Part shown: positions 1-64,000 of the stretch, one piece after another
How the letters are laid out: each line of letters starts with the position of its first letter
Numbering within the stretch: position 1 is the stretch's first letter
DNA from: Kordiimonadaceae bacterium
Lineage (GTDB): Bacteria > Pseudomonadota > Alphaproteobacteria > Sphingomonadales > Kordiimonadaceae
Assembly (NCBI GenBank): GCA_017640725.1
Contig: JAEPQB010000002.1
Span: forward strand, 682,001-746,000
Direction of reading: 5' to 3'
DNA: 64,000 bases
The notes under the pieces: generated by a model
What the model was told of the DNA's origin: nothing
The model's database searches: none
What the model saw: only the letters and a program-made list of their open reading frames with translations
Position numbers and translations under genes: made by a program

Positions 1-1674
1 ATCAATACTGTAGGTCAGTGTTTCACTCGGCTCCCACGATATACCTTCTGTCAAAAATGCGTCGAAGTCGCCTTCCGCACCATCTGTCAGTGCTGCATTA
101 CCGGTGCCTGACGGGGAAAACATGTCGCGGGTCAATTCATCGACCGCAATGTTTTCAATTGTTATTGAGGCATAGGGCAAGCTGATCAGGGTGTTGCCGT
201 CAACGTCAGAGGCATTGAGTAAAATTTCTTCAAAACTTATCGGCCGAACAAAAGCCACCCCTTGCAAATTTGGGTCCGCGTGATCGTAGGCCAGCACGAT
301 TTGAATGAAATCTCCTTCAGTCCTGTCGAAATCGGTTATTGTGACACTGAAAGGGTCTTGTCTTCCTTCGAAACTTGATATGCGGAAAGTATCAGCACCG
401 TCACCCCCTGCTAAGGTCGATGTGCCGTTGGAGACTGTTATCAAGTCAGGCCCTGAACCGGCATCAACGATGGCAGAGTCTGACGTTGAAACAATAATTT
501 GGTCGAAGCCATCACCACCAAGCAATGTATCGTCGCCATTTGACCCGGAAAACAGAATGTCTTGCCCGCCAGCGCCGTCCAGATAGTCACTGCCAAATTC
601 GCCGCTTAGCAGGTTGAAACTGCCATCACCAATGATACGGTCGTCAAAATTGGTTCCAAAAACACGCTCGATCCCGGACACAATGTCGGTCTCACCAGAT
701 TCCAGCACAGCAGTGCCATTCGCAGCATCAAAAACAACACCCGAACCTGCGCCGCGATAGTCGACCGTATCAAAGTCGCCTTCGCCGCCGTCCAGCGTGT
801 CGTCGCCGTTGCCACCGATCAATGTATCTCTGTCACCGCCGCCGCCCAGCAGCAAGTCATCGCCGTCACCACCCGACAGCAAGTCATCCTCCGCTCGGCC
901 AGCAAGGGTGTCATCCCCATTTGTGCCGGTCAGGGTGTCTTTCGCTATTTCAAGGCCATCAAAACTTTCAACTGTAATGCCCCGAACAATGGCAATAAAT
1001 TGCCCGGATTCCGTGAGCGTAATGACGCTGTCACCCGCATATTCCCCCGTGCCCGGCGCAATGGAGAAGGCGGACAAATCCTGTAGAATAAACAAGTTGC
1101 CAATATCGTCGCGACCTACCTCAAAGTCAGTAATGACTGCGGCATCTTCAATGTTATCGACACCCAACTCTACACTGATATAGAAAAGGTCACTTCCAGC
1201 ACCACCTGTCACCGTGTCGCCCGGACCAGCGTTCAGCGTGTCGTCACCAGCACCTGCCATCAGCACATCAGCGCTTTGTTCCGCGTCAGCCTCCAATACA
1301 GGATCACCTGACAGGAAATCGTCACCTGAGCCCGCAATCAGGGTGTCGGACCCCAGCCCACCAAACAAAAAGGCATTGTGTCCATCGACTTCTATGCGGT
1401 CGTTGCCTGAGGAGCCTGTGACTCGAACAGCCTCCACACCAATCAGAGTGTCCGTGCCAAACTGCTCTGACTGAGCCACATTATTATTGATGCTCAAAGT
1501 GTCGGCGCTGCTGAACTCGTATCGGACTGTGTCGAAAATCGAAGGGCCAGCATCCAGCACATCATTGCCAGCTGAGCCAAACAAATTGTCTGATCCCGCA
1601 CCAGCTTCAATGGTGTCAGCACCATCGGTTCCGTTCAAAGAGTCGTCAAAATCAGTGCCTACTATTTGCGGCAT
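1..1674 (-). CDS. RTX-type calcium-binding repeat protein, N-terminal part
   Basis: Probably a large secreted calcium-binding protein. The first 558 residues are visible and the frame runs off the left edge without a stop. It starts at an ATG (1672-1674) with sequence MPQIVGTDFDDSLNG. There is no signal peptide, as expected for type I secretion, whose signal would lie at the unseen C-terminus. Many nonapeptide repeats of the GGxGxDxLx kind occur in clusters, for example GSAGNDVLDAG near residue 35, GGNGDDTLDGG near 295 and GGDGFDQIIV near 390, separated by beta-rich linkers. Cargo function cannot be told from this part. It lies just outside the integrated element on its left, so it is host chromosome. 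No type I secretion genes are in the window. Confidence 0.85.
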   Translation of the reverse strand, partial: MPQIVGTDFDDSLNGTDGADTIEAGAGSDNLFGSAGNDVLDAGPSIFDTVRYEFSSADTLSINNNVAQSEQFGTDTLIGVEAVRVTGSSGNDRIEVDGHNAFLFGGLGSDTLIAGSGDDFLSGDPVLEADAEQSADVLMAGAGDDTLNAGPGDTVTGGAGSDLFYISVELGVDNIEDAAVITDFEVGRDDIGNLFILQDLSAFSIAPGTGEYAGDSVITLTESGQFIAIVRGITVESFDGLEIAKDTLTGTNGDDTLAGRAEDDLLSGGDGDDLLLGGGGDRDTLIGGNGDDTLDGGEGDFDTVDYRGAGSGVVFDAANGTAVLESGETDIVSGIERVFGTNFDDRIIGDGSFNLLSGEFGSDYLDGAGGQDILFSGSNGDDTLLGGDGFDQIIVSTSDSAIVDAGSGPDLITVSNGTSTLAGGDGADTFRISSFEGRQDPFSVTITDFDRTEGDFIQIVLAYDHADPNLQGVAFVRPISFEEILLNASDVDGNTLISLPYASITIENIAVDELTRDMFSPSGTGNAALTDGAEGDFDAFLTEGISWEPSETLTYSID

Positions 1675-1794
1675 AAAATCCCCCAACCATTAGCCATGCG
1701 TCCAGCGACGCCAAGTAAGGACATTAAGCAGGTATGCTGTTGCGTCAACACAAATGGTCCAAAATGAACCTACAAGAAGAAAATGTGATGAGGG

Positions 1795-1845
1795 TTCAAA
1801 TGGTGGTCGGTATTGGGTTCGAACCAACGACCTCTTCGATGTCAA
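1795..1845. repeat. attL: copy of the 3' part of tRNA-Val
   Basis: This 51 bp stretch is identical to 11092-11142. It corresponds to tRNA nucleotides 32-76 plus 6 bp beyond the CCA end, and there is no 5' half here, so it is not a tRNA gene. It marks the left end of the element. In the 337 bp between the RTX start (1674) and the first element gene (2012) I see nothing else that is functional. Confidence 0.93.
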
Positions 1846-2011
1846 AAATCTGCTCCCGTTGAGATTGCTAAACTTTCCGATTTTCCAGCACGAACCCTCG
1901 GTTCAATAAAATCAATCACTTACCGGATTGGAGATTTTGTTTCGCAAATCAGTTTGCGTTTCTCGTGGCACTTGATGAGCGTTTACGAGACAGACAATAC
2001 GCGGGGCAAAT

Positions 2012-2635
2012 ATGTGTGAGCCACGGCATATTCCAGTAACCATTATGGTCCCGGAAGCTGTTGCGGATGAGGTTCGCGCCCACGGCTTAGCCATTGCTGA
2101 AACTGCTTCGCGCGAGGCTGAAGCACGATTGCGACAAATCGAAGCGAATAAGCTTGAGCGACAAGAACTCGTCCAAAAACGAAGTGCAATTTTGAGGCTG
2201 GCACCGCAGGCTTACCGCCGCTATCGGCAGCTATTACGATCTGGCGTATCCAGGTCAATGGCGTTGTCTGCAATTGGTGCAGAGCTAGAACTCCCTGTAA
2301 CATTGACTGTCACACTCATCCGGCTGAGAAAAAAGGCGGTTCACGATTATATTGTTCGACGACGAACGCAGACCATTATCCGGTTGAAACTGCGCAAAAG
2401 AAGCTACCCCTTCATAGCTGGATACTGCGGTGTAACAACACAAACAGTACGCAGAACTCTACGCACATTTGAGCAACAATTCAGCTCTCAAACCACACAG
2501 CTGAATGGCGAGATTATCAGGCTCAGGTTCAAGAAACTAAAGCAGGCAGATATTGCTCAAAAGCTGGGCTGCTCAAAGCAAACCGTAATCCGGGCACAGA
2601 AAGCTGCGCGCTGGTTCGCGAGAGTTAAAACATGA
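2012..2635 (+). CDS. left-end DNA-binding protein with two HTH-like segments
   Basis: A 207-residue protein of unknown role. The N-terminal third (about 15-60) is a charged helix rich in E, A and R that could form a coiled coil. Two helix-turn-helix-like segments follow. The first lies around RSYPFIAGYCGVTTQTVRRT (about 130-150). The second lies around KQADIAQKLGCSKQTVIRAQ (about 178-197) and has the spacing of a resolvase or homeodomain-like HTH. The start at 2012 has a weak GGGG-type ribosome site; an internal ATG at 2045 is an alternative. It is the first gene inside attL and converges with the minus-strand membrane genes. It may act at the element ends or as a regulator (inference). I do not recognise the family. 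Confidence 0.7.
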   Translation: MCEPRHIPVTIMVPEAVADEVRAHGLAIAETASREAEARLRQIEANKLERQELVQKRSAILRLAPQAYRRYRQLLRSGVSRSMALSAIGAELELPVTLTVTLIRLRKKAVHDYIVRRRTQTIIRLKLRKRSYPFIAGYCGVTTQTVRRTLRTFEQQFSSQTTQLNGEIIRLRFKKLKQADIAQKLGCSKQTVIRAQKAARWFARVKT

Positions 2636-2661
2636 TCCGGCTCGCAACACTTCCTAAAAAA

Positions 2662-3408
2662 TCAGCCGTTCTTAACGAACTCCGAAATGGCTTCTCGGAA
2701 GGCTTTGGTTTTTTGCTCGTTACTAATGTCGACTGTTTTACCAGTGATGGTGCATATCAGATTGAAAGCCAAACGGCGCGCTTCCAACCCACAGTCGACC
2801 CACTGATCAACTTCACTTTCTTCCAACCCAAAACCATTTGTGAAGTTTCGCATTTCGTTCCGCAAAGCATAGTTAGTTACAGACACTTCTGCGACAAATT
2901 TAACTGGAAGCTCAGTTACTTTTGCCCCCCATGTTTCCATCAGGTTTGGAGGGGTTGGAATAAGATTTTTCAGGCCTTCTTTTACATTCGCAGAGGCGAC
3001 TTCATCCTTCGCAATGAATTTCCTGGCGACATCCGCAGAGCCAAGAATTCCCGACAAGTCACTCTCAAAAATGAGAAGTTGGGCACAAACAATTCTTTCG
3101 ATCTTCGTTCGGAATTCGCTACGTTCCTCAGCAGCTCGCTCAATCTCTTGTTGGCGATCCTGTTTGCGCCATTTTTCCATGTTGTTTTTGGAGTAGACCG
3201 CAACACACACAGCAACAACCGAGGCCCCCACAGCAGCAAGTGGCCCAACCCAAATAGCCAAAAACTGAGACAGCGTCGGTTGGTCCGCCAGCGGATGCAC
3301 GCAACAGTTCTGCACCGGCGCGAAAAAACTGCCGGCCGTGTAAGCAATAACTGCTACGGCCGTGACCGTAAAAAATGCAACAATTTTGCCTGTGTAGGTA
3401 CTGTTCAT
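2662..3408 (-). CDS. two-TM protein with coiled coil, paralogue 1
   Basis: A 248-residue membrane protein of unknown function. TM1 is about residues 8-29 and TM2 about 48-71; between them is a short loop with C35-C36. A charged, coiled-coil-like stretch (about 75-105) leads into a helical C-terminal domain. It is colinear with its neighbour at 3520-4287: both have a CC pair at exactly residues 35-36 and W53-x-G55-P56 entering TM2, which argues for tandem duplication. The PVYD-type motif of the other copies is degenerate here (PPNLMETWG, about 153-161). An upstream TTG at 3444 is possible, but the ATG at 3408 precedes the first membrane segment directly and is preferred. Confidence 0.72.
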   Translation of the reverse strand: MNSTYTGKIVAFFTVTAVAVIAYTAGSFFAPVQNCCVHPLADQPTLSQFLAIWVGPLAAVGASVVAVCVAVYSKNNMEKWRKQDRQQEIERAAEERSEFRTKIERIVCAQLLIFESDLSGILGSADVARKFIAKDEVASANVKEGLKNLIPTPPNLMETWGAKVTELPVKFVAEVSVTNYALRNEMRNFTNGFGLEESEVDQWVDCGLEARRLAFNLICTITGKTVDISNEQKTKAFREAISEFVKNG

Positions 3409-3519
3409 CTGTTTGCTTTCAATTGCCAAAACTCTCAGTCTCAAAAATCACCGGAGCACCTACTTACCGTGGCACATTGGCCGATTGTCTCAACTCCGGC
3501 TCGCCGCTGCTTTGGAAGC

Positions 3520-4287
3520 TCACATTTCCAGAGCTTTTATGTAGTCCTTGCAACAATCGATATATCTCTCGAGGCAGGTTTTGGCGTGAAGGGTCAACAT
3601 ATTGCTTTGTGGAGAGGCACTACCCTTATTGGCTTCCTCAATGTTTCTTTGGGCCTGCTGGAGCGCATATCGATATTTGGGTTCAAGAGTTGTAATCACT
3701 TCAATTACACTTTTGTTCAGCAACACCACATTCTGGCCCATTTGATCGTAAACTGGGCGATCGGGATTTATACTGTCAATAAGACCCAACAAGTTGGTCA
3801 GACTTTCGTCATTGTCAATTTCATCAACAATGTTTCCCGCTTGCTCGCTAGCTACTTTGAGTTCAGCGATAAGGCCCTTGCGGATAGAACGTCTGAGAAC
3901 ATTTCTGTCGGCAACAGCTTCAGTTTCACGTCGTTTCCACTCAGCCTGTTGTCGAAAATCTGCTTTTTGATCAAGAGTATTTTGGTTTTCGATTTGCAGT
4001 TTAAACCGCCGTTCGGCTTTTTTCTCTCTCAACAATTCAACGCGAACTTGCTGTCGGAATCTTCGATCCGCGGCGAAGTTATTCCACACGGCAATGACTA
4101 TGGCGATGATCCCGGCAACAGGACCCGACCACGCAGCCACGAAATCATTGACAGATGGGGGCAAATAACCCGGTGGCGTGCAACATCTTTCAGGAACATA
4201 GAAATGTTGGCCAGCCGCATAACCTATGACCACAAAGGACATTGCTGCCACTACAATTGCGGCAATCATCTTCGAACTGATTTTCAT
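3520..4287 (-). CDS. two-TM protein with coiled coil, paralogue 2
   Basis: A 255-residue membrane protein of unknown function. TM1 (about 7-27) is followed by a loop with C35-C36 and prolines, TM2 (about 49-69), a long highly charged helix (about 72-130, probable coiled coil), and a C-terminal helical domain with DRPVYDQMGQN (about 176-186). The start is supported by a GGAG ribosome site 7 bases upstream. It lies 111 bp upstream of paralogue 1 in the same orientation. Seen: shared CC and WxGP positions with paralogue 1 and a shared PV[YF]D motif with the protein at 5355-6101. Inferred: the paired cysteines face the periplasm and could form a disulphide or bind a metal. Confidence 0.75.
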   Translation of the reverse strand: MKISSKMIAAIVVAAMSFVVIGYAAGQHFYVPERCCTPPGYLPPSVNDFVAAWSGPVAGIIAIVIAVWNNFAADRRFRQQVRVELLREKKAERRFKLQIENQNTLDQKADFRQQAEWKRRETEAVADRNVLRRSIRKGLIAELKVASEQAGNIVDEIDNDESLTNLLGLIDSINPDRPVYDQMGQNVVLLNKSVIEVITTLEPKYRYALQQAQRNIEEANKGSASPQSNMLTLHAKTCLERYIDCCKDYIKALEM

Positions 4288-4661
4288 CGACTAACTCCAT
4301 CCTTCATATGGCGCCATCAAGAACACCGAGCATGTTCAATCGGAGCCTTCATGTTGATTGAACGTAAAGGAGTTTGCAACTGATGATGGTAATTTTCGGA
4401 TACTCTTGCAATTCTCTTTTTCCTTTCTGGGAGGTGGAAGCCCCAGAAGGGTTTTCGGAGCAGGAGGATAGTGCTCAAGCGCTATCCTCCTCATCTGACT
4501 TTCATCCCTGCTCTGAAAAACACTTTGCTTCCCCAAGCCGCGCGAGCGGCGCGGAGCAACCCATATTTCAAATGCGCTTCTCAAATCGTCAAATCGCGAT
4601 ATCGGCCGCTTTAATGCGCACTCGCAAGCAAGTTGGCTGTCGTCTATCCGGCAAAATTATC
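4288..4661. other. 374 bp structured noncoding region inside the element
   Basis: I see no credible gene here, but there are three inverted repeats. One has 8-base arms, GTTCAATC at 4334-4341 and GATTGAAC at 4356-4363. The second is a strong stem-loop at 4462-4491 (listed separately). The third is a G+C-rich hairpin at 4538-4554 with CCGCGC and GCGCGG arms. None is followed by a T-run in either direction, so they do not read as ordinary terminators. For an element that may replicate by rolling circle, a structured intergenic region is a reasonable place for a single-strand origin (inference). Confidence 0.5.
4462..4491. repeat. 13 bp stem, 4-base loop hairpin
   Basis: The arms are AGGAGGATAGTGC (4462-4474) and GCGCTATCCTCCT (4479-4491) with loop TCAA. 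On the plus strand the single non-Watson-Crick pair is a T-G wobble; on the minus strand it would be a C-A mismatch, so the hairpin is stronger on the plus strand. GAGCAGG (4458-4464) and CCTGCTC (4507-4513) can form an alternative longer pairing. Candidate single-strand origin or RNA structure; function unproven. Confidence 0.6.
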
Positions 4662-5300
4662 TCAATTCGCCAGCAACAGGGGCCCCAAGTTGAAAATCGC
4701 CGCAACCGCCAACAGCAGTGGAAGCATCACATCTTTCATTACGAATTCCAGCAGACGGATAGAAAGCAAACTCTTAGTTTCAGAACTAAAAATCTTGGTT
4801 TGGCCACTTGGACTGTTGAATCTTTTGATAGTTGTCCCATCGAAAAACACGTTTTCTGCGCCTCCAAAATAGCGAAGTTTAAACCAGTTCCTAAATGCCT
4901 CACGCAAACTGTTCATAGAGAGAGAAGCCGGCGGCACAGACTTGAACCTAATTACCTGCTCTGCACTTGCTGCATAGAACAATGCCAAGGGAAACCAAAG
5001 AATGGGAAGTGCTGCACTGGGGTGGATGCTGCATACACTGGATTTCCAGACCTTATAATCGGAAAGCACTCCCACTGTAGCCGCGACCAGATTGTACAAA
5101 ATGAGAACCAAGGAGCCCCAAATAACCGTATAAGGGTCCAGCGAAACTCCAAAAAACTGAAGGTCCGCGAAAGTCGCCTTTGCGTCAATTGTTACCAAGC
5201 ATATGAGTGCACTCACAATCAGTGTGTTTCGTTTATAATTGCGAGAAGAGTCCGATATTATGGGGCCTTTCTCACACAAAGCTATCGCCACATCATTCAT
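4662..5300 (-). CDS. multi-pass membrane protein of unknown function
   Basis: A 212-residue protein with about four hydrophobic segments: about 26-42, 58-80 (VIWGSLVLILYNLVAATVGV), 97-116 and 188-212. Between the third and fourth is a soluble stretch of about 70 residues with many aromatic and basic residues. A GGAGG ribosome site sits 9 bases before the ATG. It does not share the coiled coil or the PV[YF]D motif of its neighbours, so I treat it as a separate family. It lies 54 bp downstream of the protein encoded at 5355-6101 and is probably cotranscribed with it. Role unknown. Confidence 0.7.
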   Translation of the reverse strand: MNDVAIALCEKGPIISDSSRNYKRNTLIVSALICLVTIDAKATFADLQFFGVSLDPYTVIWGSLVLILYNLVAATVGVLSDYKVWKSSVCSIHPSAALPILWFPLALFYAASAEQVIRFKSVPPASLSMNSLREAFRNWFKLRYFGGAENVFFDGTTIKRFNSPSGQTKIFSSETKSLLSIRLLEFVMKDVMLPLLLAVAAIFNLGPLLLAN

Positions 5301-5354
5301 CTTTTGAAACCTCCATGCGGCCCGATTAGTACCGGGCAGTTACAGGCAGAATTT

Positions 5355-6101
5355 TTACCCAGCGTTCATCGCCGATCTCCGAGACTCTTCAAGAGCTTCC
5401 ATGTATGCGATCGATGTTTTTCGCAGCCGATTAGCTCGGTTAGAAATTGCTACACGTCGCTCATAAGAGTGATTGCGATCCTGTACACAAGCCGCAAATT
5501 CGTCTACGGCGTGCTGATAACTAGATTGTTGTCGCGAGATCGCACCAACAACTTGAGGCGGCAAGTCACCTATGGATTGACCCAAATTGTCGAATACCGG
5601 TCTGCAAGGTGTAGTTACGCATTCATCAAACACAATGTACCATTGCGAGCGGGTGAACTTGGTCGCGTCCATTTTGGCAAGTTTTCGGGTGTCGTAGGCC
5701 ACACAGTCGAGTTCCATTATAAGCCCATCACAAAGGGCACTGATACGCTCTTGTTTTTTTGTGGCGTCCCTCGAAAGCTCTTCCAAAGTCTCTTTTTGCC
5801 GCTTGTCCCATTCTTGTTGCTGCCGGCGGTTGGCTTCTCGGTTCAAAGCGACCTGGAGCTTCATCTGCTCTCTAATCCGAAAGTTGCCCAATACAGCGTT
5901 GAGCATGGCAACTGTAACACCGATCGCTGCCGAGTAACCAATCCACATAAGCCGTTGATCGCCTGCCTCCCTGAAAAGGTAAGCGTTGTAGAGGACCGCA
6001 CCAATCAAGAACAAGTAGGAAAGCAATACCAAGAAAGACTGCCAAGTATTATTGCGGACCTTCAAATTTTGCTGTTTTTCGCTTTCGTCTGTGCGTGTCA
6101 T
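5355..6101 (-). CDS. two-TM protein with coiled coil, paralogue 3
   Basis: A 248-residue membrane protein. TM1 (about 20-43) and TM2 (about 51-73) are joined by a very short loop, then a long charged helix follows (about 76-125, rich in Q, R, E and K, probable coiled coil), and then a C-terminal helical domain with CRPVFDNLGQSIGDLPPQVV (about 166-185). The PVFD motif and the following leucine-rich helix match PVYD in paralogue 2 and PIYD in paralogue 4. The track-length frame begins at a TTG (6116), but the ATG at 6101 is the more likely start. It is divergent from the rep gene, with the origin-like hairpin in between. Function unknown. Confidence 0.75.
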   Translation of the reverse strand: MTRTDESEKQQNLKVRNNTWQSFLVLLSYLFLIGAVLYNAYLFREAGDQRLMWIGYSAAIGVTVAMLNAVLGNFRIREQMKLQVALNREANRRQQQEWDKRQKETLEELSRDATKKQERISALCDGLIMELDCVAYDTRKLAKMDATKFTRSQWYIVFDECVTTPCRPVFDNLGQSIGDLPPQVVGAISRQQSSYQHAVDEFAACVQDRNHSYERRVAISNRANRLRKTSIAYMEALEESRRSAMNAG

Positions 6102-6165
6102 GTCAAGCTTATCCAATTCAAAAAAAACAACTATAAACGTATTGAGAACACGTCATACTTGCAAG

Positions 6166-6188
6166 CCCCCCACCCTCTAATAGGGGGG
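6166..6188. other. candidate rolling-circle double-strand origin hairpin
   Basis: CCCCCC (6166-6171), a bulged A, CCC (6173-6175), loop TCTAATA (6176-6182), GGGGGG (6183-6188). The loop with its flanking C gives CTCTAATA. From memory, pT181-family Rep_trans initiators nick in a hairpin loop with CTCT-AATA, so the match is pointed given that a Rep_trans-type gene starts 42 bp downstream. The match to pT181 is knowledge recalled, not searched; that this is the origin is inference. Confidence 0.6.
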
Positions 6189-6229
6189 ATACTGTCTACA
6201 CAGACCCATAAAACGCACGAGGCACGACA

Positions 6230-7426
6230 ATGAGCCGAGTGCGCCCCGATATTCTACATGAACAGTGCAATGACGATTATGGTCTGCTGATTTGCCACAA
6301 CTTCGATTGGTGGCAAGAAGCCCTGAACCTGCTGGTTCCGGCTACTTTGTGGCAAAGCATGCTGCTATCCAAAGAGGAAGCCCGCGAGCTAGACGATAGC
6401 AATAAGGCTTCAGTACCGTTCACATTTGGTGGTGAGAAGTTTGAGTTGCAGGCCTATGGGCTGCGCAGCAAAGAGTTCGTTCTCATCAATGATGATCTGC
6501 GTCTTGAGATTGGTCGCACAGACACGGCAATGGAGTGGACCTTTGGCTGGCGTGCAACAGCTGCCGGCTTGTGGGAGCACGGCGTGCACGCACTCAGGAA
6601 GCGTGTCTATACGATGTGTCATCAAGCAGGCCTGCGGCCGCGATTTGATGGCCAACCGTGGGTTAAGCTCTCGAGAGCGGATTATGCCTTCGATTTTTGG
6701 GCACCCGGTTTCACGCCTGAAATGGAGCCGGGCATTGCAGATCGCTTTGTATTGCCTCCCGGCGTCAAGGGCCACGGCAACTTCTATCTGAAAAGCCCAA
6801 AGAAAGGGCAGCATCGCGCCCAGCTCGAAACCTTCACTATTGGGAAGAAGGGCCGACTGGAAATCCAGATATATGACAAGCTCACGGAAATCCGTGAGGC
6901 TTCCGGTAAAGAATGGATGTTCGAAGTCTGGGCAGACTATGGCTATCAGCCTCCGGGCGACCCGTCCGATATCTGGCGAGTTGAAGTGCGCATGGCCGGG
7001 GACTGGCTCAAGAAGCGTACTAACAAGGACCCTCAGCAGTTCCTAGAGCTGATGTGGGAGCTGATTGCAGAAGGCTTACAAAGCCGCCGTCTGGTGGTTC
7101 CGCAGGAAACAGACTGTAATCGCTCACGCTGGCCTCTTCACTCGCTATGGAGCCTTGCAATAGATGCTGTCGGCAACCCGGCAGAGTTCGTGCCTGTAGG
7201 CCGCAAAATCACGGCTAAGCGATCCGAGGTCGTCAAGCAATTCCAGACCGCCATCGCAGGATATATGCGCACAGCCGCCGTCGTGGAGCATGGCATCACC
7301 TTCTCCGAGGAAGAGCTCACAGAATTAGCCAACAAGGTGGTGACTGAGGCTTTGGCTGACAAAGATCATGGAAGGAAGATTGCCCGCACTCAAGGACGCT
7401 ACGAATTTGTGGATGAAGCCCGATGA
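6230..7426 (+). CDS. Rep_trans/RstA-like replication initiation protein
   Basis: A 398-residue protein that probably nicks the element's origin to start rolling-circle replication. Motifs seen in order fit the Replication initiation factor (Rep_trans, PF02486) family: LSRADYAFD (147-155), RLEIQIYDKLTEI (209-221, with Y215 in the conserved YDK box) and WRVEVRM (249-255). The same order occurs in filamentous-phage RstA proteins and pT181-type Rep. Length is in the family range. The ATG follows a weak AGGC-type site. The gene is divergent from the membrane-gene cluster, and the candidate origin hairpin lies at 6166-6188. The catalytic tyrosine cannot be fixed without alignment. Family call good, exact subfamily uncertain. 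Confidence 0.8.
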   Translation: MSRVRPDILHEQCNDDYGLLICHNFDWWQEALNLLVPATLWQSMLLSKEEARELDDSNKASVPFTFGGEKFELQAYGLRSKEFVLINDDLRLEIGRTDTAMEWTFGWRATAAGLWEHGVHALRKRVYTMCHQAGLRPRFDGQPWVKLSRADYAFDFWAPGFTPEMEPGIADRFVLPPGVKGHGNFYLKSPKKGQHRAQLETFTIGKKGRLEIQIYDKLTEIREASGKEWMFEVWADYGYQPPGDPSDIWRVEVRMAGDWLKKRTNKDPQQFLELMWELIAEGLQSRRLVVPQETDCNRSRWPLHSLWSLAIDAVGNPAEFVPVGRKITAKRSEVVKQFQTAIAGYMRTAAVVEHGITFSEEELTELANKVVTEALADKDHGRKIARTQGRYEFVDEAR

Positions 7427-7461
7427 ATTTTCTTCAACAGCCGCTTTCGGCAAAGAGGTTT

Positions 7462-8076
7462 TCAATTGAAACCGTTAAGAAAGCCCGACGGATTACCCAA
7501 ATCAAATCCGTCTGGGATACCTGCAGCAGCTCGCTCCTCTGGCCCCATATCAGTGCCGAGGGCTTCTTGGTAACTGATCATGGAAAGACCATACAAAACC
7601 AACAAATTTGCTCTGCAGGTGGCGAGCCGTTCATCCGAAGTGGTGACAAAGGGGCTATTAGGTCCGGGGGCATTCACCCGCCTCAGCAACTCAACGCGGG
7701 AGACGAGGGCGGGCCCCCATTCGGACTGCAATATGTGGTCGCGATAGCCATCATAAATAGGAAAATAGTATCGCGGGCGCACGACAACTTTACTTGTTTT
7801 GGCACAGAAGACGTTTGTCTCTGTTATCAAGTTATTTACCTCAGAATGGAAAGCTATGGCGACCGCCTTCCGCATATTCTCTTGCTGACTAGCAGCGGCG
7901 TAATCTGCATAAAATGCAGCGATCGCTACGCTGAAAAACGCAATAACGGCAGCAAAAAAGGTTTGGTGGTCTCTAAACCATTTTTTGCTTTTGCCCTTGG
8001 CAACAAGAATACAGGCGAACAGCAAAGCGATTGCGAACACTGCAACTACGTAATTTGCAAAAAGCACAGCAAACAC
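7462..8076 (-). CDS. two-TM protein, paralogue 4 (short)
   Basis: A 204-residue protein with TM1 about 4-26 and TM2 about 38-62, then a shorter helical region and the motif RYYFPIYDGYRDHI (about 102-115), which aligns with PVYD and PVFD in paralogues 2 and 3. The long coiled coil is missing. The C-terminus is Gly/Pro-rich. The start is GTG at 8076; the AAGAG upstream is very close to it, and no better in-frame start exists before the upstream stop, so the start is uncertain. It is separated from the other membrane genes by rep and converges with it. Function unknown. Confidence 0.68.
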   Translation of the reverse strand: MFAVLFANYVVAVFAIALLFACILVAKGKSKKWFRDHQTFFAAVIAFFSVAIAAFYADYAAASQQENMRKAVAIAFHSEVNNLITETNVFCAKTSKVVVRPRYYFPIYDGYRDHILQSEWGPALVSRVELLRRVNAPGPNSPFVTTSDERLATCRANLLVLYGLSMISYQEALGTDMGPEERAAAGIPDGFDLGNPSGFLNGFN

Positions 8077-8195
8077 CTCTTTTTGAGTGATCTGGATTCA
8101 AGGCAACAATGCTCTTTTGAATTGTTTTTTTCAACTGCTGATGCAGTCGGATTGGTGGAAAATTATTCATCGCCACTATCCAGCTTTTCCGATTT

Positions 8196-8222
8196 TTCCG
8201 GACCACGTAGATCGGTCCGGAA
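8196..8222. promoter_or_regulatory. 9 bp inverted repeat, candidate operator of XRE gene
   Basis: Perfect arms TTCCGGACC (8196-8204) and GGTCCGGAA (8214-8222) with a 9-base spacer lie in the 252 bp between the two divergent genes at 8076 and 8329. Two further copies of a related motif follow, TTCGAAAAAACCGA (from 8225) and TCCGAAAAAACCGA (from 8290), plus a reversed TTTTCCGATTTTTCCGG-like stretch just before (about 8186-8200). Repeated motifs before an XRE gene suggest autoregulation (inference). Confidence 0.5.
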
Positions 8223-8328
8223 TTTTCGAAAAAACCGAGCAATTTCAATGGCCCGATCCCCACCCGGCACCCGAAAACCCAAATTTCATTCCGAAAAAAC
8301 CGAACAGGGAATAACTAGGAGAAACATC

Positions 8329-9072
8329 ATGAATTCCCATCAATTCGACTTTCCTGAGGAAGCGCAAACACTCGGCGACAGGATCAAGTTTATCCGTGAT
8401 GACAAGGGCATCTCTAGGGAGCAGTTAGCCGGAAAAATCGGCGTATCACATCGTACGGTGGCTCACTATGAACAAGGCAGTTCAAGCCCCACAGTAGCGA
8501 TGCTTTATAAAATTGCCAATCGGCTAAGAGTGTCACCAATTGAGCTCGCTTTCGGCAAAAGCCAGACAACCAAACTACAAACTGAACAGAAGTATGAGCT
8601 GGATGAAAGCGGCAAACAGGTCTCTACAGCGATTGCAGAGATTATTGTGCTCCGAGAAAAAGGCTTTCCACTGGAAAAAACTGATGAAATTCAGACTTGG
8701 ATTGCAAACATTGTATCTTTGCGCAGGGATTTAAAAGAAGAAGACTGGATCCATTTGACTAATGGATATGATGTCGAATTTGAAGACTTGCTGGAGGATT
8801 TTGAAGGAGAAGAGTTGTCTAACTTATTGATGGTCAGACTAATTGACAAAGCCATTGTTGGACTAGCACTCGATCTACTTTCAAAAGACCAACTAGCTCA
8901 GATTATGCAGGTAGTGGAAGAAGACCCGCAATGTTGGGGCTTATTGGGCTATTCTTGGGAAAGCCTTGATGAAATAATAATTGCGGAGAACGTTCGGGCA
9001 CCATTCTACAAGTACTGTCTTGCCGGAAAAGAATTGCCTAACTCAATCGGTAAACGATCTTCAAGTGCATAG
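8329..9072 (+). CDS. XRE-family regulator with long C-terminal domain
   Basis: A 247-residue transcription factor. An HTH_3 domain covers about residues 15-77: LGDRIKFIRDDKGISREQLA, then GVSHRTVAHYEQG. The remaining 170 residues are acidic and helical, without recognised motifs. The frame is open far upstream, but the real start is the ATG at 8329, with AGGAG 8-9 bases before it and the HTH beginning soon after. Repeated operator-like motifs lie directly upstream. It probably controls the lysogeny-like state of the element or its own transcription (inference). Confidence 0.82.
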   Translation: MNSHQFDFPEEAQTLGDRIKFIRDDKGISREQLAGKIGVSHRTVAHYEQGSSSPTVAMLYKIANRLRVSPIELAFGKSQTTKLQTEQKYELDESGKQVSTAIAEIIVLREKGFPLEKTDEIQTWIANIVSLRRDLKEEDWIHLTNGYDVEFEDLLEDFEGEELSNLLMVRLIDKAIVGLALDLLSKDQLAQIMQVVEEDPQCWGLLGYSWESLDEIIIAENVRAPFYKYCLAGKELPNSIGKRSSSA

Positions 9073-9110
9073 AGGCCTTCTTGGCTGCTTACCAGCTAAA
9101 CGACACCAGT

Positions 9111-9140
9111 CAGATTGTAGCAACCAATCGCAACAATCTG
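9111..9140. repeat. 8 bp inverted repeat after the first XRE gene
   Basis: CAGATTGT (9111-9118) and ACAATCTG (9133-9140) are separated by 14 bases. No T-run follows, so it is a weak terminator candidate at best; it may be a protein-binding site. Confidence 0.35.
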
Positions 9141-9232
9141 GCTGCAGAAGCGAAGACATGTTGATGTTGGTTTTAGGAATTGAGCTGAATCGTTTTTGAC
9201 AATCGTTTTCCGAAAAATTCTTCATAACGATC

Positions 9233-9281
9233 TTGACTTAGTATTTATTTTTTGTACTTATTGTATCACTTTTTAATACAA
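9233..9281 (+). promoter_or_regulatory. promoter and operator-like repeat of second XRE gene
   Basis: TTGACT (9233-9238) and TACTTA (9255-9260) have 16 bp spacing and sit 33 bp before the ATG. The inverted repeat TTGTAT (9261-9266) / ATACAA (9276-9281) overlaps the expected transcription start, where a repressor would block initiation. Sequence-based only. Confidence 0.45.
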
Positions 9282-9292
9282 GAATATAAGAT

Positions 9293-9796
9293 ATGAATGC
9301 TAATTCAGTAGAAATTCCAACGTTAGGACAGGTCTTGCGAGGTGCGAGAGAGGCCAAAGGCGTCTCCAGAACAGCCATGGCAAAGCTGACCGGAATAAAC
9401 CTGAATTCACTTGCTAAATACGAGAAAGCCGGATCAAGAAACGGACAATTCCCCCCTTTGGCTATCCTGATCAAAATCATTGTTTTTTTGAAACTAGACC
9501 CACGCCTAGCACTCATTTCAGCTGCGGAAACTAACGAGGATGCAAAACAGCTTCTGGAAGTGTCCGCACTCAACTCCAGTGATGAGTTTCTTGGAGGGCT
9601 ATTTGGCTCGCAAATTTTAAGAGCTGAGAGGGAATTTAGCACCGCGTGGTTGCATCAATTGTTCGGCGAGTTTGCACAGCAGCATGACTACAATCACAAA
9701 AAAGGCTCAGAGGTAGATTTGCCGTCCCCTCTGAGCCCTGATCCACAATCAACACCCATCGGAAAACAGGAGAAGGAAAGTGGAAGCACAAACTAG
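9293..9796 (+). CDS. XRE-family regulator, second copy
   Basis: A 167-residue protein with an HTH_3 domain at about residues 11-72: LGQVLRGAREAKGVSRTAMA, then GINLNSLAKYEKAG. It ends in a charged, proline-rich tail. It is not closely similar to the XRE protein at 8329-9072 outside the HTH. The ATG at 9293 lies just after an operator-like palindrome, with little ribosome-site sequence. Its 3' end overlaps the excisionase-like gene by 17 bases, so it is probably cotranscribed with the excisionase and integrase and may control them. Confidence 0.82.
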   Translation: MNANSVEIPTLGQVLRGAREAKGVSRTAMAKLTGINLNSLAKYEKAGSRNGQFPPLAILIKIIVFLKLDPRLALISAAETNEDAKQLLEVSALNSSDEFLGGLFGSQILRAEREFSTAWLHQLFGEFAQQHDYNHKKGSEVDLPSPLSPDPQSTPIGKQEKESGSTN

Positions 9797-10145
9797 TCCT
9801 CCAGATGAAATTGCACAAGCCCTTGAAGCTCTCCCGCTCTTTATGAGTGTGAAACAAGCCGCCACTTTTCTGAACATTCACCCTGAGACGGTTAGGAAGA
9901 TGGGCAAATGTGGTGAGCTCACGGTGATACGCCCTAAAGGTCGCCAGATGCGCGTTCCACGATCTGCAATTGCGAAATACCTGGAGATAAATATATGTCA
10001 CGCCCAAGGCAGGGACCACGGCTTGTCCGCGTGTCCGGAAAAGACAACTGGTACATTAAAGACGGAACTGTCCGCGGTAAAAACGGACGCAGCTTCCAGC
10101 TTTCGACAGGAACTGACAATCGGGAGGAAGCTGAATGCTTTCTAG
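9780..10145 (+). CDS. excisionase-like HTH_17 DNA-binding protein
   Basis: A 121-residue protein. Residues about 21-70 form a MerR/excisionase-type winged HTH: LFMSVKQAATFLNIHPETVR, then RPKGRQMRVPRSAIAKYLE. Such proteins bend attachment-site DNA and bias the integrase towards excision. The GTG start has a clear AGGAGAAGGAA ribosome site; an ATG at 9843 would give a shorter form. The gene overlaps the integrase start by 151 bp, and its last 50 residues are encoded entirely inside the integrase reading region, so that tail may be dispensable. The position just before the integrase supports the call. Confidence 0.75.
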   Translation: MEAQTSPPDEIAQALEALPLFMSVKQAATFLNIHPETVRKMGKCGELTVIRPKGRQMRVPRSAIAKYLEINICHAQGRDHGLSACPEKTTGTLKTELSAVKTDAASSFRQELTIGRKLNAF

Positions 10146-11065
10146 CTTCCTACATAGCCCGGAAGGCTATCCCTGCCCAACCCACAATTTCTCAGCTACT
10201 AGAGATAAGGCTAGAGGACATGAGGGCACGCAAGGTGCGTCGGGTGCCGACCGTAGAGTACGCGCACAAGGCACTCCGCAAACATTTCGGAAACTTACGC
10301 CCCGAACAGCTTTCGTTGCCACTTCTGAGCCGCTTCCGCGAGCAATACAACTACGTGCCTGCAATGTTGAGGGAATATCTTTTGGAGATGAAAACAACAC
10401 TCCAAATGGCAGTGAACCACAACATTATAGACCGAGCTCCTCCAATACTGTTGCCACCCAAAAGCCCGCCAAGGGACAGATTTCTGACCAAGAAAGAAGC
10501 AGAAGCATTGTGGAACGCGGCCTACTCTGCGCACGTGAAGCTATTCATTCAACTGTCCCTCGTGACCGGAGCAAGGAAGGAGGCGCTCCTTCAACTCACT
10601 TGGGATCGAGTAAACCTGATCGACGCCCGGATCGACTTCAACGATCCAAACAGACCGATCACCAACAAACGCCGGCCCCTGTCTCCAATTACCCAAGAAA
10701 CGGTTGCGACCTTGAAAACAGCAAAACAGTTCGCCGAAACGAGTCACGTGATCGAGTTCAACGGAAAACCGTTAAAAGATATCAAGAAGGGGTTTGCTCT
10801 CGCCGCCCAAAAGGCAGGCTTAGAGGGTGTCACGCCGCACACTCTGAAACATACCGCCATTTCGTGGCTAGCGCAGGGCGGTCGCCCGATAGAAGGCATT
10901 TCAGCTATGACCGGCACCAACGCAAACACTGTAAGGCGCATCTATCAGAAATTCGCACCAGAATATCTGCAAGAAGAGGCGGAAATACTGGCGAAAGCCA
11001 CCAGTTTCGCAACTCAGTTTGCCAAACTAACGGAAACATCTCCGGACACGGAGGGAGCACAATGA
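9995..11065 (+). CDS. tyrosine recombinase (integrase)
   Basis: A 356-residue phage-type integrase that would recombine attP with the tRNA-Val gene. It has an N-terminal arm-binding region (1-60), a core-binding SAM-like domain (about 62-145) and a catalytic domain. Visible catalytic positions: R194 in TGARKEALLQLTW, K225 in NKRRPLSP, H282 in HTLKHTAISWL, and nucleophile Y317 in RIYQKF. The second arginine is replaced by K285, and the usual GH of box III is G307-T308; such replacements occur in some integrase clades. GGAG stands 8 bases before the ATG. The gene ends 26 bp before attR, next to the target tRNA. Confidence 0.92.
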   Translation: MSRPRQGPRLVRVSGKDNWYIKDGTVRGKNGRSFQLSTGTDNREEAECFLASYIARKAIPAQPTISQLLEIRLEDMRARKVRRVPTVEYAHKALRKHFGNLRPEQLSLPLLSRFREQYNYVPAMLREYLLEMKTTLQMAVNHNIIDRAPPILLPPKSPPRDRFLTKKEAEALWNAAYSAHVKLFIQLSLVTGARKEALLQLTWDRVNLIDARIDFNDPNRPITNKRRPLSPITQETVATLKTAKQFAETSHVIEFNGKPLKDIKKGFALAAQKAGLEGVTPHTLKHTAISWLAQGGRPIEGISAMTGTNANTVRRIYQKFAPEYLQEEAEILAKATSFATQFAKLTETSPDTEGAQ

Positions 11066-11091
11066 ACTCAAACGATTGGGAAACAAGGGTT

Positions 11092-11142
11092 TTCAAATGG
11101 TGGTCGGTATTGGGTTCGAACCAACGACCTCTTCGATGTCAA
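11092..11142. repeat. attR: 51 bp repeat overlapping tRNA-Val
   Basis: This is identical to 1795-1845. It includes 6 bp beyond the CCA end and tRNA nucleotides 76 back to 32, so strand exchange near the anticodon loop restores an intact tRNA. This is the standard pattern for integrases that use the anticodon-stem region as crossover site. Confidence 0.93.
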
Positions 11143-11173
11143 CGAAACGCTCTACCAACTGAGCTAACCGACC
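11098..11173 (-). tRNA. tRNA-Val (anticodon GAC)
   Basis: A 76-nt cloverleaf can be folded by eye. The acceptor stem is GGTCGGT/ACCGACC with discriminator A and an encoded CCA. The D-arm begins GCTC, the anticodon stem is TTTCG/CGAAG with loop TTGACAT (anticodon G34-A35-C36, reading GUC), and the T-arm carries GTTCGAAC. Nucleotides 1-31 come from the host side and 32-76 from the element side of the junction. It is the integration target of the element to its left. Confidence 0.95.
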
Positions 11174-11328
11174 GTGCCATTTGCAAATTGGCGCAGGGCG
11201 CGCCAACGGGAAGACTGTATAAAACGCACCTTTTCGCCGTGCAAGTGGAAAATCGATGCAGAAAATGCAATTCAGCTGCGGCGCCCTGCCGCTCGACAGC
11301 ACTATGGCAATACGCTAAAACCGGCACC

Positions 11329-11667
11329 ATGAAATTCGTTCAACATCTCTTGCTGGTGGCGTCCCTCGTGTTCGCAAGCTGCCAATGCGTGACGGCGGCT
11401 GAGCCGACTTATGGCGCGGATATGGCCATGGAAGACTGCCATGACGCGCCAGCAGTTGAGGTGATGAGCGATGACTGCTGCGAGCAGGACGCAACCACAA
11501 CGAAGGTGGAACTGCCTAAAAAACATAGCGGTTTGGACGCTACTGCAATTACACCACCCTCTGCCGCCAAACCTGTTGCCAATCGGGCCGCGTTCGATTT
11601 TGAGCGAAGACGCGGGCCACCCCGGCATGCCACCCCCACAGAAAAGTTTGACTGTCTCCGGATTTGA
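11329..11667 (+). CDS. small secreted Cys-rich protein of metal operon
   Basis: A 112-residue protein with an N-terminal signal peptide (MKFVQHLLLVASLVFASC); cleavage could be after VTA-A, or at a lipobox-like FASC. A metal-ligand-like cluster follows: MAMEDCHDAP, then MSDDCCEQD (about 36-55). The rest is low-complexity, with a basic C-terminus. The reading frame continues upstream through the tRNA, but only this part is plausible. It lies 43 bp before the TolC-like gene and multicopper oxidase, so a copper or other metal sensing or binding role is likely. CopL-like proteins have a similar layout (family knowledge); the assignment is tentative. Confidence 0.65.
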   Translation: MKFVQHLLLVASLVFASCQCVTAAEPTYGADMAMEDCHDAPAVEVMSDDCCEQDATTTKVELPKKHSGLDATAITPPSAAKPVANRAAFDFERRRGPPRHATPTEKFDCLRI

Positions 11668-11710
11668 GATGGGCGATTTCGCCTAACTCTCAATTTCAGG
11701 AAACAGTTTT

Positions 11711-13054
11711 ATGTACCGACCAGTCACGGCCACCCTTGGCCTTCTTACCCTATTCACTGCTGCCTGCGCGCGCTATGAGCCCGACGCACGCTTGCCCGAT
11801 GTGCGCGCTGATGTTGCGAGCCGCACCGGCCTTGGCCTGCCTGCCGAATTGCAGGCTTCCCCCACGCCCTTTTCTGGCGAACTATCACCAGACGACGCCG
11901 CGCGCATGGCGCTGCAGTTCAACCCCAACCTGCATGCGGCTCTTGAGGATTTGAACGTGGCCACCGCGCGCGAAGTGCAGGCAGGCTTGCTCATTAACCC
12001 GACACTCGGTGGGCAAATCCTGTTTGAGGAAGACGGTGTGCGCCCGATGCTTGATTTTGGCCTGGCGTTTGAGCTGGGGCGTTTGCTGACGCGCGGCAGA
12101 CGCATGAGACTAACCACGGCAGAGCGCGAGCAGGTAGAGGCAGAAGTGACCGAAGCCATCGTGCAAACAATGGTGGAGGCGCGAGCGGCTACAATCAGCC
12201 TTTGGGCAGCGGAACAGCAGCTTGCCCTGCAGAGTGAGGTGGTCACAGTGCATGAAGCCGCGGCGAACGCGGCACAAATCCTGTCTGATGCTGGCAATTT
12301 CACCGCCGGTGATCTTGCCATGCACCGGCGCGCCCTCGTGCAAAGTCGCTTTGCGCTTGGTCAGGCACAGTTGGCGCGCATCGATGCGCTTGAAGCGCTG
12401 TCAAACGTGACCGGCACAATCATTTCAGCCGACGCGTCGGCAATCCTGGAGGCCATGAGCACCTTCACGAACGAAGAGGCCTTCATCAAAACTACGCTCG
12501 AAAACAGTTTAACCCTCAAGGCAGAGCGCAAGCGCATTGAAGCCCTCGGCATTCAAGTTGGTCTCGCCAACGTGTCCGTGTGGCTGGATGGGCTCGAAGC
12601 AGAAGCGGCGTTTGAGCGCGAAGAAGACGACACCGCCGCCGGGTTTGGCGCAACGCTCAGTCTGCCCATATTTGACGGAGGCAGGGCACGCACGGGTGCC
12701 GCGCGGGCAGCACTGGAAGCTGCAGAGCTTCGCTACCGGGCACTGGCTTTTGCAGTCGCCAACCGGGCGCGGGCCATCCTTGGCATGTTAGAGGTGGCGA
12801 AAACAGCGGCCAATGACCTCTCGCCGGATTTGCTTGTGCAAACTGGAAACGAGTTTGATTTCGAACAGCGCCAGCTGAATGGCATGCAGATCGGACCGCT
12901 AGGTCTTTTGGCCGCGAAAGCTAAGCAGCTTGAAAACCAGATCGCAGCGGTCGAGATGCAGCAACTCTGGGCGCTCACCAGCATACAGGCAGACGCCTTG
13001 AAATCCGGGGTGGCCCTGCACGGTCTAACCGACACTGAGGAGACTGAGCGATGA
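11711..13054 (+). CDS. TolC-family outer-membrane lipoprotein
   Basis: A 447-residue outer-membrane efflux channel of the TolC/CusC type. A lipoprotein signal peptide ends in LFTAAC. Two repeated helical-hairpin halves follow, with the family features SPDDAARMALQFNPNL near residue 60, GLLINPTL near 92 and SLPIFDGGRARTGAARAALE near 318-337. It is translationally coupled to the multicopper oxidase (ATGA overlap). No RND pump or membrane-fusion protein lies alongside, so it either serves a pump encoded elsewhere or works in a reduced copper operon. AGGAAAC precedes the ATG. Confidence 0.87.
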   Translation: MYRPVTATLGLLTLFTAACARYEPDARLPDVRADVASRTGLGLPAELQASPTPFSGELSPDDAARMALQFNPNLHAALEDLNVATAREVQAGLLINPTLGGQILFEEDGVRPMLDFGLAFELGRLLTRGRRMRLTTAEREQVEAEVTEAIVQTMVEARAATISLWAAEQQLALQSEVVTVHEAAANAAQILSDAGNFTAGDLAMHRRALVQSRFALGQAQLARIDALEALSNVTGTIISADASAILEAMSTFTNEEAFIKTTLENSLTLKAERKRIEALGIQVGLANVSVWLDGLEAEAAFEREEDDTAAGFGATLSLPIFDGGRARTGAARAALEAAELRYRALAFAVANRARAILGMLEVAKTAANDLSPDLLVQTGNEFDFEQRQLNGMQIGPLGLLAAKAKQLENQIAAVEMQQLWALTSIQADALKSGVALHGLTDTEETER

Positions 13055-14373
13055 GCCTATCCCGCAGAGATACTTTCCGTCTCGGCGGCGCCCTTGCGCT
13101 GACAGGCCTTGCAGCACGTCAAGCCAGCGCCCAAAACGCGATTGCCGCCGCGCAGACCGTTGACCCGGAAGCCACATTCGAACCCGGCAAACCTGAAGTC
13201 GATTACCGGCCTGTTATCACTCCCAATGGCGCAACCCTGCCCTTCAAGGTGGTTGATGATGTGAAGGTCTTTCACCTGATCGCTGAAGAAGTGGACCATG
13301 TGTTTGCGCCCGGCCTAACGGCCCAATGCTGGGGCTATAATGGCCGTGTGCATGGCCCCACCATTGAGGCGGTCGAGGGCGACATTGTGCGCATCTATGT
13401 AACCAACCGCCTGCCAGCCGCCACCACCGTGCATTGGCACGGCGTGATTGTGCCAAGCGGCATGGACGGCGTGGGCGGCCTCAATCAGGCACCCATCGAA
13501 CCGGGGGAGACGTACCGATACGAGTTCAAACTCGTGCAGCATGGCACCTTCATGTACCACAGCCATCATGACGAGATGACCCAGATGGCGATGGGTATGC
13601 TGGGTATGATTGTGGTGCATCCGCGGGCCCCAAACGGGCCACTGCCGGACCGGGACTATGCCCTGATGATGAGCGAATGGTCGATTGAACCGGGCACGCG
13701 CAGGCCAGACCCGAACGAAATGACTGACTTCAACGTACTGACGTTCAACGCGCGGGCTTACCCCGGCACCGATGCGCTGGTGGCTGAAACTGGCGAGCGG
13801 GTTCGTATTCGTCTGGGCAACCTGTCGGCCATGGACCATCACCCCATTCACCTGCATGGCTATGCATTTCATGTTACTGAAACGGATGGTGGACCGATCC
13901 CCGAAAGCGCGCAGCATCCAGATACCACAGTACTGGTGCCAACAGGCGCCACCCGCACCATTGAGTTTGTGGCTGATAACCCTGGTGACTGGGCCATGCA
14001 TTGCCACATGACCCACCATGTGATGACGCAAATGGGTCATGACCTGGATCTACTGATCGGTGCCGACGGTGATGCGCTAAGGGAAGCCATCGCGCCCGCC
14101 CTTCCCGGCACCATGGTGATGGGCACAGACGGCATGGGTGACCATGGCAAGCACATTGGCATGGGGCATATGGCGGTGCCAGAAAACAGCACGCCCATGG
14201 TGGGCGCACGCGGCCCCATGGGTTACATCACCATGGGCGGCATGTTCACTATCCTGAAGGTGCGTGATGCTGTCGATGCGGACACAGGCGACAGCTGGTA
14301 CAACGAACAGCCCGAAAACCAGGCCAGGCTGGCAACCGCTACCGAGCTGGCCAAAGATGGCATAGAGACTTAG
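13051..14373 (+). CDS. Tat-exported multicopper oxidase
   Basis: A 440-residue periplasmic laccase-type oxidase that probably oxidises Cu(I) or phenolics with O2. A twin-arginine signal is visible (SRRDTFRLGG, then hydrophobic, then ASAQ). The four copper-ligand boxes are present in order: HWHG, HSHHDEMTQM, HPIHLHG and HCHMTHHVMTQM, giving type 1, 2 and 3 centres. The C-terminus is Met/His/Gly-rich (GMGDHGKHIGMGHM), as in copper-tolerance oxidases of the CopA/CueO kind. GAGGAG lies 8 bases before the start. The gene overlaps the TolC-like stop by 4 bp and the convergent IorB-like gene by 4 bp. Confidence 0.9.
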   Translation: MSLSRRDTFRLGGALALTGLAARQASAQNAIAAAQTVDPEATFEPGKPEVDYRPVITPNGATLPFKVVDDVKVFHLIAEEVDHVFAPGLTAQCWGYNGRVHGPTIEAVEGDIVRIYVTNRLPAATTVHWHGVIVPSGMDGVGGLNQAPIEPGETYRYEFKLVQHGTFMYHSHHDEMTQMAMGMLGMIVVHPRAPNGPLPDRDYALMMSEWSIEPGTRRPDPNEMTDFNVLTFNARAYPGTDALVAETGERVRIRLGNLSAMDHHPIHLHGYAFHVTETDGGPIPESAQHPDTTVLVPTGATRTIEFVADNPGDWAMHCHMTHHVMTQMGHDLDLLIGADGDALREAIAPALPGTMVMGTDGMGDHGKHIGMGHMAVPENSTPMVGARGPMGYITMGGMFTILKVRDAVDADTGDSWYNEQPENQARLATATELAKDGIET

Positions 14374-16595
14374 GCACTGGCGCTAAAAAACGGCTGGGCG
14401 CGCATGCGCCGGCCACCTGCGCGGGCAACCGCATTTGCAACCGCGGGCGCCAAAGGCGGCAGCGACATTTCCCCCATGCCTGACGGATCAGCAGTACTGT
14501 CCACAATATGCACGTCAATCTGTGGTACGCTGTCAGCGATACGCATCATGGAATAGGTATCGAAATTCTCAGTTTGCACACGACCTCCGGATACCCGGAT
14601 TTCCTGCGCGAGCGCGGTCGAGAGGCCATCTTGAATGCCGCCTTCCATCTGCGCCAAAATCCCGGCCCGGTTGATGATGGTACCCACGTCAACGGCACCC
14701 GATACCCGGTCCACACGGAACTGCCCACCATCCAAAAGCGTAACATCAGCCACAAGGGCACAGTAACCCCCAAAGGTGAAATGCCCGGCAATGCCCTGCG
14801 CGCTGCCAGCGGGCATGCTTTTGCCCCATCCGGCGAGGCGCGCAGCTTGCCGCAGCACGTTCTTGAGGCGCGTGGTGCTAAACACCGGGCCGCCATGCTG
14901 GCCATATTCAAGGTCCTCATCGTCCCCAAGCAAGCGCAAGCGAAGGTCTAGTGGGTCTTCACCCAGCTCGGCCGCAATCTCATCCAAGAAGCTCTGGATC
15001 ACGAACGCATTTGCCGTATGGGCGGGTGCGCGCCAGCTGCCTTGTGGCAGGCCGGAGGACGCCATCAAATACTCGAGCCGCAGGTTATCAACGCGCCCCG
15101 CCGGGAAGTCATCCACATATAGGTCCGCCTGATACATGGTCTCCGGCGCTACATTGTCCCGACGATAATATTTCGGCGTGCCCGCAAGCCGCTGTGACCA
15201 GGCAACCAAGTTGCCGTCACCATCAAAACCTGCATGCATTTCATGGTGGCCCATTGGGCGGTAAAAATCATGCGCGAGGTCATCTTCCCGGGTCCACATC
15301 AGGCGCACTGGCACACCTGCTGCCTGCGATATGGTGACAGCTTCCGCCACATGGTCGCTCGTTAGCCGTCTACCGAAACCTCCGCCAAGCCGGGTGTATT
15401 TCACGTCAATGTCCAACCGGTCGAGGCCGGTCAGGCGCGCGGTGATGCGCGACGCACCCGAAGGGCTTTGGAATGGGCCTATGACCGTGGCGCTGTCAGC
15501 GCGCACATCCGCAATACAGTTCTGTGGTTCTAGCTGCGCGTGGGACACTGTCGGGATACGATAGGTGTGGGTTACGCGGGTTGCCGCGCCCGCCATTGCG
15601 GCATTAAAGTCACCATCGTCGCGCACGATCTGGCCGGTGGTGTTAAGCAGCCGCTCGCACTGCGCGTCCAGGCTTTCGGTGCTCTCGCCAGCGTGTGGAC
15701 CATGGTTCCAGGTGATGGTCAAAAGGTCTTTGGCGCGCTTGGCGGCCCAATAATTGTCTGCCACCACGGCCACGCCGGCTGAGAGGTATGTGTAATTGCC
15801 TGCCGGGTCAGGCCGGTCGAGCACATGCACCGAATGCACACCTGGCACAGCCCGCGCGGCTGCATCATCCACAGCCTCAGCAAAGCCATCCAGATACGGG
15901 CAATGCGCCACCATCGCCACTTTGGCGCCCCGATACTCCATGTCCATGCCGTAGAGCGGCTTGCCGGTTACAATGTCTTTGGCCACTTTTTGCTTTTGTG
16001 CGGTGCCAAGCAGCGTGCGCTCCGTCCGTGACTTGAACGTGGGCTCAAAGCCTTCAGGCAATGTCTCATTCGCTGCTGCTTCGATCAACGCGCCATAAGG
16101 AATGCGTGCACCGGAACTGGTCACGATATGGGACGCAGCAGTGCCAAACTCTGCAATCGGAACCCCTTCGCGAGTGGCAGCGGCCTGCAAAATGAGCTGC
16201 CGAGCTACTGCCGCCGCGCGGCGGAGCAAGGTCCAGTTGCGCGGTGTACTGGTTGAACCACCCGCCCCCTGCGGCACAGCTTTGAAAGCAATGTTGCCGT
16301 CCTCGCCGCGCATGATTGAATAGGGCATTGGCTTGGTGTCGAGAGTTTCAAAATCCAGGTCCAGCTCTTCGGCAAACATCATCGCAAGCGACGTGTCCAC
16401 ACCCTGCCCCATATCGGGCGACGGACCGTAGAAAGTGGCGCTATTGTCGGCGTGCAATTTTAGAAGCGGTGTAAGCTCTGAACCTTCTTCATTGTCAGCT
16501 GCTCGTGAATTACCTGAAAACGGCGCCACAATCGTTAAGGCGCCGGCAGCAAAGCCGTATGCCAAAAACGTGCGACGATTGATGTGTGTGGCCAT
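14370..16595 (-). CDS. molybdopterin-binding hydroxylase subunit (IorB/xanthine dehydrogenase family)
   Basis: A 741-residue enzyme of the isoquinoline 1-oxidoreductase beta-subunit type. The Tat signal NRRTFLAYGFAAGAL suits export of a cofactor-loaded enzyme. Motifs are MGQGVDTSLAMMFAEEL near residue 61, GGGFGRRLTSDHVAEA near 400 and GMGEMSLPPLAPAVANAV near 710, whose Glu is the likely catalytic base. The family hydroxylates aldehydes or N-heterocycles with a partner 2Fe-2S subunit and a cytochrome; neither is adjacent here. GAGGGGG precedes the ATG. It converges with the multicopper oxidase. Substrate unknown. Confidence 0.87.
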   Translation of the reverse strand: MATHINRRTFLAYGFAAGALTIVAPFSGNSRAADNEEGSELTPLLKLHADNSATFYGPSPDMGQGVDTSLAMMFAEELDLDFETLDTKPMPYSIMRGEDGNIAFKAVPQGAGGSTSTPRNWTLLRRAAAVARQLILQAAATREGVPIAEFGTAASHIVTSSGARIPYGALIEAAANETLPEGFEPTFKSRTERTLLGTAQKQKVAKDIVTGKPLYGMDMEYRGAKVAMVAHCPYLDGFAEAVDDAAARAVPGVHSVHVLDRPDPAGNYTYLSAGVAVVADNYWAAKRAKDLLTITWNHGPHAGESTESLDAQCERLLNTTGQIVRDDGDFNAAMAGAATRVTHTYRIPTVSHAQLEPQNCIADVRADSATVIGPFQSPSGASRITARLTGLDRLDIDVKYTRLGGGFGRRLTSDHVAEAVTISQAAGVPVRLMWTREDDLAHDFYRPMGHHEMHAGFDGDGNLVAWSQRLAGTPKYYRRDNVAPETMYQADLYVDDFPAGRVDNLRLEYLMASSGLPQGSWRAPAHTANAFVIQSFLDEIAAELGEDPLDLRLRLLGDDEDLEYGQHGGPVFSTTRLKNVLRQAARLAGWGKSMPAGSAQGIAGHFTFGGYCALVADVTLLDGGQFRVDRVSGAVDVGTIINRAGILAQMEGGIQDGLSTALAQEIRVSGGRVQTENFDTYSMMRIADSVPQIDVHIVDSTADPSGMGEMSLPPLAPAVANAVARAGGRRMRAQPFFSASA

Positions 16596-16793
16596 CTTGC
16601 GTCCCCCTCATTGTTGCCGGTCCCCACCAGCATTAGCGTAATACTATAACACAGCAATTCGGGCCCGTATGGCGGCTCACCCCGTTCTTCACTCAGGTCA
16701 TCGAATTTATTTCGGGCACGGTGCATTCAGGATTTGGTCCACGCCCGACAATCACGGGTGACAGAACTGAAAAAAGCCGGTAGCGTGCATTTC

Positions 16794-17714
16794 ATGACCG
16801 AGCACAGTGATATTGCAGCCCCGGTAGAGTCTTTGGGCGACGCGCCAGATGCGTTTGTGCTCAGGCTTCCTGTGGAAATCACCAGCCCATTTTTGTTTAC
16901 TGTCCCTCATTCTGGTCGACATTACCCAGACAGCTTCAGGAAAAGATCACGCCTCAGCAACCGGGATTTGCGCCTTTCGGAGGACGCTTTTGTTGACGAC
17001 CTGTTTGCGGGTGTTTCCTCATATGGTGCGACGCAAATCGTCGCGACGCATGCCCGCGCTTTTGTAGACCTAAACCGGGCTGAAAACGAACTTGAGCCGA
17101 GTATGTTCTCGGGGGAAATCGGCTCGTATGAAGTCGACCTGAATAACCGCGTGAAAGCCGGGCTTGGCGTTATACCGCGCATGATCGGCGAAGGCATGCC
17201 GATCTATGAGGGCAAGATTCCGATCAGGGAAGCTTTCAAGCGGCTAGAGACGGTCTATGAACCGTATCATAATAAAGTGGCTGATTTGCTGCAGGCGCGC
17301 CACCGGCAGTTTGGTTCATCGGTCCTGATTGATTGCCATTCCATGCCATCAGGACCCGAACTGGGTCGCCGCCGCAAGGCCCAGCCTGACATTATTTTGG
17401 GCGATTGTTGGGGCACCAGCTGTTCGCGCGAACTAACCGGCCTTGCCGAGCGATTGTTCCTGGAAGCGGGATTGCGGGTGCGCCGAAACATCCCTTATGC
17501 CGGCGGGTACGCCACCCGCTTCTATGGTAAGCCCGCGCAAGCATGCCATGCCCTGCAAATTGAGATAAATCGCGGCATCTACATGGATGAAACCCGCGTT
17601 GAAAAGCTGCCAGAGTTTAATGAAGTACGCGACAAAATGGTCAAGGTCGCCTGGTCACTCGTGGAGCTTTATGACCAGCTACCCGCTGACATTCCGGCCA
17701 AAGCCGCGGAATAA
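16794..17714 (+). CDS. N-formylglutamate amidohydrolase family protein
   Basis: A 306-residue zinc hydrolase-type protein (PF05013). Motifs: TVPHSGRHYP, THARAFVDLNRAENELEP, IDCHSMPSG and LQIEINRGIYMDE, which carry the presumed metal and substrate ligands. True HutG enzymes cleave N-formylglutamate in histidine degradation; no hut genes are nearby, so the substrate may differ. The frame opens at a TTG (16734), but the ATG at 16794 (MTEHSD) is a better start. It ends 8 bp before the convergent porin stop. Confidence 0.83.
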   Translation: MTEHSDIAAPVESLGDAPDAFVLRLPVEITSPFLFTVPHSGRHYPDSFRKRSRLSNRDLRLSEDAFVDDLFAGVSSYGATQIVATHARAFVDLNRAENELEPSMFSGEIGSYEVDLNNRVKAGLGVIPRMIGEGMPIYEGKIPIREAFKRLETVYEPYHNKVADLLQARHRQFGSSVLIDCHSMPSGPELGRRRKAQPDIILGDCWGTSCSRELTGLAERLFLEAGLRVRRNIPYAGGYATRFYGKPAQACHALQIEINRGIYMDETRVEKLPEFNEVRDKMVKVAWSLVELYDQLPADIPAKAAE

Positions 17715-17722
17715 CCCTCGCC

Positions 17723-19090
17723 TTAAAAGAAAAACTCAAGTGCCGTATAGAAAAAGAACGGGTTGCCATTGCCTGTTGCGTTTGGCGCGTTATCAAAAAA
17801 CTCGCCGTTCTGGAACGATACCGCCCCCACTTCGAAGCGGGCTTTGCCTTCAAATACAGGCATGCGGAAACGGCCCTGAATCTGGTGGCCCGTGAATGTG
17901 CCCGAATTGCCCGTGATGTCGCGAACACCGATGCGTCCAAAGCTGTCTGTGGCGCTGTCCAGCCAAACGGCCTGCCAGTGCAGCATCAGGTCCCAGCTTG
18001 CGTCTGAACGATACATAAGTCTTGCGCCAGGCGCGTTGATATTGTTGCGGTGCACCAGGGTGAACAAGCCGGTGGGACCCAGGTCACCACGGATGGGGCC
18101 AAAGATAGGATCAAACAGGCCAGACTCGCCGTCATTTGGGTCATCGTCGCCGCTTGCATAGTCGTAGGTAACGGCCAAATTCAAGCCGCTGTCCGCATAG
18201 CTGTAGCCAACCTCTGCATGCAGGAAGCTGGCTTCTACGTCCAAATCTGTCACATCAAGAGGATTAGCTGTTTGGCGGCGCTCACCGCTTTGGATTGCGC
18301 CCTCAATATCAAAATCCCACGCGCCTTCGCTGCGGGCTTTCTGGAACTGCGCACCAAGCGTGAACAAATTTCGGTCACGAGACTGGCGCCCAGTCGCGCC
18401 GTCATCTTCTTCATCCAACCATACGGCGTAGCCGCGGGAGGTGACGCCATCGATCAGGGTTTTACTCTCTGCAAACACGCCCGCAAGCGTGAGGTCGTCA
18501 CTAAAGCGATCATGATCAACGTCATTGTCATCCAGCGACGGTGTGTCGTTGGGCCGGATTTCCGCAGGCATCATCCAAAAGGCCTCAACCCGATTGCCGT
18601 TGTCTGTTTGCAAATGCGCCCGGGCACCAAGGAAACTGAAACGCGTGTTGCGGTAGCCATTGCGCCCGATGATGCGGCCGCTGCCCATTGGCCAGGTGAA
18701 ACGGCCTGCCCGCACACCGGCTTTGGCGCCAAAAACAGCCGAGGCATCAAACTCATACGCCAGGTAATATTGCAGCGGCTCGACCGCATTAACCTGGCCA
18801 GGTGTAACGTTGCGGACGTCGTCGACGCCGTATATGCGCGAGTCTTCAACTTCAACAACAGCAGAAAAGCCGCTATTGGTGGCCGTGACATTCAGACCTG
18901 TGCGAAAATTAAAGATATCTTCGCTGCCCACGCGGCTCTGTCGGAACTGATTGTCTAAATACTCGTACATCACGCGGTGAGCGCCTTTGACCTCAACCGT
19001 CCAATCATCCGCCGCCGCGGCGTTAGAGCAGGCCACACTAATGAGTGCTACGCCGGCTAGCGAAAGGCGTGATTGGATCAAAGAATGCAT
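17723..19090 (-). CDS. alginate-export-type outer-membrane porin
   Basis: A 455-residue beta-barrel. The start at 19090 (MHSLIQSRLSLAGVALIS) gives a proper signal peptide ending SNAAAADDW and has GGGGA 6 bases upstream; longer in-frame starts (19102, 19153) are less likely. Alternating aromatic/polar strands run through the protein, which ends in FFFYTALEFFF with a terminal Phe, as needed for barrel assembly. The layout WTVEVKGAHRVMYEYLDNQF, then RAGRFTWPMGSGR matches the alginate_exp family. It is separated from the upstream sRNA candidate by a terminator. Substrate unknown. Confidence 0.8.
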   Translation of the reverse strand: MHSLIQSRLSLAGVALISVACSNAAAADDWTVEVKGAHRVMYEYLDNQFRQSRVGSEDIFNFRTGLNVTATNSGFSAVVEVEDSRIYGVDDVRNVTPGQVNAVEPLQYYLAYEFDASAVFGAKAGVRAGRFTWPMGSGRIIGRNGYRNTRFSFLGARAHLQTDNGNRVEAFWMMPAEIRPNDTPSLDDNDVDHDRFSDDLTLAGVFAESKTLIDGVTSRGYAVWLDEEDDGATGRQSRDRNLFTLGAQFQKARSEGAWDFDIEGAIQSGERRQTANPLDVTDLDVEASFLHAEVGYSYADSGLNLAVTYDYASGDDDPNDGESGLFDPIFGPIRGDLGPTGLFTLVHRNNINAPGARLMYRSDASWDLMLHWQAVWLDSATDSFGRIGVRDITGNSGTFTGHQIQGRFRMPVFEGKARFEVGAVSFQNGEFFDNAPNATGNGNPFFFYTALEFFF

Positions 19091-19178
19091 CGAGTTCCCC
19101 ATGTAACAGTCTTTAGGAATTAGAGTATTTACCGCATGAAAAGTTACGTTCACGTAAAGAGATTAGATTGCAACCGCT

Positions 19179-19258
19179 AAAAAAAAGGCCACGCTTGCGC
19201 GTGGCCCAGGCTCAGGGAGGAAACGCCCACGGAGGGCATTGACGAGCAACACTCGTCA
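19179..19258 (-). ncRNA. candidate 80 nt sRNA with CCUCC motif
   Basis: Read on the minus strand: hairpin GACGAG-TGTTG-CTCGTC (19257-19241), then a short GCCC/GGGC-capable stem, an exposed TTTCCTCCC (about 19222-19214), then a perfect 8 bp terminator stem GGCCACGC/GCGTGGCC (19206-19187) followed by eight T (19186-19179). A well-spaced promoter is directly upstream. The anti-Shine-Dalgarno CCUCC resembles that of alphaproteobacterial cuckoo/CcsR-type sRNAs (family knowledge). No ORF fits. The terminator points towards, but ends before, the porin gene. Confidence 0.55.
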
Positions 19259-19264
19259 CATTTT

Positions 19265-19293
19265 AAGATAAATGCCCGGGACCGTTTTGCCAA
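19265..19293 (-). promoter_or_regulatory. sigma70-like promoter of the sRNA
   Basis: On the minus strand: TTGGCA (19293-19288), 17 bp spacer, TATCTT (19270-19265). It predicts transcription starting near 19258. In the remaining gap up to 19666 I see nothing else I can support; a 108-codon minus-strand ORF there (19307-19633) has no coding character. Confidence 0.55.
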
Positions 19294-19666
19294 GGGCACC
19301 CCCCTGTCACGAACCAGTGAATTGCCTGTGTGGACCACCTAGTTGACTGAAATATCTCAATATTTTCGCGCGCTCCGCTAAATATTTTTTCCACAGGCTT
19401 TTGCAAAAGTCGAAAAATTCCTGTGGCTGTTCACCAGAGACTCGGACCCGAATCGCGCTAAATGATTGTTTCAAAAAAACTTCATGCCAGCGACACCCAT
19501 CTGTCACAAGGCGAATAGAGGGTAAGCACCAACGAAGAAAAGCGGAACTGCTGTAGCAGCCAAGGACAAGAGCTTTGGTAGGGACAGGATAAACCAAGGA
19601 ACGAATTGGGAAGGCCAAAGATGAAACAGCCAACGTCCCTAGTTCCCTGATAAGTGGTGCTTTTTC

Positions 19667-20638
19667 ATGCTCCCCTCATTTTTCCGAGAAAACAGCGGCC
19701 CAAGCGGGTCAATGGCGCCAGTCATCGGTGCAGTTGCCGAAGAGGTCATGAAAGAAGACGCCTCGGCTTCAGATTACCGAAAACAGGAAAGCGACAGGCA
19801 CACTTACCGGAGTGTATTCATTTCTGACACCCATTTGGGCACAAAAGCGGCCCGAGTTGACCTGCTGCTTGATTTCCTGAAAACCGTGCGTTGCCAGGAA
19901 CTGTATCTGGTGGGTGACATTGTCGATGGCTGGGCCATTCAACGCAGCTGGTACTGGGACACCGCCCATAATGATGTGATCCGCCGCGTGCTGAAGATGG
20001 CCAAGCACGGCGTGAAAGTTGTGTATGTCCCGGGCAATCATGACGAGGGCCTGAGGGGCTTTGAAGGCAACGACCTCGCTGGCGTTTCGCTGGAGCATGA
20101 ACTGATTTTTGAAGCTGCAAACGGCAAGCGGTACTGGGTCTTGCACGGCGACCAATTCGACGGCGTTGTGAAATATGCCAAGTGGCTAGCCCATGTGGGT
20201 GACCGCGCATACGCAGTACTGCTCAAACTCAATACCACCGTTAATAGCCTGCGCCGCTTGCTTGGCTACGATTATTGGTCCTTGTCCGCTTACTTGAAAC
20301 ACAAAGTCAAAAACGCGGTTGAATACATCGGCAAATATGAAGAAGCCGTTGCGGCAGAAGCCAAGCGCCGCGGCGTCGATGGCGTGATTTGCGGTCATAT
20401 TCATCATGCGGAAAAACGCAATTTTGACGGCGTTGAATACATGAATGACGGCGACTGGGTAGAGAGTTGCACGGCACTTGTTGAAGACAAGCACGGCGAG
20501 TTTCACATCCTGCATTGGGCAGACGAAATCGCCAAACGTCCGAGCAAACCCGAAAAAAGTCAGGTGAAAAAGAGCAAGAAAAACAAAAAACGCAAGTCCA
20601 GCAAAGAAGACGCCCCTATCCCAATAGCTGCGGAGTAA
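19667..20638 (+). CDS. LpxH-like calcineurin phosphoesterase
   Basis: A 323-residue metallophosphatase. The metal-binding motifs are complete: ISDTHLG, LVGDIVDGW, PGNHDEGL, VLHGDQFD and CGHIHHAEKR. This pattern is that of UDP-2,3-diacylglucosamine diphosphatase-like proteins, which cleave a sugar-nucleotide in lipid A assembly; many alphaproteobacterial members act on other lipids, so the substrate is open. A lysine-rich tail (about 296-318) is unusual. The start could be 19667 or the ATG at 19748; conserved sequence begins only near residue 48. It is followed after 5 bp by a GT4 glycosyltransferase, with which it probably forms an operon. Confidence 0.85.
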   Translation: MLPSFFRENSGPSGSMAPVIGAVAEEVMKEDASASDYRKQESDRHTYRSVFISDTHLGTKAARVDLLLDFLKTVRCQELYLVGDIVDGWAIQRSWYWDTAHNDVIRRVLKMAKHGVKVVYVPGNHDEGLRGFEGNDLAGVSLEHELIFEAANGKRYWVLHGDQFDGVVKYAKWLAHVGDRAYAVLLKLNTTVNSLRRLLGYDYWSLSAYLKHKVKNAVEYIGKYEEAVAAEAKRRGVDGVICGHIHHAEKRNFDGVEYMNDGDWVESCTALVEDKHGEFHILHWADEIAKRPSKPEKSQVKKSKKNKKRKSSKEDAPIPIAAE

Positions 20639-20643
20639 GTTTC

Positions 20644-21729
20644 ATGGATGGCTCGTTGCCACTCACCCAGAACCTGAAGATTTGCATTGTGACGGATGCC
20701 TGGCATCCGCAGGTGAACGGCGTGGTGCGCACGCTTGAGAACCTGCACCGCAATCTGGAGGCTATGGGGCACAGCGTGTCCATGCTGACACCCCGCTTGT
20801 TTAAAACCCTCCCTTGCCCGACCTACCCTGAAATTCGCCTGAGCATCGGCGCGCGACGCAGAACAGCCAAGCTGCTTGATACGCAGGAACTGGACGCTGT
20901 TCATATCGCGACCGAAGGCCCGCTTGGTTGGGCGGCGCGCCATTGGTGCATCAAAAACAATGTTGAGTTCACAACCGCCTATCATACCGCTTTTCCTGAA
21001 TATATTGCGGCACGCAGTCCCTTTCCTGCCAAGTGGTTCTATCCTTTGTTCCGCCGGTTTCATGAGGCCAGCAAAGGTGTACTGGTGGCGACCGAAACTG
21101 TGCGCCAGCAGCTGCTTGAACAAGGTTATAAGAATATCGTGCCCTGGACCCGCGGTGTGGATACATCTCTCTTTGAACCACGCACCAGCACCATAGCAGT
21201 GCCGGAATTGGTGGGGCTTGCGCGTCCAATTCAGTTGTATGTGGGGCGGGTCGCCGTCGAGAAAAACATTGAAGCCTTTCTGCACACAACTGTGCCCGGT
21301 ACCAAGGTGATTGTGGGTGATGGCCCGGCTACCGAAAAACTCAAAGCCAAACACCCGGACGCACACTTTGTAGGCGCCAAGTTTGGTGACGAACTGGCCG
21401 CATTTTATGCGGCGGCTGACGTTTTCGTTTTCCCCTCCAAAACCGACACATTTGGCTTGGTAATGATTGAAGCGCTGGCGGCCGGCACACCCGTTGCCGC
21501 TTACCCCATACAAGGACCGTTGGATGTGGTGGGCGCTTCTGGCCGTGGACCCTTCAAAGAATGGAACAGCCAAATCGCTGCACTGGATGATGACCTGAAC
21601 ATGGCAATCCAGGTGGCGCTCACACTTGATCGGCAAAGCTGCAATCAATTTGCGAGACTCTACGATTGGCCAACGGTTGCGTACCAATTTGTTCAGGCGC
21701 TTAGCATCAACAAAAGTATCGCCGCTTAG
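20644..21729 (+). CDS. GT4-family glycosyltransferase
   Basis: A 361-residue retaining glycosyltransferase with the GT-B layout. N-terminal: IVTDAWHPQVNGVVRTL, then TEGPLGWAAR and TTAYHTAFPEYIA. C-terminal: YVGRVAVEKNIEAFL, then FPSKTDTFGLVMIEALAAG with the E-x7-E donor-binding motif. It resembles MgtA/SqdX-type enzymes that add mannose or another sugar to diacylglycerol (family knowledge). The preceding phosphatase suggests a common glycolipid or envelope pathway. Its last codons overlap the convergent GFA gene by 4 bp. Confidence 0.87.
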   Translation: MDGSLPLTQNLKICIVTDAWHPQVNGVVRTLENLHRNLEAMGHSVSMLTPRLFKTLPCPTYPEIRLSIGARRRTAKLLDTQELDAVHIATEGPLGWAARHWCIKNNVEFTTAYHTAFPEYIAARSPFPAKWFYPLFRRFHEASKGVLVATETVRQQLLEQGYKNIVPWTRGVDTSLFEPRTSTIAVPELVGLARPIQLYVGRVAVEKNIEAFLHTTVPGTKVIVGDGPATEKLKAKHPDAHFVGAKFGDELAAFYAAADVFVFPSKTDTFGLVMIEALAAGTPVAAYPIQGPLDVVGASGRGPFKEWNSQIAALDDDLNMAIQVALTLDRQSCNQFARLYDWPTVAYQFVQALSINKSIAA

Positions 21730-22136
21730 CTTGCCGGCACTTCGTCTGGACCCGGGAGCGTTTCAAACTGTGGCAGTCCGTCGACTATGTCGTAATAGTC
21801 ACCCTTGTTGCCGACAAATATATGGAAGATTGTTTGTGTCTCGGTTGCGCCGTCGATCGCACCCAGGTTAATGCCGAGCCAATCCTGGCCAGGGATATCA
21901 AAAAAGAGGGGCGAGCCGCAGGTGCTGCAAAAGCCGCGGCGGACAGTTTCTGAAGACTGGTACCACCGAACATTGTCTTCGCCACTAATGCTGACTTGCT
22001 CTCGCGGTACATCACTGCCAACACTGAAGTGGCCTGTGCTTTTGCGGCACATAGTGCAATGGCAAGCATGCGGCTCCGGTAACTTGCCTTTCACTTTGAT
22101 TTGAACCGCACCACATAGACAAGACCCTGATGGCAT
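21726..22136 (-). CDS. GFA/CENP-V family zinc protein
   Basis: A 136-residue protein of the glutathione-dependent formaldehyde-activating fold. Zinc-ligand cysteines are seen in CLCGAVQ, HCTMCRKSTG and FCSTCGSPLFF. Family members are single-domain enzymes or zinc proteins of mostly unknown substrate. The start at 22136 (MPSGSCLCG) is fixed by a strong AGGAGG 6-7 bases upstream; the frame's earlier start at 22160 has none. Confidence 0.85.
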   Translation of the reverse strand: MPSGSCLCGAVQIKVKGKLPEPHACHCTMCRKSTGHFSVGSDVPREQVSISGEDNVRWYQSSETVRRGFCSTCGSPLFFDIPGQDWLGINLGAIDGATETQTIFHIFVGNKGDYYDIVDGLPQFETLPGPDEVPAS

Positions 22137-22221
22137 GACTATCCTCCTCACATTCTGCATGGGCAGTTTATCAATTCATCCCAATAAACCAAGTCTGGCA
22201 AACCGCAATTCTGTGTAAAAA

Positions 22222-23031
22222 ATGAGCAATGTTTTGTTTACATATTCGCCCTACAATTTGGTCATGGTTGTGGGTGATATAAAGCGTAGTTTTTGCAATT
22301 TGGCGCGTCCGGTTATGGTGGCTGCCGCCTTATCGGCTGCGGTTTCCGGTACGGCAGCGCAAGCGCTGTGGCACGACACACCCACAACAATCAATTTCTT
22401 CACCCACGGTGACACACGATTTGCCCAGTTTGACGAAGATAAGAATGTTACCGGCAAAATCGCTGACATGCTGGCGTGCGCTGCAGGGCCGCTGGATATG
22501 GACTTCAATTTCCAGTTCGCACCTTTGTCACGGGCGACCACAATGCTCAACACTCAGGACCACATGTTGTGGTTCCCTTCAGGCCCAAATGACAACCCAG
22601 AGCAACAGCGCCGCATGGTGGGTCCGCTTGGGACTGTTGATATCCTGTGGTACCAGCTCAAAAACGCAGAAATGGACGTCACGTCAGACGAGTTTATGCA
22701 GCAGGCGCGCGTAAGTGCATACAAAGGCTCCATCTTTGAAGACATTCTGCAGCGCGATGGCTACAATTTTGTTCCGGGCAGCACTGACCACAACCGGATC
22801 ATGTACACGCTCCTGACCGGCGAAGTTGACGCTGTGCTGGCGGTTGATTTTCGCTTCAAACTTCCCGGGGAAACCCAGCAAATGATGAAAAACCGGGTCA
22901 AAACCACCCTGCGCAGTCAAGTGCCCGTATTCCTGACGCTGTCGCGCCATTTGGCGGATGAGCACCCTGAACTCGCGCGTGATTTGATGCGTGAGCTGAA
23001 CAACTGCAACCCGGAAGGGCGCGCGCGTTAG
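22222..23031 (+). CDS. periplasmic solute-binding-like protein
   Basis: A 269-residue secreted protein of the extracellular solute-binding family 3 type. After a signal region (about 20-48, ending GTAAQALWHD) come the features of the fold: GKIADMLACAAGPLDMDFNF, RATTMLNTQDHMLWFPSG and VSAYKGSIFEDILQRDGY, the last being the usual second-lobe entry. No transporter genes follow, so it may be a lone sensor-type binding protein. An ATG at 22264 would give a shorter, more typical signal peptide. It converges with the membrane protein at 23028. Confidence 0.75.
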   Translation: MSNVLFTYSPYNLVMVVGDIKRSFCNLARPVMVAAALSAAVSGTAAQALWHDTPTTINFFTHGDTRFAQFDEDKNVTGKIADMLACAAGPLDMDFNFQFAPLSRATTMLNTQDHMLWFPSGPNDNPEQQRRMVGPLGTVDILWYQLKNAEMDVTSDEFMQQARVSAYKGSIFEDILQRDGYNFVPGSTDHNRIMYTLLTGEVDAVLAVDFRFKLPGETQQMMKNRVKTTLRSQVPVFLTLSRHLADEHPELARDLMRELNNCNPEGRAR

Positions 23032-24026
23032 TCCTCATCCTTTTTCTTGCCGTATGATGAGAGCGTGAACTCTTCGCTCGGCGGCGGTGTTGGCTCAGAA
23101 GGCGCCTTGCCTGAAAGCTCATTCCAGCGGTCATGAAAATCGGGCAAAATCTGGATCAGGACAGTTGCGGGAAAACCAGCATAAAAGGCGGACATGTACA
23201 GATAAATGCCCACATAAAAAACGAGGCCTAACGGCACAAAAATCACTGCGGCAATATTGGGACTGATCAGGCTCGCGAGACCACCAACAATGGCTGCAGC
23301 AATGGCAAAGGCGATCATGCCCAGCATCAGCATCACCATCAATGCAAAGGCGCCGACGAGATAAGTGCCCACCATGCGCCATCCCATTCCCTTGCTGACT
23401 GCCAACGCATTTTTGAAGGTGGCGTCAGGAATGCCCGCAGCAATCGCGGGAAACACGAGGCTGGCGCGCAGAAAGTATGGCATTGCGATAATGACAACAA
23501 CAAACCAAACCGCAAAGGGTCCAAACATACCCCATACTTCCTCCGTGGGAATAGTTCGGCTTTGTCCTGCGGGAATTGTGGTGAATAGGTCCCAAAATAA
23601 AATAAGGTAGGGCACCATGAATAGCAGGAACAATTGCGTTGCTTTGACCAAACTTGCTTTGTACCCATCCCACCAGTCGGGTGGGCTATATGGCGTCCCT
23701 ATCTCGGTGCTGCCACCTGAATATTCACCGTTCATGACAAACCGCTGCCAGTTGTAGGTGAAGGCAACACCAATCAAAAGCATGGGAATAATACCAACCC
23801 AGGACGCAAAGATAACACCGGCAGGCAAAGCGGAGACATTGCCGCCAGTTGCCTCACCCGAACCTGATAGCACCATCAGATAAACTGTTGTGAAATAGAT
23901 GCCCAGGCCCGGAATTGCCGCAACCGCAGGCCATACTGCGGCGCGCAACAAGGCACGGAAATGCACCCGCGGCACATTCAATGCTGTTTCGATGGTAGCC
24001 CCAAACTCAAACTTATTCTGTTTCAT
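23028..24026 (-). CDS. multi-pass membrane protein A
   Basis: A 332-residue protein with about six membrane segments (about 28-52, 70-92, 129-150, 168-190, 218-245 and 255-285) and a charged, proline-rich cytosolic tail ending in KKKDED. Its start overlaps the stop of the next upstream gene by 4 bp (ATGA). The two proteins share a short WxRF motif after the second helix and [RS]xALVFPAIA before the fourth, so they look like distant paralogues that work together. I do not recognise the family or function. Confidence 0.75.
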   Translation of the reverse strand: MKQNKFEFGATIETALNVPRVHFRALLRAAVWPAVAAIPGLGIYFTTVYLMVLSGSGEATGGNVSALPAGVIFASWVGIIPMLLIGVAFTYNWQRFVMNGEYSGGSTEIGTPYSPPDWWDGYKASLVKATQLFLLFMVPYLILFWDLFTTIPAGQSRTIPTEEVWGMFGPFAVWFVVVIIAMPYFLRASLVFPAIAAGIPDATFKNALAVSKGMGWRMVGTYLVGAFALMVMLMLGMIAFAIAAAIVGGLASLISPNIAAVIFVPLGLVFYVGIYLYMSAFYAGFPATVLIQILPDFHDRWNELSGKAPSEPTPPPSEEFTLSSYGKKKDED

Positions 24027-24823
24027 GCTTGGTCTCCGTCCGCGCGCTCGGTTGGCTCGCTGTTTTCCAGGTTATCCATCCCACCCAGCTGCTTGAAAAG
24101 GCTTGAATTCAATCCGGCCCACAAAAGTGTAGAAACGGCGACGGAATAGCCTAGCTGGGCATTCACAATCAGTACGTATATGGGGGAGTCGTTGACCGCA
24201 CTCACTTGCGCTTCTTGGGAATAGAAGACAAAGCTGACAGGCGCAAACAACACAAGGACAATGATGGTCATCACCACATAGGCTCCGGCCAGAGCAAGCA
24301 CGTTTCCGCTGCTCAAAACAAAAGCATCTCTCATTTTGTTTTCGGCGCTGTTAACCGCAATGGCTGGGAATACCAATGCTATGCGGGGTACAAAAAGAAG
24401 ACACGCCACTAACACAATGGCCATCAGGATGCCTGCTACGCTATCTGTCATTTGGCTGATGCCTACGAAAGAAATCACGAGCGCCACAATGACAACTAGG
24501 ACCAGCACAAAATAGTAAAACAGCGTGCGCTTAGCAAAAGCATTCCAATGGTCACCGCCTATTTGCTGCTCACCCAACAGGGCAAAGCGGTGCCAGCTGT
24601 AAATAAATACGCTTTCTGCCATAATTTGGAGAATGGAGAACCAAATTCCCTTCGCACCAAAATAGTCTTGTGCCAGCCCAAAAATAAGCAGAACGGTCCC
24701 GCAATAAAAAACGAGACGAACTGAGAACACGCCGCCTTCTTTCAAAAATCCGAAGGCTTCGCCAATAGCAGCCAAAGCACTAGCCCGCGGCAACGCGCCT
24801 GCGTGTTCTTCTATAAAACTCAT
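24023..24823 (-). CDS. multi-pass membrane protein B
   Basis: A 266-residue protein with about six membrane segments and the shared features YSWHRFALLGE and PRIALVFPAIAVNSAENK with protein A. It is first in a two-gene unit; a GGGGG ribosome site precedes the ATG. The region between it and typA is divergent and carries the typA leader. Function unknown. Confidence 0.75.
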   Translation of the reverse strand: MSFIEEHAGALPRASALAAIGEAFGFLKEGGVFSVRLVFYCGTVLLIFGLAQDYFGAKGIWFSILQIMAESVFIYSWHRFALLGEQQIGGDHWNAFAKRTLFYYFVLVLVVIVALVISFVGISQMTDSVAGILMAIVLVACLLFVPRIALVFPAIAVNSAENKMRDAFVLSSGNVLALAGAYVVMTIIVLVLFAPVSFVFYSQEAQVSAVNDSPIYVLIVNAQLGYSVAVSTLLWAGLNSSLFKQLGGMDNLENSEPTERADGDQA

Positions 24824-24906
24824 AGGACCCCCTTATTTCGAAATCGGAGCGTATAGAAAACACCATCGAAAACAAGCCTGTTTTTTGGCTGTAACCGGCT
24901 TCTTCC

Positions 24907-24991
24907 TTGCCAGTAGGAACTTTCCCGCCTATAAGGCGCGCAAGTGAAGGGAGAGGCCTGCGGTGGTTGCCGCAAATAGGGCCTCTTTTTT
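24907..24991 (+). promoter_or_regulatory. promoter and intrinsic terminator in the typA leader
   Basis: TTGCCA (24907-24912), 17 bp, TATAAG (24930-24935) is a good promoter. About 50 bases after the predicted start (near 24942) is a complete terminator: arms GAGGCC/GGCCTC closing a nested hairpin TGCGG-TGGTTG-CCGCA (24959-24974), then six T (24986-24991). It ends 170 bp before the typA ATG. It could attenuate typA or end a very short RNA; sequence alone cannot tell. Confidence 0.5.
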
Positions 24992-25041
24992 GGGTTTTGC
25001 CCAATACGGAACCGGCCCTCGCCGCCTTTTGGTTTTGGCCA

Positions 25042-25078
25042 GACCACCCACGGGACAATCCCATGCGGTGGTCGGGTG
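25042..25078. repeat. REP-like palindrome, left copy beside typA
   Basis: GACCACC (25042-25048) pairs with GGTGGTC (25067-25073) around an inner GGGA-CAA-TCCC hairpin. The 37 bp unit matches 27078-27114 after typA at 30 of 37 positions; all seven differences lie in the first 22 positions, and an inner hairpin is kept through shifted pairing. Confidence 0.55.
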
Positions 25079-25161
25079 CCAAGGAACAGAAAGCGTCGGC
25101 TGGACCAGCATCAACAAAAATACAGCGCGCCAGCAAGCTGGCGGCATTTGGATTTACGGCC

Positions 25162-26994
25162 ATGAGCAAAAATATTCGCAACATCGCGATCATCGCGCAC
25201 GTTGACCACGGCAAAACCACTCTGGTGGATAACCTGTTCAAGCAAAGCGGTACCGTGCGGGAAAACCAGCGCGTTGAAGAACGCGCGATGGACAGCGGCG
25301 ACTTGGAGCGCGAGCGCGGCATCACCATCCTCGCGAAATGCACCAGCGTAATGTGGGGCGACACCCGCATCAATATCGTGGACACGCCAGGTCACGCTGA
25401 TTTTGGCGGTGAGGTGGAGCGCATCCTCTCAATGGTGGACGGTGTTGTTCTGCTGGTTGACGCTGCTGAGGGCCCGATGCCGCAAACCAAGTTTGTGACA
25501 GCTAAGGCGCTTGCGCTTGGCCTGCGCCCGATTGTGGTCGTGAACAAAGTCGATAAGCCAGACGGCGACCCGGACGCCGCAACGGACGCCTGCTTTGACC
25601 TGTTTGTGAACCTGGACGCCGACGACGATCAGCTGGATTTCCCAATCCTCTACGCTTCTGGCCGCGATGGCTGGTGCGACAACGAGCTTGATGGCCCGCG
25701 CGAAAACCTGCATCCGCTGTTTGAAAAAATCATCGAGCATGTACCAGCCCCAAAAGTGGTAACCGACGGCAACGCCGACAAGCCATTCTCGATGCTGGTT
25801 TCCATGCTGGACCGGGACAATTTCCTGGGCCGTATCCTGACCGGCCGCATTGAAACAGGGCGCGTGAAAGTCGGCGACGCCATCCATGCGCTCAGCCGCG
25901 ATAACAAAATCATTGAGGCGGGTCGTATTTCAAAGCTCCTGTCGTTCCGCGGGCTGGAGCGGGTGCCGGTTGAAGAAGCCGAAGCGGGCGACATTGTCGC
26001 GATCGCAGGTCTTGCGACCGCGACGGTGGCGGACACTATCGCCATTCCGGAAGTGACCGAGGCGCTGCACTCCACACCGGTTGACCCACCCACCCTTGCC
26101 ATGACCTTTATGGTCAACGACAGCCCACTTTCGGGCCGTGAAGGCAAGCATGTGACCAGCCGCGTGATCCGTGACCGTCTGCTTAAGGAAGCTGAAGGCA
26201 ACGTGGCGATCAAGATCACTGAAACCGACAGCAAAGACGCGTTCGAAGTGGCAGGCCGCGGCGAGCTGCAGCTGGGTGTGCTTATCGAAACCATGCGCCG
26301 CGAGGGTTTTGAGCTGGCAATTAGCCGCCCGCGCGTTCTCTATAAAGTCGACGAAAACGTCAAACGCCTTGAGCCATATGAGACCGTGCAGGTGGACGTG
26401 GACGAAGCGTACCAAGGTGTCGTGGTTGAAAAGATGACCGGCCGCAAGGCAGAGCTCATTGGCATGGTGCCATCAGGTGGCGGCAAGGTGCGCCTGACGT
26501 TTGACGCTCCGGCGCGCGGCCTAATTGGTTATCACGGCGAGTTTCTGACCGACACCCGCGGTACCGGCATTATGGCGCGCGCTTACGATCGCTATGACGC
26601 TTACAAAGGCCCAATCCGCGGCCGCCAGCGCGGCGTTCTGATCGCCACCGGCGGCGGCAAGGCCGTGACTTACGCACTCTTTAACCTGCAGGAACGCGGC
26701 ATCATCATGATCAATGGTGGTGACGAGACCTATGAAGGCATGATCATCGGCGAGCACAGCCGCGACAATGACCTTGATGTGAATGTTCAGAAGGCAAAAC
26801 AGCTGACAAACATCCGCGCCGCCGGCAAGGACGAAGCCGTGAAGCTGACCACACCAAAGGTGCTGCCACTTGAAGAGGCGCTCGCATACATCAATGATGA
26901 TGAGCTGGTGGAAGTAACGCCCGAGAGCATTCGCCTGCGCAAGCGCTACCTGCTCCCGCACGAGCGCAAGAAGGCCGCTAAAGCTGCGGAGTAA
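25162..26994 (+). CDS. typA: translational GTPase TypA/BipA
   Basis: A 610-residue ribosome-associated GTPase of the elongation-factor family, needed for ribosome assembly and stress growth. All GTPase boxes are present: AHVDHGKTT (G1), RGITI (G2), DTPGHADF (G3), NKVDKPDGD (G4) and SGRDG (G5). EF-G-like domains III and V and the TypA-specific C-terminal domain follow ([18 protein letters not shown]). Length is typical. The frame is open 255 bp further upstream, but the ATG at 25162 begins the conserved sequence [20 protein letters not shown]. It has its own terminator. Confidence 0.97.
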
Positions 26995-27015
26995 GCGCGA
27001 GCAAAGATAGAATTC

Positions 27016-27044
27016 AAAAAGGCGACTTTCGGGTCGCCTTTTTT
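27016..27044 (+). terminator. typA intrinsic terminator
   Basis: AAAAAGGCGAC (27016-27026), loop TTTCGG, GTCGCC (27033-27038), then six T. It starts 22 bp after the typA stop, and the leading A-run makes it able to work in both directions. Confidence 0.85.
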
Positions 27045-27058
27045 GTTTGAATGCTGTT

Positions 27059-27128
27059 CCAGCCCTCACCCCCACACGGCCACCCATAGGTTAATACCGT
27101 GCGGTGGTCGGGTGGGGGTGAGGGCTGG
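27059..27128. repeat. 17 bp perfect inverted repeat with REP-like centre
   Basis: Arms CCAGCCCTCACCCCCAC (27059-27075) and its complement (27112-27128) flank 36 bases that contain most of the REP-like unit shared with 25042-25078. It lies after the typA terminator, so it is probably a DNA-level element or an RNA stabiliser, not part of the typA message. Confidence 0.6.
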
Positions 27129-27290
27129 TGCAGCGCGCTTCAACGCAAAATCAAAACCACTTGTCCATTCCCGCCTTTTTTGTGCCGCACTTGTAATCTA
27201 GAAAACACTCACCACATCTTGTGGAACAAAGCGCACCGGTAAAAACCGGGCGATAAAATAAAACGACACGACAAGCGAAGGGAAAACCCC

Positions 27291-27440
27291 ATGAAGACGC
27301 AAAAACCAGCACTTGCCTACGGTGTGAAAAAAGTTGAGTACGCCCGCCGCGTGCGCGAGCATGAACTCACTAACACTGTTGTTGCTGCCAATGCAGGTTC
27401 AACCGGCGTTTTTGCCAGCATCAAAGGCCTTTTTAACTAA
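27291..27440 (+). CDS. 49-residue basic small protein
   Basis: A small ORF that starts MKTQKPALAYGVKK and ends FASIKGLFN. It has its own GGGAAAA-type ribosome site and is followed by an intrinsic terminator, so it looks like an independent expressed gene. The first half is basic and the second half could form an amphipathic helix. A decayed second copy of its last 35 or so codons lies at 28609-28725, with strong amino-acid conservation (RHVREHELTNTVVAA, then FASIKGLF), which supports that this is a real protein. Function unknown. Confidence 0.65.
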   Translation: MKTQKPALAYGVKKVEYARRVREHELTNTVVAANAGSTGVFASIKGLFN

Positions 27441-27469
27441 GGCATTTTAGCTGAAACAAAAGTCTGTAA

Positions 27470-27499
27470 GCGGCTCGGCGTCCGGCCCAGCCGCCTTTT
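27470..27499 (+). terminator. intrinsic terminator after the 49-residue ORF
   Basis: GCGGCT (27470-27475) pairs with AGCCGC (27489-27494), followed by C and TTTT. It is 29 bp after the stop. Confidence 0.6.
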
Positions 27500-27592
27500 C
27501 TCGTTTGCTATCCCAACTTGACATTGGCATTGACTTGGGCAGATTTGCGCGGCGGGCTTTGGCTCGCGCAATCTGTTCATAAGGTGATACAT

Positions 27593-28579
27593 ATGCTGCG
27601 ATGGGCCATCCTTGGCACAAGCTTTATTTCGGAAACAGTGGCTGGTGCCATCAAGCAAAGTGACGGCTCGACGCTGCGCACAGTCGCGGGACGGCACGAG
27701 GGCCGGCTGAAGGCCTTTGCCGACAAATATGCCATTCCACACGCTGTGACAGACTTTGAGGCCGCAATCAACGACCCCAAGATTGATGTGGTCTATATAG
27801 GCCTGCCAAGCCATCTGCATGCGCACTACAGCCTGTTGGCGGCTGCAGCAGGCAAGGCGGTGCTGTCAGAAAAGTCGCTTACTGTTGACATGAAAAGTGC
27901 GCGCGACCTTGTTGGTGGTTTAAAGCAACACAACACCTTTTTTGTTGAAGGCTTGATGTATCTGGCTCACCCCTTGTATGGGCGCGTCACTGAACTGCTC
28001 ACAGACGGACGGCTTGGCACCATCCGGGCGATCAATGGTTTTTATGCGGCTGACATTGCCGCCTTTGTAAACCCTGCAGGTAAAGGCACACTGTATAATC
28101 TGGGGTGTTATCCGGCGTCATTACTGCATCTGGTCATTCAGTCCGCTTTTGGGGACGAAATATTTGCTGCGCGCACGATGGCGGCGCATGCCAACCGTAA
28201 CGCAAACGATGGCAACATTTGCGATACAAGCGTGAGCGTGCGTTTCAACAACGGTGTGCTTGCCACTCTGCACTCCAGCGATACACACGGCATGAGCCAT
28301 GGCTTCACAATGATGGGCAGCAAGGGCAGCCTGTCGTTTCAAACAAATCCATGGTTGCCGGTTGCAGGTGACAATATACTGCTGTGGCAGCCCTATGAGA
28401 GCGAGGCCAAGACGATTGTTGTGAACGACCCGCATGATGCCTTTTACCATCAAGTGAAGTTAGTGGAACGATGCATTGCCGAGGGCTGCACTGAGGCCAC
28501 GCGCCCCAGCCCCCGACATGCGGATTCGCTCGCCATTATGAAACTCTTGACTGACTGGGAAGCTGCCTGCCGACTTTAG
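27593..28579 (+). CDS. Gfo/Idh/MocA family oxidoreductase
   Basis: A 328-residue NAD(P)-dependent dehydrogenase-type protein. The N-terminal Rossmann fold starts MLRWAILGTSFISETVAGAI, followed by DVVYIGLPSHLHAHYSLLAA. The catalytic-lysine motif, usually EKP, is EKSLTVD here. The C-terminal domain is a beta-sheet substrate domain with NLGCYPASLLHLV. Family members act on sugars, inositols or trans-dihydrodiols. AAGGTG precedes the ATG at 27593; the upstream extension of the frame is noncoding. It is flanked by the two copies of the small ORF. Substrate unknown. Confidence 0.88.
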   Translation: MLRWAILGTSFISETVAGAIKQSDGSTLRTVAGRHEGRLKAFADKYAIPHAVTDFEAAINDPKIDVVYIGLPSHLHAHYSLLAAAAGKAVLSEKSLTVDMKSARDLVGGLKQHNTFFVEGLMYLAHPLYGRVTELLTDGRLGTIRAINGFYAADIAAFVNPAGKGTLYNLGCYPASLLHLVIQSAFGDEIFAARTMAAHANRNANDGNICDTSVSVRFNNGVLATLHSSDTHGMSHGFTMMGSKGSLSFQTNPWLPVAGDNILLWQPYESEAKTIVVNDPHDAFYHQVKLVERCIAEGCTEATRPSPRHADSLAIMKLLTDWEAACRL

Positions 28580-28608
28580 CTGGTGATAGTCGCGCGTCAG
28601 GTGCGGCG

Positions 28609-28725
28609 ACAAAAAATGGTGTATACACCCGCCACGTGCGCGAGCATGAACTCACCAACACTGTGGTAGCGGCAGAGGCTGTTTCCTCTGGCTTTTTTGC
28701 CAGCATCAAAGGCCTGTTTGACTAG
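28609..28725 (+). pseudogene. decayed second copy of the 49-residue ORF
   Basis: The frame ending at TAG 28725 encodes GVYTRHVREHELTNTVVA and, after a few changes, FFASIKGLFD, nearly the same as the C-terminal part of the protein at 27291-27440. The 5' third is lost: no ATG, GTG or TTG is found in frame back to the upstream stop. Its last 20 bases overlap the convergent gene at 28706. Confidence 0.6.
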
Positions 28726-29236
28726 GTTTTTCCAGACCATTTTTGCGCCAATCCCGTATTGTGCGGATGACGCTGCTTGGCGTTTCGCCTTTTATCATTG
28801 AGCCGTCAAAGACCGGGTTCACAGGCTGACCACGCCAATTGCGCAACTTGTGGGCCTTCTTAAGTTTGATTTCAACAAGGTTATTGTGGTCTCTCGCCAC
28901 AAAGAACCTGCTTTTCTGCGCCGGTGTACTGCAGCCACTGAGCGCCGACCTTTCCAGCCGCATCGGACCCTTTATGCTGCCGATCTCCAGATAGTCTTCA
29001 TGCAGGGTGATCGCCAGTTGTGGTGTGGCGAACGGCAGCACCTGCCTGCTCAGGATTGAAAACATGGCCCACGAGAGGAAGACGCCGAGCGCCGACACTT
29101 TCAACCGGTCTGCAAGCGGCGTTTCCTGAAACCATATCGTAAAGCACCCCAGTGCTACGACGAACAAGAGCAAAACCAGCAGGGCATGGATCAGCAACAT
29201 GCCAGATTTGGTTCTAAATACGATCGACCCAGTCAT
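28706..29236 (-). CDS. two-TM protein with PH-like domain
   Basis: A 176-residue membrane protein. Two hydrophobic segments (about 13-33 and 42-62) are followed by a beta-rich domain with ITLHEDYLEIGSIKGPMRLE, which reads like a bacterial PH-type fold, and a basic C-terminus. The start at 29236 comes one base after the stop of the pentapeptide-repeat gene, so the two are tightly coupled. Many small membrane proteins of this form are STM3941-like (family knowledge); function unknown. Confidence 0.68.
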   Translation of the reverse strand: MTGSIVFRTKSGMLLIHALLVLLLFVVALGCFTIWFQETPLADRLKVSALGVFLSWAMFSILSRQVLPFATPQLAITLHEDYLEIGSIKGPMRLERSALSGCSTPAQKSRFFVARDHNNLVEIKLKKAHKLRNWRGQPVNPVFDGSMIKGETPSSVIRTIRDWRKNGLEKPSQTGL

Positions 29237-29237
29237 A

Positions 29238-30896
29238 TCACCCCAGCTTGAAATAGTTCCGGATCGCCAACAGCGCGAAGAAGATGAGGATGGCGGACAC
29301 GAGGTTCTGGAAGAAGGCCCAGACCCGCACCCATGGCGGCACCTTGTCCACACCCCCAAACAGCACATTGACCGATACGTCATAGCTGTCTGAGATATAG
29401 CCCAACAGCGGCAGGCTGTTAGCGAAGCTATAGGACGCCAGTTCAAACGGCCCACTCTCGCCGGCAGGCCAGCTTATTTGCAACCCGTAGAACAGTGATG
29501 AGAGCAAAACCAAACCAAGTAGCCAGCCCAAAGGCCGCCAAAAACTGAGCCCACATTTGCTGAACAGCTCAAAAGCATTAATCATTGCCACTTCACGCCA
29601 ACTACGCGTTTCATGGCCGCGCCGGCTTAACAACTCTGCTCGGAAAAAACGCTTCTCCGCGAGGTGATGATGTCCTTGGTGTGCTAGCTCTCCCAGCTTC
29701 CTCAGTTTTGAAGCAGCACTTTCATCAGTGCTACTTAAACGCTGGATAGTACCTCCAGCTATTGCTCCGATAGTCTTGGGAAGAGCTTCATGCGCCGGAA
29801 AAGTGATGTGCACATAACTAAGATTTGGAGCATTATGAAACCTAGAACCTCTGAAGTCCGGGATGGTGATACTCTCATGTGTAATAGCGGTTTCGACATA
29901 TTCGGACTGCAATTCTGCACTCCAATTCTCATACCCACCAAATTCCCCGTCCGCCGTGTCAACTGACACCGGCAATGGAGTGCCTTTTTCCTTTCCGAAC
30001 CAACACTGGTCAAAATTTACATAGCCATCAAATCTGGAGTTGGCGAATGTCGTTTTCGAAGGGCCCAGACTGTGCATAGACATCCGCAACAAAAACTGAC
30101 TGCGCTGAAAGTCCACGTTGGAATGCGCGACAATGTTGTTCCAAGATGCTGAATAAAAAAATACTGTATCGTCAAAATGGGCAGTCTTAAAAAACTCTGT
30201 GTTATCAAAGTCAGCTACCCAACGAAACACCGCCCCCCTAAAGCTAACTCTATCATGAAACTTAGCGGACTCAACAAGCACCCAACGCTGAAAAAGTGCG
30301 CCGGTAAAATTCGTTTGGCATGTAAATTCAGTATTGCACAACCAGAGCCAACGTCGGAATTTTGTACCCATAAATGATGCAAAATAAGGACCCTCAAAAA
30401 GTGCACGATCGAAGCGCCCTGTCCCAACAAATTCAGCTTTGCTAAAAAGTCCACCCTTGGAAAATCGCGCGTTGATGAAGTTGGCTTCAACCGGAAACAC
30501 CATTCCGTGAAAGTCATATTCAGTAATCAAATATCGCCCGTTTTCATCCTTCGTTTGACCCCACCCAAAATCAATGTCCTGGTACTTGGGCTCTACATCA
30601 TCTAGAGGTTTCCAACTCAAGTAAGTCGCCTCTTTAGTGACTACTCTACGCAACCAACGCTCTGCATGGAACATCACCCATAAATTCCAAGCATCGGGGC
30701 CTTTTTCGAGCCTCTCCAAAGGCAACAGATTGTCCAATTTTTTGGCCTCATCTACATTGCGTTCAGAGGTATCGCCGTTCATTCGAATAGATGCAGGCAC
30801 GTTTTGGGCGTAATAAACCGGCTTGCCGTCGATCAGATAATCCGGGTGCGGTTCGGATTCATACTCGATGCCATCAATGATGTTCTTGTCGGCCAT
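29238..30896 (-). CDS. pentapeptide-repeat membrane protein
   Basis: A 552-residue protein. Residues about 125-300 contain many pentapeptide-like repeats with central Phe (for example ANFINARFSKGGLFSKAEF and TNFTGALF), which form a right-handed quadrilateral helix. A helical linker follows (about 400-440, SAASKLRKLGELAHQGHHHL), then two or three membrane segments near the C-terminus (about 450-475, 480-500 and 525-545). Soluble repeats joined to a C-terminal membrane region resemble pentapeptide/ion-channel proteins. It is coupled to the PH-like protein downstream. Role unknown. Confidence 0.78.
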   Translation of the reverse strand: MADKNIIDGIEYESEPHPDYLIDGKPVYYAQNVPASIRMNGDTSERNVDEAKKLDNLLPLERLEKGPDAWNLWVMFHAERWLRRVVTKEATYLSWKPLDDVEPKYQDIDFGWGQTKDENGRYLITEYDFHGMVFPVEANFINARFSKGGLFSKAEFVGTGRFDRALFEGPYFASFMGTKFRRWLWLCNTEFTCQTNFTGALFQRWVLVESAKFHDRVSFRGAVFRWVADFDNTEFFKTAHFDDTVFFYSASWNNIVAHSNVDFQRSQFLLRMSMHSLGPSKTTFANSRFDGYVNFDQCWFGKEKGTPLPVSVDTADGEFGGYENWSAELQSEYVETAITHESITIPDFRGSRFHNAPNLSYVHITFPAHEALPKTIGAIAGGTIQRLSSTDESAASKLRKLGELAHQGHHHLAEKRFFRAELLSRRGHETRSWREVAMINAFELFSKCGLSFWRPLGWLLGLVLLSSLFYGLQISWPAGESGPFELASYSFANSLPLLGYISDSYDVSVNVLFGGVDKVPPWVRVWAFFQNLVSAILIFFALLAIRNYFKLG

Positions 30897-30979
30897 GCTT
30901 GTCCCCCTTGTGCAGCAACTATGCCCTTATGGGTTGCAACTACACAAGTGGGATTTGATTGGCTGCACAGAGGGTGCGC

Positions 30980-31561
30980 TTAATTCTGGCCCAGATAATT
31001 CAGGATCGAAACCACACAGGAAACGCCGGGCCAGTTGCCGCTGGCGCCCGCTTCCGCGTAGCGGATGGTGAGGGCGAGATAGAGGCCCTTGTCGCCGCTT
31101 AACTGCCAGCTGTTGCCAACCAGATAATCGGCCGGTGTAATTCTGGCGTTGCGACCAATGGTAAATTTGTTCCAGCCACATTCAATCCAGTTGCTCTCGG
31201 GGTCGGGCGGGGTGGTGCAGGCGCTTGGCACATAGCCACTTGGCACACCGCGCCGGAAGCGCGTGGAATTCCCTGGCTCCAGAAACTCTTCAAGGTCATC
31301 CCGCCGGTAGGCCTGTCGCCGCCTGTTAAAGCGCACATTGTGGGTGGTGCTCGCGTAGGCGTCGCCGTTGGCGCTCACCATAATGCGCACACGCTGTGGC
31401 AGGCGGAAGGCGCACTGCAGCTGGGATATCACCGCCTGCTGCGCGGATGCCTTAAGCGTTATCATCATCGGAAGCCCCGCCACGCCAAGGCGCAGCAGCT
31501 CCCGCCGGTCTTTCACCCGCGATGTCGCATCAGTATTTTCAGGATCCATCTGATCATTCAT
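30980..31561 (-). CDS. secreted protein with Tat-like signal, unknown function
   Basis: A 193-residue protein. The N-terminus is long and polar, then KDRRELLRLGVAGLPMM and KASAQQ, which reads as a twin-arginine signal with a processing site near SAQ. The mature part is rich in Arg, Cys and aromatic residues, with Cys pairs in CTTPPDPESNWIECGW. No family is recognised. The start at 31561 is chosen as the first ATG in frame; an ATG at 31549 is also possible. It lies downstream of the ECF sigma factor on the same strand (131 bp gap). Confidence 0.65.
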   Translation of the reverse strand: MNDQMDPENTDATSRVKDRRELLRLGVAGLPMMITLKASAQQAVISQLQCAFRLPQRVRIMVSANGDAYASTTHNVRFNRRRQAYRRDDLEEFLEPGNSTRFRRGVPSGYVPSACTTPPDPESNWIECGWNKFTIGRNARITPADYLVGNSWQLSGDKGLYLALTIRYAEAGASGNWPGVSCVVSILNYLGQN

Positions 31562-31692
31562 GGGCCTGCCTATCACTTGTTGAACCAAATGATCTGGCGC
31601 TCGCATGCGAGCCTTTGCCCCAACCAGAACATGATGAGCCTAACGGAAAATGTCTGGCGGACCAACAGGTTTTTTGGAGTAAAGCGTTGAAG

Positions 31693-32976
31693 TTAAACGC
31701 AAGTTGCAAGCCGGTCTTGCAAGTGCGCCACCACGGGTGCTGAGGCATCACACGCAAGGGCTGCCTGAAAGCTTTTGGCGGCTTCCTCGGGCCGCTTGAG
31801 CATGCGCAGCAACTCAGCGCGCGCGGTGTGAAACGGCGCGAATCCCTGAAGCTGCTCGTGGCTTGCCAACGCTTCCAGCTTCAGGAAGGCGGCCTCCGGC
31901 TGCCCGGCATGCGCCTCAGCAACACGGGCATTGATCGCCACAACGGGTGACGCCGTAAGCGTTTCAAGCGAGCGGTAAACGCTCAGCATTTGTGTCCAGT
32001 CTGTGCTGGCAAAATCGGGTGCCGCCGCGTGACCGGCCGCAATGGCCGCCTCCAGATGGTACCGCGTGAGGCTGTCGCCGGTTTGCGCCAGTTTCATATG
32101 CTGGAACGCAAGGTTTATCAGCTTACAGTCCCACAGGCTGCGGTTCTGGTGCCGCAGCACAATCAGGCGGCCATCCCCGTCCGTGCGCGCATCAAAGCGC
32201 GATGCCTGAAACGCAAGCAAGGCCACAAGGGCGTGCACTTCCGGCGAACTGGTATCCGGCTGGTGCGCGAGCGCAAGAGCAAGCCGCAGGGCTTCGTCCG
32301 CCACATCGCGCAAAATAAGTGCATCTCCCCGGCGCGGTGCGTAGCCAAGGCTGAACATTAGATAGATGACCTTGAGCACGGTCGGCAGGCGCTTTTTGAT
32401 TTCAAAACGGCTGAGCTCGTCCGTCAGCGCCCCCTCTTCGGCCCGCAGCTTGCGCTTGGCGCGCGCCAGCCGCTGGCCAACGGCGGCGTCCTTTTTCAGG
32501 AACGCCAGCGCGATGTCCGTGGCGGTGAAACCACTGACCACCTTGAGTGTCAGCATCAACTGGTCTTCTTCCTGAATGGCGGGCTGGCAGCACAGGAAAA
32601 TCAGCTTAAGTTCCGGGTCCGTGACCTGTGCGCCAAACAGTTGCCCGTGCGGGTCGGCTTCTTCGGTGACTGTTGGCGCCGGGTCCAATGCTTCCTCAAA
32701 CTCAGGCAAGGCTGTCTCGCGGCCTTGTTTCCTCAGCCGGTCATAAGCTTTGTTGCGCGCCACCCGGTTGAGCCAGGCGGCAGGGTTGTCAGGCATGCCT
32801 TTAAATGGCCAGGTGGCCATCGCGGCGACGACTGCATCCTGCACAACATCTTCTGCCAGTTGCAGGCGTCCCGCCCCCAACCGGTGCACCAGATCCGCCA
32901 CCAGGCGGCCGCGCTCGCGGCGGGCGAGGCGCTCCAGCTGATGGCGAATGATGTCGTTGCTCAGGGTTTCAGCCAT
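31693..32976 (-). CDS. ECF42-type RNA polymerase sigma factor
   Basis: A 427-residue sigma factor of the long DUF6596-containing group. Sigma2 (about 20-85) includes EDVVQDAVVAAMATWP, sigma4 (about 125-180) includes FTATDIALAFLKKDAAVGQRL, and the 240-residue C-terminal TPR-like extension is typical: YLMFSLGYAPRRGDALILRD and LWDCKLINLAF. ECF42 proteins use this extension in place of an anti-sigma factor, and they are linked to DGPF/YCII proteins (family knowledge), one of which lies 8 bp upstream in the same operon. Target promoters unknown. Confidence 0.9.
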   Translation of the reverse strand: MAETLSNDIIRHQLERLARRERGRLVADLVHRLGAGRLQLAEDVVQDAVVAAMATWPFKGMPDNPAAWLNRVARNKAYDRLRKQGRETALPEFEEALDPAPTVTEEADPHGQLFGAQVTDPELKLIFLCCQPAIQEEDQLMLTLKVVSGFTATDIALAFLKKDAAVGQRLARAKRKLRAEEGALTDELSRFEIKKRLPTVLKVIYLMFSLGYAPRRGDALILRDVADEALRLALALAHQPDTSSPEVHALVALLAFQASRFDARTDGDGRLIVLRHQNRSLWDCKLINLAFQHMKLAQTGDSLTRYHLEAAIAAGHAAAPDFASTDWTQMLSVYRSLETLTASPVVAINARVAEAHAGQPEAAFLKLEALASHEQLQGFAPFHTARAELLRMLKRPEEAAKSFQAALACDASAPVVAHLQDRLATCV

Positions 32977-32984
32977 GACAGCCC

Positions 32985-33338
32985 TTAGTCAACCGCGTGT
33001 ATTTCACGCACTTCAAGGCCGGTATTGTGCACCAGATGCGGGCAGGTTTTTGCAATCTCTACTGCGGCGTCATAGTCCTTGGCCTGAATGAGCATAAATC
33101 CGCCCAGTACCTCAGCCAGTTCGGCAAGCGGCGTTTCGTGAACTTCGATGCCACCATCCGTGCGGGTCAAAACGCGGCCTGGGCCGTCAGCCAGTTTTTC
33201 ACCGCCAACATAAACGCCGTCAGCCGTCATTTTTTCGGTCCAGGCGATATAGTCTTTAATGATTTCCATATAGTCATCCTCAGACAGGCCTTCATAGCGG
33301 TCCGGGGCATGATTGAGCATCAGGGCATAGGTATTCAT
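32985..33338 (-). CDS. YCII/DGPF-domain protein
   Basis: A 117-residue protein of the YCII-related family, starting MNTYALMLNHAPDRYEGLSE and containing GGEKLADGPGRVLTRTDGG and FMLIQAKDYDAAVEIAKTCP. It is first in a two-gene operon with the ECF42 sigma factor, the hallmark pairing of this group. It is likely a target or modulator of that sigma factor. The start at 33338 is preferred over the earlier in-frame codon (33383), which lacks family similarity. Confidence 0.88.
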   Translation of the reverse strand: MNTYALMLNHAPDRYEGLSEDDYMEIIKDYIAWTEKMTADGVYVGGEKLADGPGRVLTRTDGGIEVHETPLAELAEVLGGFMLIQAKDYDAAVEIAKTCPHLVHNTGLEVREIHAVD

Positions 33339-33606
33339 AATGTGTTCTCGCTGTTTTTGTCTCGGGTTCCAAACAGGTGCCAATCACCTGTCACTGCAAC
33401 AACGAACCAAGCGACGGCATTTTGACACTGCCTGATGAAAAAATCACGCGCCGCCTCTTAACTTAGAAACTTTGTTCTGATTTCTGTCAAAAATACAGTA
33501 AGTTAGGTAAATTTTTTCGCCCTAACGATTTGATAAGAAAACGCTTGCTATAATGTGGATAAGTGGGGTCAAAATAAAAAATCGGTGTTGGGACGGGGGT
33601 ACAGTT

Positions 33607-34041
33607 GTGAGTGATCGTAAGGTCCAAGTGTTTTTTTATGGCTCATTCATGAGCCTGCCTATGCTGCAAAAAGCAGGCATTGCCAAACGGCCCTTTGCGC
33701 CGGCTTCCATTACAGGATTTGAACTTATCATTGCACCGCACGCCAATTTGGTCGAAAGCGGCGACGGCGTTGTCTATGGCATACTGGCGAACATGACGCA
33801 TGTGGAGCTGATCCAGCTCTATCAAACACACCGCATTAAGCTGACGGATACACCTTATTTACCTGAGGCGGTAATGGTGCACACCCGCGGCGGCAAGATG
33901 CTGCCTGCCATGGTGTATATGGCCGCCACGGAAATGAGCGGCAAGCCAGACCCGGAGTATCTGCAATTGATGGCTGACGCTGCCCGGAACTATGGGTTTC
34001 CCAAATGGTATCAGGACCGCATCGCATCATTCAGTACATGA
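33607..34041 (+). CDS. gamma-glutamylcyclotransferase-like (AIG2) protein
   Basis: A 144-residue protein with the GGCT-like fold: VFFYGSFMSLPML near the start (the YGSL-type substrate loop), then VYGILANMTHVELIQLY and VMVHTRGG. Canonical members release 5-oxoproline from gamma-glutamyl amines; the usual catalytic Glu cannot be placed with confidence. The GTG at 33607 has a GGGGG upstream and is preferred over an ATG at 33553. It is followed by a bidirectional terminator. Confidence 0.72.
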   Translation: MSDRKVQVFFYGSFMSLPMLQKAGIAKRPFAPASITGFELIIAPHANLVESGDGVVYGILANMTHVELIQLYQTHRIKLTDTPYLPEAVMVHTRGGKMLPAMVYMAATEMSGKPDPEYLQLMADAARNYGFPKWYQDRIASFST

Positions 34042-34067
34042 GCGGCGCGATTGCAGGCAATAAAAAA

Positions 34068-34090
34068 GCCGCTCAGGGAGCGGCTTTTTT
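34068..34090. terminator. bidirectional intrinsic terminator
   Basis: GCCGCTC (34068-34074), loop AGG, GAGCGGC (34078-34084), flanked by six A on the left and six T on the right. It serves both the convergent AIG2-like gene and the chemoreceptor. Confidence 0.9.
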
Positions 34091-34107
34091 GTGTGTATGG
34101 CAAAAGC

Positions 34108-35472
34108 TTATGTGCGAACACGCGCGAGGAAATTATTCACCGCTTGTTCCAGCACGTCCGCCTGCTCTGCGAGCCCACCAGCAGCCTGACCAACGACGGA
34201 TGAGGCGCCGGCGCTGCGCTCCGCAACTTCCTGAACGCGCCCAACATTCTGGCCAAGGTTGGCTGTGCCCTGGCTGGCGTTTTGAACACTGCGACTGATT
34301 TCGCCTGTGGAGGCTTCCTGCTCCACAACAGCGGCCGCAATCATGCCGGATATTTCGCTGACTTGCTTGATCGCATCACGGATCGAATTCACAGATTGCA
34401 CCGTGTCATTTGTGGCAGCCTGCATGGCGTTTACCTGGTCCTCGATTTCCTGCGTTGCTTTCGCGGTTTGGTTCGCCAGCGATTTCACTTCGCTTGCCAC
34501 AACCGCGAAACCCTTGCCCGCGTCACCGGCGCGCGCTGCTTCAATGGTGGCGTTAAGCGCAAGCAGGTTGGTCTGTTCCGCAATCTCATTGATCAGCGTA
34601 ATAACCTCGGCGATCCGGTCTGACGCTGCAGCAAGCGACCCAACGCGGGTTTCGGCTTCTTTCGCGACATCCATTGCTTTCATGGACGTGCCGTTAGCTG
34701 ACTCGACCTGAGTGCGAATTTCGCCAATGGCGCCTGTGAGGCCTTCTGTTGCCTCCGCCACCGAGACCATGTCCTGGCTAGTTGCGTCTGTTGCGGCTGC
34801 AGCTGAACTCACTTCAAGGCCCGTTTGTTCAATTGCTTCTGACATTGTGTCAGATGCCATTTGAAGCTCAGCAACCGAACCTGAGAGCGACTGAATAACG
34901 CCAGAAATTTCCTGCTCGAACGAGTTCGCAAGCTCCCCTTGCATGCGCTTACGCTCCTCTGCGGCCTCAGCCGCTTGTGCGCTTTCCGCATCCAGGCGCT
35001 CTTGCTCCGCCTGCATTTTCTCCGCAGCTTCGTGTTTCTGCTGTTCTTCACGGGCTTTGCGCGCCTCTTCCGCTTCGTCGCGCAGGCGCTCAGTCTCCAA
35101 CGAATTCTGACGCAAAAACTCTGTGGCACGCGCCATCGCGGCAATGCCGTCCGCATGATCCATATCTGTGACAGGCTTGTCGTATTTTCCTTCGGACAAA
35201 GCCCCCAGTTCCTGCTGCAGGCGCCGAAGCGGTCCCATCACACTCGCGATAATGGACACACTAAAGCCCAGTACAAACACGAACAGGATAGCGGTGTAGA
35301 TATAAACCTCTGTCTGATGTGCTTCGGCTTCCCGGGCCGAGACCACACCCTCATTGAGTTCCTGAACCAGTGAACTGAACTGCCAAACAATGAACAAGGT
35401 GCCCAAAAGGGACAAAATAGTCAGCGCCCATATGCGCACGTTGACTTTAAAATTCCGGAGAAATGCGATCAT
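34108..35472 (-). CDS. methyl-accepting chemotaxis protein
   Basis: A 454-residue chemoreceptor. TM1 is about 13-32 and TM2 about 57-80, with only about 25 residues between, so there is almost no periplasmic sensor domain. A HAMP-like region (about 80-130) and a long charged coiled coil (about 125-185, rich in E, A and K) follow. The signalling tip is standard: [20 protein letters not shown], then [13 protein letters not shown]. It probably reads the membrane, energy state or a partner protein. No che genes are in the window. Confidence 0.92.
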
Positions 35473-35695
35473 GCAATCATTCCAAACACGTTACAAAACA
35501 AAGCAAGCCACCCCACAACTCGTGCTGCACATCTTTTAGCAGACCATAATCGATTTGGCTGCATCCGATTTTCTAAAATTACCCTAGTCCGTGAGGCCCC
35601 TACAACGCACCTTGAATCGACGCGCTGCGTGCTTATGTCTTGTAGATAACAAACGATAAAAAAAACATTAACAGCGAGAGTTACAGGAGGATTTC

Positions 35696-35902
35696 ATGCG
35701 CCTTTTAATGGCGATATTCTTGCCCCCGATCGTTTTTTTCACAATCAACCGCCCGTTCCAAGGCTTGTTCTGCGCATTGCTGTGGCTTACCATTATCGGA
35801 TGGCCCGTGGCGGCAATGTGGGCGATCTATAGCCTGAGCCAGTATCGCAATGACGAACTGCGCCGGGAAATGGATTATGAACGCCGCTACGGTCGTTACT
35901 AA
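35696..35902 (+). CDS. YqaE/Pmp3-like small membrane protein
   Basis: A 68-residue protein with two membrane segments (FLPPIVFFTINRP, then LFCALLWLTIIGWPVAAMWA) and a charged tail ending RRYGRY. The PP near the start and the W/P-rich second helix fit the Pmp3/YqaE stress-protein family, though the match is not close. An AGGAGG ribosome site is 5-6 bases before the ATG. It is probably cotranscribed with the GlsB-type gene 27 bp downstream; both would be envelope-stress proteins. Confidence 0.7.
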   Translation: MRLLMAIFLPPIVFFTINRPFQGLFCALLWLTIIGWPVAAMWAIYSLSQYRNDELRREMDYERRYGRY

Positions 35903-35929
35903 AGCGTAACGAACTAGGGGAGACACGTT

Positions 35930-36184
35930 ATGATCTGGGCAATTCTTATTGGTGCGGCAGCCGGTTACCTTGCAGGCAACATCCTGCGCGGTGAAGGTTA
36001 CGGTGCGATTGGCAATATTTTTCTGGGTGTGCTTGGCGGCATTTTGGGCGACTTTTTGTTCGGCCTTGCCGGGTTCAGCACCACTGGCATCGTCGGTGAC
36101 CTGATATCAGCCACTGTCGGTGCTATCCTGCTTGTTTTCCTGTTTGGAAAACGCCGGCACGGTGGCCGACAGCCAAACGACTAG
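35930..36184 (+). CDS. GlsB/YeaQ/YmgE family stress membrane protein
   Basis: An 84-residue Gly-rich protein with three membrane segments, MIWAILIGAAAGYLAGNIL, GAIGNIFLGVLGGILGDFL and VGDLISATVGAILLVFLFG, which is the transglycosylase-associated protein pattern. It is ordinary in length. It ends 4 bp before the convergent oxidoreductase stop. Confidence 0.9.
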   Translation: MIWAILIGAAAGYLAGNILRGEGYGAIGNIFLGVLGGILGDFLFGLAGFSTTGIVGDLISATVGAILLVFLFGKRRHGGRQPND

Positions 36185-36188
36185 CCAA

Positions 36189-37319
36189 CTAATCGCGGAA
36201 GCGGGCCGGGTCGTACCAGCTCGCTTTTGCGCCAGCCTGTTTCAAGTCTTCCGGCATACCTTTTCCAAGCAACAGGAACGCAACATAGCGTGACCAGGCC
36301 GGCGAGGTTTGAATGCCGTATCCGCCCTGCCCAACATTCCAGAAAAAACCATCCACGCCGGGCTCAAACCCGATAACCGGCGCACGATCAGGCGCGAAGG
36401 TGCGCAGGCCAGCCCATTTGGCTTCAAGCTTGGTGACGCTTGAACCGGTTGCCCGCTCGAAATGGTCAACGGCAATGGCGATATCTTCCAGGTCTGGCTG
36501 GCTGTCACACGCCGCACTTGGTGTTTCGTCTGCCGGTGAAACGAGGTAGCCTTCACCTTCTGGTTTGAAATAAAAATCTTCATCAAAATCCAGGATGACG
36601 GGCAGATGCCTGTCAAACGGCAAGCCTTCAGGGTTTGGGATCGTCACAAGCGTGCGCCGCAATGGTTCAAGCCCCAAGGGTTCTATCCCGCACCGCTCAG
36701 CAACCTGATCCCCCCAGGCACCGGCAGAGTTAATGATGACACGGGCCTCAACCTCTTCTCGGCCCAGCTTCACGCGCCAGCCACCCGGGATACGATCAGC
36801 TTTTTCGAACTGAGCCTCCAGTTTGACTTCCACGCCCATTTTCTTAGCGGCTTTAATATAGCCTTGGTGCAATGCCGCCACATCCAGATTGCCGCATTCC
36901 ATGTCTCGAATGGCGCCGACAAAACGACCGCCCGTTAGTTGCGGCGCAGCCTGTTGAAGTTCATCCGCTGACAGCATTTCAATGTGCGGCAGTTTTTGCT
37001 TGTCCCGTTCAAACAGGGCCCTGGCTTCTGCTTCTTGCTCGGTGTCAAAAACATGGATTGCGCCCAAGTCTGTGATCAGCGGCGCTTCACAAAAGCCGAG
37101 AGGTGGATTGTGCAAAAACTCCTTCGAGGCGGTTGTGAGCGGTTGCAGCTTTTCACCGCCATAGGTTTCTGCATAAAAAGCGGCAGACCGGCCCGTTGTG
37201 TGATAGCCCGCCTGCTCTTCCATATCGACAAGCATGCTTGCACCATGACCGGCAAGGCGATACGCCGCGCCCGCGCCCGCGATGCCGGCACCGACAATCA
37301 GAAAATCGAGCTTTTGCAT
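36189..37319 (-). CDS. FAD-dependent amino-acid oxidase-type oxidoreductase
   Basis: A 376-residue flavoenzyme of the DAO/GlpD superfamily. It starts MQKLDFLIVGAGIAGAGAAY (the GxGxxG FAD-binding fold), with VIINSAGAWGDQVAE near residue 210 and the C-terminal FAD contact WNVGQGGYGIQTSPAW near 335. It probably oxidises a D-amino acid or other amine; the substrate is not readable. The start at 37319 has GGAG 5-6 bases upstream and removes 29 non-family residues of the open frame. Confidence 0.87.
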   Translation of the reverse strand: MQKLDFLIVGAGIAGAGAAYRLAGHGASMLVDMEEQAGYHTTGRSAAFYAETYGGEKLQPLTTASKEFLHNPPLGFCEAPLITDLGAIHVFDTEQEAEARALFERDKQKLPHIEMLSADELQQAAPQLTGGRFVGAIRDMECGNLDVAALHQGYIKAAKKMGVEVKLEAQFEKADRIPGGWRVKLGREEVEARVIINSAGAWGDQVAERCGIEPLGLEPLRRTLVTIPNPEGLPFDRHLPVILDFDEDFYFKPEGEGYLVSPADETPSAACDSQPDLEDIAIAVDHFERATGSSVTKLEAKWAGLRTFAPDRAPVIGFEPGVDGFFWNVGQGGYGIQTSPAWSRYVAFLLLGKGMPEDLKQAGAKASWYDPARFRD

Positions 37320-37420
37320 ACACACTCCATTGATCTCAGCCGCCAATTTGTGATCTAAGACATCTGCTTTTGCAAGCGGACATTCTGTCCTTTGCGCGAA
37401 AAACATCAGGCGGCGGTATC

Positions 37421-38203
37421 ATGACCCTTTCAGCCCAGAAAATTCAGGAATTATCAGTGTTCGCGGGCGACCTCGCCACGGCAGCAGCTGAGGTTACACT
37501 CAAACATTTTCGCGCACCGATAGACATCGATAACAAGCTGGGTGATGCCGGTTTCGACCCTGTGACACTCGCTGACCGCGGGGCTGAAGAAGTCATCCGC
37601 GCTGCGATTGAAGCCAAATACCCAGATCATGCGATCGTTGGCGAGGAATACGGCGTAAAAGACACTGGCAGCCCGTTTGAGTGGGTGCTGGACCCCATTG
37701 ACGGCACACGCGCCTTCATCTCAGGTCTGCCAACCTGGGGCACCCTGATCGGCCTAAAGTATGAAGGCGTGCCTCTTATCGGCGTTATTGATCAGCCATA
37801 CTTGAAAGAGCGATATGTGGGTTGGACAAGTGGCGCCAGCCTGAACGGCAAGCCGATCAAAACGCGGGCCTGCAAAAGCCTAAGTTCTGCGACTTTGTCC
37901 ACGACTGACTCGGACTTATTCGACACTGGCGACCGCAAAATTTTCGACCGAATTCTAAGCGAGGTGCAATTAGTGCGGTATGGTTTGGATTGCTATGCCT
38001 ACGCTATTCTTTCGAGCGGATTTATGGATGTGGTTATGGAAAGTGGCCTGCAGCCCTATGACATGATGGCATTGATACCTGTTGTGCGTGGTGCAGGCGG
38101 CAGCGCCACCTGCTGGAGCGGTGACGCGCCGGGCGAAAGTGGCAAACTTCTGGCGGTTGGTGATACCAGCCTCGCGCAGACAATATTGACGGACATCAAT
38201 TAA
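37421..38203 (+). CDS. inositol monophosphatase family (HisN-like) phosphatase
   Basis: A 260-residue Mg-dependent phosphatase. Metal-binding motifs: GEEYG, WVLDPIDGTRAFISGLPTWG and the C-terminal LQPYDMMALIPVV. The GTRAFISGLPTWGTLIG stretch is like that of histidinol-phosphate phosphatase HisN, so histidine synthesis is a fair guess, although inositol phosphates cannot be excluded. The start at 37421 is taken because the family sequence begins there. Followed 112 bp later by a TetR-type regulator. Confidence 0.87.
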   Translation: MTLSAQKIQELSVFAGDLATAAAEVTLKHFRAPIDIDNKLGDAGFDPVTLADRGAEEVIRAAIEAKYPDHAIVGEEYGVKDTGSPFEWVLDPIDGTRAFISGLPTWGTLIGLKYEGVPLIGVIDQPYLKERYVGWTSGASLNGKPIKTRACKSLSSATLSTTDSDLFDTGDRKIFDRILSEVQLVRYGLDCYAYAILSSGFMDVVMESGLQPYDMMALIPVVRGAGGSATCWSGDAPGESGKLLAVGDTSLAQTILTDIN

Positions 38204-38315
38204 AGTCCGGTCTTCACACCTTATTTATTGTTCAAACGGACAGCATTGTCTTACCTTAGCAAAATAATGTAAATAATCGCCAATCCATGGAACTGACTAC
38301 TACAGGGAATCTGCA

Positions 38316-38903
38316 TTGGGCCGCCCAACAAAATTCAATCGTGACGATGCCATTGAACTCGCCATGAATACCTTTTGGGAAAAAGGGTTTGAGCCTACGT
38401 CTGTGTCGGATCTGGCGTCAGCTATGTCGATTACTCGTTCCAGCTTCTATAACAGCTTTGAAAGCCGGGAAGCGATTTTCGATGAAGCTCTTGTCCGATA
38501 CCAGAATAGCGGGACATCCCTTATCCTCACACCAGACCTGGAAGGGTTTTGCCCGGTTCGCGCAACCCGCAAATTCTTTTATGACGTGTGTCAAAATCTG
38601 GTAAACGACGAAGACGCCAAAGGCTGCTTAATTATTAACTGCTACGTGCAAGCTGCCCCTGATATGCCAGCTCCCGCGGGCGTGCATTCCTTCATTGACA
38701 ACAAACGTGACCAGTTCGAATTTGTGGCCCGTGTGGCACAGGAAAATGGCTCAGTTTCTCATTCGCAAAACCCCGCCACCATTGCAGATGCGCTTGTGGC
38801 ACTGCTTGTTGGTGTAAACGTGATGGGCAAAGAAATCCGGGACGCAGACCGCTTATGGGCCAGCGCCGAAGCGACCCTGACAGCCCTTGGAATAACTGAG
38901 TAA
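38316..38903 (+). CDS. TetR-family regulator
   Basis: A 195-residue repressor-type protein. The HTH is at residues about 10-55: DDAIELAMNTFWEKGFEPTS, then LASAMSITRSSFYNSFESRE. A helical ligand domain follows, with KGCLIINCYVQ near residue 108. The start is TTG at 38316 (GRPTKFNRDD follows directly), with AGGGAA upstream; no ATG fits before the HTH. It converges with the hydrolase gene with 5 bp between. Its ligand and targets are unknown. Confidence 0.87.
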   Translation: MGRPTKFNRDDAIELAMNTFWEKGFEPTSVSDLASAMSITRSSFYNSFESREAIFDEALVRYQNSGTSLILTPDLEGFCPVRATRKFFYDVCQNLVNDEDAKGCLIINCYVQAAPDMPAPAGVHSFIDNKRDQFEFVARVAQENGSVSHSQNPATIADALVALLVGVNVMGKEIRDADRLWASAEATLTALGITE

Positions 38904-38908
38904 GATTC

Positions 38909-39910
38909 TTACAGGACTGAAAAGTCCGGTCCACGTTTCAGGTCGATAAACTCGCCGATCGCATCCCACACCTTCGCCCGAATATCGTCAGACTCTTTGA
39001 GAATTTCATGCATGGCGCCCTCTATTGGCGCCAACCTGCCATGCGGCAGCAGTGCCGCAACATGGGACTGGGCAGCATTGTCAACAATCTGGTCCTCGCT
39101 AGCCTGCAAAATAAGCACAGGGTGCTGGATAGATTCCACATAGCCAGGCGCCATCAGCGTGTCGCACGACTTCATGGCTTCCAACAGCCATTTGTAGGTC
39201 GCACCACCAACCGCGAGCCGTTTGTCACGCGTGGTAATGAAATGATCTTCGTCTTCAAAACGGTCATCATCATGGGTCAGCTTGCGGCGCCAGCCCCAAC
39301 GACCTTCTTTGAATTTGGTGTGGCCCGGCACATAAGCGGCGCCCAAACCAATTGTGGTCATCAGTTGAGCCAGGCCTTTGGTGATGGGGCGCGGGATGCC
39401 ACCAGCTGCAATGCGCATCATGGGCGCAACCAATATGGCTGCATCGGCGTCGCGAGGATGATCATGCAAGAACCGCATAATCACATGACTACCTGCCGAA
39501 TGCCCCATCAGAATGAAAGGCTTCGGCATTTTGTTCACCAGAGCTTCTTCAAAGAACTGATGTACATCGTCGATATGCTGGTCGAACGTATCAACATAAT
39601 GTTTGTCGCGGTTGGAGTGCACGCGGTGTGACATGCCCTGCCCGCGCAAATCCATGGCCGCACAGGCAAAACCCATGTCGTTCCACAGATGAATGTCTTC
39701 GAGGAATTTCTCGATAAACTCAGTGCGGCCCGGCAGGAAGACAATAGTGCCCTTGGTCTCAACCACCTTGCTGGCGGGAAACCGTGCAAAACGCATTTGC
39801 ACACCGTCCGTAGCGGTATAATAACTGAAAATGGCGTCGTCGGGCGCTTCCCTTCGCCTTTCCTTCGCCTCGGCCAACATCGCTGATGTCGGCAGCTTTT
39901 CCTCACTCAC
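38909..39910 (-). CDS. alpha/beta hydrolase (lysophospholipase-like)
   Basis: A 333-residue serine hydrolase. Motifs: FLPGRTEFIEKF, AMDLRGQGMSHR, the nucleophile elbow GHSAGSHVIMRF, an acid in SEDQIVD, and the histidine in GAMHEILKE. The pattern matches PldB/monoacylglycerol-lipase-type enzymes, so a lipid ester is the probable substrate. The start is GTG at 39910, which gives MSEEKLPTSAM; an ATG at 39880 is an alternative. Confidence 0.87.
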   Translation of the reverse strand: MSEEKLPTSAMLAEAKERRREAPDDAIFSYYTATDGVQMRFARFPASKVVETKGTIVFLPGRTEFIEKFLEDIHLWNDMGFACAAMDLRGQGMSHRVHSNRDKHYVDTFDQHIDDVHQFFEEALVNKMPKPFILMGHSAGSHVIMRFLHDHPRDADAAILVAPMMRIAAGGIPRPITKGLAQLMTTIGLGAAYVPGHTKFKEGRWGWRRKLTHDDDRFEDEDHFITTRDKRLAVGGATYKWLLEAMKSCDTLMAPGYVESIQHPVLILQASEDQIVDNAAQSHVAALLPHGRLAPIEGAMHEILKESDDIRAKVWDAIGEFIDLKRGPDFSVL

Positions 39911-40220
39911 GACTCACGCCCGCCTTCCATCCCCGCACAGGGTTCTTTTCGACCCACCAACTCTGTGTTGCCACTACTGAACATTCGTTGCAACCCTAAA
40001 CCGTGTCAAATCCAAATAATGTTATAATGACACCTTGTCAATGTCTCCGCTAAAGGATGTTGCGCACATTAGCGGAAAGCCGACCTTAAAGCACCTCAGT
40101 ATTTGTCCAAGTCATTGATTTTAATCGATTAAAAATCGTGTCTAATTGTCTGCATTCATTTACTTGTCTTTCGCTTTATGGGCATACAGTCGCCTTTGTG
40201 GTTCAACGGGCAGACAGGCA
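39911..40220 (+). promoter_or_regulatory. divergent intergenic region with extended -10 promoter and palindrome
   Basis: This 310 bp region separates the hydrolase from the pilus genes. An extended -10, TG-T-TATAAT, is at 40020-40028 pointing to the tad genes; its -35 is poor. A perfect 16 bp palindrome, TTTTAATCGATTAAAA, is at 40119-40134, about 87 bp before the TadG start. I see no gene here. Confidence 0.45.
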
Positions 40221-41714
40221 ATGTTCATGTGGTCACAGACACAGAAGCTATTAAATTCGTCATTTTTAAAGTTCGCCCGCGACGAGCGTGGCAGCTTGGT
40301 GCCCGCCGTTGCTGGTAGCATGTTGATGCTGACCGGTGCGGCAGGATTGTCAATTGACGGCGCGCGCATGTTTTATGTGAAAGACGTGCTTCAAAAATCA
40401 CTTGATAGTGCGGGCCTCGCAGCGGGGCATGCCATGGATGTAGATACCATGGAAGACGACGCGCGCGAATTTTTCGACGCCAACATCGGCGCGGTCGACA
40501 ATCTGGCGGCCTCGTCCGATATGCAAATCACCATCAGTGATGACAATGAACTGATTACGCTTACCGCCGAAGCAACGGTTGATGCCACCTTCATGAGCAT
40601 CTTTGGCTTCGGTGAAATAACCGTTTCCGCCAGTACAGAAATCAGCCGGGAAACCCGCGGCATGGAACTTGTTCTGGTAATGGATAACACCGGTTCGATG
40701 CGTCACGACGACAAGATCGACACCATGAAAGAAGCTGCAACTAACCTGATCCAAACAGTGTACGGCGAAGACAATGAAACCAATCCCAACTTGTGGGTTG
40801 GCGTTGTGCCCTATGTCACGCATGTGAATGTCGGCAGCGCGAACGAAGGCTGGTTGTCCGCTGACGGGCAAACACTAGTTGATACCGGCTTCCCGACAAC
40901 CGACTGGATGGGTTGCATCGCGGCCCGCGATGATGGACTGGATGAAACAGACGATCCCCCAAGTGAAGAAGGTTTCATGCCCTATTATTGGGAAGATACC
41001 GACTATGAAGGCTGGCATGACGGCGGGGGCTTCTGGGAATTTGGCCAGGCTGACAACAACTGGTTCGATGAAACCAACGGCGATGAAATTACCATTGTAG
41101 AAGCCAACGACCGCTATGATGCGCTCGGCCCGAACAGAGGCTGCGGTGAAGAAATCACGCCGCTTGTCGCTGAAAAAACAACGGTGACGGATGCCATTGA
41201 CGCCATGGCGCCCTGGTCATTTGGCGGCACGGCCACCCCGATGGGGCTGGTCTGGGGCTGGCGCGTCCTAAGCCCACGCTGGCGCGGTTTCTGGGCGGGG
41301 TCTGACGTGAACTTGCCCATGGATCATGACACACCCTTCATGGATAAAGTGATCGTCATCTTGACCGACGGCAAAAATGAAGTGATCCAGCCCACCTCCT
41401 GGCCTGATCCAATGCCCTGGATTTCGGATTATACCGCCTATGGGCGCATCGTTGATATGGGCCATGATAATATTTCTGATGCCCGCGACGATTTGGATGA
41501 CCGTTTTGACCGCATCTGCGTCAACGCCAAAGCTGATGGCATCATCATTTATTCTATCACTTTCGGCAGCACCCCGGATGATGACGTGCAAACAGCGTTT
41601 GAAAACTGTGCAACCAACCCAGCCTTTTATTTTCACGCGCCGACCGCGTCTTCACTGGAAACAGCTTTTGACACCATTGGGCGGCAACTCTCTAACCTGA
41701 GGTTATCGAAGTGA
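40221..41714 (+). CDS. TadG-like protein with von Willebrand A domain
   Basis: A 497-residue pilus-associated protein. One N-terminal membrane segment (about 27-48) follows FARDERGSLVPAVAGSM, the TadE/TadG-type start. Then comes a vWA domain with MIDAS motif VMDNTGSM (D155) and the second strand VIVILTDGKNEV. An insertion of about 150 acidic, Trp-rich residues sits inside the vWA domain (about 210-340). Such proteins anchor or regulate Flp pili. The start at 40221 follows ACAGG. It overlaps the next gene by 4 bp (GTGA) and heads a three-gene pseudopilin operon. Confidence 0.87.
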   Translation: MFMWSQTQKLLNSSFLKFARDERGSLVPAVAGSMLMLTGAAGLSIDGARMFYVKDVLQKSLDSAGLAAGHAMDVDTMEDDAREFFDANIGAVDNLAASSDMQITISDDNELITLTAEATVDATFMSIFGFGEITVSASTEISRETRGMELVLVMDNTGSMRHDDKIDTMKEAATNLIQTVYGEDNETNPNLWVGVVPYVTHVNVGSANEGWLSADGQTLVDTGFPTTDWMGCIAARDDGLDETDDPPSEEGFMPYYWEDTDYEGWHDGGGFWEFGQADNNWFDETNGDEITIVEANDRYDALGPNRGCGEEITPLVAEKTTVTDAIDAMAPWSFGGTATPMGLVWGWRVLSPRWRGFWAGSDVNLPMDHDTPFMDKVIVILTDGKNEVIQPTSWPDPMPWISDYTAYGRIVDMGHDNISDARDDLDDRFDRICVNAKADGIIIYSITFGSTPDDDVQTAFENCATNPAFYFHAPTASSLETAFDTIGRQLSNLRLSK

Positions 41715-42289
41715 TTTGGTGGACGCTTAGAGAAGCCCTTAAGGCTGCTCGAACCCTTCGGCAGGACCAGCGCGGCGGAGCGCTGGTTGAAGCCGCCCTC
41801 GGCCTGCCGATTCTTTTGAGTGCCATGGTCGGTGTTTTTGAGATAGCAAATTTCTACTTTGTCTCAGCGTCGGTTGAGAATGCGGTTCTGCATGCTTCCC
41901 GGTTCGGCATTACCGGTGGCAATGAAGAAGGGGTCACCCGCGAAGACCAGGTGCGCGCCATCATTGAAGAACAAACCTTCGGCATGGTCGATATGGACAC
42001 CGTCCAAATCGAAACCCTTGTTTATGAACAGTTTGGTGACATCGGCGAGCCAGAGCCCTTTGCCGATGACAATGGCAACGACCAGTGGGATGACGGCGAA
42101 GATTTTTCCGATGTTAATGGCAATGGCGTCTGGGACGACGACATGGCCATTGCCGGCCTGGGTGGCGCGGGTGACATTGTGCTGTATCGTATCAACTACG
42201 AAGCCAACAGTCTTACGGGTTTCATGGACTGGGCCTACCGTACGCTGAATGTTCAATCAACTGTGGCGGTGCGCAATGAGCCGTTCTAA
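41711..42289 (+). CDS. TadE-like pseudopilin with EF-hand-like insert
   Basis: A 192-residue protein. The N-terminal RQDQRGGALVEAALGLPILL is the TadE signature: a processing site before a hydrophobic helix (about 24-50). The C-terminal half carries two Asp/Asn/Gly-rich loops, DDNGNDQWDDGED (119-131) and DVNGNGVWDDD (134-144), which look like calcium-binding EF-hand or dockerin-type loops. TadE pseudopilins are cut by a TadV-type peptidase (family knowledge), here CpaA. The GTG start overlaps the TadG stop. Confidence 0.85.
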   Translation: MIWWTLREALKAARTLRQDQRGGALVEAALGLPILLSAMVGVFEIANFYFVSASVENAVLHASRFGITGGNEEGVTREDQVRAIIEEQTFGMVDMDTVQIETLVYEQFGDIGEPEPFADDNGNDQWDDGEDFSDVNGNGVWDDDMAIAGLGGAGDIVLYRINYEANSLTGFMDWAYRTLNVQSTVAVRNEPF

Positions 42290-42869
42290 AAACGTGCCCT
42301 TAATTGCGCGCATGGTCCGAAACCTAAGGCAGGACCAGCAAGGTTCCATCATCGCGGAATTGGCTTTTGCGCTGCCGCTGTTCGTCACTTTTCTGATGGG
42401 TATCGTGGAAGTTGGCACCTATTTGCTGATCAACCTGAAGCTTCAGCATTCTGTTGTATCAATCGCGGACCTTGTGACCCGCGACGAAGAAATCTCTGAA
42501 GACATCATGGCCGACATTTTTAATGCTGCCCCCCAGATCATGGCCCCTTTTGAAATGGGAACGGGCGCTGTGGTTATCGTGTCTGCGATCAGCCAGGAGG
42601 AAGATGTACCCGCCAGCATTTATTGGCAGCGGTCCGGTGGTGGCACCCTGAGTGTTAACAGCGAGTTTGGTATTGAAGGCGAGCCCCCAACACTGCCCGC
42701 TGGCCTTACCATGCGTGATGACGAAACCATTTTGGCCACCGAAATTTTCTACAATTATGAACCGGTCATTTTCCAGTTCATTCCATCTCAGCAGCTACGC
42801 AAGGAAAGCTTCTTTCGCCCCCGAATCGGTGCTTTGCAAGCCATCGACCCGGCTGACGATGACGACTAA
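42276..42869 (+). CDS. TadF/TadE-like pseudopilin
   Basis: A 197-residue second pseudopilin: RQDQQGSIIAELAFALPLFV (about 19-38) is the processing site and hydrophobic helix. The rest is acidic and ends in DPADDDD. The start at 42276 overlaps the TadE-like gene by 14 bp. The three pseudopilin genes form one operon. Confidence 0.83.
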   Translation: MSRSKNVPLIARMVRNLRQDQQGSIIAELAFALPLFVTFLMGIVEVGTYLLINLKLQHSVVSIADLVTRDEEISEDIMADIFNAAPQIMAPFEMGTGAVVIVSAISQEEDVPASIYWQRSGGGTLSVNSEFGIEGEPPTLPAGLTMRDDETILATEIFYNYEPVIFQFIPSQQLRKESFFRPRIGALQAIDPADDDD

Positions 42870-43061
42870 CATTCAGGCCGCATAAGCCGCCTGCCGCCAC
42901 ACATTCCCCCTGTCCATGCCTCAATTCTGCCGCTCATTCCTTTTTGTATGAATGCAGCACGTCCTGCTGTTCATTTTGGGTTCAGTATGACCCGTGCATT
43001 GTGAACCCATAACAGGGAGCCAACCAGCCGAAGAGCTGGGGCCAGATCGAGGATAAATGGA

Positions 43062-44186
43062 ATGACTTTTGTAAACACAGTAAATGGCAACGAAGTTTTT
43101 GATGGATCCGGTAGCGACAGTTTTTTTCGTGCCGGTGCCGGAGATGACTTTCTGGTCGGCGGTGGCGGCGACGACTATCTGCATGGTGGTGCAGGCGACG
43201 ATTTCATCGTCGGTGGCGGGTTCGATGACGGTGAAATTGCCCATATCGATTGGTACGGCGACCTGAACTTTTTCGCGCCTGTCATTCCTGACGGTACTGA
43301 ATTTGATGGCCGCGACACCCTGATTGGCGGCACCGGTAACGATACCATCATCGGCATTGGCTGGAATGACGATCTTGTTGACGATAATGGCCTGTATGAT
43401 TTTGGCGAAGCCGAAGGCCCGGCATTCGTAATTGCAATTCCTGGCGCCGAACCAGAAAACGTCATTTGGGCAGGCACCGGTGATGACCTGGTGGTAGGCG
43501 GCTTTTTTGACGACACTATCGGTGGCGGCACTGGCGATGATGACCTGTCTGGCCTCTCTGGATTTGATGTTATTTATGGCGGCGCCGGCAATGACACGCT
43601 TGATGGTGGCAACGGTGATGACAGCTTGTTTGGCTCCTCCGGCGATGACTTGATCTTTGCGGGCAATGGCTGGGATGACATCTGGGGCGGCGCCGGTAAT
43701 GACACAATCTACGGTGAAGATGGCAATGACTTGATTGGCGCGTCTTACGGCGCTGACGATGTGTTCGCGGGCGCTGGAAACGACACCGTATTTGGCGGCG
43801 TCGGCGACGATATTATTGCGGGAGCTGGCGGTGCAGACGCGCTGTATGGTGGTTCCGGCAATGACACACTATGGGGTGACGCCGGCGACGACGATATTTT
43901 CGGCGGTACCGGCAACGATGCCCTGATCGGCGGCACTGGCGAAGACTTTTTCTATTTCGCCGACGGTCACGGGGACGACACCATCGACGATTTCAACATC
44001 CTTGATGATGCCCTGGTGTTCACGCACATCGACGACATTCGAAACTATGATGATCTTCTGTTCTTCTCGTTTGAAACGGTCATTGATGGTCAGTTTGGTG
44101 TGCTGATTGAAACCACCGAAAGCGACAGCATCTTCCTGGCCGGCTTGTCACAGGACGATCTGCTTGCTGTGGATGTAATTTTCTAA
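43062..44186 (+). CDS. RTX calcium-binding repeat protein
   Basis: A 374-residue protein made mainly of RTX nonapeptides, for example GAGDDFLVGGGGDDYLHGG (about 25-45) and GGSGNDTLWGDAGDDDIFGG near 260-285, with a non-repeat acidic segment in between (about 50-140). The C-terminal FADGHGDDTIDDF, then a beta-rich tail, is the usual end of such proteins and may hold a type I secretion signal. No signal peptide. It sits between the pseudopilin genes and flp. Its function could be adhesion or matrix binding (inference). Confidence 0.87.
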   Translation: MTFVNTVNGNEVFDGSGSDSFFRAGAGDDFLVGGGGDDYLHGGAGDDFIVGGGFDDGEIAHIDWYGDLNFFAPVIPDGTEFDGRDTLIGGTGNDTIIGIGWNDDLVDDNGLYDFGEAEGPAFVIAIPGAEPENVIWAGTGDDLVVGGFFDDTIGGGTGDDDLSGLSGFDVIYGGAGNDTLDGGNGDDSLFGSSGDDLIFAGNGWDDIWGGAGNDTIYGEDGNDLIGASYGADDVFAGAGNDTVFGGVGDDIIAGAGGADALYGGSGNDTLWGDAGDDDIFGGTGNDALIGGTGEDFFYFADGHGDDTIDDFNILDDALVFTHIDDIRNYDDLLFFSFETVIDGQFGVLIETTESDSIFLAGLSQDDLLAVDVIF

Positions 44187-44273
44187 CGAAGCCTGGTCCT
44201 AACCAACCAAAGCGACGTTAGCACAGAATCTCCCCCGCCTTTTAGGCGCACCCATGAACGGGGAGGTAGACCC

Positions 44274-44325
44274 GGCGGTGCTTGGATGCTTCCCCCCTTC
44301 GCATCCAGGCGCCGCCTTTTCTTTT
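44274..44325 (+). terminator. strong intrinsic terminator after the RTX gene
   Basis: 16-base arms 44274-44289 and 44301-44316 pair fully with two G-T wobbles around an 11-base loop; TTTTCTTTT follows. Confidence 0.8.
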
Positions 44326-44503
44326 GCTTTATGCGTGCCAAACCGGACGGCGCGGACGCAGGTGATTCTGAATCGGGCAGATTTACTGTGCGAGTCTGTT
44401 AACAAATCATCCAAAAGCGGGCCTCGACGGCGGCCGTTCTGAACTCTAATTCCAGGAATCCGAAACTTTTTTTAATTTTTTTCAAGCCCCAGCCATACAT
44501 TTT

Positions 44504-44601
44504 CAATTTAGGAAAAATTGTCCACATCCCCAAAACCCACAAAATTTCAATGGCTTTTCAATTTACATAAAATTGTCTAAAAACTTTACACTAATTATCT
44601 T
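44504..44601 (+). promoter_or_regulatory. flp promoter with two matching palindromes
   Basis: CAATTT-N5-AAATTG occurs twice, at 44504-44520 and 44559-44575, with start-to-start distance 55 bp, about five helical turns. A promoter, TTGTCT (44573-44578), 17 bp, TATCTT (44596-44601), begins inside the second palindrome. This suggests one regulator binding both sites to control pilin expression. The leader to the flp ATG would be about 100 nt. Confidence 0.55.
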
Positions 44602-44706
44602 ATAAGCCATTGTTTTTATTGGTTTTTAACGCCTTGAAATTAACTTTTTGTTCACACCTGGAGCGTTACCTCTTGGGCATCCAATCTTGGCAGCTGGAGA
44701 AAAGAA

Positions 44707-44913
44707 ATGCTCAAGTTTATGAAAAAATTTCGTCGTGACGAAGAAGGCGCTACCGCCATTGAATATGGTCTGATCGCTGCACTCGTTGCAATTGCACTTA
44801 TCACTGCACTGAACGGTCTGGGTACATCGCTTGATGGCATGTTCACTGGCGTATCAGACACACTGGATGCTAACGCTCCTGCGGCGGCACCAGCGCCTGC
44901 ACCTGCGCCTTAA
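44707..44913 (+). CDS. flp: Flp-type major pilin
   Basis: A 68-residue prepilin. The leader MLKFMKKFRRDEEG is cut after G14 and is followed by ATAIEYGLIAALVAIALI, the Flp signature with Glu5 and Tyr6 of the mature pilin. The C-terminus is an Ala/Pro tail (APAPAPAP), unusual in sequence but short. It has its own strong promoter region and a terminator behind it, so it can be made in excess over the assembly genes. Confidence 0.96.
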   Translation: MLKFMKKFRRDEEGATAIEYGLIAALVAIALITALNGLGTSLDGMFTGVSDTLDANAPAAAPAPAPAP

Positions 44914-44950
44914 GGGCCAGGTTTTAGTCTAGCAGGCTAAACCTCAGATC

Positions 44951-44988
44951 GCCGTCGGGGGGTAGCACCTTCCGGCGGCTATTTTTTT
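44951..44988 (+). terminator. terminator between flp and cpaA
   Basis: GCCGTCGG (44951-44958) and CCGGCGGC (44972-44979) pair with one G-T wobble; seven T follow (44982-44988). Partial read-through would give high pilin and low machinery transcript. Confidence 0.8.
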
Positions 44989-45056
44989 GGAACGGGCAAA
45001 AGCGCAAATGACTGTGGCAGCAGTCGCTGAATGCCCATCGAACCCAGGTGGAACCC

Positions 45057-45539
45057 ATGACCAATTTGGTCGAACCAAGCATATATGCATTTGTCGCAGC
45101 GATCCTTGTCTGGGCCGCAGCAACAGACCTGAAGGAGCGCCGGATTCCGAACATCCAGCCCCTCCTGGTTTGCGCACTGTTTGGTCTTCTTGCTTTTTGG
45201 CAATGGGGTAGCGGGACAAGTGCCATGTCGGCATTTGTTTATCCTCTTATCACTGGAATTCTCATTTTTGGATTGTGCCTTGTCCTTTATGCCATCGGGC
45301 ATATGGGCGGCGGTGACGTGAAGCTGATTGGGGCTGTGGCATTGGTTGCCGGGCCAACACTCAGCTTGTCATTTGTTTTGTTTGTGACCATTGCTGGCGG
45401 TTTCGTCGCGCTTGGTTCGCTTGTGCACTCCTATGTGAACTCCGCATCACCAACTGTCAGCCAGGTGAAGGTGCCGTACGGCGTCGCCATCATGGCCGGC
45501 GGCGTTTGGGTTTGTCTCCAGAAAATTTGGCTCAGCTGA
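45057..45539 (+). CDS. cpaA: prepilin peptidase CpaA/TadV
   Basis: A 160-residue aspartic protease with about five membrane helices that cuts Flp, TadE and TadF prepilins. The two catalytic Asp are seen in ATDLKERRIPN and GGGDVKL (GxGD). Length is typical of the short TadV class lacking the methylase domain. The start at 45057 has AGGTGGA upstream. Confidence 0.92.
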   Translation: MTNLVEPSIYAFVAAILVWAAATDLKERRIPNIQPLLVCALFGLLAFWQWGSGTSAMSAFVYPLITGILIFGLCLVLYAIGHMGGGDVKLIGAVALVAGPTLSLSFVLFVTIAGGFVALGSLVHSYVNSASPTVSQVKVPYGVAIMAGGVWVCLQKIWLS

Positions 45540-45603
45540 GCCAACCCGAGCCAACCACACCTTGCAAGAGGTCGGTGGTTAAGAATTATTGAGGAGACAG
45601 GAC

Positions 45604-46509
45604 ATGAACCCCAGAAGTCTGATCCTACTCGCAGTGGCCCTGGTGGGCGTTGTTGGTGTTGTGTTTTTTACCCGGTCTTTTTTGGCTGGTGTGCAACAAA
45701 ATGCGACGCAGGTACAAACTGTTAGCGCCCCTGCGCCAACGGCCAGCATCCTTGTGGCGGCAAGAGACTTGCCCGTTGGCACCATTTTGACCAATGAACT
45801 GGTTGAATGGCAGCCATGGCCCGAAAACGGCGTCAACGATGCCTATTTCGAAAGTGGCAAGAAAAAGCTCAAGGACGTTGAGGGCAAAGTTGTGCGCGCC
45901 CCTATCACACGCGGCGAACCGATGACGGCGTCAGCGATTGTCGCACAGGGCGAGCGTGGTTTTCTTGCGGCGGTTTTGACGCCTGGCATGCGCGCTGTGA
46001 CGGTGAAGCTGTCTCCGGTTGCAAGCGTTGGCGGCTTCATATTCCCGGGCGACCGTGTCGATGTGATCCTCACCCACACCATTGAACTGTCTCGCACAGA
46101 AAAATACACAGCAGCTGAAACCGTGTTTCAAAATGTTCGTGTGCTTGCAGTTGACCAGCGCAGCGCCGTTCAGGGCGAGAAAATTCAGGTTGCCAAAACT
46201 GCGACCATCGAAGTGACACCAAAGATGGCGGAAAAGGTGGCTATGCTTGGCAAGCTCGGTACGCTGTCGCTTAGCCTCAGAAGCCTGACCAATGACGGCA
46301 CTTACGCTGTTGCGTCAGACCCTGATAGCCCGCCTATTAGCCTAACGACTACGCACACGCTCGGCCATGAAGTCAGCCGCTTTCTGCCGGCCATGAATGA
46401 AGACACGGCAACCAGTACCGTGCGCGTCAGCCGCGGCAATAACATCTCCACCGTTGAAACTGGGCGCAGCCTGCGCGGCAGCTCTGACGCTGGTGGAGAC
46501 GGCCAATGA
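45604..46509 (+). CDS. cpaB: pilus assembly protein CpaB/RcpC
   Basis: A 301-residue periplasmic or inner-membrane-anchored protein with one N-terminal helix (about 5-24) and a SAF domain (about 45-105; VLVAARDLPVGTIL-like stretch at LVAARDLPVGTILTNELVEW). It is thought to link the secretin with the cytosolic machinery. GAGGAG precedes the ATG. Its stop overlaps cpaC by 4 bp. Confidence 0.93.
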   Translation: MNPRSLILLAVALVGVVGVVFFTRSFLAGVQQNATQVQTVSAPAPTASILVAARDLPVGTILTNELVEWQPWPENGVNDAYFESGKKKLKDVEGKVVRAPITRGEPMTASAIVAQGERGFLAAVLTPGMRAVTVKLSPVASVGGFIFPGDRVDVILTHTIELSRTEKYTAAETVFQNVRVLAVDQRSAVQGEKIQVAKTATIEVTPKMAEKVAMLGKLGTLSLSLRSLTNDGTYAVASDPDSPPISLTTTHTLGHEVSRFLPAMNEDTATSTVRVSRGNNISTVETGRSLRGSSDAGGDGQ

Positions 46510-47939
46510 TTAAGTCTCTTGTGAAACTGGCTGCCACAGCAGTTGTGGCAGCGTCGCTCAGCACGGGCGTACTAGCAACATCCCTAACGGAAAAAGACGG
46601 CGCAAGCGTGCTGTCTCCCAGCCAGGGATCGCTCTCAATTGAAGTGAACAAGGGCACCCTTATCCGGCTTGATCGCCCGGCAGCCGAAGTGTTCATTGCG
46701 AACCCGGATATCGCTGACGTTCAGGTTAAATCTAACCGCGTGATCTATATTTTTGGCCAGGCGCAAGGTGAGACCAGCTTTTATGCGCTCGATAAAGATG
46801 ATCGCACGATCTTCTCGTCCAACATCTCGGTAACACGCAACCTCTCAGCTCTGCGCACGGCGTACGACCGTATGTTGCCGGGTGCCCCTGTGCGCGCCTT
46901 GATGATGGGCCAGCTTGTGGTGCTGGAAGGGAACGTCAGTTCACCCGCAGAAGCCGCGATGGCGGAGCGGCTTGCGCGCGATGTGTTGTCAACTGACCGG
47001 GTCATGAACGGTATCAACGTATTGCAGCCAACGCAGGTGAACCTGCGCGTGCGCATTGCTGAAGTCAGCCGCACGGTCTTGAAGCAGCTTGGTGTTAACT
47101 GGGAAGGATTTTACACCGGCTCCAATATCGGATTTGGCATCGCTAACGGCCGTGATGTTTCTAACATCATTGCAGACCCGGTCACGCAGCTGCCAATCGA
47201 GATTTTCAACCGTCCGGACGTTGGAAACTCTTTGTTTGGAGAGATTTTCACAGGCGGTGTTGATCTGAACTATGCGATTGATGCACTGGACCAGGAAGGC
47301 TTTATCAAGGTTCTGGCCGAACCTAATCTGACGGCGCTTACAGGCCAGTCAGCGAACTTCCTTGCGGGCGGTGAGTTCCCGATCCCGATCCCAAGCCGGG
47401 ATGGACTGGGTATTGAATACCGCGAGTTTGGCGTGAAACTCGACTTTACACCAACTGTGATGAGCACAGGCCGCATCTCCATGCATGTGCGCCCTGAAGT
47501 CAGCGACCTTTCGAGCGCCGGCGCCATTCGGGTGGAGGGCATCAGCGTGCCATCCATCAGCACGCGCCGTGCGGAAACAACGGTGGAACTTGGCTCCGGT
47601 CAATCCTTCGCAATCGCGGGCCTCATTGAAAACAATGTGGTTCAGGACGCGAACAAGTTCCCTGGTCTTGGCGACATTCCGATCATTGGCGCGCTGTTCC
47701 GCTCTGAAGAGTTCCGCCGTGAAGAAACCGAACTTCTGATTGTCATCACGCCCTATATCGTGCGCCCCGTTGGCGACCGGCAGCTTGCGCTGCCAACCGA
47801 TGGCTACCGCGCACCAACCGACATGCAGCGCTTCTTTGGCGAACGCCGCTGGGCCGATGTGGAGCCAGGTGCGCTTGAGAACCAGGACACACGCTCTGGT
47901 CCATCGCTCAAGCAACGCGCTGGTTTCAAGCTGGACTAG
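46506..47939 (+). CDS. cpaC: secretin CpaC/RcpA
   Basis: A 477-residue outer-membrane pore for the Flp pilus. A signal peptide ends about GVLATSLTEKD, followed by an N-terminal T2SS-like domain (IRLDRPAAEVFIANPDIADV), a BON-like part (LEGNVSSPAEAAMAERLA), and the secretin core with FIKVLAEPNLTALTGQSANF and the C-terminal VPGLGDIPIIGALF-type motif (FPGLGDIPIIGALFRSEEF). All expected elements are present. Confidence 0.95.
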   Translation: MIKSLVKLAATAVVAASLSTGVLATSLTEKDGASVLSPSQGSLSIEVNKGTLIRLDRPAAEVFIANPDIADVQVKSNRVIYIFGQAQGETSFYALDKDDRTIFSSNISVTRNLSALRTAYDRMLPGAPVRALMMGQLVVLEGNVSSPAEAAMAERLARDVLSTDRVMNGINVLQPTQVNLRVRIAEVSRTVLKQLGVNWEGFYTGSNIGFGIANGRDVSNIIADPVTQLPIEIFNRPDVGNSLFGEIFTGGVDLNYAIDALDQEGFIKVLAEPNLTALTGQSANFLAGGEFPIPIPSRDGLGIEYREFGVKLDFTPTVMSTGRISMHVRPEVSDLSSAGAIRVEGISVPSISTRRAETTVELGSGQSFAIAGLIENNVVQDANKFPGLGDIPIIGALFRSEEFRREETELLIVITPYIVRPVGDRQLALPTDGYRAPTDMQRFFGERRWADVEPGALENQDTRSGPSLKQRAGFKLD

Positions 47940-47955
47940 GGAAAGGACAAGACAC

Positions 47956-48666
47956 ATGAAAACATTGCTTTCAAATGCTTCAAAAATTTCCCTGGCGCTG
48001 GCAGCTGGCCTGATGGCCGCAGCCTGCCAGACCGGTTCCATCACAGAACCGGCGGTTTCTGAAACTGTGCTCAGGAACGAAGTGAAAATGGTGCGCCTGC
48101 CCTTCTCTGTCCGCAAGGAAGAAGATGGCACAGCGACACCGTCAGGCTACACGCTTGCGGGTGTGAACCTGTTCTTGCGCAGCGTGGATGCCGGGCATGC
48201 GGATGTCATCCTGCTGGACGCACCAAATGTACCGCAGGAACGCATCGACGACCTTGCCAAATACATCCGTGACCGCGGCCTTGTTTACGGCGGTGTGGCG
48301 ACCCTGGGCGCTGCCCCGGCAGACGGCGACATTACTCTTTATGTCGAACGCCATGTGGTTATCCCACCAAACTGCGGTTTTTGGCGGGCCGAAACGTCGG
48401 GCAACCGCAAAAACAATGCGTCCGCCCATTATGGCTGCGCCAGCATGGCAAACCTGGGCCTGATGGTCGCCAACCCACGTGACCTGATCGCGGGCCAGGG
48501 CAGCGGTAACTCAACAGCTTCGGCGGTTGGCGCGATCTATAGCCCGGCACCTCAGGCGTCTGGCCCAACGATCACCATGTCACTTGATGGCCTGGCGAAC
48601 ACAGCGCCGCCGCCAGACATTGACGCCGTTGCCCGCGCCTCGCGCAGCTCCGGCGGCGACAACTAG
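47956..48666 (+). CDS. cpaD: pilus lipoprotein CpaD
   Basis: A 236-residue lipoprotein (lipobox MAAAC) of the CpaD family, with PPNCGFWRAETSGNRKNN and HYGCASMANLGLMVANPRDL, the conserved C-terminal region. It helps the secretin insert. AAAGGACAAG lies before the ATG, and the gene is 16 bp after cpaC. Confidence 0.92.
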   Translation: MKTLLSNASKISLALAAGLMAAACQTGSITEPAVSETVLRNEVKMVRLPFSVRKEEDGTATPSGYTLAGVNLFLRSVDAGHADVILLDAPNVPQERIDDLAKYIRDRGLVYGGVATLGAAPADGDITLYVERHVVIPPNCGFWRAETSGNRKNNASAHYGCASMANLGLMVANPRDLIAGQGSGNSTASAVGAIYSPAPQASGPTITMSLDGLANTAPPPDIDAVARASRSSGGDN

Positions 48667-48680
48667 GAAAGGACCTTCTG

Positions 48681-49919
48681 ATGAATGCAGTCAGCAACAT
48701 ATTGGATGGTCAGCAAGGCGATACTCCGCGCCCAGCCTTTGCGGCCTTCATGTGCGATGAAATGTCTAGCCAAATCCTGCACCCATTGGTGGTAGAACGC
48801 GGCTGGTCCGCCGACATGGTCTTTGCCGGTGGCATTGCCGCGGGTGTGCGCATGCTGGGTGGCATGGCCTGTCCGGAGTTTATGATCGTTGATCTGTCCG
48901 AAAGCACAGACCCCCGCGCGGATATGCAGTCGCTCGCGGATGTATGCGAAGCAGGTACAGTTGTACTGGCGGTTGGCACCATTAATGACGTGACGCTATA
49001 CCGCGACCTGATGAATGCAGGCGTGCATGACTATCTCGTAAAACCCCTGTCGGCCGATATGCTCAATGAAGCCATTATCATGGCGCAGGAAGCCATGATG
49101 GTCACCGAAGTTGACGAAGAACCCGAAGACACCACGCCCGGTGAGCGCGCTGTGTTCATCGGTGTGCGCGGCGGTGTTGGCACCAGCACGCTGGTTTCCA
49201 ACGTGGCCTGGTTGATGGCTGAGCGGAACGAAAAAACGGTTCTGCTGGACCTGGACCTGTATTTCGGCACGTCCGCCATGCAATTTGACCTGGAGCCAGG
49301 CCGCGGCCTTTCGGACGCGCTTGAAAACCCGGATCGTGTGGACGGCTTGTTCCTTGAGCGCGCAGTTGTGAAACCTCACGCAAACCTGGCTATCCTGGGC
49401 TCAGAGGCCCCGGTCGGCAGCCTGCAGGAGCCCGTGAACGGATCCCTGCAACAGCTGGTGGGTTCGCTTGCAGAAAACTTCAAAAATGTGGTGGTTGATG
49501 TGCCGCGCCAGATGGTGGGCAATCATTCTGACCTGTTATCTGCTGCGAAAGACATCGTGCTGGTAACCGACTATTCGCTAACCGCGGCGCGGGACTGCAT
49601 TCGCCTGCTCGCACACATCAAACAAGTATCACCAAACGCTAGTGTGCATGTGGTCGCGAGCAACACCACAGCAACACCGCAAGAGGTGGAACAGAAAGAC
49701 TTTGAAAATTCGATCGAGCACGAAACCGACGTGACGATCCCAAGTGACTTGAAAACCCTTATGGCATCAGGCCAGCGCAGCAAATTGGTTGTGGATGACG
49801 CTGCAACGAGCAAGCTTGCGCTTGCCTACAAAGATGTTCTGAGCGCCATTTCTGCCGTCGATGAAGACGCGGAAGCCGACAATGGCTGGTTTTCCAAACT
49901 GTTCAAAAAGAGCGCATAA
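48681..49919 (+). CDS. cpaE: CpaE/TadZ localisation ATPase
   Basis: A 412-residue protein. The N-terminal receiver-like domain has D71 and K121. A MinD/ParA-like domain follows. The deviant Walker A reads GVRGGVGTST (161-170), so both lysines normally present in xKGGxxK[TS] are replaced (R163 and T168). TadZ proteins are known to be poor or non-canonical ATPases that mark the pole where the pilus is built (family knowledge). GGAAAGGACC precedes the start. Confidence 0.93.
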   Translation: MNAVSNILDGQQGDTPRPAFAAFMCDEMSSQILHPLVVERGWSADMVFAGGIAAGVRMLGGMACPEFMIVDLSESTDPRADMQSLADVCEAGTVVLAVGTINDVTLYRDLMNAGVHDYLVKPLSADMLNEAIIMAQEAMMVTEVDEEPEDTTPGERAVFIGVRGGVGTSTLVSNVAWLMAERNEKTVLLDLDLYFGTSAMQFDLEPGRGLSDALENPDRVDGLFLERAVVKPHANLAILGSEAPVGSLQEPVNGSLQQLVGSLAENFKNVVVDVPRQMVGNHSDLLSAAKDIVLVTDYSLTAARDCIRLLAHIKQVSPNASVHVVASNTTATPQEVEQKDFENSIEHETDVTIPSDLKTLMASGQRSKLVVDDAATSKLALAYKDVLSAISAVDEDAEADNGWFSKLFKKSA

Positions 49920-49934
49920 GAGAAGGCGAGCCCA

Positions 49935-51653
49935 ATGAAGCCCCAGGCATTCGGCAAGCGAAAAACAGGACTAAGACGCCAAACAGGTGGTGGGTTTGGC
50001 CGTGGTGCGTTGGCGGCGGCCGGGCCGGCGCCGGTGCTTGAAGAAGTGGCAACGCCAGCCGCAAACGACCAGCCCGTTGCTTTGGCGCAAACACCCGTTC
50101 CAAGCCCTGACGGCAATAGCGTAGACCGCCTTGCAAGCCTTGGTGAGCAAGCCTTGCCGAGCTGCTTCACGGCAGACGAACTACGCATGTCTACCAAGGG
50201 TGAAGTTACCAAAAAACTGACCATGATCGTAGCGGACCTCGCAGAAGCTGACAGCCTCACCTTGTCCGACAGCGAAATCAAAGATGTTGCTACCTACCTG
50301 CTGAACGAAGTCGAAAGCACCATTGGCCCGATTGGTGACACAGGTCCCAGCAAAGACAGCAAAAACACCAAGGAAGGCAAACAAGACAAGCGCAAAGCGC
50401 TGAATGATGCCAAGGAACAGATACAGGCGCTTCTTATGGAGCATATCGACCCTGTGGCTGCCGCCGAGCTACCTCGCCCCGAGCTTACCGAGCAAGTGGG
50501 TGAGGTAGTCGGCGAGCTGCTTGTGCAGGAAAAGATCAACCTGAATCTGACCGAACAGCGCGATCTTGTCACTTTGCTGCTCGACGACATGCTGGGCCTT
50601 GGCCCGCTGGAGCCTTTGCTCGCTGACGAGAGCATCTCGGACATTATGATTAATGGGCCACAACAGGTATATGTGGAGCAAAAAGGCAAGCTGCGCCTGA
50701 CTGACGTCAGCTTCCGCGATAACCAGCATTTGATGAATATCGCGCAGCGGATTGTGACCGCCGTTGGCCGTCGTGTTGACGAAAGCTCACCCATCTGTGA
50801 CGCCCGCCTGGCGGACGGAAGCCGGGTGAATGTGATTGCGCCGCCCCTCGCGATCGACGGCGCCTCTATCTCCATCCGGAAATTCACCAAAGACAAAATC
50901 ACGCTCGACAAAATGCTCGAGTTCAACAGTATTTCACCGCCACTCGCTAAGGTGCTGAAAATCGCGGGCGCTTGCCGCCTCAATATCCTGATCTCGGGCG
51001 GTACCGGTTCTGGTAAAACTACCATGCTCAATGCGCTGAGCCGCATGATCGACCAGGGCGAGCGGGTTGTGACCATCGAGGACGCAGCGGAATTGCAGCT
51101 TCAACAGCCGCATGTTGTGCGCCTGGAGACCCGCCCACCAAACTTGGAGGGCAGCGGTGAAGTGGACATGCGCGACCTTGTGAAAAACGCGCTCAGGATG
51201 CGCCCGGACCGCATTATTCTAGGTGAGATTCGGGGCGGTGAAGCCATCGATATGTTGCAGGCCATGAACACAGGCCATGACGGGTCAATGGGCACCATTC
51301 ACGCCAACCGCCCGCGCGAGGCTCTTACGCGTCTTGAGAATATGGTGAATATGGCAGGCCTGAACCTGCCACCAAAAGCAATCCGCGAGCAAATCGCAGC
51401 GTCCCTGGACCTGATTGTGCAGGTACAGCGGATGCGTGACGGGGGCCGCCGCACCACGCACGTAACTGAAGTTGTGGGCATGGAAGGCGACGTGATTACA
51501 ACGCAGGACCTGTTCCGGTACGAGTTCACGGGCGAAGACGAAGGTGGCCGCCTGATCGGCAACTTCAACTCCACCGGCGTGCGCCCACACTTCCTCACAA
51601 ACGCTGAATACTTCGGCCTCGACCGGGCCTTGATGGATGCAATGAACGGATAA
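49935..51653 (+). CDS. cpaF: secretion ATPase CpaF/TadA
   Basis: A 572-residue hexameric motor for pilus assembly. Walker [13 protein letters not shown], is near residue 354; the Asp box and Walker [13 protein letters not shown], near 430; the His box, [13 protein letters not shown], near 455. The first 110 residues are low-complexity, Ala/Pro and Lys/Asp-rich, longer than in many CpaF proteins. 16 bp after cpaE. Confidence 0.96.
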
Positions 51654-51657
51654 GCCC

Positions 51658-52644
51658 ATGCAAGACGCCAATGTAACAGTCATTCTATTTGCCGCCGGCC
51701 TGATGGTTGTCATTCTGCTTGTCACTATTCTTGTGCTTGCGCGCATGCTTGGTAAAAAACAGAAGCAAACGCAGTCCCGACTCGACAGTTTCAAAAACCG
51801 GTTTGCCGATGGCCCGGTCCAGACCTCGCAGGCAACATCGATCAGAATTAACCAGCAAGAAACCGGCTTTGCCGCCCAGCTGTCAGCGCTTATGCCGCGG
51901 CGTGACCAGATCCAAATGCGCCTGGCCAAAGCCGGCATGGACATTGAGCTTGGTCGTTACGCCGCGATCTGCGGCGCGATCGCCATCACAGTGATGATCT
52001 TCCTCATTCTTGCAGGGTTTCCGGGGCCCATGTCGTTCGCGCTGTCTGTCATCGCCGGGTTTGGCCTGCCGCATTTTTACGTTGGCCGCCGCATCACTTC
52101 ACGCATTGAACGTTTCACAAAACAGTTCCCTGAAGCCATTGATTTGATGGTGCGCGGGCTTAAGTCTGGCCTGCCAGTGAACGAGTGCATCGCCAACGTG
52201 GGCCACGAGTTAAGCGCACCTGCGGGCGTAGAGTTCCGCAAAATCACCGATGGCATGCGCCTTGGTAAACAGCTTGAGGACGTGCTTTGGGAAACCGCTG
52301 ATCGGCTGGATACCGCTGACTTCAAATTCTTCGTGATCTCGCTGGTTGTACAGCGCGAAACCGGCGGCAACCTGGGTGAAACGCTGGGCAACCTCTCTGG
52401 CATTCTGCGCCAGCGCCAGGCGATGAAACTGAAAATTAGGGCCATGTCATCAGAAGCGAAAGCCAGCGCATGGATTGTGGGTGTGCTGCCTTTCATCATG
52501 CTCGGCCTGATCATGGTGCTGAATTATGATTACGGCATCGTGCTGTTCACCCACCCCACCGCCATCATGGCCGGCATTGGCGCGCTCATCTGGATGGGGC
52601 TCGGCATGCTGGTGATGGCCAAAATGATCAAGTTTGAGGTGTAG
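51658..52644 (+). CDS. tadB: platform protein TadB
   Basis: A 328-residue inner-membrane protein with a T2SSF domain (about 160-290; FPEAIDLMVRGLKSGLPV and SLVVQRETGGNLGETLGNLS). Membrane helices are at about 5-28, 95-130, 280-300 and 305-325. It forms the assembly platform with TadC. 4 bp after cpaF. Confidence 0.94.
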   Translation: MQDANVTVILFAAGLMVVILLVTILVLARMLGKKQKQTQSRLDSFKNRFADGPVQTSQATSIRINQQETGFAAQLSALMPRRDQIQMRLAKAGMDIELGRYAAICGAIAITVMIFLILAGFPGPMSFALSVIAGFGLPHFYVGRRITSRIERFTKQFPEAIDLMVRGLKSGLPVNECIANVGHELSAPAGVEFRKITDGMRLGKQLEDVLWETADRLDTADFKFFVISLVVQRETGGNLGETLGNLSGILRQRQAMKLKIRAMSSEAKASAWIVGVLPFIMLGLIMVLNYDYGIVLFTHPTAIMAGIGALIWMGLGMLVMAKMIKFEV

Positions 52645-52646
52645 CC

Positions 52647-53627
52647 ATGGGCGCGGATGAAATTCTTGGCATTCCAACCATTGACCTTCTGTCCATTTTC
52701 ACAGGGGTTGTGGCCTTCATGGTGTTGCTTGCTGTCTATCAGGCTGCGCTTGTTAAAAAGCCGATGGCAGGCCGGGTGAAAACCCTTCAGGACCGGCGCG
52801 ACGCATTGAAGGCCGGTTTAGTGCGCACCACGAAGCGCACGTCGCAGATTAAAAAGGTCGACGGCGTTGGTCAGCTGCGCGCCCTTGCTGACAGACTTAA
52901 GCTGCTGCAAAACGAGCAGACCAAAAAGCTGACGCTTCAACTTCAGCAGGCTGGTTTTCGCTCCAAGGATGCCCTGGTGATTTATCAGGTCAGCCGCTTG
53001 GCCATGCCGCTTGTGATGGGGCTTGTGGGTATCCTGCTGTTTTACGGCATGGGCGTGATGCCACAGTATGAAACCTTCCACCCGATGATGGCAGCTGGCA
53101 TGGTGTTTTTGGGCCTGAAGCTGCCAGATATTTATGTCAGCAACACGAAGCAGAAGCGTGTTGAAGCCATTCGCAAAGGCCTGCCCGATGCCCTTGATTT
53201 ATTGGTGGTTTGCGCGGAAGCCGGCCTGACACTTGATAGTGCCTTGAACCGCGTTGCCAAAGAACTGGGGCGCGCAACGCCTGAACTATCGGACGAATTT
53301 TCCCTCGCTGCCATCGAGCTCGGTTTTTTGCCAGAGCGCCGACAGGCACTGGTTAACCTATCGGAGCGTGTGGACCTGCCGGCACTCAGGGGCGTGGTGA
53401 CAACGCTTATTCAGTCAGAACGCTATGGTACACCGCTGGCGACAAGCTTGCGCGTGCTGTCGGCGGAGTTTCGGAACGAACGCCTGATGAAAGCAGAAGA
53501 AAAAGCCGCGCGCCTGCCAGCCACGCTGACAGTGCCGCTTATTCTGTTCATCCTGCCAACGCTGTTTGTCGTGCTCTTGGGCCCTGCGGCGTGCAAGGTA
53601 GTCGATGACTTTGTGATGAAAAACTAG
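52647..53627 (+). CDS. tadC: platform protein TadC
   Basis: A 326-residue inner-membrane T2SSF-domain protein paralogous to TadB (GLPDALDLLVVCAEAGLTLD and LIQSERYGTPLATSLRVLS). The start is 2 bp after the tadB stop. It is the last gene of the pilus operon; no tadD-type TPR gene follows, and the next gene is convergent. Confidence 0.94.
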   Translation: MGADEILGIPTIDLLSIFTGVVAFMVLLAVYQAALVKKPMAGRVKTLQDRRDALKAGLVRTTKRTSQIKKVDGVGQLRALADRLKLLQNEQTKKLTLQLQQAGFRSKDALVIYQVSRLAMPLVMGLVGILLFYGMGVMPQYETFHPMMAAGMVFLGLKLPDIYVSNTKQKRVEAIRKGLPDALDLLVVCAEAGLTLDSALNRVAKELGRATPELSDEFSLAAIELGFLPERRQALVNLSERVDLPALRGVVTTLIQSERYGTPLATSLRVLSAEFRNERLMKAEEKAARLPATLTVPLILFILPTLFVVLLGPAACKVVDDFVMKN

Positions 53628-53631
53628 AGTA

Positions 53632-54852
53632 TCAGTCCGACAACACGGCACCATTTATGTCCAGACGCACCATATCCGTCTGGACACCACCTTCATCAAA
53701 GCTGTAGCGCAGAATGGCAGCTTGTTCATAGCTGTTGAATGCTAGGCCGCCCGCCGCATCAAAAAAACGAACTTCGGTCGCGAGGCCACGCGCGTCCCGC
53801 ACATACGCCACGCGGGCGATACCATCGCTGGTACTAATGAGTTTGTCGTCCGTGCCAAGATACGTCCGCTCCATGACATGCAGGCCGTCTGCGCTCCAGC
53901 GATACTGATGTTTGTGAAACCCCTGCCGCCCGAGAATGGGTTCTTCATCCACGCCGTAAAACGCCAGTTCAGCGATATTGCCGTGTTGATCGTAGCTGCC
54001 GCGCCAATATGCGGCGCCGGAGCCATGCAAAGAGCGCTCGCCAGCCGTGTTGAAAAAGGCGATTTCTTCAAACCCGTTAGGACCGTTTTTGTACTGTTCG
54101 CCCGCAGTTCCTGTCGGGCCAAGTGCTGGTTCGCCTGCCGCGTCATATACTTCCCACCGGTCAAACATGCCCGCCGCATCATAAAAATAACGATACTGCG
54201 CCGCGCCAGAGTCTGAATTAACGAGATCGCCATTTTCATTGATGTTTTGCATCAGGGCCAAATTTCCGTCGGGCGCAAACGTCATGCGAATGCGCTTGAA
54301 CTGAAACCCGCGCCGGTGTGGCATCAGCTCACCGGCCAGCGAGTGCCGGGTTTCAATCACACTGCCATCGTGTGCGTGGGCCCAGTCAAAGCGGGCACTG
54401 CCCCATGCATTATCAATGGGCGCACCGTCGCGACCGAAAAAGGACATACTTACCGGACGCCCGCGCACGTCAAGTTCATAGACTTTTTCCCACACCTCGC
54501 CCCAGGCGGTAACGCGGGTACCAAAACGATTGTAAAAGCGATGAGTTGCCTGATTGCCGGTGTATTCAATGCGCGTATGCGCCACATGGAAATGCAGGCT
54601 GCGGAAGAATGCAGCCGGGGCTTTGAGCACCTCACCGCCACGCATTTGCACATCAACAATTCGCCCAAGCGCATCAAACTCCGCACGCACATTCTGGCGT
54701 GTTTTGGCTTGCTCCTCCGTGATGGGGTTTTGCCCCTTGAACATCTGAAGGGGCGATTCCCAAAACGGGAAATCACTATAGTACTCCACATGTTGAGCGT
54801 GGGCCGGCAGCGCAAATAACACTACCAGTATACCAAATATCCGCTGTCGCAT
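53632..54852 (-). CDS. secreted protein with YD/RHS-like repeats
   Basis: A 406-residue exported protein: signal peptide MRQRIFGILVVLFALPAHAQ, then repeated beta-hairpin-like units with the pattern Y-x-Y-D-x-x-G, for example YRYFYDAAGMFDRWEVYDAAG (about 220-240), SYDQHGNIAELAFYG and YVRDARGLATEVRFFDAAGG. These resemble RHS/YD repeats, but no toxin-like C-terminus is present; the final part is just another repeat. Could be a periplasmic scaffold. Function unknown. Confidence 0.75.
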   Translation of the reverse strand: MRQRIFGILVVLFALPAHAQHVEYYSDFPFWESPLQMFKGQNPITEEQAKTRQNVRAEFDALGRIVDVQMRGGEVLKAPAAFFRSLHFHVAHTRIEYTGNQATHRFYNRFGTRVTAWGEVWEKVYELDVRGRPVSMSFFGRDGAPIDNAWGSARFDWAHAHDGSVIETRHSLAGELMPHRRGFQFKRIRMTFAPDGNLALMQNINENGDLVNSDSGAAQYRYFYDAAGMFDRWEVYDAAGEPALGPTGTAGEQYKNGPNGFEEIAFFNTAGERSLHGSGAAYWRGSYDQHGNIAELAFYGVDEEPILGRQGFHKHQYRWSADGLHVMERTYLGTDDKLISTSDGIARVAYVRDARGLATEVRFFDAAGGLAFNSYEQAAILRYSFDEGGVQTDMVRLDINGAVLSD

Positions 54853-55007
54853 TGTGACCTCTCGCTGGCGGGAACACCTGAAGGGCCGCGTGCGCGATCA
54901 AACGGCAAAAAGCCAGTGCCGGAACGACCACTGGTCCCATTTTTGCGACGTTCGGCCCCATTTACCCTTTTTATTGGCAGCGGGAACCCGCTACAAAAGC
55001 GGCCGTT

Positions 55008-56054
55008 ATGCCATCAATTACGTCAAAAATGTTTCTGACTGTTCAAGCCATTGTTTGGTTTTCGCTCGCGCTGATGACCTGGCTGAGCTGGCTGTGGTTT
55101 TCCGATAACACACCCGGTTGGGACAAAATGCTCACCTACTCCGGGCTGGGTTTCGCGGCCTCTACGGGTTTGGCGCTGCTGTTCAAGCGAACAGAAGACT
55201 GGTCAGTGCGCTGGCAAATGGGGTTAGCGATCGTCGCAACGCTTGCCGCGGCGCTGGGGTGGCGCGCGGCCTATAATCTCATCGAATATCATGTCTTTGA
55301 GTTTGATAATCCCAATTATGAATATTGGGGCCTGTTTCATTATGGGCGCACATCGGCAACCCAGCTTTTGGTGTGGAGCGGGGCCTTCTGGTCCCATTAT
55401 TATTACACCAGCTACAGCAAGCAAAAGCTGCAGGCGGCAAAAGCAAACGCGCAAGCGCAGGCCGCCAAACTGAAGCTGTTGCAAAACCAAGTGAACCCGC
55501 ATTTTCTGTTCAACGCCCTGAGCGGCGTCGACACGCTGCTCTTGAAAAATGATGTGGCCTCTGCCCGCGAGATGATCAGTAAACTCAGTGACTATATGCG
55601 CCAGACGCTGGAACGGGAACCCGCACCTGCGGTGACGCTCGGCACTGAAATTGAACGGGTAGAAAGCTATCTGGATATTGAAAAAATCCGAGCGGGTGAG
55701 CGTTTGCGCGATGAATGGGACCTGCCCGAAACGCTGCCTGATGTCGAGCTGCCAAACGGCATCCTGCAGCCGCTTGTTGAAAACGCCGTGAAGCATGGTG
55801 CGATCAATTCACGCAGCGGTGGCTTTGTGAAAATCCAGGTAACTGAAGAACCGGCGTCACTAGTAGTGCGCATCGAAAACGACATGCGGCACGACCCAGC
55901 GCCCGGGTTTGGCATTGGCCTCACAAACACCCGCGAACGGCTTGAGACCTTTTATGCGGGGCAGGCGAGCCTGTCTGCTGCAGCCGATGGCGGTGTTTTC
56001 ATCGTCGTCATGCGCGTTCCTAAAACTCACGGAGTGATCAGCGATGGCGATTAA
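55008..56054 (+). CDS. LytS-type sensor histidine kinase
   Basis: A 348-residue membrane kinase. Four N-terminal membrane helices (about 8-30, 42-62, 70-90 and 115-135) are followed by a coiled linker (KQKLQAAKANAQAQAAKLKL) and the His_kinase domain with NQVNPHFLFNALSGVD, whose His is the phosphorylated residue. The HATPase part has NGILQPLVENAVKHG and GFGIGLTNTRERL. It overlaps its response regulator by 11 bp. The input signal is unknown. Confidence 0.92.
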   Translation: MPSITSKMFLTVQAIVWFSLALMTWLSWLWFSDNTPGWDKMLTYSGLGFAASTGLALLFKRTEDWSVRWQMGLAIVATLAAALGWRAAYNLIEYHVFEFDNPNYEYWGLFHYGRTSATQLLVWSGAFWSHYYYTSYSKQKLQAAKANAQAQAAKLKLLQNQVNPHFLFNALSGVDTLLLKNDVASAREMISKLSDYMRQTLEREPAPAVTLGTEIERVESYLDIEKIRAGERLRDEWDLPETLPDVELPNGILQPLVENAVKHGAINSRSGGFVKIQVTEEPASLVVRIENDMRHDPAPGFGIGLTNTRERLETFYAGQASLSAAADGGVFIVVMRVPKTHGVISDGD

Positions 56055-56847
56055 AGTTCTGATTGTCGACGACGAGCCATTAGCGCGGGAAGCCATTGAA
56101 TTGCGCCTAAAGGACCGGGCCCCTTTTGAGGTATGCGCCGTCACAGATAACGGGGAAGACGCGATTGCTTTGGCCCGGCTTCATAAGCCCGATGTGATTT
56201 TTCTGGATATCGAAATGCCGGAAATGACCGGGCTTGAAGCGGCAACGGTTTTGTGTGCTGAAGGCGCGCAAAACATTGTTTTCATTACCGCTTATGACGA
56301 ATTTGCGGTAGAAGCTTTTAGGGTGAATGCCGTTGATTATCTGCTGAAACCGATCAAGGACGAGCAGTTTACAGCAACACTGGTGCGGCTCGCGAACCGC
56401 ATCAATGCCAAGCAATCGGTGAACCAGAACAAACGCCTGATCGCTGCGCTTGAAGACCTTGCCCCCGCCGATCTCGCGCGCATTTCAGCCACCACCCAAG
56501 GTGCTGCAGCCGGTTACCGGCGCATCGCCGTCAAGGATGGCCTTTCCACAAAACTGCTGGATGTGGCGAACATCGAATCTGTCGTTTCTGGCAAGGACTA
56601 TATCTGCATCAAAGTGGGCGATGATGTGTTGGTGCACCGCTGCACGATGAAAAAATTCACGGAAATGCTGCCGGAGAGCTTCATTCGCTGCCATCGCTCC
56701 CATACCGTGAATATGGAACATGTCACCGCGATGGACTTTGGCGAAAGCCAGATGGAACTTATTTGCAAAAGTGGGGACCGTCACCCGGTCAGCCGTCGTT
56801 ATCGCTCGCGTGTCAAAAATCAGATTTCTTCTGAGATGATGCTCTAA
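56044..56847 (+). CDS. LytTR-type response regulator
   Basis: A 267-residue regulator. The receiver domain (1-120) has acceptor Asp in VIFLDIEMPEMTGLEA and conserved Lys in YLLKPIKDEQF. The LytTR DNA-binding domain (about 160-265) has SVVSGKDYICIKVGD, FIRCHRSHTVNM and GDRHPVSRRYRSRVK. It forms a two-component system with the kinase just upstream. Confidence 0.92.
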   Translation: MAIKVLIVDDEPLAREAIELRLKDRAPFEVCAVTDNGEDAIALARLHKPDVIFLDIEMPEMTGLEAATVLCAEGAQNIVFITAYDEFAVEAFRVNAVDYLLKPIKDEQFTATLVRLANRINAKQSVNQNKRLIAALEDLAPADLARISATTQGAAAGYRRIAVKDGLSTKLLDVANIESVVSGKDYICIKVGDDVLVHRCTMKKFTEMLPESFIRCHRSHTVNMEHVTAMDFGESQMELICKSGDRHPVSRRYRSRVKNQISSEMML

Positions 56848-57035
56848 GCATCGAATCATGCCAAAACTGAACAGGGGTTCACTTCAAACTCGGCCTTCTG
56901 ACACGAAGTGAATCACAACGTGCCGATGTGGTGCAATTTGTGGTCATTATTGAACAAAAGTGACAAAAATGTTCAGAAATTGCGTCAAGAACTCAGAGAA
57001 TCATTGACCCGGCAGTCAAATTTTGTTTTTTTAGG

Positions 57036-57148
57036 AGGTGCGAGAGGGCGCGACTCGGTTGTGCCCACTCCTGTTGTGATCACACCTTGTGATCACACTA
57101 TCCTCGCTGTCGTGACTCGGGCCGGGTTTTTACCCGGCCATTTTTTTT
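57036..57148 (+). ncRNA. structured terminator-ended RNA candidate upstream of oxyR
   Basis: Within a 614 bp gap. A terminator stem GGCCGGGT/ACCCGGCC (57120-57139) is followed by eight T (57141-57148). Before it, GCGAG (57040-57044) can pair with CTCGC (57103-57107), enclosing TTGTGATCACAC repeated twice (57074-57085 and 57087-57098), which can form a stem. A TTGACC box is at 57004-57009, but the -10 is poor. It could be an sRNA, or the double repeat could be a protein-binding site. The exact 5' end is unknown. Confidence 0.4.
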
Positions 57149-57461
57149 GAGTTTTGCCCACTCGTGAATGGGCTCACTACAAATCAGGATAGCGACTGGT
57201 CAGGAAGGTGCTGGCCTGTCCGTTCCCCCAAAAACTCGGCATACCAAAACTCGAAACAGACAGCGCAAACAACACATGCGCTTGTTGGTGCTGTATCAAA
57301 TAAGTCAATTGTGACCACAATCGGGCAGCCGCCACAAATTTCGTCGAATTGCGATGAATTGAGCGAAATGCCGCGGTGGGCTGATCGCGCTTGCGTTTCC
57401 GCGGCACAAGTTTATCATCGACGCTGCAAATTCAAACATTCAGTTTTGATCGGACAGGTCG
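57149..57461 (+). other. intergenic region before oxyR
   Basis: 313 bp with one small hairpin (GCCCA 57156-57160 / TGGGC 57169-57173). I see no gene and no clear OxyR box. Confidence 0.4.
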
Positions 57462-58358
57462 ATGAGTTTTCCTCCCACTCTCAAACAGCTGCGCTATCTG
57501 GTGGCCCTGCATAAACATAGCCATTTTGGCAAAGCTGCTGACGCGAGCCATGTGACCCAGTCAACCTTGTCAGCCGGCATTCAGGAGCTGGAGAACTTGC
57601 TGGGTGCGCAGCTCGTGGAGCGTACCAAGCGGTCGGTGATGTTCACCACGCTGGGCAACGAAGTGGTGCGCCGCGCAACCGGCATCCTCAACGATGTGGA
57701 TGACCTGACCGATATGGCGGAGGCCGCGAAAAACCCCTTGTCGGGCACTATTCGCATGGGTGTGATCCCTACCATCGCGCCTTTCCTCTTGCCCAAGATC
57801 ATGCCGGTGATCGGCAAGGAACTGCCGGAACTGGTGCTGCATCTCAGGGAAGACAAATCCGCAGACCTGTGCGACCTTCTCAAAAAAGGCGACCTGGATG
57901 TGGTCTTGTATGCCCTGCCGTTTGAGTGCGGCAACGCGCACGAGATGCCGCTGTTCCCGGACCCGTTCGTCGCCGTTTACCCGTCGGGCGAAGCCCCGGG
58001 CGCAGAGATCAGTACCGATGATCTGGACGAAGATAAGCTGCTATTGCTCGACGAAGGCCACTGCCTGCGTGACCATGCACTGGAGGCCTGCTCGCTGGTG
58101 GGTCGCCGCGCGGGGCGGGAGCTCGCCAACACCAGCCTTGCCACCATTCTGCCGATGGTCGCCGCGGGCCACGGCATGACGCTGCTGCCTGGCATGGCGG
58201 TTGAGGCGGGCATTGCCAACAACATGCCCGTGGACATCGCCACGTTCGGTGACGCCATCCCGACACGCATGATCGGCCTCATCTGGCGGGCCACCAACCC
58301 GCGCGCCAGCACCTTTGAGGCGCTCGGCAACGCCATCAAAAACGCCGCCCACCATTAA
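57462..58358 (+). CDS. oxyR: peroxide-sensing regulator OxyR
   Basis: A 298-residue LysR-type regulator. The HTH is at about residues 6-60 (KLTQLRYLVAL-type start, here TLKQLRYLVALHKHSHFGKA). The two redox cysteines are seen in DEGHCLRDHALEAC as C201 and C210, with the same spacing as C199/C208 of E. coli OxyR, and MVAAGHGMTLLPGMAV follows, as in the family. A disulphide on H2O2 exposure switches on peroxidase and catalase genes; none is in the window. It is followed 16 bp later by a small membrane-protein gene. Confidence 0.95.
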   Translation: MSFPPTLKQLRYLVALHKHSHFGKAADASHVTQSTLSAGIQELENLLGAQLVERTKRSVMFTTLGNEVVRRATGILNDVDDLTDMAEAAKNPLSGTIRMGVIPTIAPFLLPKIMPVIGKELPELVLHLREDKSADLCDLLKKGDLDVVLYALPFECGNAHEMPLFPDPFVAVYPSGEAPGAEISTDDLDEDKLLLLDEGHCLRDHALEACSLVGRRAGRELANTSLATILPMVAAGHGMTLLPGMAVEAGIANNMPVDIATFGDAIPTRMIGLIWRATNPRASTFEALGNAIKNAAHH

Positions 58359-58373
58359 GTTAGGCCAAACACC

Positions 58374-58739
58374 TTGCGTATTCTCTGGTTAATTTTGGGC
58401 CTTATTTGTGTTGGCCTTGCGTTCCTTGGGGCCATTACCCCGATCCTGCCAACCGTGCCCTTCTTGCTGGTCGCAGCTTACGCGTTTGCCCGCAGTTCGC
58501 CTCGGCTTGAGGCCTGGCTCTTGGCGCATGGCACCTTCGGCCCGCTCATTCAAAACTGGCGCGATAACGGCGCCATCAGCAAGCCTACCAAGCTGATTTC
58601 GGTGGTGACCATGGCCGCCACCTGGCTCCTGTCGTTTGTGCTCGGCGTGTCAACGATGGTGCTGATCATTCAGGCTGTTGTGCTCGGCGGTGCAGCAACA
58701 TTTGTACTCACTCGCCCCCATGGGCCGGAGGGGGGCTAG
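58374..58739 (+). CDS. YbaN-family (DUF454) membrane protein
   Basis: A 121-residue protein with two to four membrane segments (LWLILGLICVGLAFLGAI, then ITPILPTVPFLLVAAYAFAR, then C-terminal helices). The PTVPFLL and FARSSPRLEAWLL features fit DUF454. The start is TTG at 58374; no ATG is in frame. It is probably cotranscribed with oxyR. Function unknown. Confidence 0.82.
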   Translation: MRILWLILGLICVGLAFLGAITPILPTVPFLLVAAYAFARSSPRLEAWLLAHGTFGPLIQNWRDNGAISKPTKLISVVTMAATWLLSFVLGVSTMVLIIQAVVLGGAATFVLTRPHGPEGG

Positions 58740-58744
58740 CCCTC

Positions 58745-60121
58745 CTAAGGCCGCACCATCACGCCCGGCAGGGTCCAGTCGCCTGAAAGGGCGTGCTCGG
58801 TCGGCCAATAGAGCCGCATGTTGAGCGCGATGCCGCCTTCGCTTGGGGCAGGTAACCAATTGGGTTGCGGCACGCCAGTGGGCGCGTCGCGCTGGATATA
58901 GATGTCGAGCGAGCCATCCTCGTTGAACACCAGATCGTCCCGGCTGCCGACCGAAAAGCGGTTAATCGGGTTCTCGGGCAAGTAAAACTCGTCATTGTAC
59001 GCTGTCAGCGACCAGAAGGCGTTCACAGGCGGTATCTGGTCGGCGCTTAAGTGCAGTACATAGTTTTTATCGGCGGTGAGCGGTGCGCCAGAGGCGTCCT
59101 GCCGTGTGTTGGGGTACATGGCGTCCTCGGCGATATTGGCGCCCAAGCCCACGAGCGCCACATAGGCGCGCACCGGATAACGGCTGCCATAGCTGCCAAG
59201 CCGCGCACCGCCCGGCATGCCCGCCCAAAAGCCCTCGTTTTTCGGCAAGCGCGCCGCGACCTCCAGCAAACGTTTCTGCGCCATTTCAATGGCTTTCGCT
59301 GACGCACGCTTTTGCCGGAACGAGCGGGAGCTTGTTGGAAATTCCTGACCAACCGCAAAGCCGAACCCACTTTGCATCCTGGCCACAAGGTCTGCGTCCG
59401 CCTCCGCCGGTGGGTTATCAACCATCAGGGCAGAGAGCCGATTGAAAAAATCTTTGGCGCCCAGGTCCAGCACCGCCTGCTTGGGGTTACCACTGTTGTT
59501 GGCAAAGCTTGGGTCAAGCGCCGGCGGCGCGGGCTTGCCAGCGACAAAGCTGCTGAGCGTTTGCACGCTCATCAAGTCCTGGTACGCGTTCACGGCGGCG
59601 ATATCATCACCGCCCGTGGACATCATGCGTGCAATCGCCCACGCCATGTTGGTGGGGGAGCGGACCATTGGCATGCCTTCAGGCACCTCGCCCTGCCAAT
59701 TTGGCCCTGCAACCAGCACGGTTTGCGCGCCGGTGCCGGTTGTGCGGCTGCCAATGCTCGCGAACACATTGGTCCAGGCGTCATGGATCGGCATCACAAC
59801 ATAGCGCCCGCCGCTGTCCGGCAGGCTGATGACCACCGGCTCCGCCTTCAGGTCAAGCCAGATGGTCGAATAAATGGTGTCCACATTCGGGCGCACCACA
59901 CGGCGGAAGGTATGGTCCGGGAAACTGCGCAGATGATTGAGCCGGTTCCAGTTGTCGCCCACGGTTGTGCGGCGGGTTTCGTCCATCACAATGAGCGGAA
60001 AGCCATACACATAGGACTGCGCCGCCAGGCGGCCATAGTCCTTAAGGGAGAGCTCCGCATCCTGCGCCGCAACCGGACCAGACACCAGCATCAGAACCAA
60101 TATTGCAATCCGTTTGATCAC
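58745..60121 (-). CDS. DUF1254/DUF1214 secreted protein
   Basis: A 458-residue exported protein. The signal peptide is MIKRIAILVLMLVSGPVAAQ. The DUF1254 part (about 25-200) holds YVYGFPLIVMDETRR and RPNVDTIYSTIWLDLKAEP. The DUF1214 part (about 330-450) holds LPPVNAFWSLTAYNDEFYL-type sequence. The family is common and of unknown function. The GTG start has AAGGAG upstream and overlaps the GNAT gene stop (GTGA). Confidence 0.85.
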   Translation of the reverse strand: MIKRIAILVLMLVSGPVAAQDAELSLKDYGRLAAQSYVYGFPLIVMDETRRTTVGDNWNRLNHLRSFPDHTFRRVVRPNVDTIYSTIWLDLKAEPVVISLPDSGGRYVVMPIHDAWTNVFASIGSRTTGTGAQTVLVAGPNWQGEVPEGMPMVRSPTNMAWAIARMMSTGGDDIAAVNAYQDLMSVQTLSSFVAGKPAPPALDPSFANNSGNPKQAVLDLGAKDFFNRLSALMVDNPPAEADADLVARMQSGFGFAVGQEFPTSSRSFRQKRASAKAIEMAQKRLLEVAARLPKNEGFWAGMPGGARLGSYGSRYPVRAYVALVGLGANIAEDAMYPNTRQDASGAPLTADKNYVLHLSADQIPPVNAFWSLTAYNDEFYLPENPINRFSVGSRDDLVFNEDGSLDIYIQRDAPTGVPQPNWLPAPSEGGIALNMRLYWPTEHALSGDWTLPGVMVRP

Positions 60122-60633
60122 GCGTGATCTCCTTCACTTTTTAAATCCAGCCGCATTACCCACGCAGGCGCACTGCCACCGCGCGCAGCGGAAATGCCCT
60201 CGGTTTCGCGCACGGCAGTGAACCCGAGCTTTTCGAGCACTCGGCCCGACGCCACATTGTCTTTGAAATATTGCGCATAAATGGGGCCGTCAAAACCACC
60301 GTCCCGCAGCAGGTCAATCACCATGCCCGCGGCCTTGGTGGCAAGGCCCTTGCCCCGGTGGTCTTTGTGGATCGCGTAGCCAATTTCCATCTCGTCGCGC
60401 TCGTTAAAAAACCAGCCGGCGATGCCAACGAGCGTCTCCCCTTCATAGAGGCCGCGGTCCACACGCGTGCCGGCGTCTTCTTCCATGCGGCGCAAATCAA
60501 GGCGCTCCTGCGCCCACTCTCGCGTGACAGGGTACGGGATGGTGCCCGTATTGATGGAAAGCGTGGGGTCTTTGAGCAGGGTATAATATTGCTCCACATG
60601 CTCGTTTGGCACTTTTTCCAGTGTAACTGTCAT
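60118..60633 (-). CDS. GNAT-family N-acetyltransferase
   Basis: A 171-residue RimJ/RimL-type acetyltransferase: the acetyl-CoA loop reads IHKDHRGKGLATKAAGMVI (R/Q-x-x-G-x-G/A), preceded by MEIGYAI and followed by NVASGRVLEKLGF. The substrate could be a protein N-terminus or a small amine. First in a two-gene unit with the DUF1254 protein. Confidence 0.88.
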   Translation of the reverse strand: MTVTLEKVPNEHVEQYYTLLKDPTLSINTGTIPYPVTREWAQERLDLRRMEEDAGTRVDRGLYEGETLVGIAGWFFNERDEMEIGYAIHKDHRGKGLATKAAGMVIDLLRDGGFDGPIYAQYFKDNVASGRVLEKLGFTAVRETEGISAARGGSAPAWVMRLDLKSEGDHA

Positions 60634-60717
60634 CGTTGTGCGCCCCCAAAAGCTCTAGACCAAGCAGTAACCATATGGAACAGTTGCCGCAAGCCTGTTG
60701 GGCGCAAGGAGGTAAAA

Positions 60718-61320
60718 ATGGCGGGAAACCCGGGGAAACTGAATGAAGGGCCGCGGCTGATCGCAACCGTCGCGGTTATGCTGATCATCTTTCTGGCGGG
60801 CAGCTATGTGGTGGCGGGCAGTTATGTGGCGATGCTGCCCTTGACAATGAAGCCAACGGTTTGGCTTTCCTTTACCTTTTTCATCATGGCGTTTACTGCC
60901 AGCAGTTTTCAGATTTTGTTTCGTGGCACCTATGGTCGCTGGGCGATGAAAAACCGGCGGTATATTGGCCTGTCGTTTGCGCTGGCGCATTTTACCCATG
61001 CTGTACTTGTGCTTTCTAACCTGGCGCTGACGGAGGCGTCCCGAACAGCCGGACAGCTTTCTGGGGGTGGCCTGGCCTATGTGTTTCTGGGCCTGATGGC
61101 CCTGACCAGCAACAACGCGTCCGTGCGGAAGATGGGCGCTAAAAACTGGAAACTGATGCATAAGGTGGGCAGCTATTATATCTGGCTGATCTTTGTCTCT
61201 CGGTCTATCAATGAATTGCCGCACAATCTGCCATCAGGTGGGTTCATCGTTGTATTTGGGCTGGCGGCACTGATGTTCCGTATTTCAGCCTGGCTGAAAC
61301 AGCGGAAAAATAAAAGCTAG
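60718..61320 (+). CDS. ferric-reductase-like transmembrane protein
   Basis: A 200-residue protein with about six helices. Two histidines lie in the third and fifth helices (ALAHFTHAVLV and KLMHKVGSYYIWL), the heme-ligand pattern of the YedZ/MsrQ and ferric-reductase-like superfamily. Both HxxHx-type positions are visible. It has a strong AAGGAGG ribosome site. It may carry electrons across the membrane; no partner reductase is seen. Confidence 0.7.
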   Translation: MAGNPGKLNEGPRLIATVAVMLIIFLAGSYVVAGSYVAMLPLTMKPTVWLSFTFFIMAFTASSFQILFRGTYGRWAMKNRRYIGLSFALAHFTHAVLVLSNLALTEASRTAGQLSGGGLAYVFLGLMALTSNNASVRKMGAKNWKLMHKVGSYYIWLIFVSRSINELPHNLPSGGFIVVFGLAALMFRISAWLKQRKNKS

Positions 61321-61362
61321 CGGTCAGCTGGTTTTTTTGGGGATTAAAAGGGGAGAGACACC

Positions 61363-61773
61363 ATGAATTCAATTTTGACGCCGATCCTGATGATGGTCAG
61401 CTGGTCTTTGTTCATGTGGCTTTGGATGTATATTACGCGCATCCCGGCCATGACAAAGGCGGAAGTGGACCCACAGGACGCTGCCCATCCGGGCTCTTTG
61501 AATGTGCTGCCGTCCGGCGTGCGCCGCATTGCCGACAATTATAACCACTTGCATGAGCAGCCGACAATTTTCTATGCACTGGTGTTCTATTGCCATTTGG
61601 CAGGCATTACCGACAGCACCACCGTGATGCTGGCGTGGGGCTATGTGGGCGCGCGGGTTCTGCATTCGCTGGTGCAATCCACCATCAACAAAGTGGCGGT
61701 TCGCTTTTTACTGTTTGTGATTTCAAACATCTTCCTGTTCGCCATCGCCATTCGCGCGCTGCTGACGCTTTAG
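61363..61773 (+). CDS. MAPEG-family membrane protein
   Basis: A 136-residue protein with four helices. RIADNYNHLHEQPTIFYALV carries the MAPEG glutathione-binding motif (N-x-x-E-x-x-P), followed by WGYVGARVLHSLVQ. GGGAGAGAC precedes the ATG. Bacterial members may be glutathione-linked; the substrate is unknown. Confidence 0.88.
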   Translation: MNSILTPILMMVSWSLFMWLWMYITRIPAMTKAEVDPQDAAHPGSLNVLPSGVRRIADNYNHLHEQPTIFYALVFYCHLAGITDSTTVMLAWGYVGARVLHSLVQSTINKVAVRFLLFVISNIFLFAIAIRALLTL

Positions 61774-61779
61774 GGGCGC

Positions 61780-62526
61780 ATGGGCAAGGTCGCGATCATA
61801 ACGGGCGGCAGTCGTGGCATTGGGGCGGCGACTGCGGTTAAGGCGGCCAAAGCCGGATACGGTGTATGCCTGTCGTATGTGAGCGACGCCACTGCCGCGG
61901 AGGCCGTGGTGGCGACGTGCATTGAGGCGGACGCTCAGGCGCTTGCCGTACAGGCAGATGTGGCCAATCAGGCCGACGTAAAGCGCCTTTTTGAAGCCTG
62001 CGACACTACGCTCGGTGCAGCCACATTGCTTGTGAACAACGCGGGCATTGTGGGCCAAATGGGACCCTTCCCTGACCTGCCTGCTGATGCACTCAAGCGC
62101 ACCTTTGCCGTGAATGTATTTGGTGCCATGTATGCGGCGCAGGAAGCCGCAAACCGCATGGCGACATCAAAGGGCGGAAACGGCGGCGTGATCATCAATG
62201 TTTCGTCGATGGCGTCGCGGCTCGGCAGCGCGGGCGAGTATGTGCATTATGCCGCCAGCAAAGGCGCAATCGACAGTTTCACTATAGGGCTCGCGAAAGA
62301 ACTTGGCCCGGATGGTATCCGCGTGAATGCGGTTAGAAGCGGCACGGTGGGCACTGAGGTGCACCAGCGCGACGGCAACCCGGACCGCCCCGGCATGGTG
62401 GCGGAAACAGCCCCCTTGAGGCGGGTTGGCAAACCAGATGACATTGCGGGTGCGATCCTGTGGCTTGCCTCTGACGAAGCAGGGTATGCCACTGGCTCTA
62501 TACTGGACGTAACAGGCGGGCTTTAG
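61780..62526 (+). CDS. short-chain dehydrogenase/reductase
   Basis: A 248-residue SDR: TGGSRGIG cofactor loop, NNAGIV, catalytic Ser in INVSSMAS, and YAASKGA (Tyr-x3-Lys). The GAAT...DVTGG end is typical. It resembles glucose-1-dehydrogenase/FabG-like SDRs; the substrate is unknown. It is 6 bp after the MAPEG gene and overlaps the convergent LytTR gene by 4 bp. Confidence 0.92.
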   Translation: MGKVAIITGGSRGIGAATAVKAAKAGYGVCLSYVSDATAAEAVVATCIEADAQALAVQADVANQADVKRLFEACDTTLGAATLLVNNAGIVGQMGPFPDLPADALKRTFAVNVFGAMYAAQEAANRMATSKGGNGGVIINVSSMASRLGSAGEYVHYAASKGAIDSFTIGLAKELGPDGIRVNAVRSGTVGTEVHQRDGNPDRPGMVAETAPLRRVGKPDDIAGAILWLASDEAGYATGSILDVTGGL

Positions 62527-63368
62527 CCCTTAATTCGTGCGTAAAGCGCATCCCTGTAGCGGCGACCAACCGGAATGTGTGCACCGCCCTTCAATGCCAA
62601 TCGATGACCGCCACTTTCCAGCGGAGCAATTTCTTCAATTTGTTCAAGGTTGACAACAAAACTGCGATGCACGCGCAAAAAAGGCCCTGCCGAGAGCTTT
62701 TTTTCAATCGCGCTTAGCGTGTCTCGGGTCAGATATTCTTCACCGCTTGCAAACACTCGTACATAATTGGAGGCGGCCTGGAACCAGTCAACGCTCGCCA
62801 GATCCAGCGCCTTGTCGGCTTTGCCATGTTTCACAAGAATTTTGTTGATTGTAGCTGGCTGGTTTTCCGGTGAAGCCGCCGAAACCGGCTTCTTGAAATA
62901 GCGATACAGCAGAATGACAACCGAGAAAGCCACATAAATGGGCAGGTCTTTGGCATATTCATAAACAATAACGCCCATGAGCCCTTCAGACGCCGCGTGA
63001 ACATAGTCTTGCCCGGCAATGGCGAACACGAGTTCCCGCAAAGTTGCCATCATGCCAATATGCGCCAGCGAGAACAGAATTGTGCCGCCTGCATGAGCCA
63101 CAAACGGCATCAACAGCTGTTCTCGGCTGAAGGGGAAGCGGTCGAGCATGGCGCGCACAAAAAGAACCAGCAGCAACGCCGAAAAGCCGCTGGATGCTTC
63201 GTTAGTAACAAGCCGGAACAGCGATACCTCGATCTGTCTGCGCTCGTAATCAACCATCATGTTATAGGCACCTAACGACCAAAACAGGCTGACAATGAAC
63301 AGCCAACCCAGCACTTCTGGCAGGGTGATGCTGCTTAATTCAAAAAAGCGTTTTTTACTATTTGTCAC
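62523..63368 (-). CDS. membrane-anchored LytTR transcription factor
   Basis: A 281-residue protein with about four N-terminal membrane helices (about 16-36, 56-75, 88-110 and 135-155) and a C-terminal LytTR domain (about 178-278) with DWFQAASNYVRVFASGEEYL, FLRVHRSFVVNLE and HIPVGRRYRDAL. It has no kinase or receiver domain, so it is a one-component regulator. The GTG start has GGGGA upstream. It is the second LytTR system in the window. Confidence 0.88.
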   Translation of the reverse strand: MTNSKKRFFELSSITLPEVLGWLFIVSLFWSLGAYNMMVDYERRQIEVSLFRLVTNEASSGFSALLLVLFVRAMLDRFPFSREQLLMPFVAHAGGTILFSLAHIGMMATLRELVFAIAGQDYVHAASEGLMGVIVYEYAKDLPIYVAFSVVILLYRYFKKPVSAASPENQPATINKILVKHGKADKALDLASVDWFQAASNYVRVFASGEEYLTRDTLSAIEKKLSAGPFLRVHRSFVVNLEQIEEIAPLESGGHRLALKGGAHIPVGRRYRDALYARIKG

Positions 63369-63510
63369 TTGTCCCCAAATCCGGTCATTCGGCCCAGCAA
63401 CGGGGCGTTTGTCCCAATTTAACTATTCGGTCGTGGCTTTCGGATGTCAACAACTGGGCTGACCCGTGCGCTGCCAGCGCCTGAGTCATGACAGGATATT
63501 TGAGGAACCA

Positions 63511-64000
63511 ATGCATATGACAAAAACTATTCCAACTATGCTCACTGGCATGGTGCTTTTGGGCATAAGCCAGTCGGCTACCGCACAGAATGACACAGAC
63601 AAACATTTCCACGGCATCTACCTGGGCAGTGAAATTGGCAGCCAAAATTTGTTTGGCGGTGCCCTGATAAACGGCGCAGATATTTTGACCGAAGATAAAC
63701 GCTTTGTGGCGAGCGGATTTATTGGGGCACGTTATCAGTTTGAAAGCGGTCTGGTGTTGGGCTTTGAGGGGCAAGTTGGCGCAACAGATGGAGACCTCAC
63801 GTTCAGTGATACAGCGCAAGGTCTGACAATTGGCTATGAAAACAACAGCCAGTCAGCTTACGGTCTAACCCTTGGCTATGCTTTTGGTGAACATAAAGAC
63901 TGGCTTCTTTTCGCCTATGGCCTTGAGACCTCTCGTGATTTTGACGTGACAATCACGGGGCCGCTTGGCACCGGAACCCAAAACGATAATCAGGGCATGG
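63511..64000 (+). CDS. outer-membrane beta-barrel protein, N-terminal part
   Basis: The first 163 codons of a protein cut by the right edge. A signal peptide ends SQSATAQNDTD. Alternating strands follow (GIYLGSEIGSQNL, FIGARYQFESGLVLGFEGQV), as in OmpA-like or surface-antigen barrels. The start at 63511 has GAGGA 5 bases upstream; an ATG at 63517 is also possible. No function can be named. Confidence 0.75.
   Translation, partial: MHMTKTIPTMLTGMVLLGISQSATAQNDTDKHFHGIYLGSEIGSQNLFGGALINGADILTEDKRFVASGFIGARYQFESGLVLGFEGQVGATDGDLTFSDTAQGLTIGYENNSQSAYGLTLGYAFGEHKDWLLFAYGLETSRDFDVTITGPLGTGTQNDNQGM

Follow-up and report, generated by a model that had tools for sequence, protein, structure and literature searches.

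A tRNA-Val integrative element of Kordiimonas with a predicted rolling-circle replicon of tailless-phage type and a putative phage helper

We analyzed a window of 64,000 nucleotides, the whole stretch of Kordiimonadaceae DNA under study, which contains a 9.3 kb Kordiimonas element bounded by 51-bp direct repeats (1795-1845 and 11092-11142; 51/51 identical, spacing 9,297 bp). The repeat covers the 3' part of a complete tRNA-Val(gac). The features of the locus are as follows.

1795..1845, no strand: left attachment repeat, 51 bp, identical to 11092-11142
2012..2635, plus strand: HTHact, att-adjacent two-HTH regulator, 207 aa (HTH_23, E 1.4e-8)
2662..3444, minus strand: mem1, two N-terminal transmembrane (TM) segments, mem2-like, no Pfam family over its cut-off
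3520..4287, minus strand: mem2, two N-terminal TM segments and long helices, similar to mem1 and mem4
4662..5300, minus strand: mem3, about four TM segments by hydropathy, no Pfam match
5355..6116, minus strand: mem4, two TM segments, mem2-like
6166..6188, plus strand: predicted double-strand origin, CCCCCC-ACCCTCTAATA-GGGGGG hairpin, predicted nick CT'AA between 6178/6179
6230..7426, plus strand: Rep, Rep_trans rolling-circle initiator, 398 aa (motifs, fold, tree, weak PF02486)
7462..8076, minus strand: mem5, two N-terminal TM segments by hydropathy
8329..9072, plus strand: XRE1 regulator, 247 aa (HTH_3, E 2.6e-15)
9293..9796, plus strand: XRE2 regulator, 167 aa (HTH_31, E 1.1e-6)
9780..10145, plus strand: excisionase-like HTH_17 protein, 121 aa (PF12728, E 3.8e-10)
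9995..11065, plus strand: tyrosine integrase, 356 aa (PF00589, E 4.2e-13; phrog_1, E 2.1e-42)
11092..11142, no strand: right attachment repeat, inside tRNA-Val, identical to the left copy
11098..11173, minus strand: tRNA-Val(gac), target gene, intact

The repeat pair, the integrase and the complete tRNA-Val(gac) bear out the tRNA-Val integrative element, with these boundaries, that a sequence-only reading of this DNA had proposed. All eleven ORFs, integrase included, are intact. That reading had kept a decayed remnant as its fallback; since the att copies are identical and both the ORFs and the Rep motifs are intact, decay is unlikely. It had also described the element as free of relaxase, coat and capsid genes, in agreement with our searches: no such domain was recognised by Pfam in all eleven element proteins or by PHROGs in ten (xis left out). 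Integrated, with its own integrase and regulators and no recognised capsid set, the element has a satellite-type anatomy. The integrase retains R-, HxLKH- and Y-type positions, which we take to be its catalytic residues, and shares 42% identity (341 aa) with the integrase of sister element L120 and 36% with the L105 integrase. The excisionase-like protein shows 34% identity (E 8e-11) to the L120 protein at the same place, a match to phrog_66 excisionase. In L120, the ORF initially picked as the integrase was rejected as spurious: it had no Pfam or PHROG match, and tblastn placed the real integrase in another frame. Judging from this anatomy, recombination at the 51-bp att core by the integrase, together with the Xis-like protein, would release the element as a 9.3 kb circle.

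As for Rep, its assignment to Rep_trans in the sequence-only reading stood on motifs and fold, whereas the PF02486 score (E 2e-4, 21.5 bits) fell below the 29.6 cut-off. All eight aligned Reps share R149xD151, T201/G205, Y215xK217xxE220 and R250xE252, and the Rep_trans motif list includes RxD, YxKxxE, RxE and the catalytic Tyr (PMC5714925). A PDB fold search with the Rep model (pLDDT 67, pTM 0.62) returned, at E<=0.001, only 4cij (E 1.5e-6) and 4cwc (E 2.7e-6), both Rep_trans initiators. In the N-terminal region, Pfam gave a weak HTH_21 only (residues 103-138, E 0.027). In a tree of 42 Reps, the element Rep and three corticovirus-like prophage Reps formed one clade with 100/99 support and two inovirus Reps were placed elsewhere in a wider 11-row clade; the tree omits the short Rep pieces of L053 and L075, the rep of L016 has stops, and the corticovirus-like label was given to L045 and L066 mainly via a packaging-ATPase relative, to L073 via that and other shared clusters, and to L040 via a capsid relative, its ATPase not being identified. 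Short peptide patterns of Rep alone yielded no close relatives in genome contigs or viral contigs, and the Rep alignment search yielded 11 loci in the former and 2 in the latter. Rep had three distant matches in plasmids and none at 1e-5 among INPHARED phages, a set that may or may not include Jorvik. Some related Rep_trans elements bear genes matching anti-phage systems.

The C6/G6 hairpin holds TCTAATA in its loop and ends 41 nt ahead of rep. An origin model (R2) built on nine relatives, with the element left out, gave 28.1 bits (E 4.6e-6) for 6158-6222, against 11.3 bits for the second-ranking match. The hairpin motif occurs 10 times in 1.516 Mb (both strands), every time adjoining a rep, and adjoins 10/11 Reps of the close clade, element included. 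Among 80 IMG/VR stretches with a stricter hairpin, a profile detected Rep in 26, always on the strand of the hairpin (26/26), which lay -50 to 600 nt ahead of the Rep domain in 24/26. The published nick context is CT'AA in the loop of a GC-rich hairpin (PMC9371924, in excerpt); the CT'AA hairpin present at 6166-6188 fits a replication origin and an oriT alike. A literature query by nick sequence gave nothing relevant among the matches listed. By our reading, most relatives have a TACA-like stretch closely 3' of the hairpin, like the bind site of Rep_trans origins. Homology supports the identity of initiator and origin, and Rep would be predicted to nick CT'AA in the loop at 6178/6179, leading to rolling-circle replication. 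Overall, the locus is almost certainly an integrative rolling-circle element, and Rep and origin very probably form a replicon of the corticovirus-like phage type.

The regulators link the element to a different set of relatives. HTHact is 27-30% identical to regulators of the sister elements, and some corticovirus-like prophages have profile relatives of it at their ends. XRE1 and XRE2 both have counterparts in 6/6 sister elements (XRE1, 18-26% identity in the five aligned). A backbone of HTH regulator, XRE1 and XRE2, mostly with an integrase, is common to six repeat-bounded elements that carry other rolling-circle initiators; it was found in 5/5 other genomes with an HTHact match in the order sample and in 1/4 in the class sample. 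Relatives in other alphaproteobacteria, as the sequence-only reading had suggested seeking, thus exist in these six, and L120, with the 42% identical integrase, also lies at tRNA-Val(gac). The Rep_1 initiator of sister L111 matched 161 plasmid and 15 phage records. In viral contigs, no initiators of the L105/L107/L106 type were confirmed; Rep_1-type initiators were found there at 13 loci (10/13 contigs <8 kb), in which HTHact had no match. HTHact and one prophage regulator had no match in INPHARED, nor HTHact in plasmids. A structured stretch of ~149 nt in the sister elements is absent from the element (all filters off, best 5.6 bits), where no Rfam family reached threshold either. Control of the switch between the integrated and replicating states would fall to HTHact, XRE1 and XRE2. 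Because the backbone recurs with other initiators, and its slot here holds a corticovirus-like Rep and origin, backbone and replicon differ in history.

Hydropathy corroborated the five membrane-protein genes listed by the sequence-only reading. The true start of mem1 is probably a later ATG; mem4 resembles mem2 (blastp E 2e-7; 2e-10 without composition correction), whose AF2 model is all-helical (pLDDT 73, pTM 0.46). In 296 genomes of the order, a mem1/2/4 profile matched the own genome only; mem2 had no match in plasmids, and the best match of the mem proteins to PADLOC was at E 0.0086. By analogy, these five orphan proteins may be cargo acting against competing phages, a role that we put forward tentatively.

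Corticovirus-like phages were considered as potential helpers. One initiator type of the sister elements (L105-L107) is also present in corticovirus-like prophages. Kordiimonas genome G021 harbours such a prophage, L296, as well as sister element L106, and the L296 initiator shares 42% identity (341 aa, E 8e-75) with the sister L107 initiator and 54% with an initiator from prophage locus L110. L296 has no HTHact-type gene, no Rep of the element's type and no TCTAAYA hairpin. Full-length strong matches to the packaging ATPase (E 1e-56 or better) were found in 5/18 other genus genomes (G009, G010, G020, G021 and G024). An HTHact-type gene adjoins the dif-type site in 3/5 corticovirus-like loci where such a site was found, and none was found beside those of L043 and L073. 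Jorvik, which integrates at the RuBisCO operon, has an att-adjacent HTH gene and a genome of 8.8-8.9 kb (PMC10589892, in excerpt), close to the 9.3 kb of the element. The own genome appears to hold no resident helper: it gave no match to the P2_N profile (a profile that failed as well on the divergent capsids of G010 and G024), searches for Zot and for a full-length packaging ATPase were negative, and the one ATPase match, weak and partial (811-aa frame, E 1.2e-4), is of a kind common in genus genomes. Intergenic DNA was compared with that of five corticovirus-like prophages of the genus or family and, origin aside, no shared stretch stood clearly above shuffles: a 15-nt stretch shared with L050, the longest, exceeded the 20 controls of that locus (max 13) but equalled the top control of L085 and L109. 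As such stretches are at chance level or borderline, no shared packaging signal was demonstrated.

Because no transfer or packaging genes were recognised, the element would most likely spread by hitchhiking. The best candidate carrier would be a tailless corticovirus-like phage, in view of Rep and origin, the initiator type of the sisters, the regulator relatives and the size near that of Jorvik. The ATPase searches and the L296 initiator add some weight to helper-dependent spread in tailless-phage particles, which we regard as plausible, if short of probable.

The explanations weighed against this one overlap, so that their probabilities need not sum to one. Rep could be a relaxase of MOBT type that acts on the hairpin as its oriT, with a conjugative helper moving the circle: such relaxases have Rep_trans initiators as relatives and use the same CT'AA hairpin (PMC9371924, in excerpt), and Firmicutes are known to carry IMEs of the Rep_trans kind (PMC5704250, PMC7563843, both in excerpt). 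However, Rep clusters among phage-type Reps, the TACA-like stretch after the hairpin of most relatives resembles a Rep_trans bind site, and where most MOBT relaxases of ICEs have an N-terminal HTH (PMC9371924, in excerpt), Pfam gives Rep at most a weak HTH_21; we find such a mobilizable element unlikely. A satellite of a filamentous phage, which would be RS1-like, was one of two options named by the sequence-only reading. The same hairpin does stand beside the Reps of L046 and L095, two loci with Zot or a relative resembling it, and many IMG/VR contigs of 5-13 kb have it too. Against this option are the 100/99 placement of Rep in the corticovirus-like subclade, with inovirus Reps elsewhere, and the negative searches for Zot in the own genome and, by Pfam and PHROGs, for coat genes in the element; a filamentous helper is less likely, and we consider this kind of satellite quite improbable.

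It is also rather doubtful that the element is a corticovirus-like prophage left immobile by the loss of its shell genes, or that it is a domesticated island. Its Rep, origin and HTHact are like those of corticovirus-like prophages, of which L085 and L296 have their own tyrosine integrase, but other, separate elements that are likewise capsid-less also have the XRE1-XRE2 backbone, and identical att copies and intact ORFs speak against decay. The plasmid records matched by the L111 initiator would suit a self-sufficient, plasmid-like integrative element that needs no dedicated helper and moves by transformation or in vesicles; regulators and initiator types common to phages suggest instead a coupling to phages, and we give this explanation little credence.

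Taken together, the locus is probably best read as a helper-dependent rolling-circle integrative element with a tailless-phage-type replicon and five orphan membrane proteins as cargo. It might further be the first satellite to be recognised for tailless double-jelly-roll phages with a membrane. It would then belong to a larger group of alphaproteobacterial rolling-circle elements, integrated at tRNA genes or dif sites and lacking a capsid, that combine one regulatory backbone with diverse replication modules (initiator and origin) from the pool that also supplies those phages; this broader proposal is more speculative. Tailless prophages are reported as common in marine Vibrio (PMC11630473, in excerpt), and no satellite of tailless phages was found in the titles, abstract beginnings and passages searched. 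If the element does ride tailless phages, a helper-satellite system would be opened in a genus with named species, and the short defined origin would be a handle for following it. One regulatory backbone with changing initiator types offers a natural case for studying replicon exchange.

Actinobacterial AICEs such as pSAM2 have int-xis-rep modules at tRNA genes and rolling-circle replication, as in the element, which has no recognised FtsK-like transfer gene. RS1, the satellite of CTXphi, likewise combines a Rep_trans initiator with regulators and has no coat genes, and differs in its dif/XerCD integration and filamentous helper. To our knowledge, phage satellites such as PICI serve tailed phages. 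PICI and PICMI satellites (PICMI as cited in PMC11630473, in excerpt) resemble the element in compactness, in integrase, replication and regulator genes and in having no capsid set, whereas its predicted replicon is a rolling-circle one of tailless-phage type and its helper is putative. The MOBT IMEs of Firmicutes (PMC5704250, PMC7563843, both in excerpt) share a Rep_trans protein, a CT'AA hairpin and an integrase; the element differs in Rep phylogeny, in having at most a weak HTH_21 as N-terminal HTH, and in that no conjugative partner was identified. Compared with alphaproteobacterial corticovirus-like prophages (Vinavirales; Jorvik-like, PMC10589892, in excerpt), it has no recognised P2 double-jelly-roll capsid, P9-type packaging ATPase or lysis genes and an additional XRE1-XRE2 backbone, but shares with them the Rep subclade, the origin hairpin, the size class and, in some, the type of att-end regulator.

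The sequence-only reading had bounded the element by a 51 bp repeat at both ends and an intact tRNA, and we confirmed these boundaries: identical 51-bp direct repeats lie at 1795-1845 and 11092-11142, spaced by 9,297 bp, and tRNA-Val(gac) (11098-11173) is complete, its 3' part being overlapped by the right copy. The G+C content is 0.484 for the element versus 0.551 for the window past 11142. The adjacent integrase, the regulators and the five membrane proteins of that reading were all recovered by domain and PHROG matches and hydropathy. The gene set consists of the integrase, an excisionase-like HTH_17 protein, two XRE regulators (XRE1 and XRE2), a two-HTH regulator (HTHact), the initiator Rep and five membrane proteins (mem1 to mem5); the integrase adjoins the tRNA and HTHact lies at the opposite end. 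The start of int is backed by a blastp alignment with L105, a locus from another genome, beginning at residue 1. The xis-like frame (9780-10145) and the int frame (9995-11065) share 151 bases, and two imperfect intergenic hairpins were observed, one between mem2 and mem3 (4455-4498, arms of 21 bp) and one 5' of XRE1 (8185-8233, arms of 20 bp). The left neighbour (window 1-1686; 8147-11686 in L060, which spans the window's left end) encodes a large protein of RTX-repeat type, part of which is metalloprotease-like (PF00353, PF01400). We located the tRNA-Val region in 17 of 19 genus genomes, own genome counted, and retrieved it from 12 others; in the 11 usable ones (L280 being the wrong side), relatives of the element's genes were absent from the 8-12 kb on the 3' side of tRNA-Val (blastp, E 1e-4). 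Two of these 11, from other Kordiimonas, contain a second, incomplete tRNA-Val copy (L272 8904-8960; L273 9656-9694) at 1.7-1.9 kb from the complete one, and inspection by eye of the ORFs between the two copies revealed no mobile gene.

The proposed Rep_trans assignment of Rep held for motif and fold but not for the Pfam score. The match to PF02486 (E 2e-4) was below the cut-off, whereas the Rep_trans motif residues, as given in PMC5714925, were invariant across eight aligned Reps, and the only PDB structures matching the AlphaFold2 model (pLDDT 67, pTM 0.62) at E<=0.001 were 4cij and 4cwc, both Rep_trans initiators. Inoviridae proteins were among the top rows for this model in the viral structure library. 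Relatives of Rep were found in 4/28 other genomes of the family, 15/395 of the order sample (including those four) and 20/384 of the class sample. A tree built from 42 Reps groups the window Rep with those of L040, L041 and L085 (support 100/99), and this clade is nested in an 11-row clade (98/96) that includes both inovirus Reps. The nearest relatives of the window Rep lie within tailless-phage prophages. L043 carries a P2 capsid (PF18628, E 9.6e-23; PF25513) and phrog_2666, L041 carries phrog_8536 and phrog_2666, L085 has P2_C above the Pfam cut-off, and the capsid match of L040 is weak (phrog_8536, E 1.9e-4). L046 looks like an inovirus because of its Zot. We also observed a Rep_trans clade of 8 rows (L092, L093, L094, L047, L049, L055, L057 and L065; support 100/100), each with a 535-577-aa large-serine-recombinase relative beside rep.

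A candidate replication origin, the hairpin CCCCCC-ACCCTCTAATA-GGGGGG (6166-6188), ends 41 nt upstream of rep. PMC9371924 gives CT'AA, within a GC-rich hairpin's loop, as the nick site of Rep_trans proteins and MOBT relaxases. The same plan of C-run, CTAAYA loop and G-run was present beside Rep in L040, L041, L042, L043, L044, L046, L085, L088 and L095, and was not found beside Rep in L045. In the 1.516 Mb searched (the Rep-holding loci, both strands) the pattern had 10 occurrences, each at the window or one of these nine loci; since it was derived from those same 10 sites, independent tests weigh more. Trained on the nine other hairpins, with the window excluded, a model recovered that of the window at 28.1 bits (E 4.6e-6), the runner-up scoring 11.3 bits. 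A stricter pattern matched at least 120 IMG/VR stretches; among the 80 examined, a profile detected Rep in 26 and none in 54, and in these 26 the Rep strand was always the hairpin strand (26/26), and in 24 the Rep domain followed the hairpin at a distance of -50 to 600 nt. The best ssDNA structure of an 81-nt stretch contains the hairpin, and this fold is unexceptional (18/200 shuffles equally good, z -1.28). On 39 other loci the origin model gave just two weak matches (E 0.083 and 0.15), so more distant Reps seem to use different origins.

Relatives of HTHact were found in 5/395 other genomes of the order sample (L104, L105, L106, L107 and L111), and all five neighbourhoods combine HTHact, an initiator, XRE1 and XRE2, with an integrase in all except L106. 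With the HTHact profile, 4/366 other genomes of the class sample matched (L119 to L122). L119 is a broken copy close to a dif-type site, and L121 and L122 lie in or near corticovirus-like genes. L120 is a sixth sister element. The sequence-only reading had suggested looking for the same gene order at tRNA-Val in other genomes, and L120 resembles it in part: it sits at tRNA-Val(gac) with a 19 bp repeat, the backbone regulators, an integrase and a Rep_1 initiator. Compared with the window's proteins, its integrase reaches 42% identity across 341 aa (E 4e-79) and its Xis-like protein 34%; the sole other Xis counterpart is in L104, by position and a phrog_66 match. A tblastn search of the six elements with the window integrase (E 1e-3) found just L105 and L120, and the integrases of L104, L107 and L111 are judged more distant because it missed them. 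The integrase-bearing sister elements end at tRNA-Met, tRNA-Arg, tRNA-Phe (twice) and tRNA-Val. L106 (3994-10445), a Kordiimonas element with two HTHact-kind regulators and no recognised integrase gene, ends at a dif-type site and was probably integrated through XerCD. The initiators of L104, L111 and L120 match PF01446 Rep_1 above cut-off; those of L105, L106 and L107 form one other family, which reaches no Pfam cut-off (the weak matches, at E about 0.1, are to Rep_1 or REP_ORF2-G2P) and shows an HUH-like motif by eye. Upstream of the initiator, all six carry a conserved, structured non-coding stretch of about 149 nt:

L104, 10483-10629, structured stretch
L105, 9779-9927, structured stretch
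L106, 9609-9752, structured stretch
L107, 9150-9298, structured stretch
L111, 10931-11073, structured stretch
L120, 10531-10673, structured stretch

A model from five members scored these at 108-156 bits and the sixth, left out, at 33.7 bits (E 2.4e-7). The stretch reached the threshold of no Rfam family and was absent from the window element. It may serve these elements as an origin or as a regulatory RNA.

Dif-type sites were present in 5/15 corticovirus-like loci scanned, the five being alphaproteobacterial prophage loci, and none was found in L041 or L085:

L040, 1440, dif-type site
L043, 2259, dif-type site
L070, 17434, dif-type site
L073, 18635, dif-type site
L109, 17140, dif-type site

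The HTHact profile matched genes at an end of such prophages, beside the site in L040 (E 3.9e-6), L109 (2.7e-6) and L070 (5.6e-4), and found no such gene beside those of L043 and L073. It further matched L122, a second copy at the opposite end of L106 and the Zot-bearing viral contig L096; weak matches in L066, L088 and L110 carry little weight because HTH proteins readily match each other. An integrase-like protein is encoded close to one end of L085, where a tRNA-Leu is also predicted nearby, and that of L296 is 58% identical to it; as these two proteins indicate, an own integrase does not distinguish the window element from corticovirus-like prophages. L296, on a contig of genome G021, is itself such a Kordiimonas prophage, sharing 61% (capsid) and 60% (ATPase) identity with the proteins of L050 and L085:

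L296, 4349-5560 with 8217-8891 and 10508-11434, corticovirus-like prophage

Its initiator is of the same type as in L105 to L107, sister elements that have no capsid: over 341 aa it shares 42% identity with the initiator of L107 (E 8e-75), and a protein of prophage locus L110 is 54% identical to it. Sister element L106 lies in G021 as well; its initiator shares 28% identity with that of L107, any kinship between the L296 and L106 initiators being read through L107. Together with the kinship of the window Rep, this indicates that corticovirus-like prophages hold relatives of two dissimilar initiator types of the backbone elements.

Similarity links mem1 to mem2 and mem2 to mem4, each with two TM segments; mem5 starts with two TM segments in the same way, mem3 has about four, and the mem2 model shows a long helical part. 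A mem1/2/4 profile gave zero matches in 295 other order genomes, and PADLOC matches of the mem proteins were weak (best E 0.0086). By comparison, ten long cargo ORFs from nine other Rep_trans loci, six picked after Pfam results were known and three loci (L047, L056, L057) not being clear tyrosine-integrase elements, all gave PADLOC matches at E<=0.001, some partial, among them Avs2, Dsr1, IetAS, type IIG restriction enzymes and a SIR2-type protein. By analogy, the putative function of the cargo may be that of anti-phage or exclusion proteins. L052, L058, L062, L071, L072 and L077 are 7-10 kb integrase-Rep_trans elements bounded by tRNA-type repeats, with long cargo genes matching anti-phage systems, and form a further class of capsid-less carriers.

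The integration site, integrase, initiator, origin homology and backbone recurrence are established at the sequence level. We propose that the element would excise, be nicked and then replicate as a rolling circle under the control of its own regulators, and would spread inside phage particles. We rank a tailless corticovirus-like phage first as candidate helper, because such prophages share replicon types and a regulator with these elements and because 5/18 other genus genomes (G009, G010, G020, G021, G024) have strong, near full-length packaging-ATPase matches. Against this helper count the searches of the own genome, which found none with P2_N, Zot or packaging-ATPase queries, and the search for a packaging signal shared with corticovirus-like prophages, which found none. 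Our literature search, with most subscription journals outside its reach, returned no description of tailless-phage satellites or of the backbone. Tentatively, and with some reserve, the element could be the first recognised satellite of tailless, membrane-containing double-jelly-roll phages, within a wider capsid-less rolling-circle class. PMC10589892 describes the corticovirus-like phage Jorvik as a circular dsDNA of 8,762-8,889 bp, with an HTH gene adjoining attP implicated in the lysis-lysogeny decision; this gene (Gp1) may be comparable to HTHact in position and gene type. Overall, the element is related to known kinds, namely satellites and IMEs.
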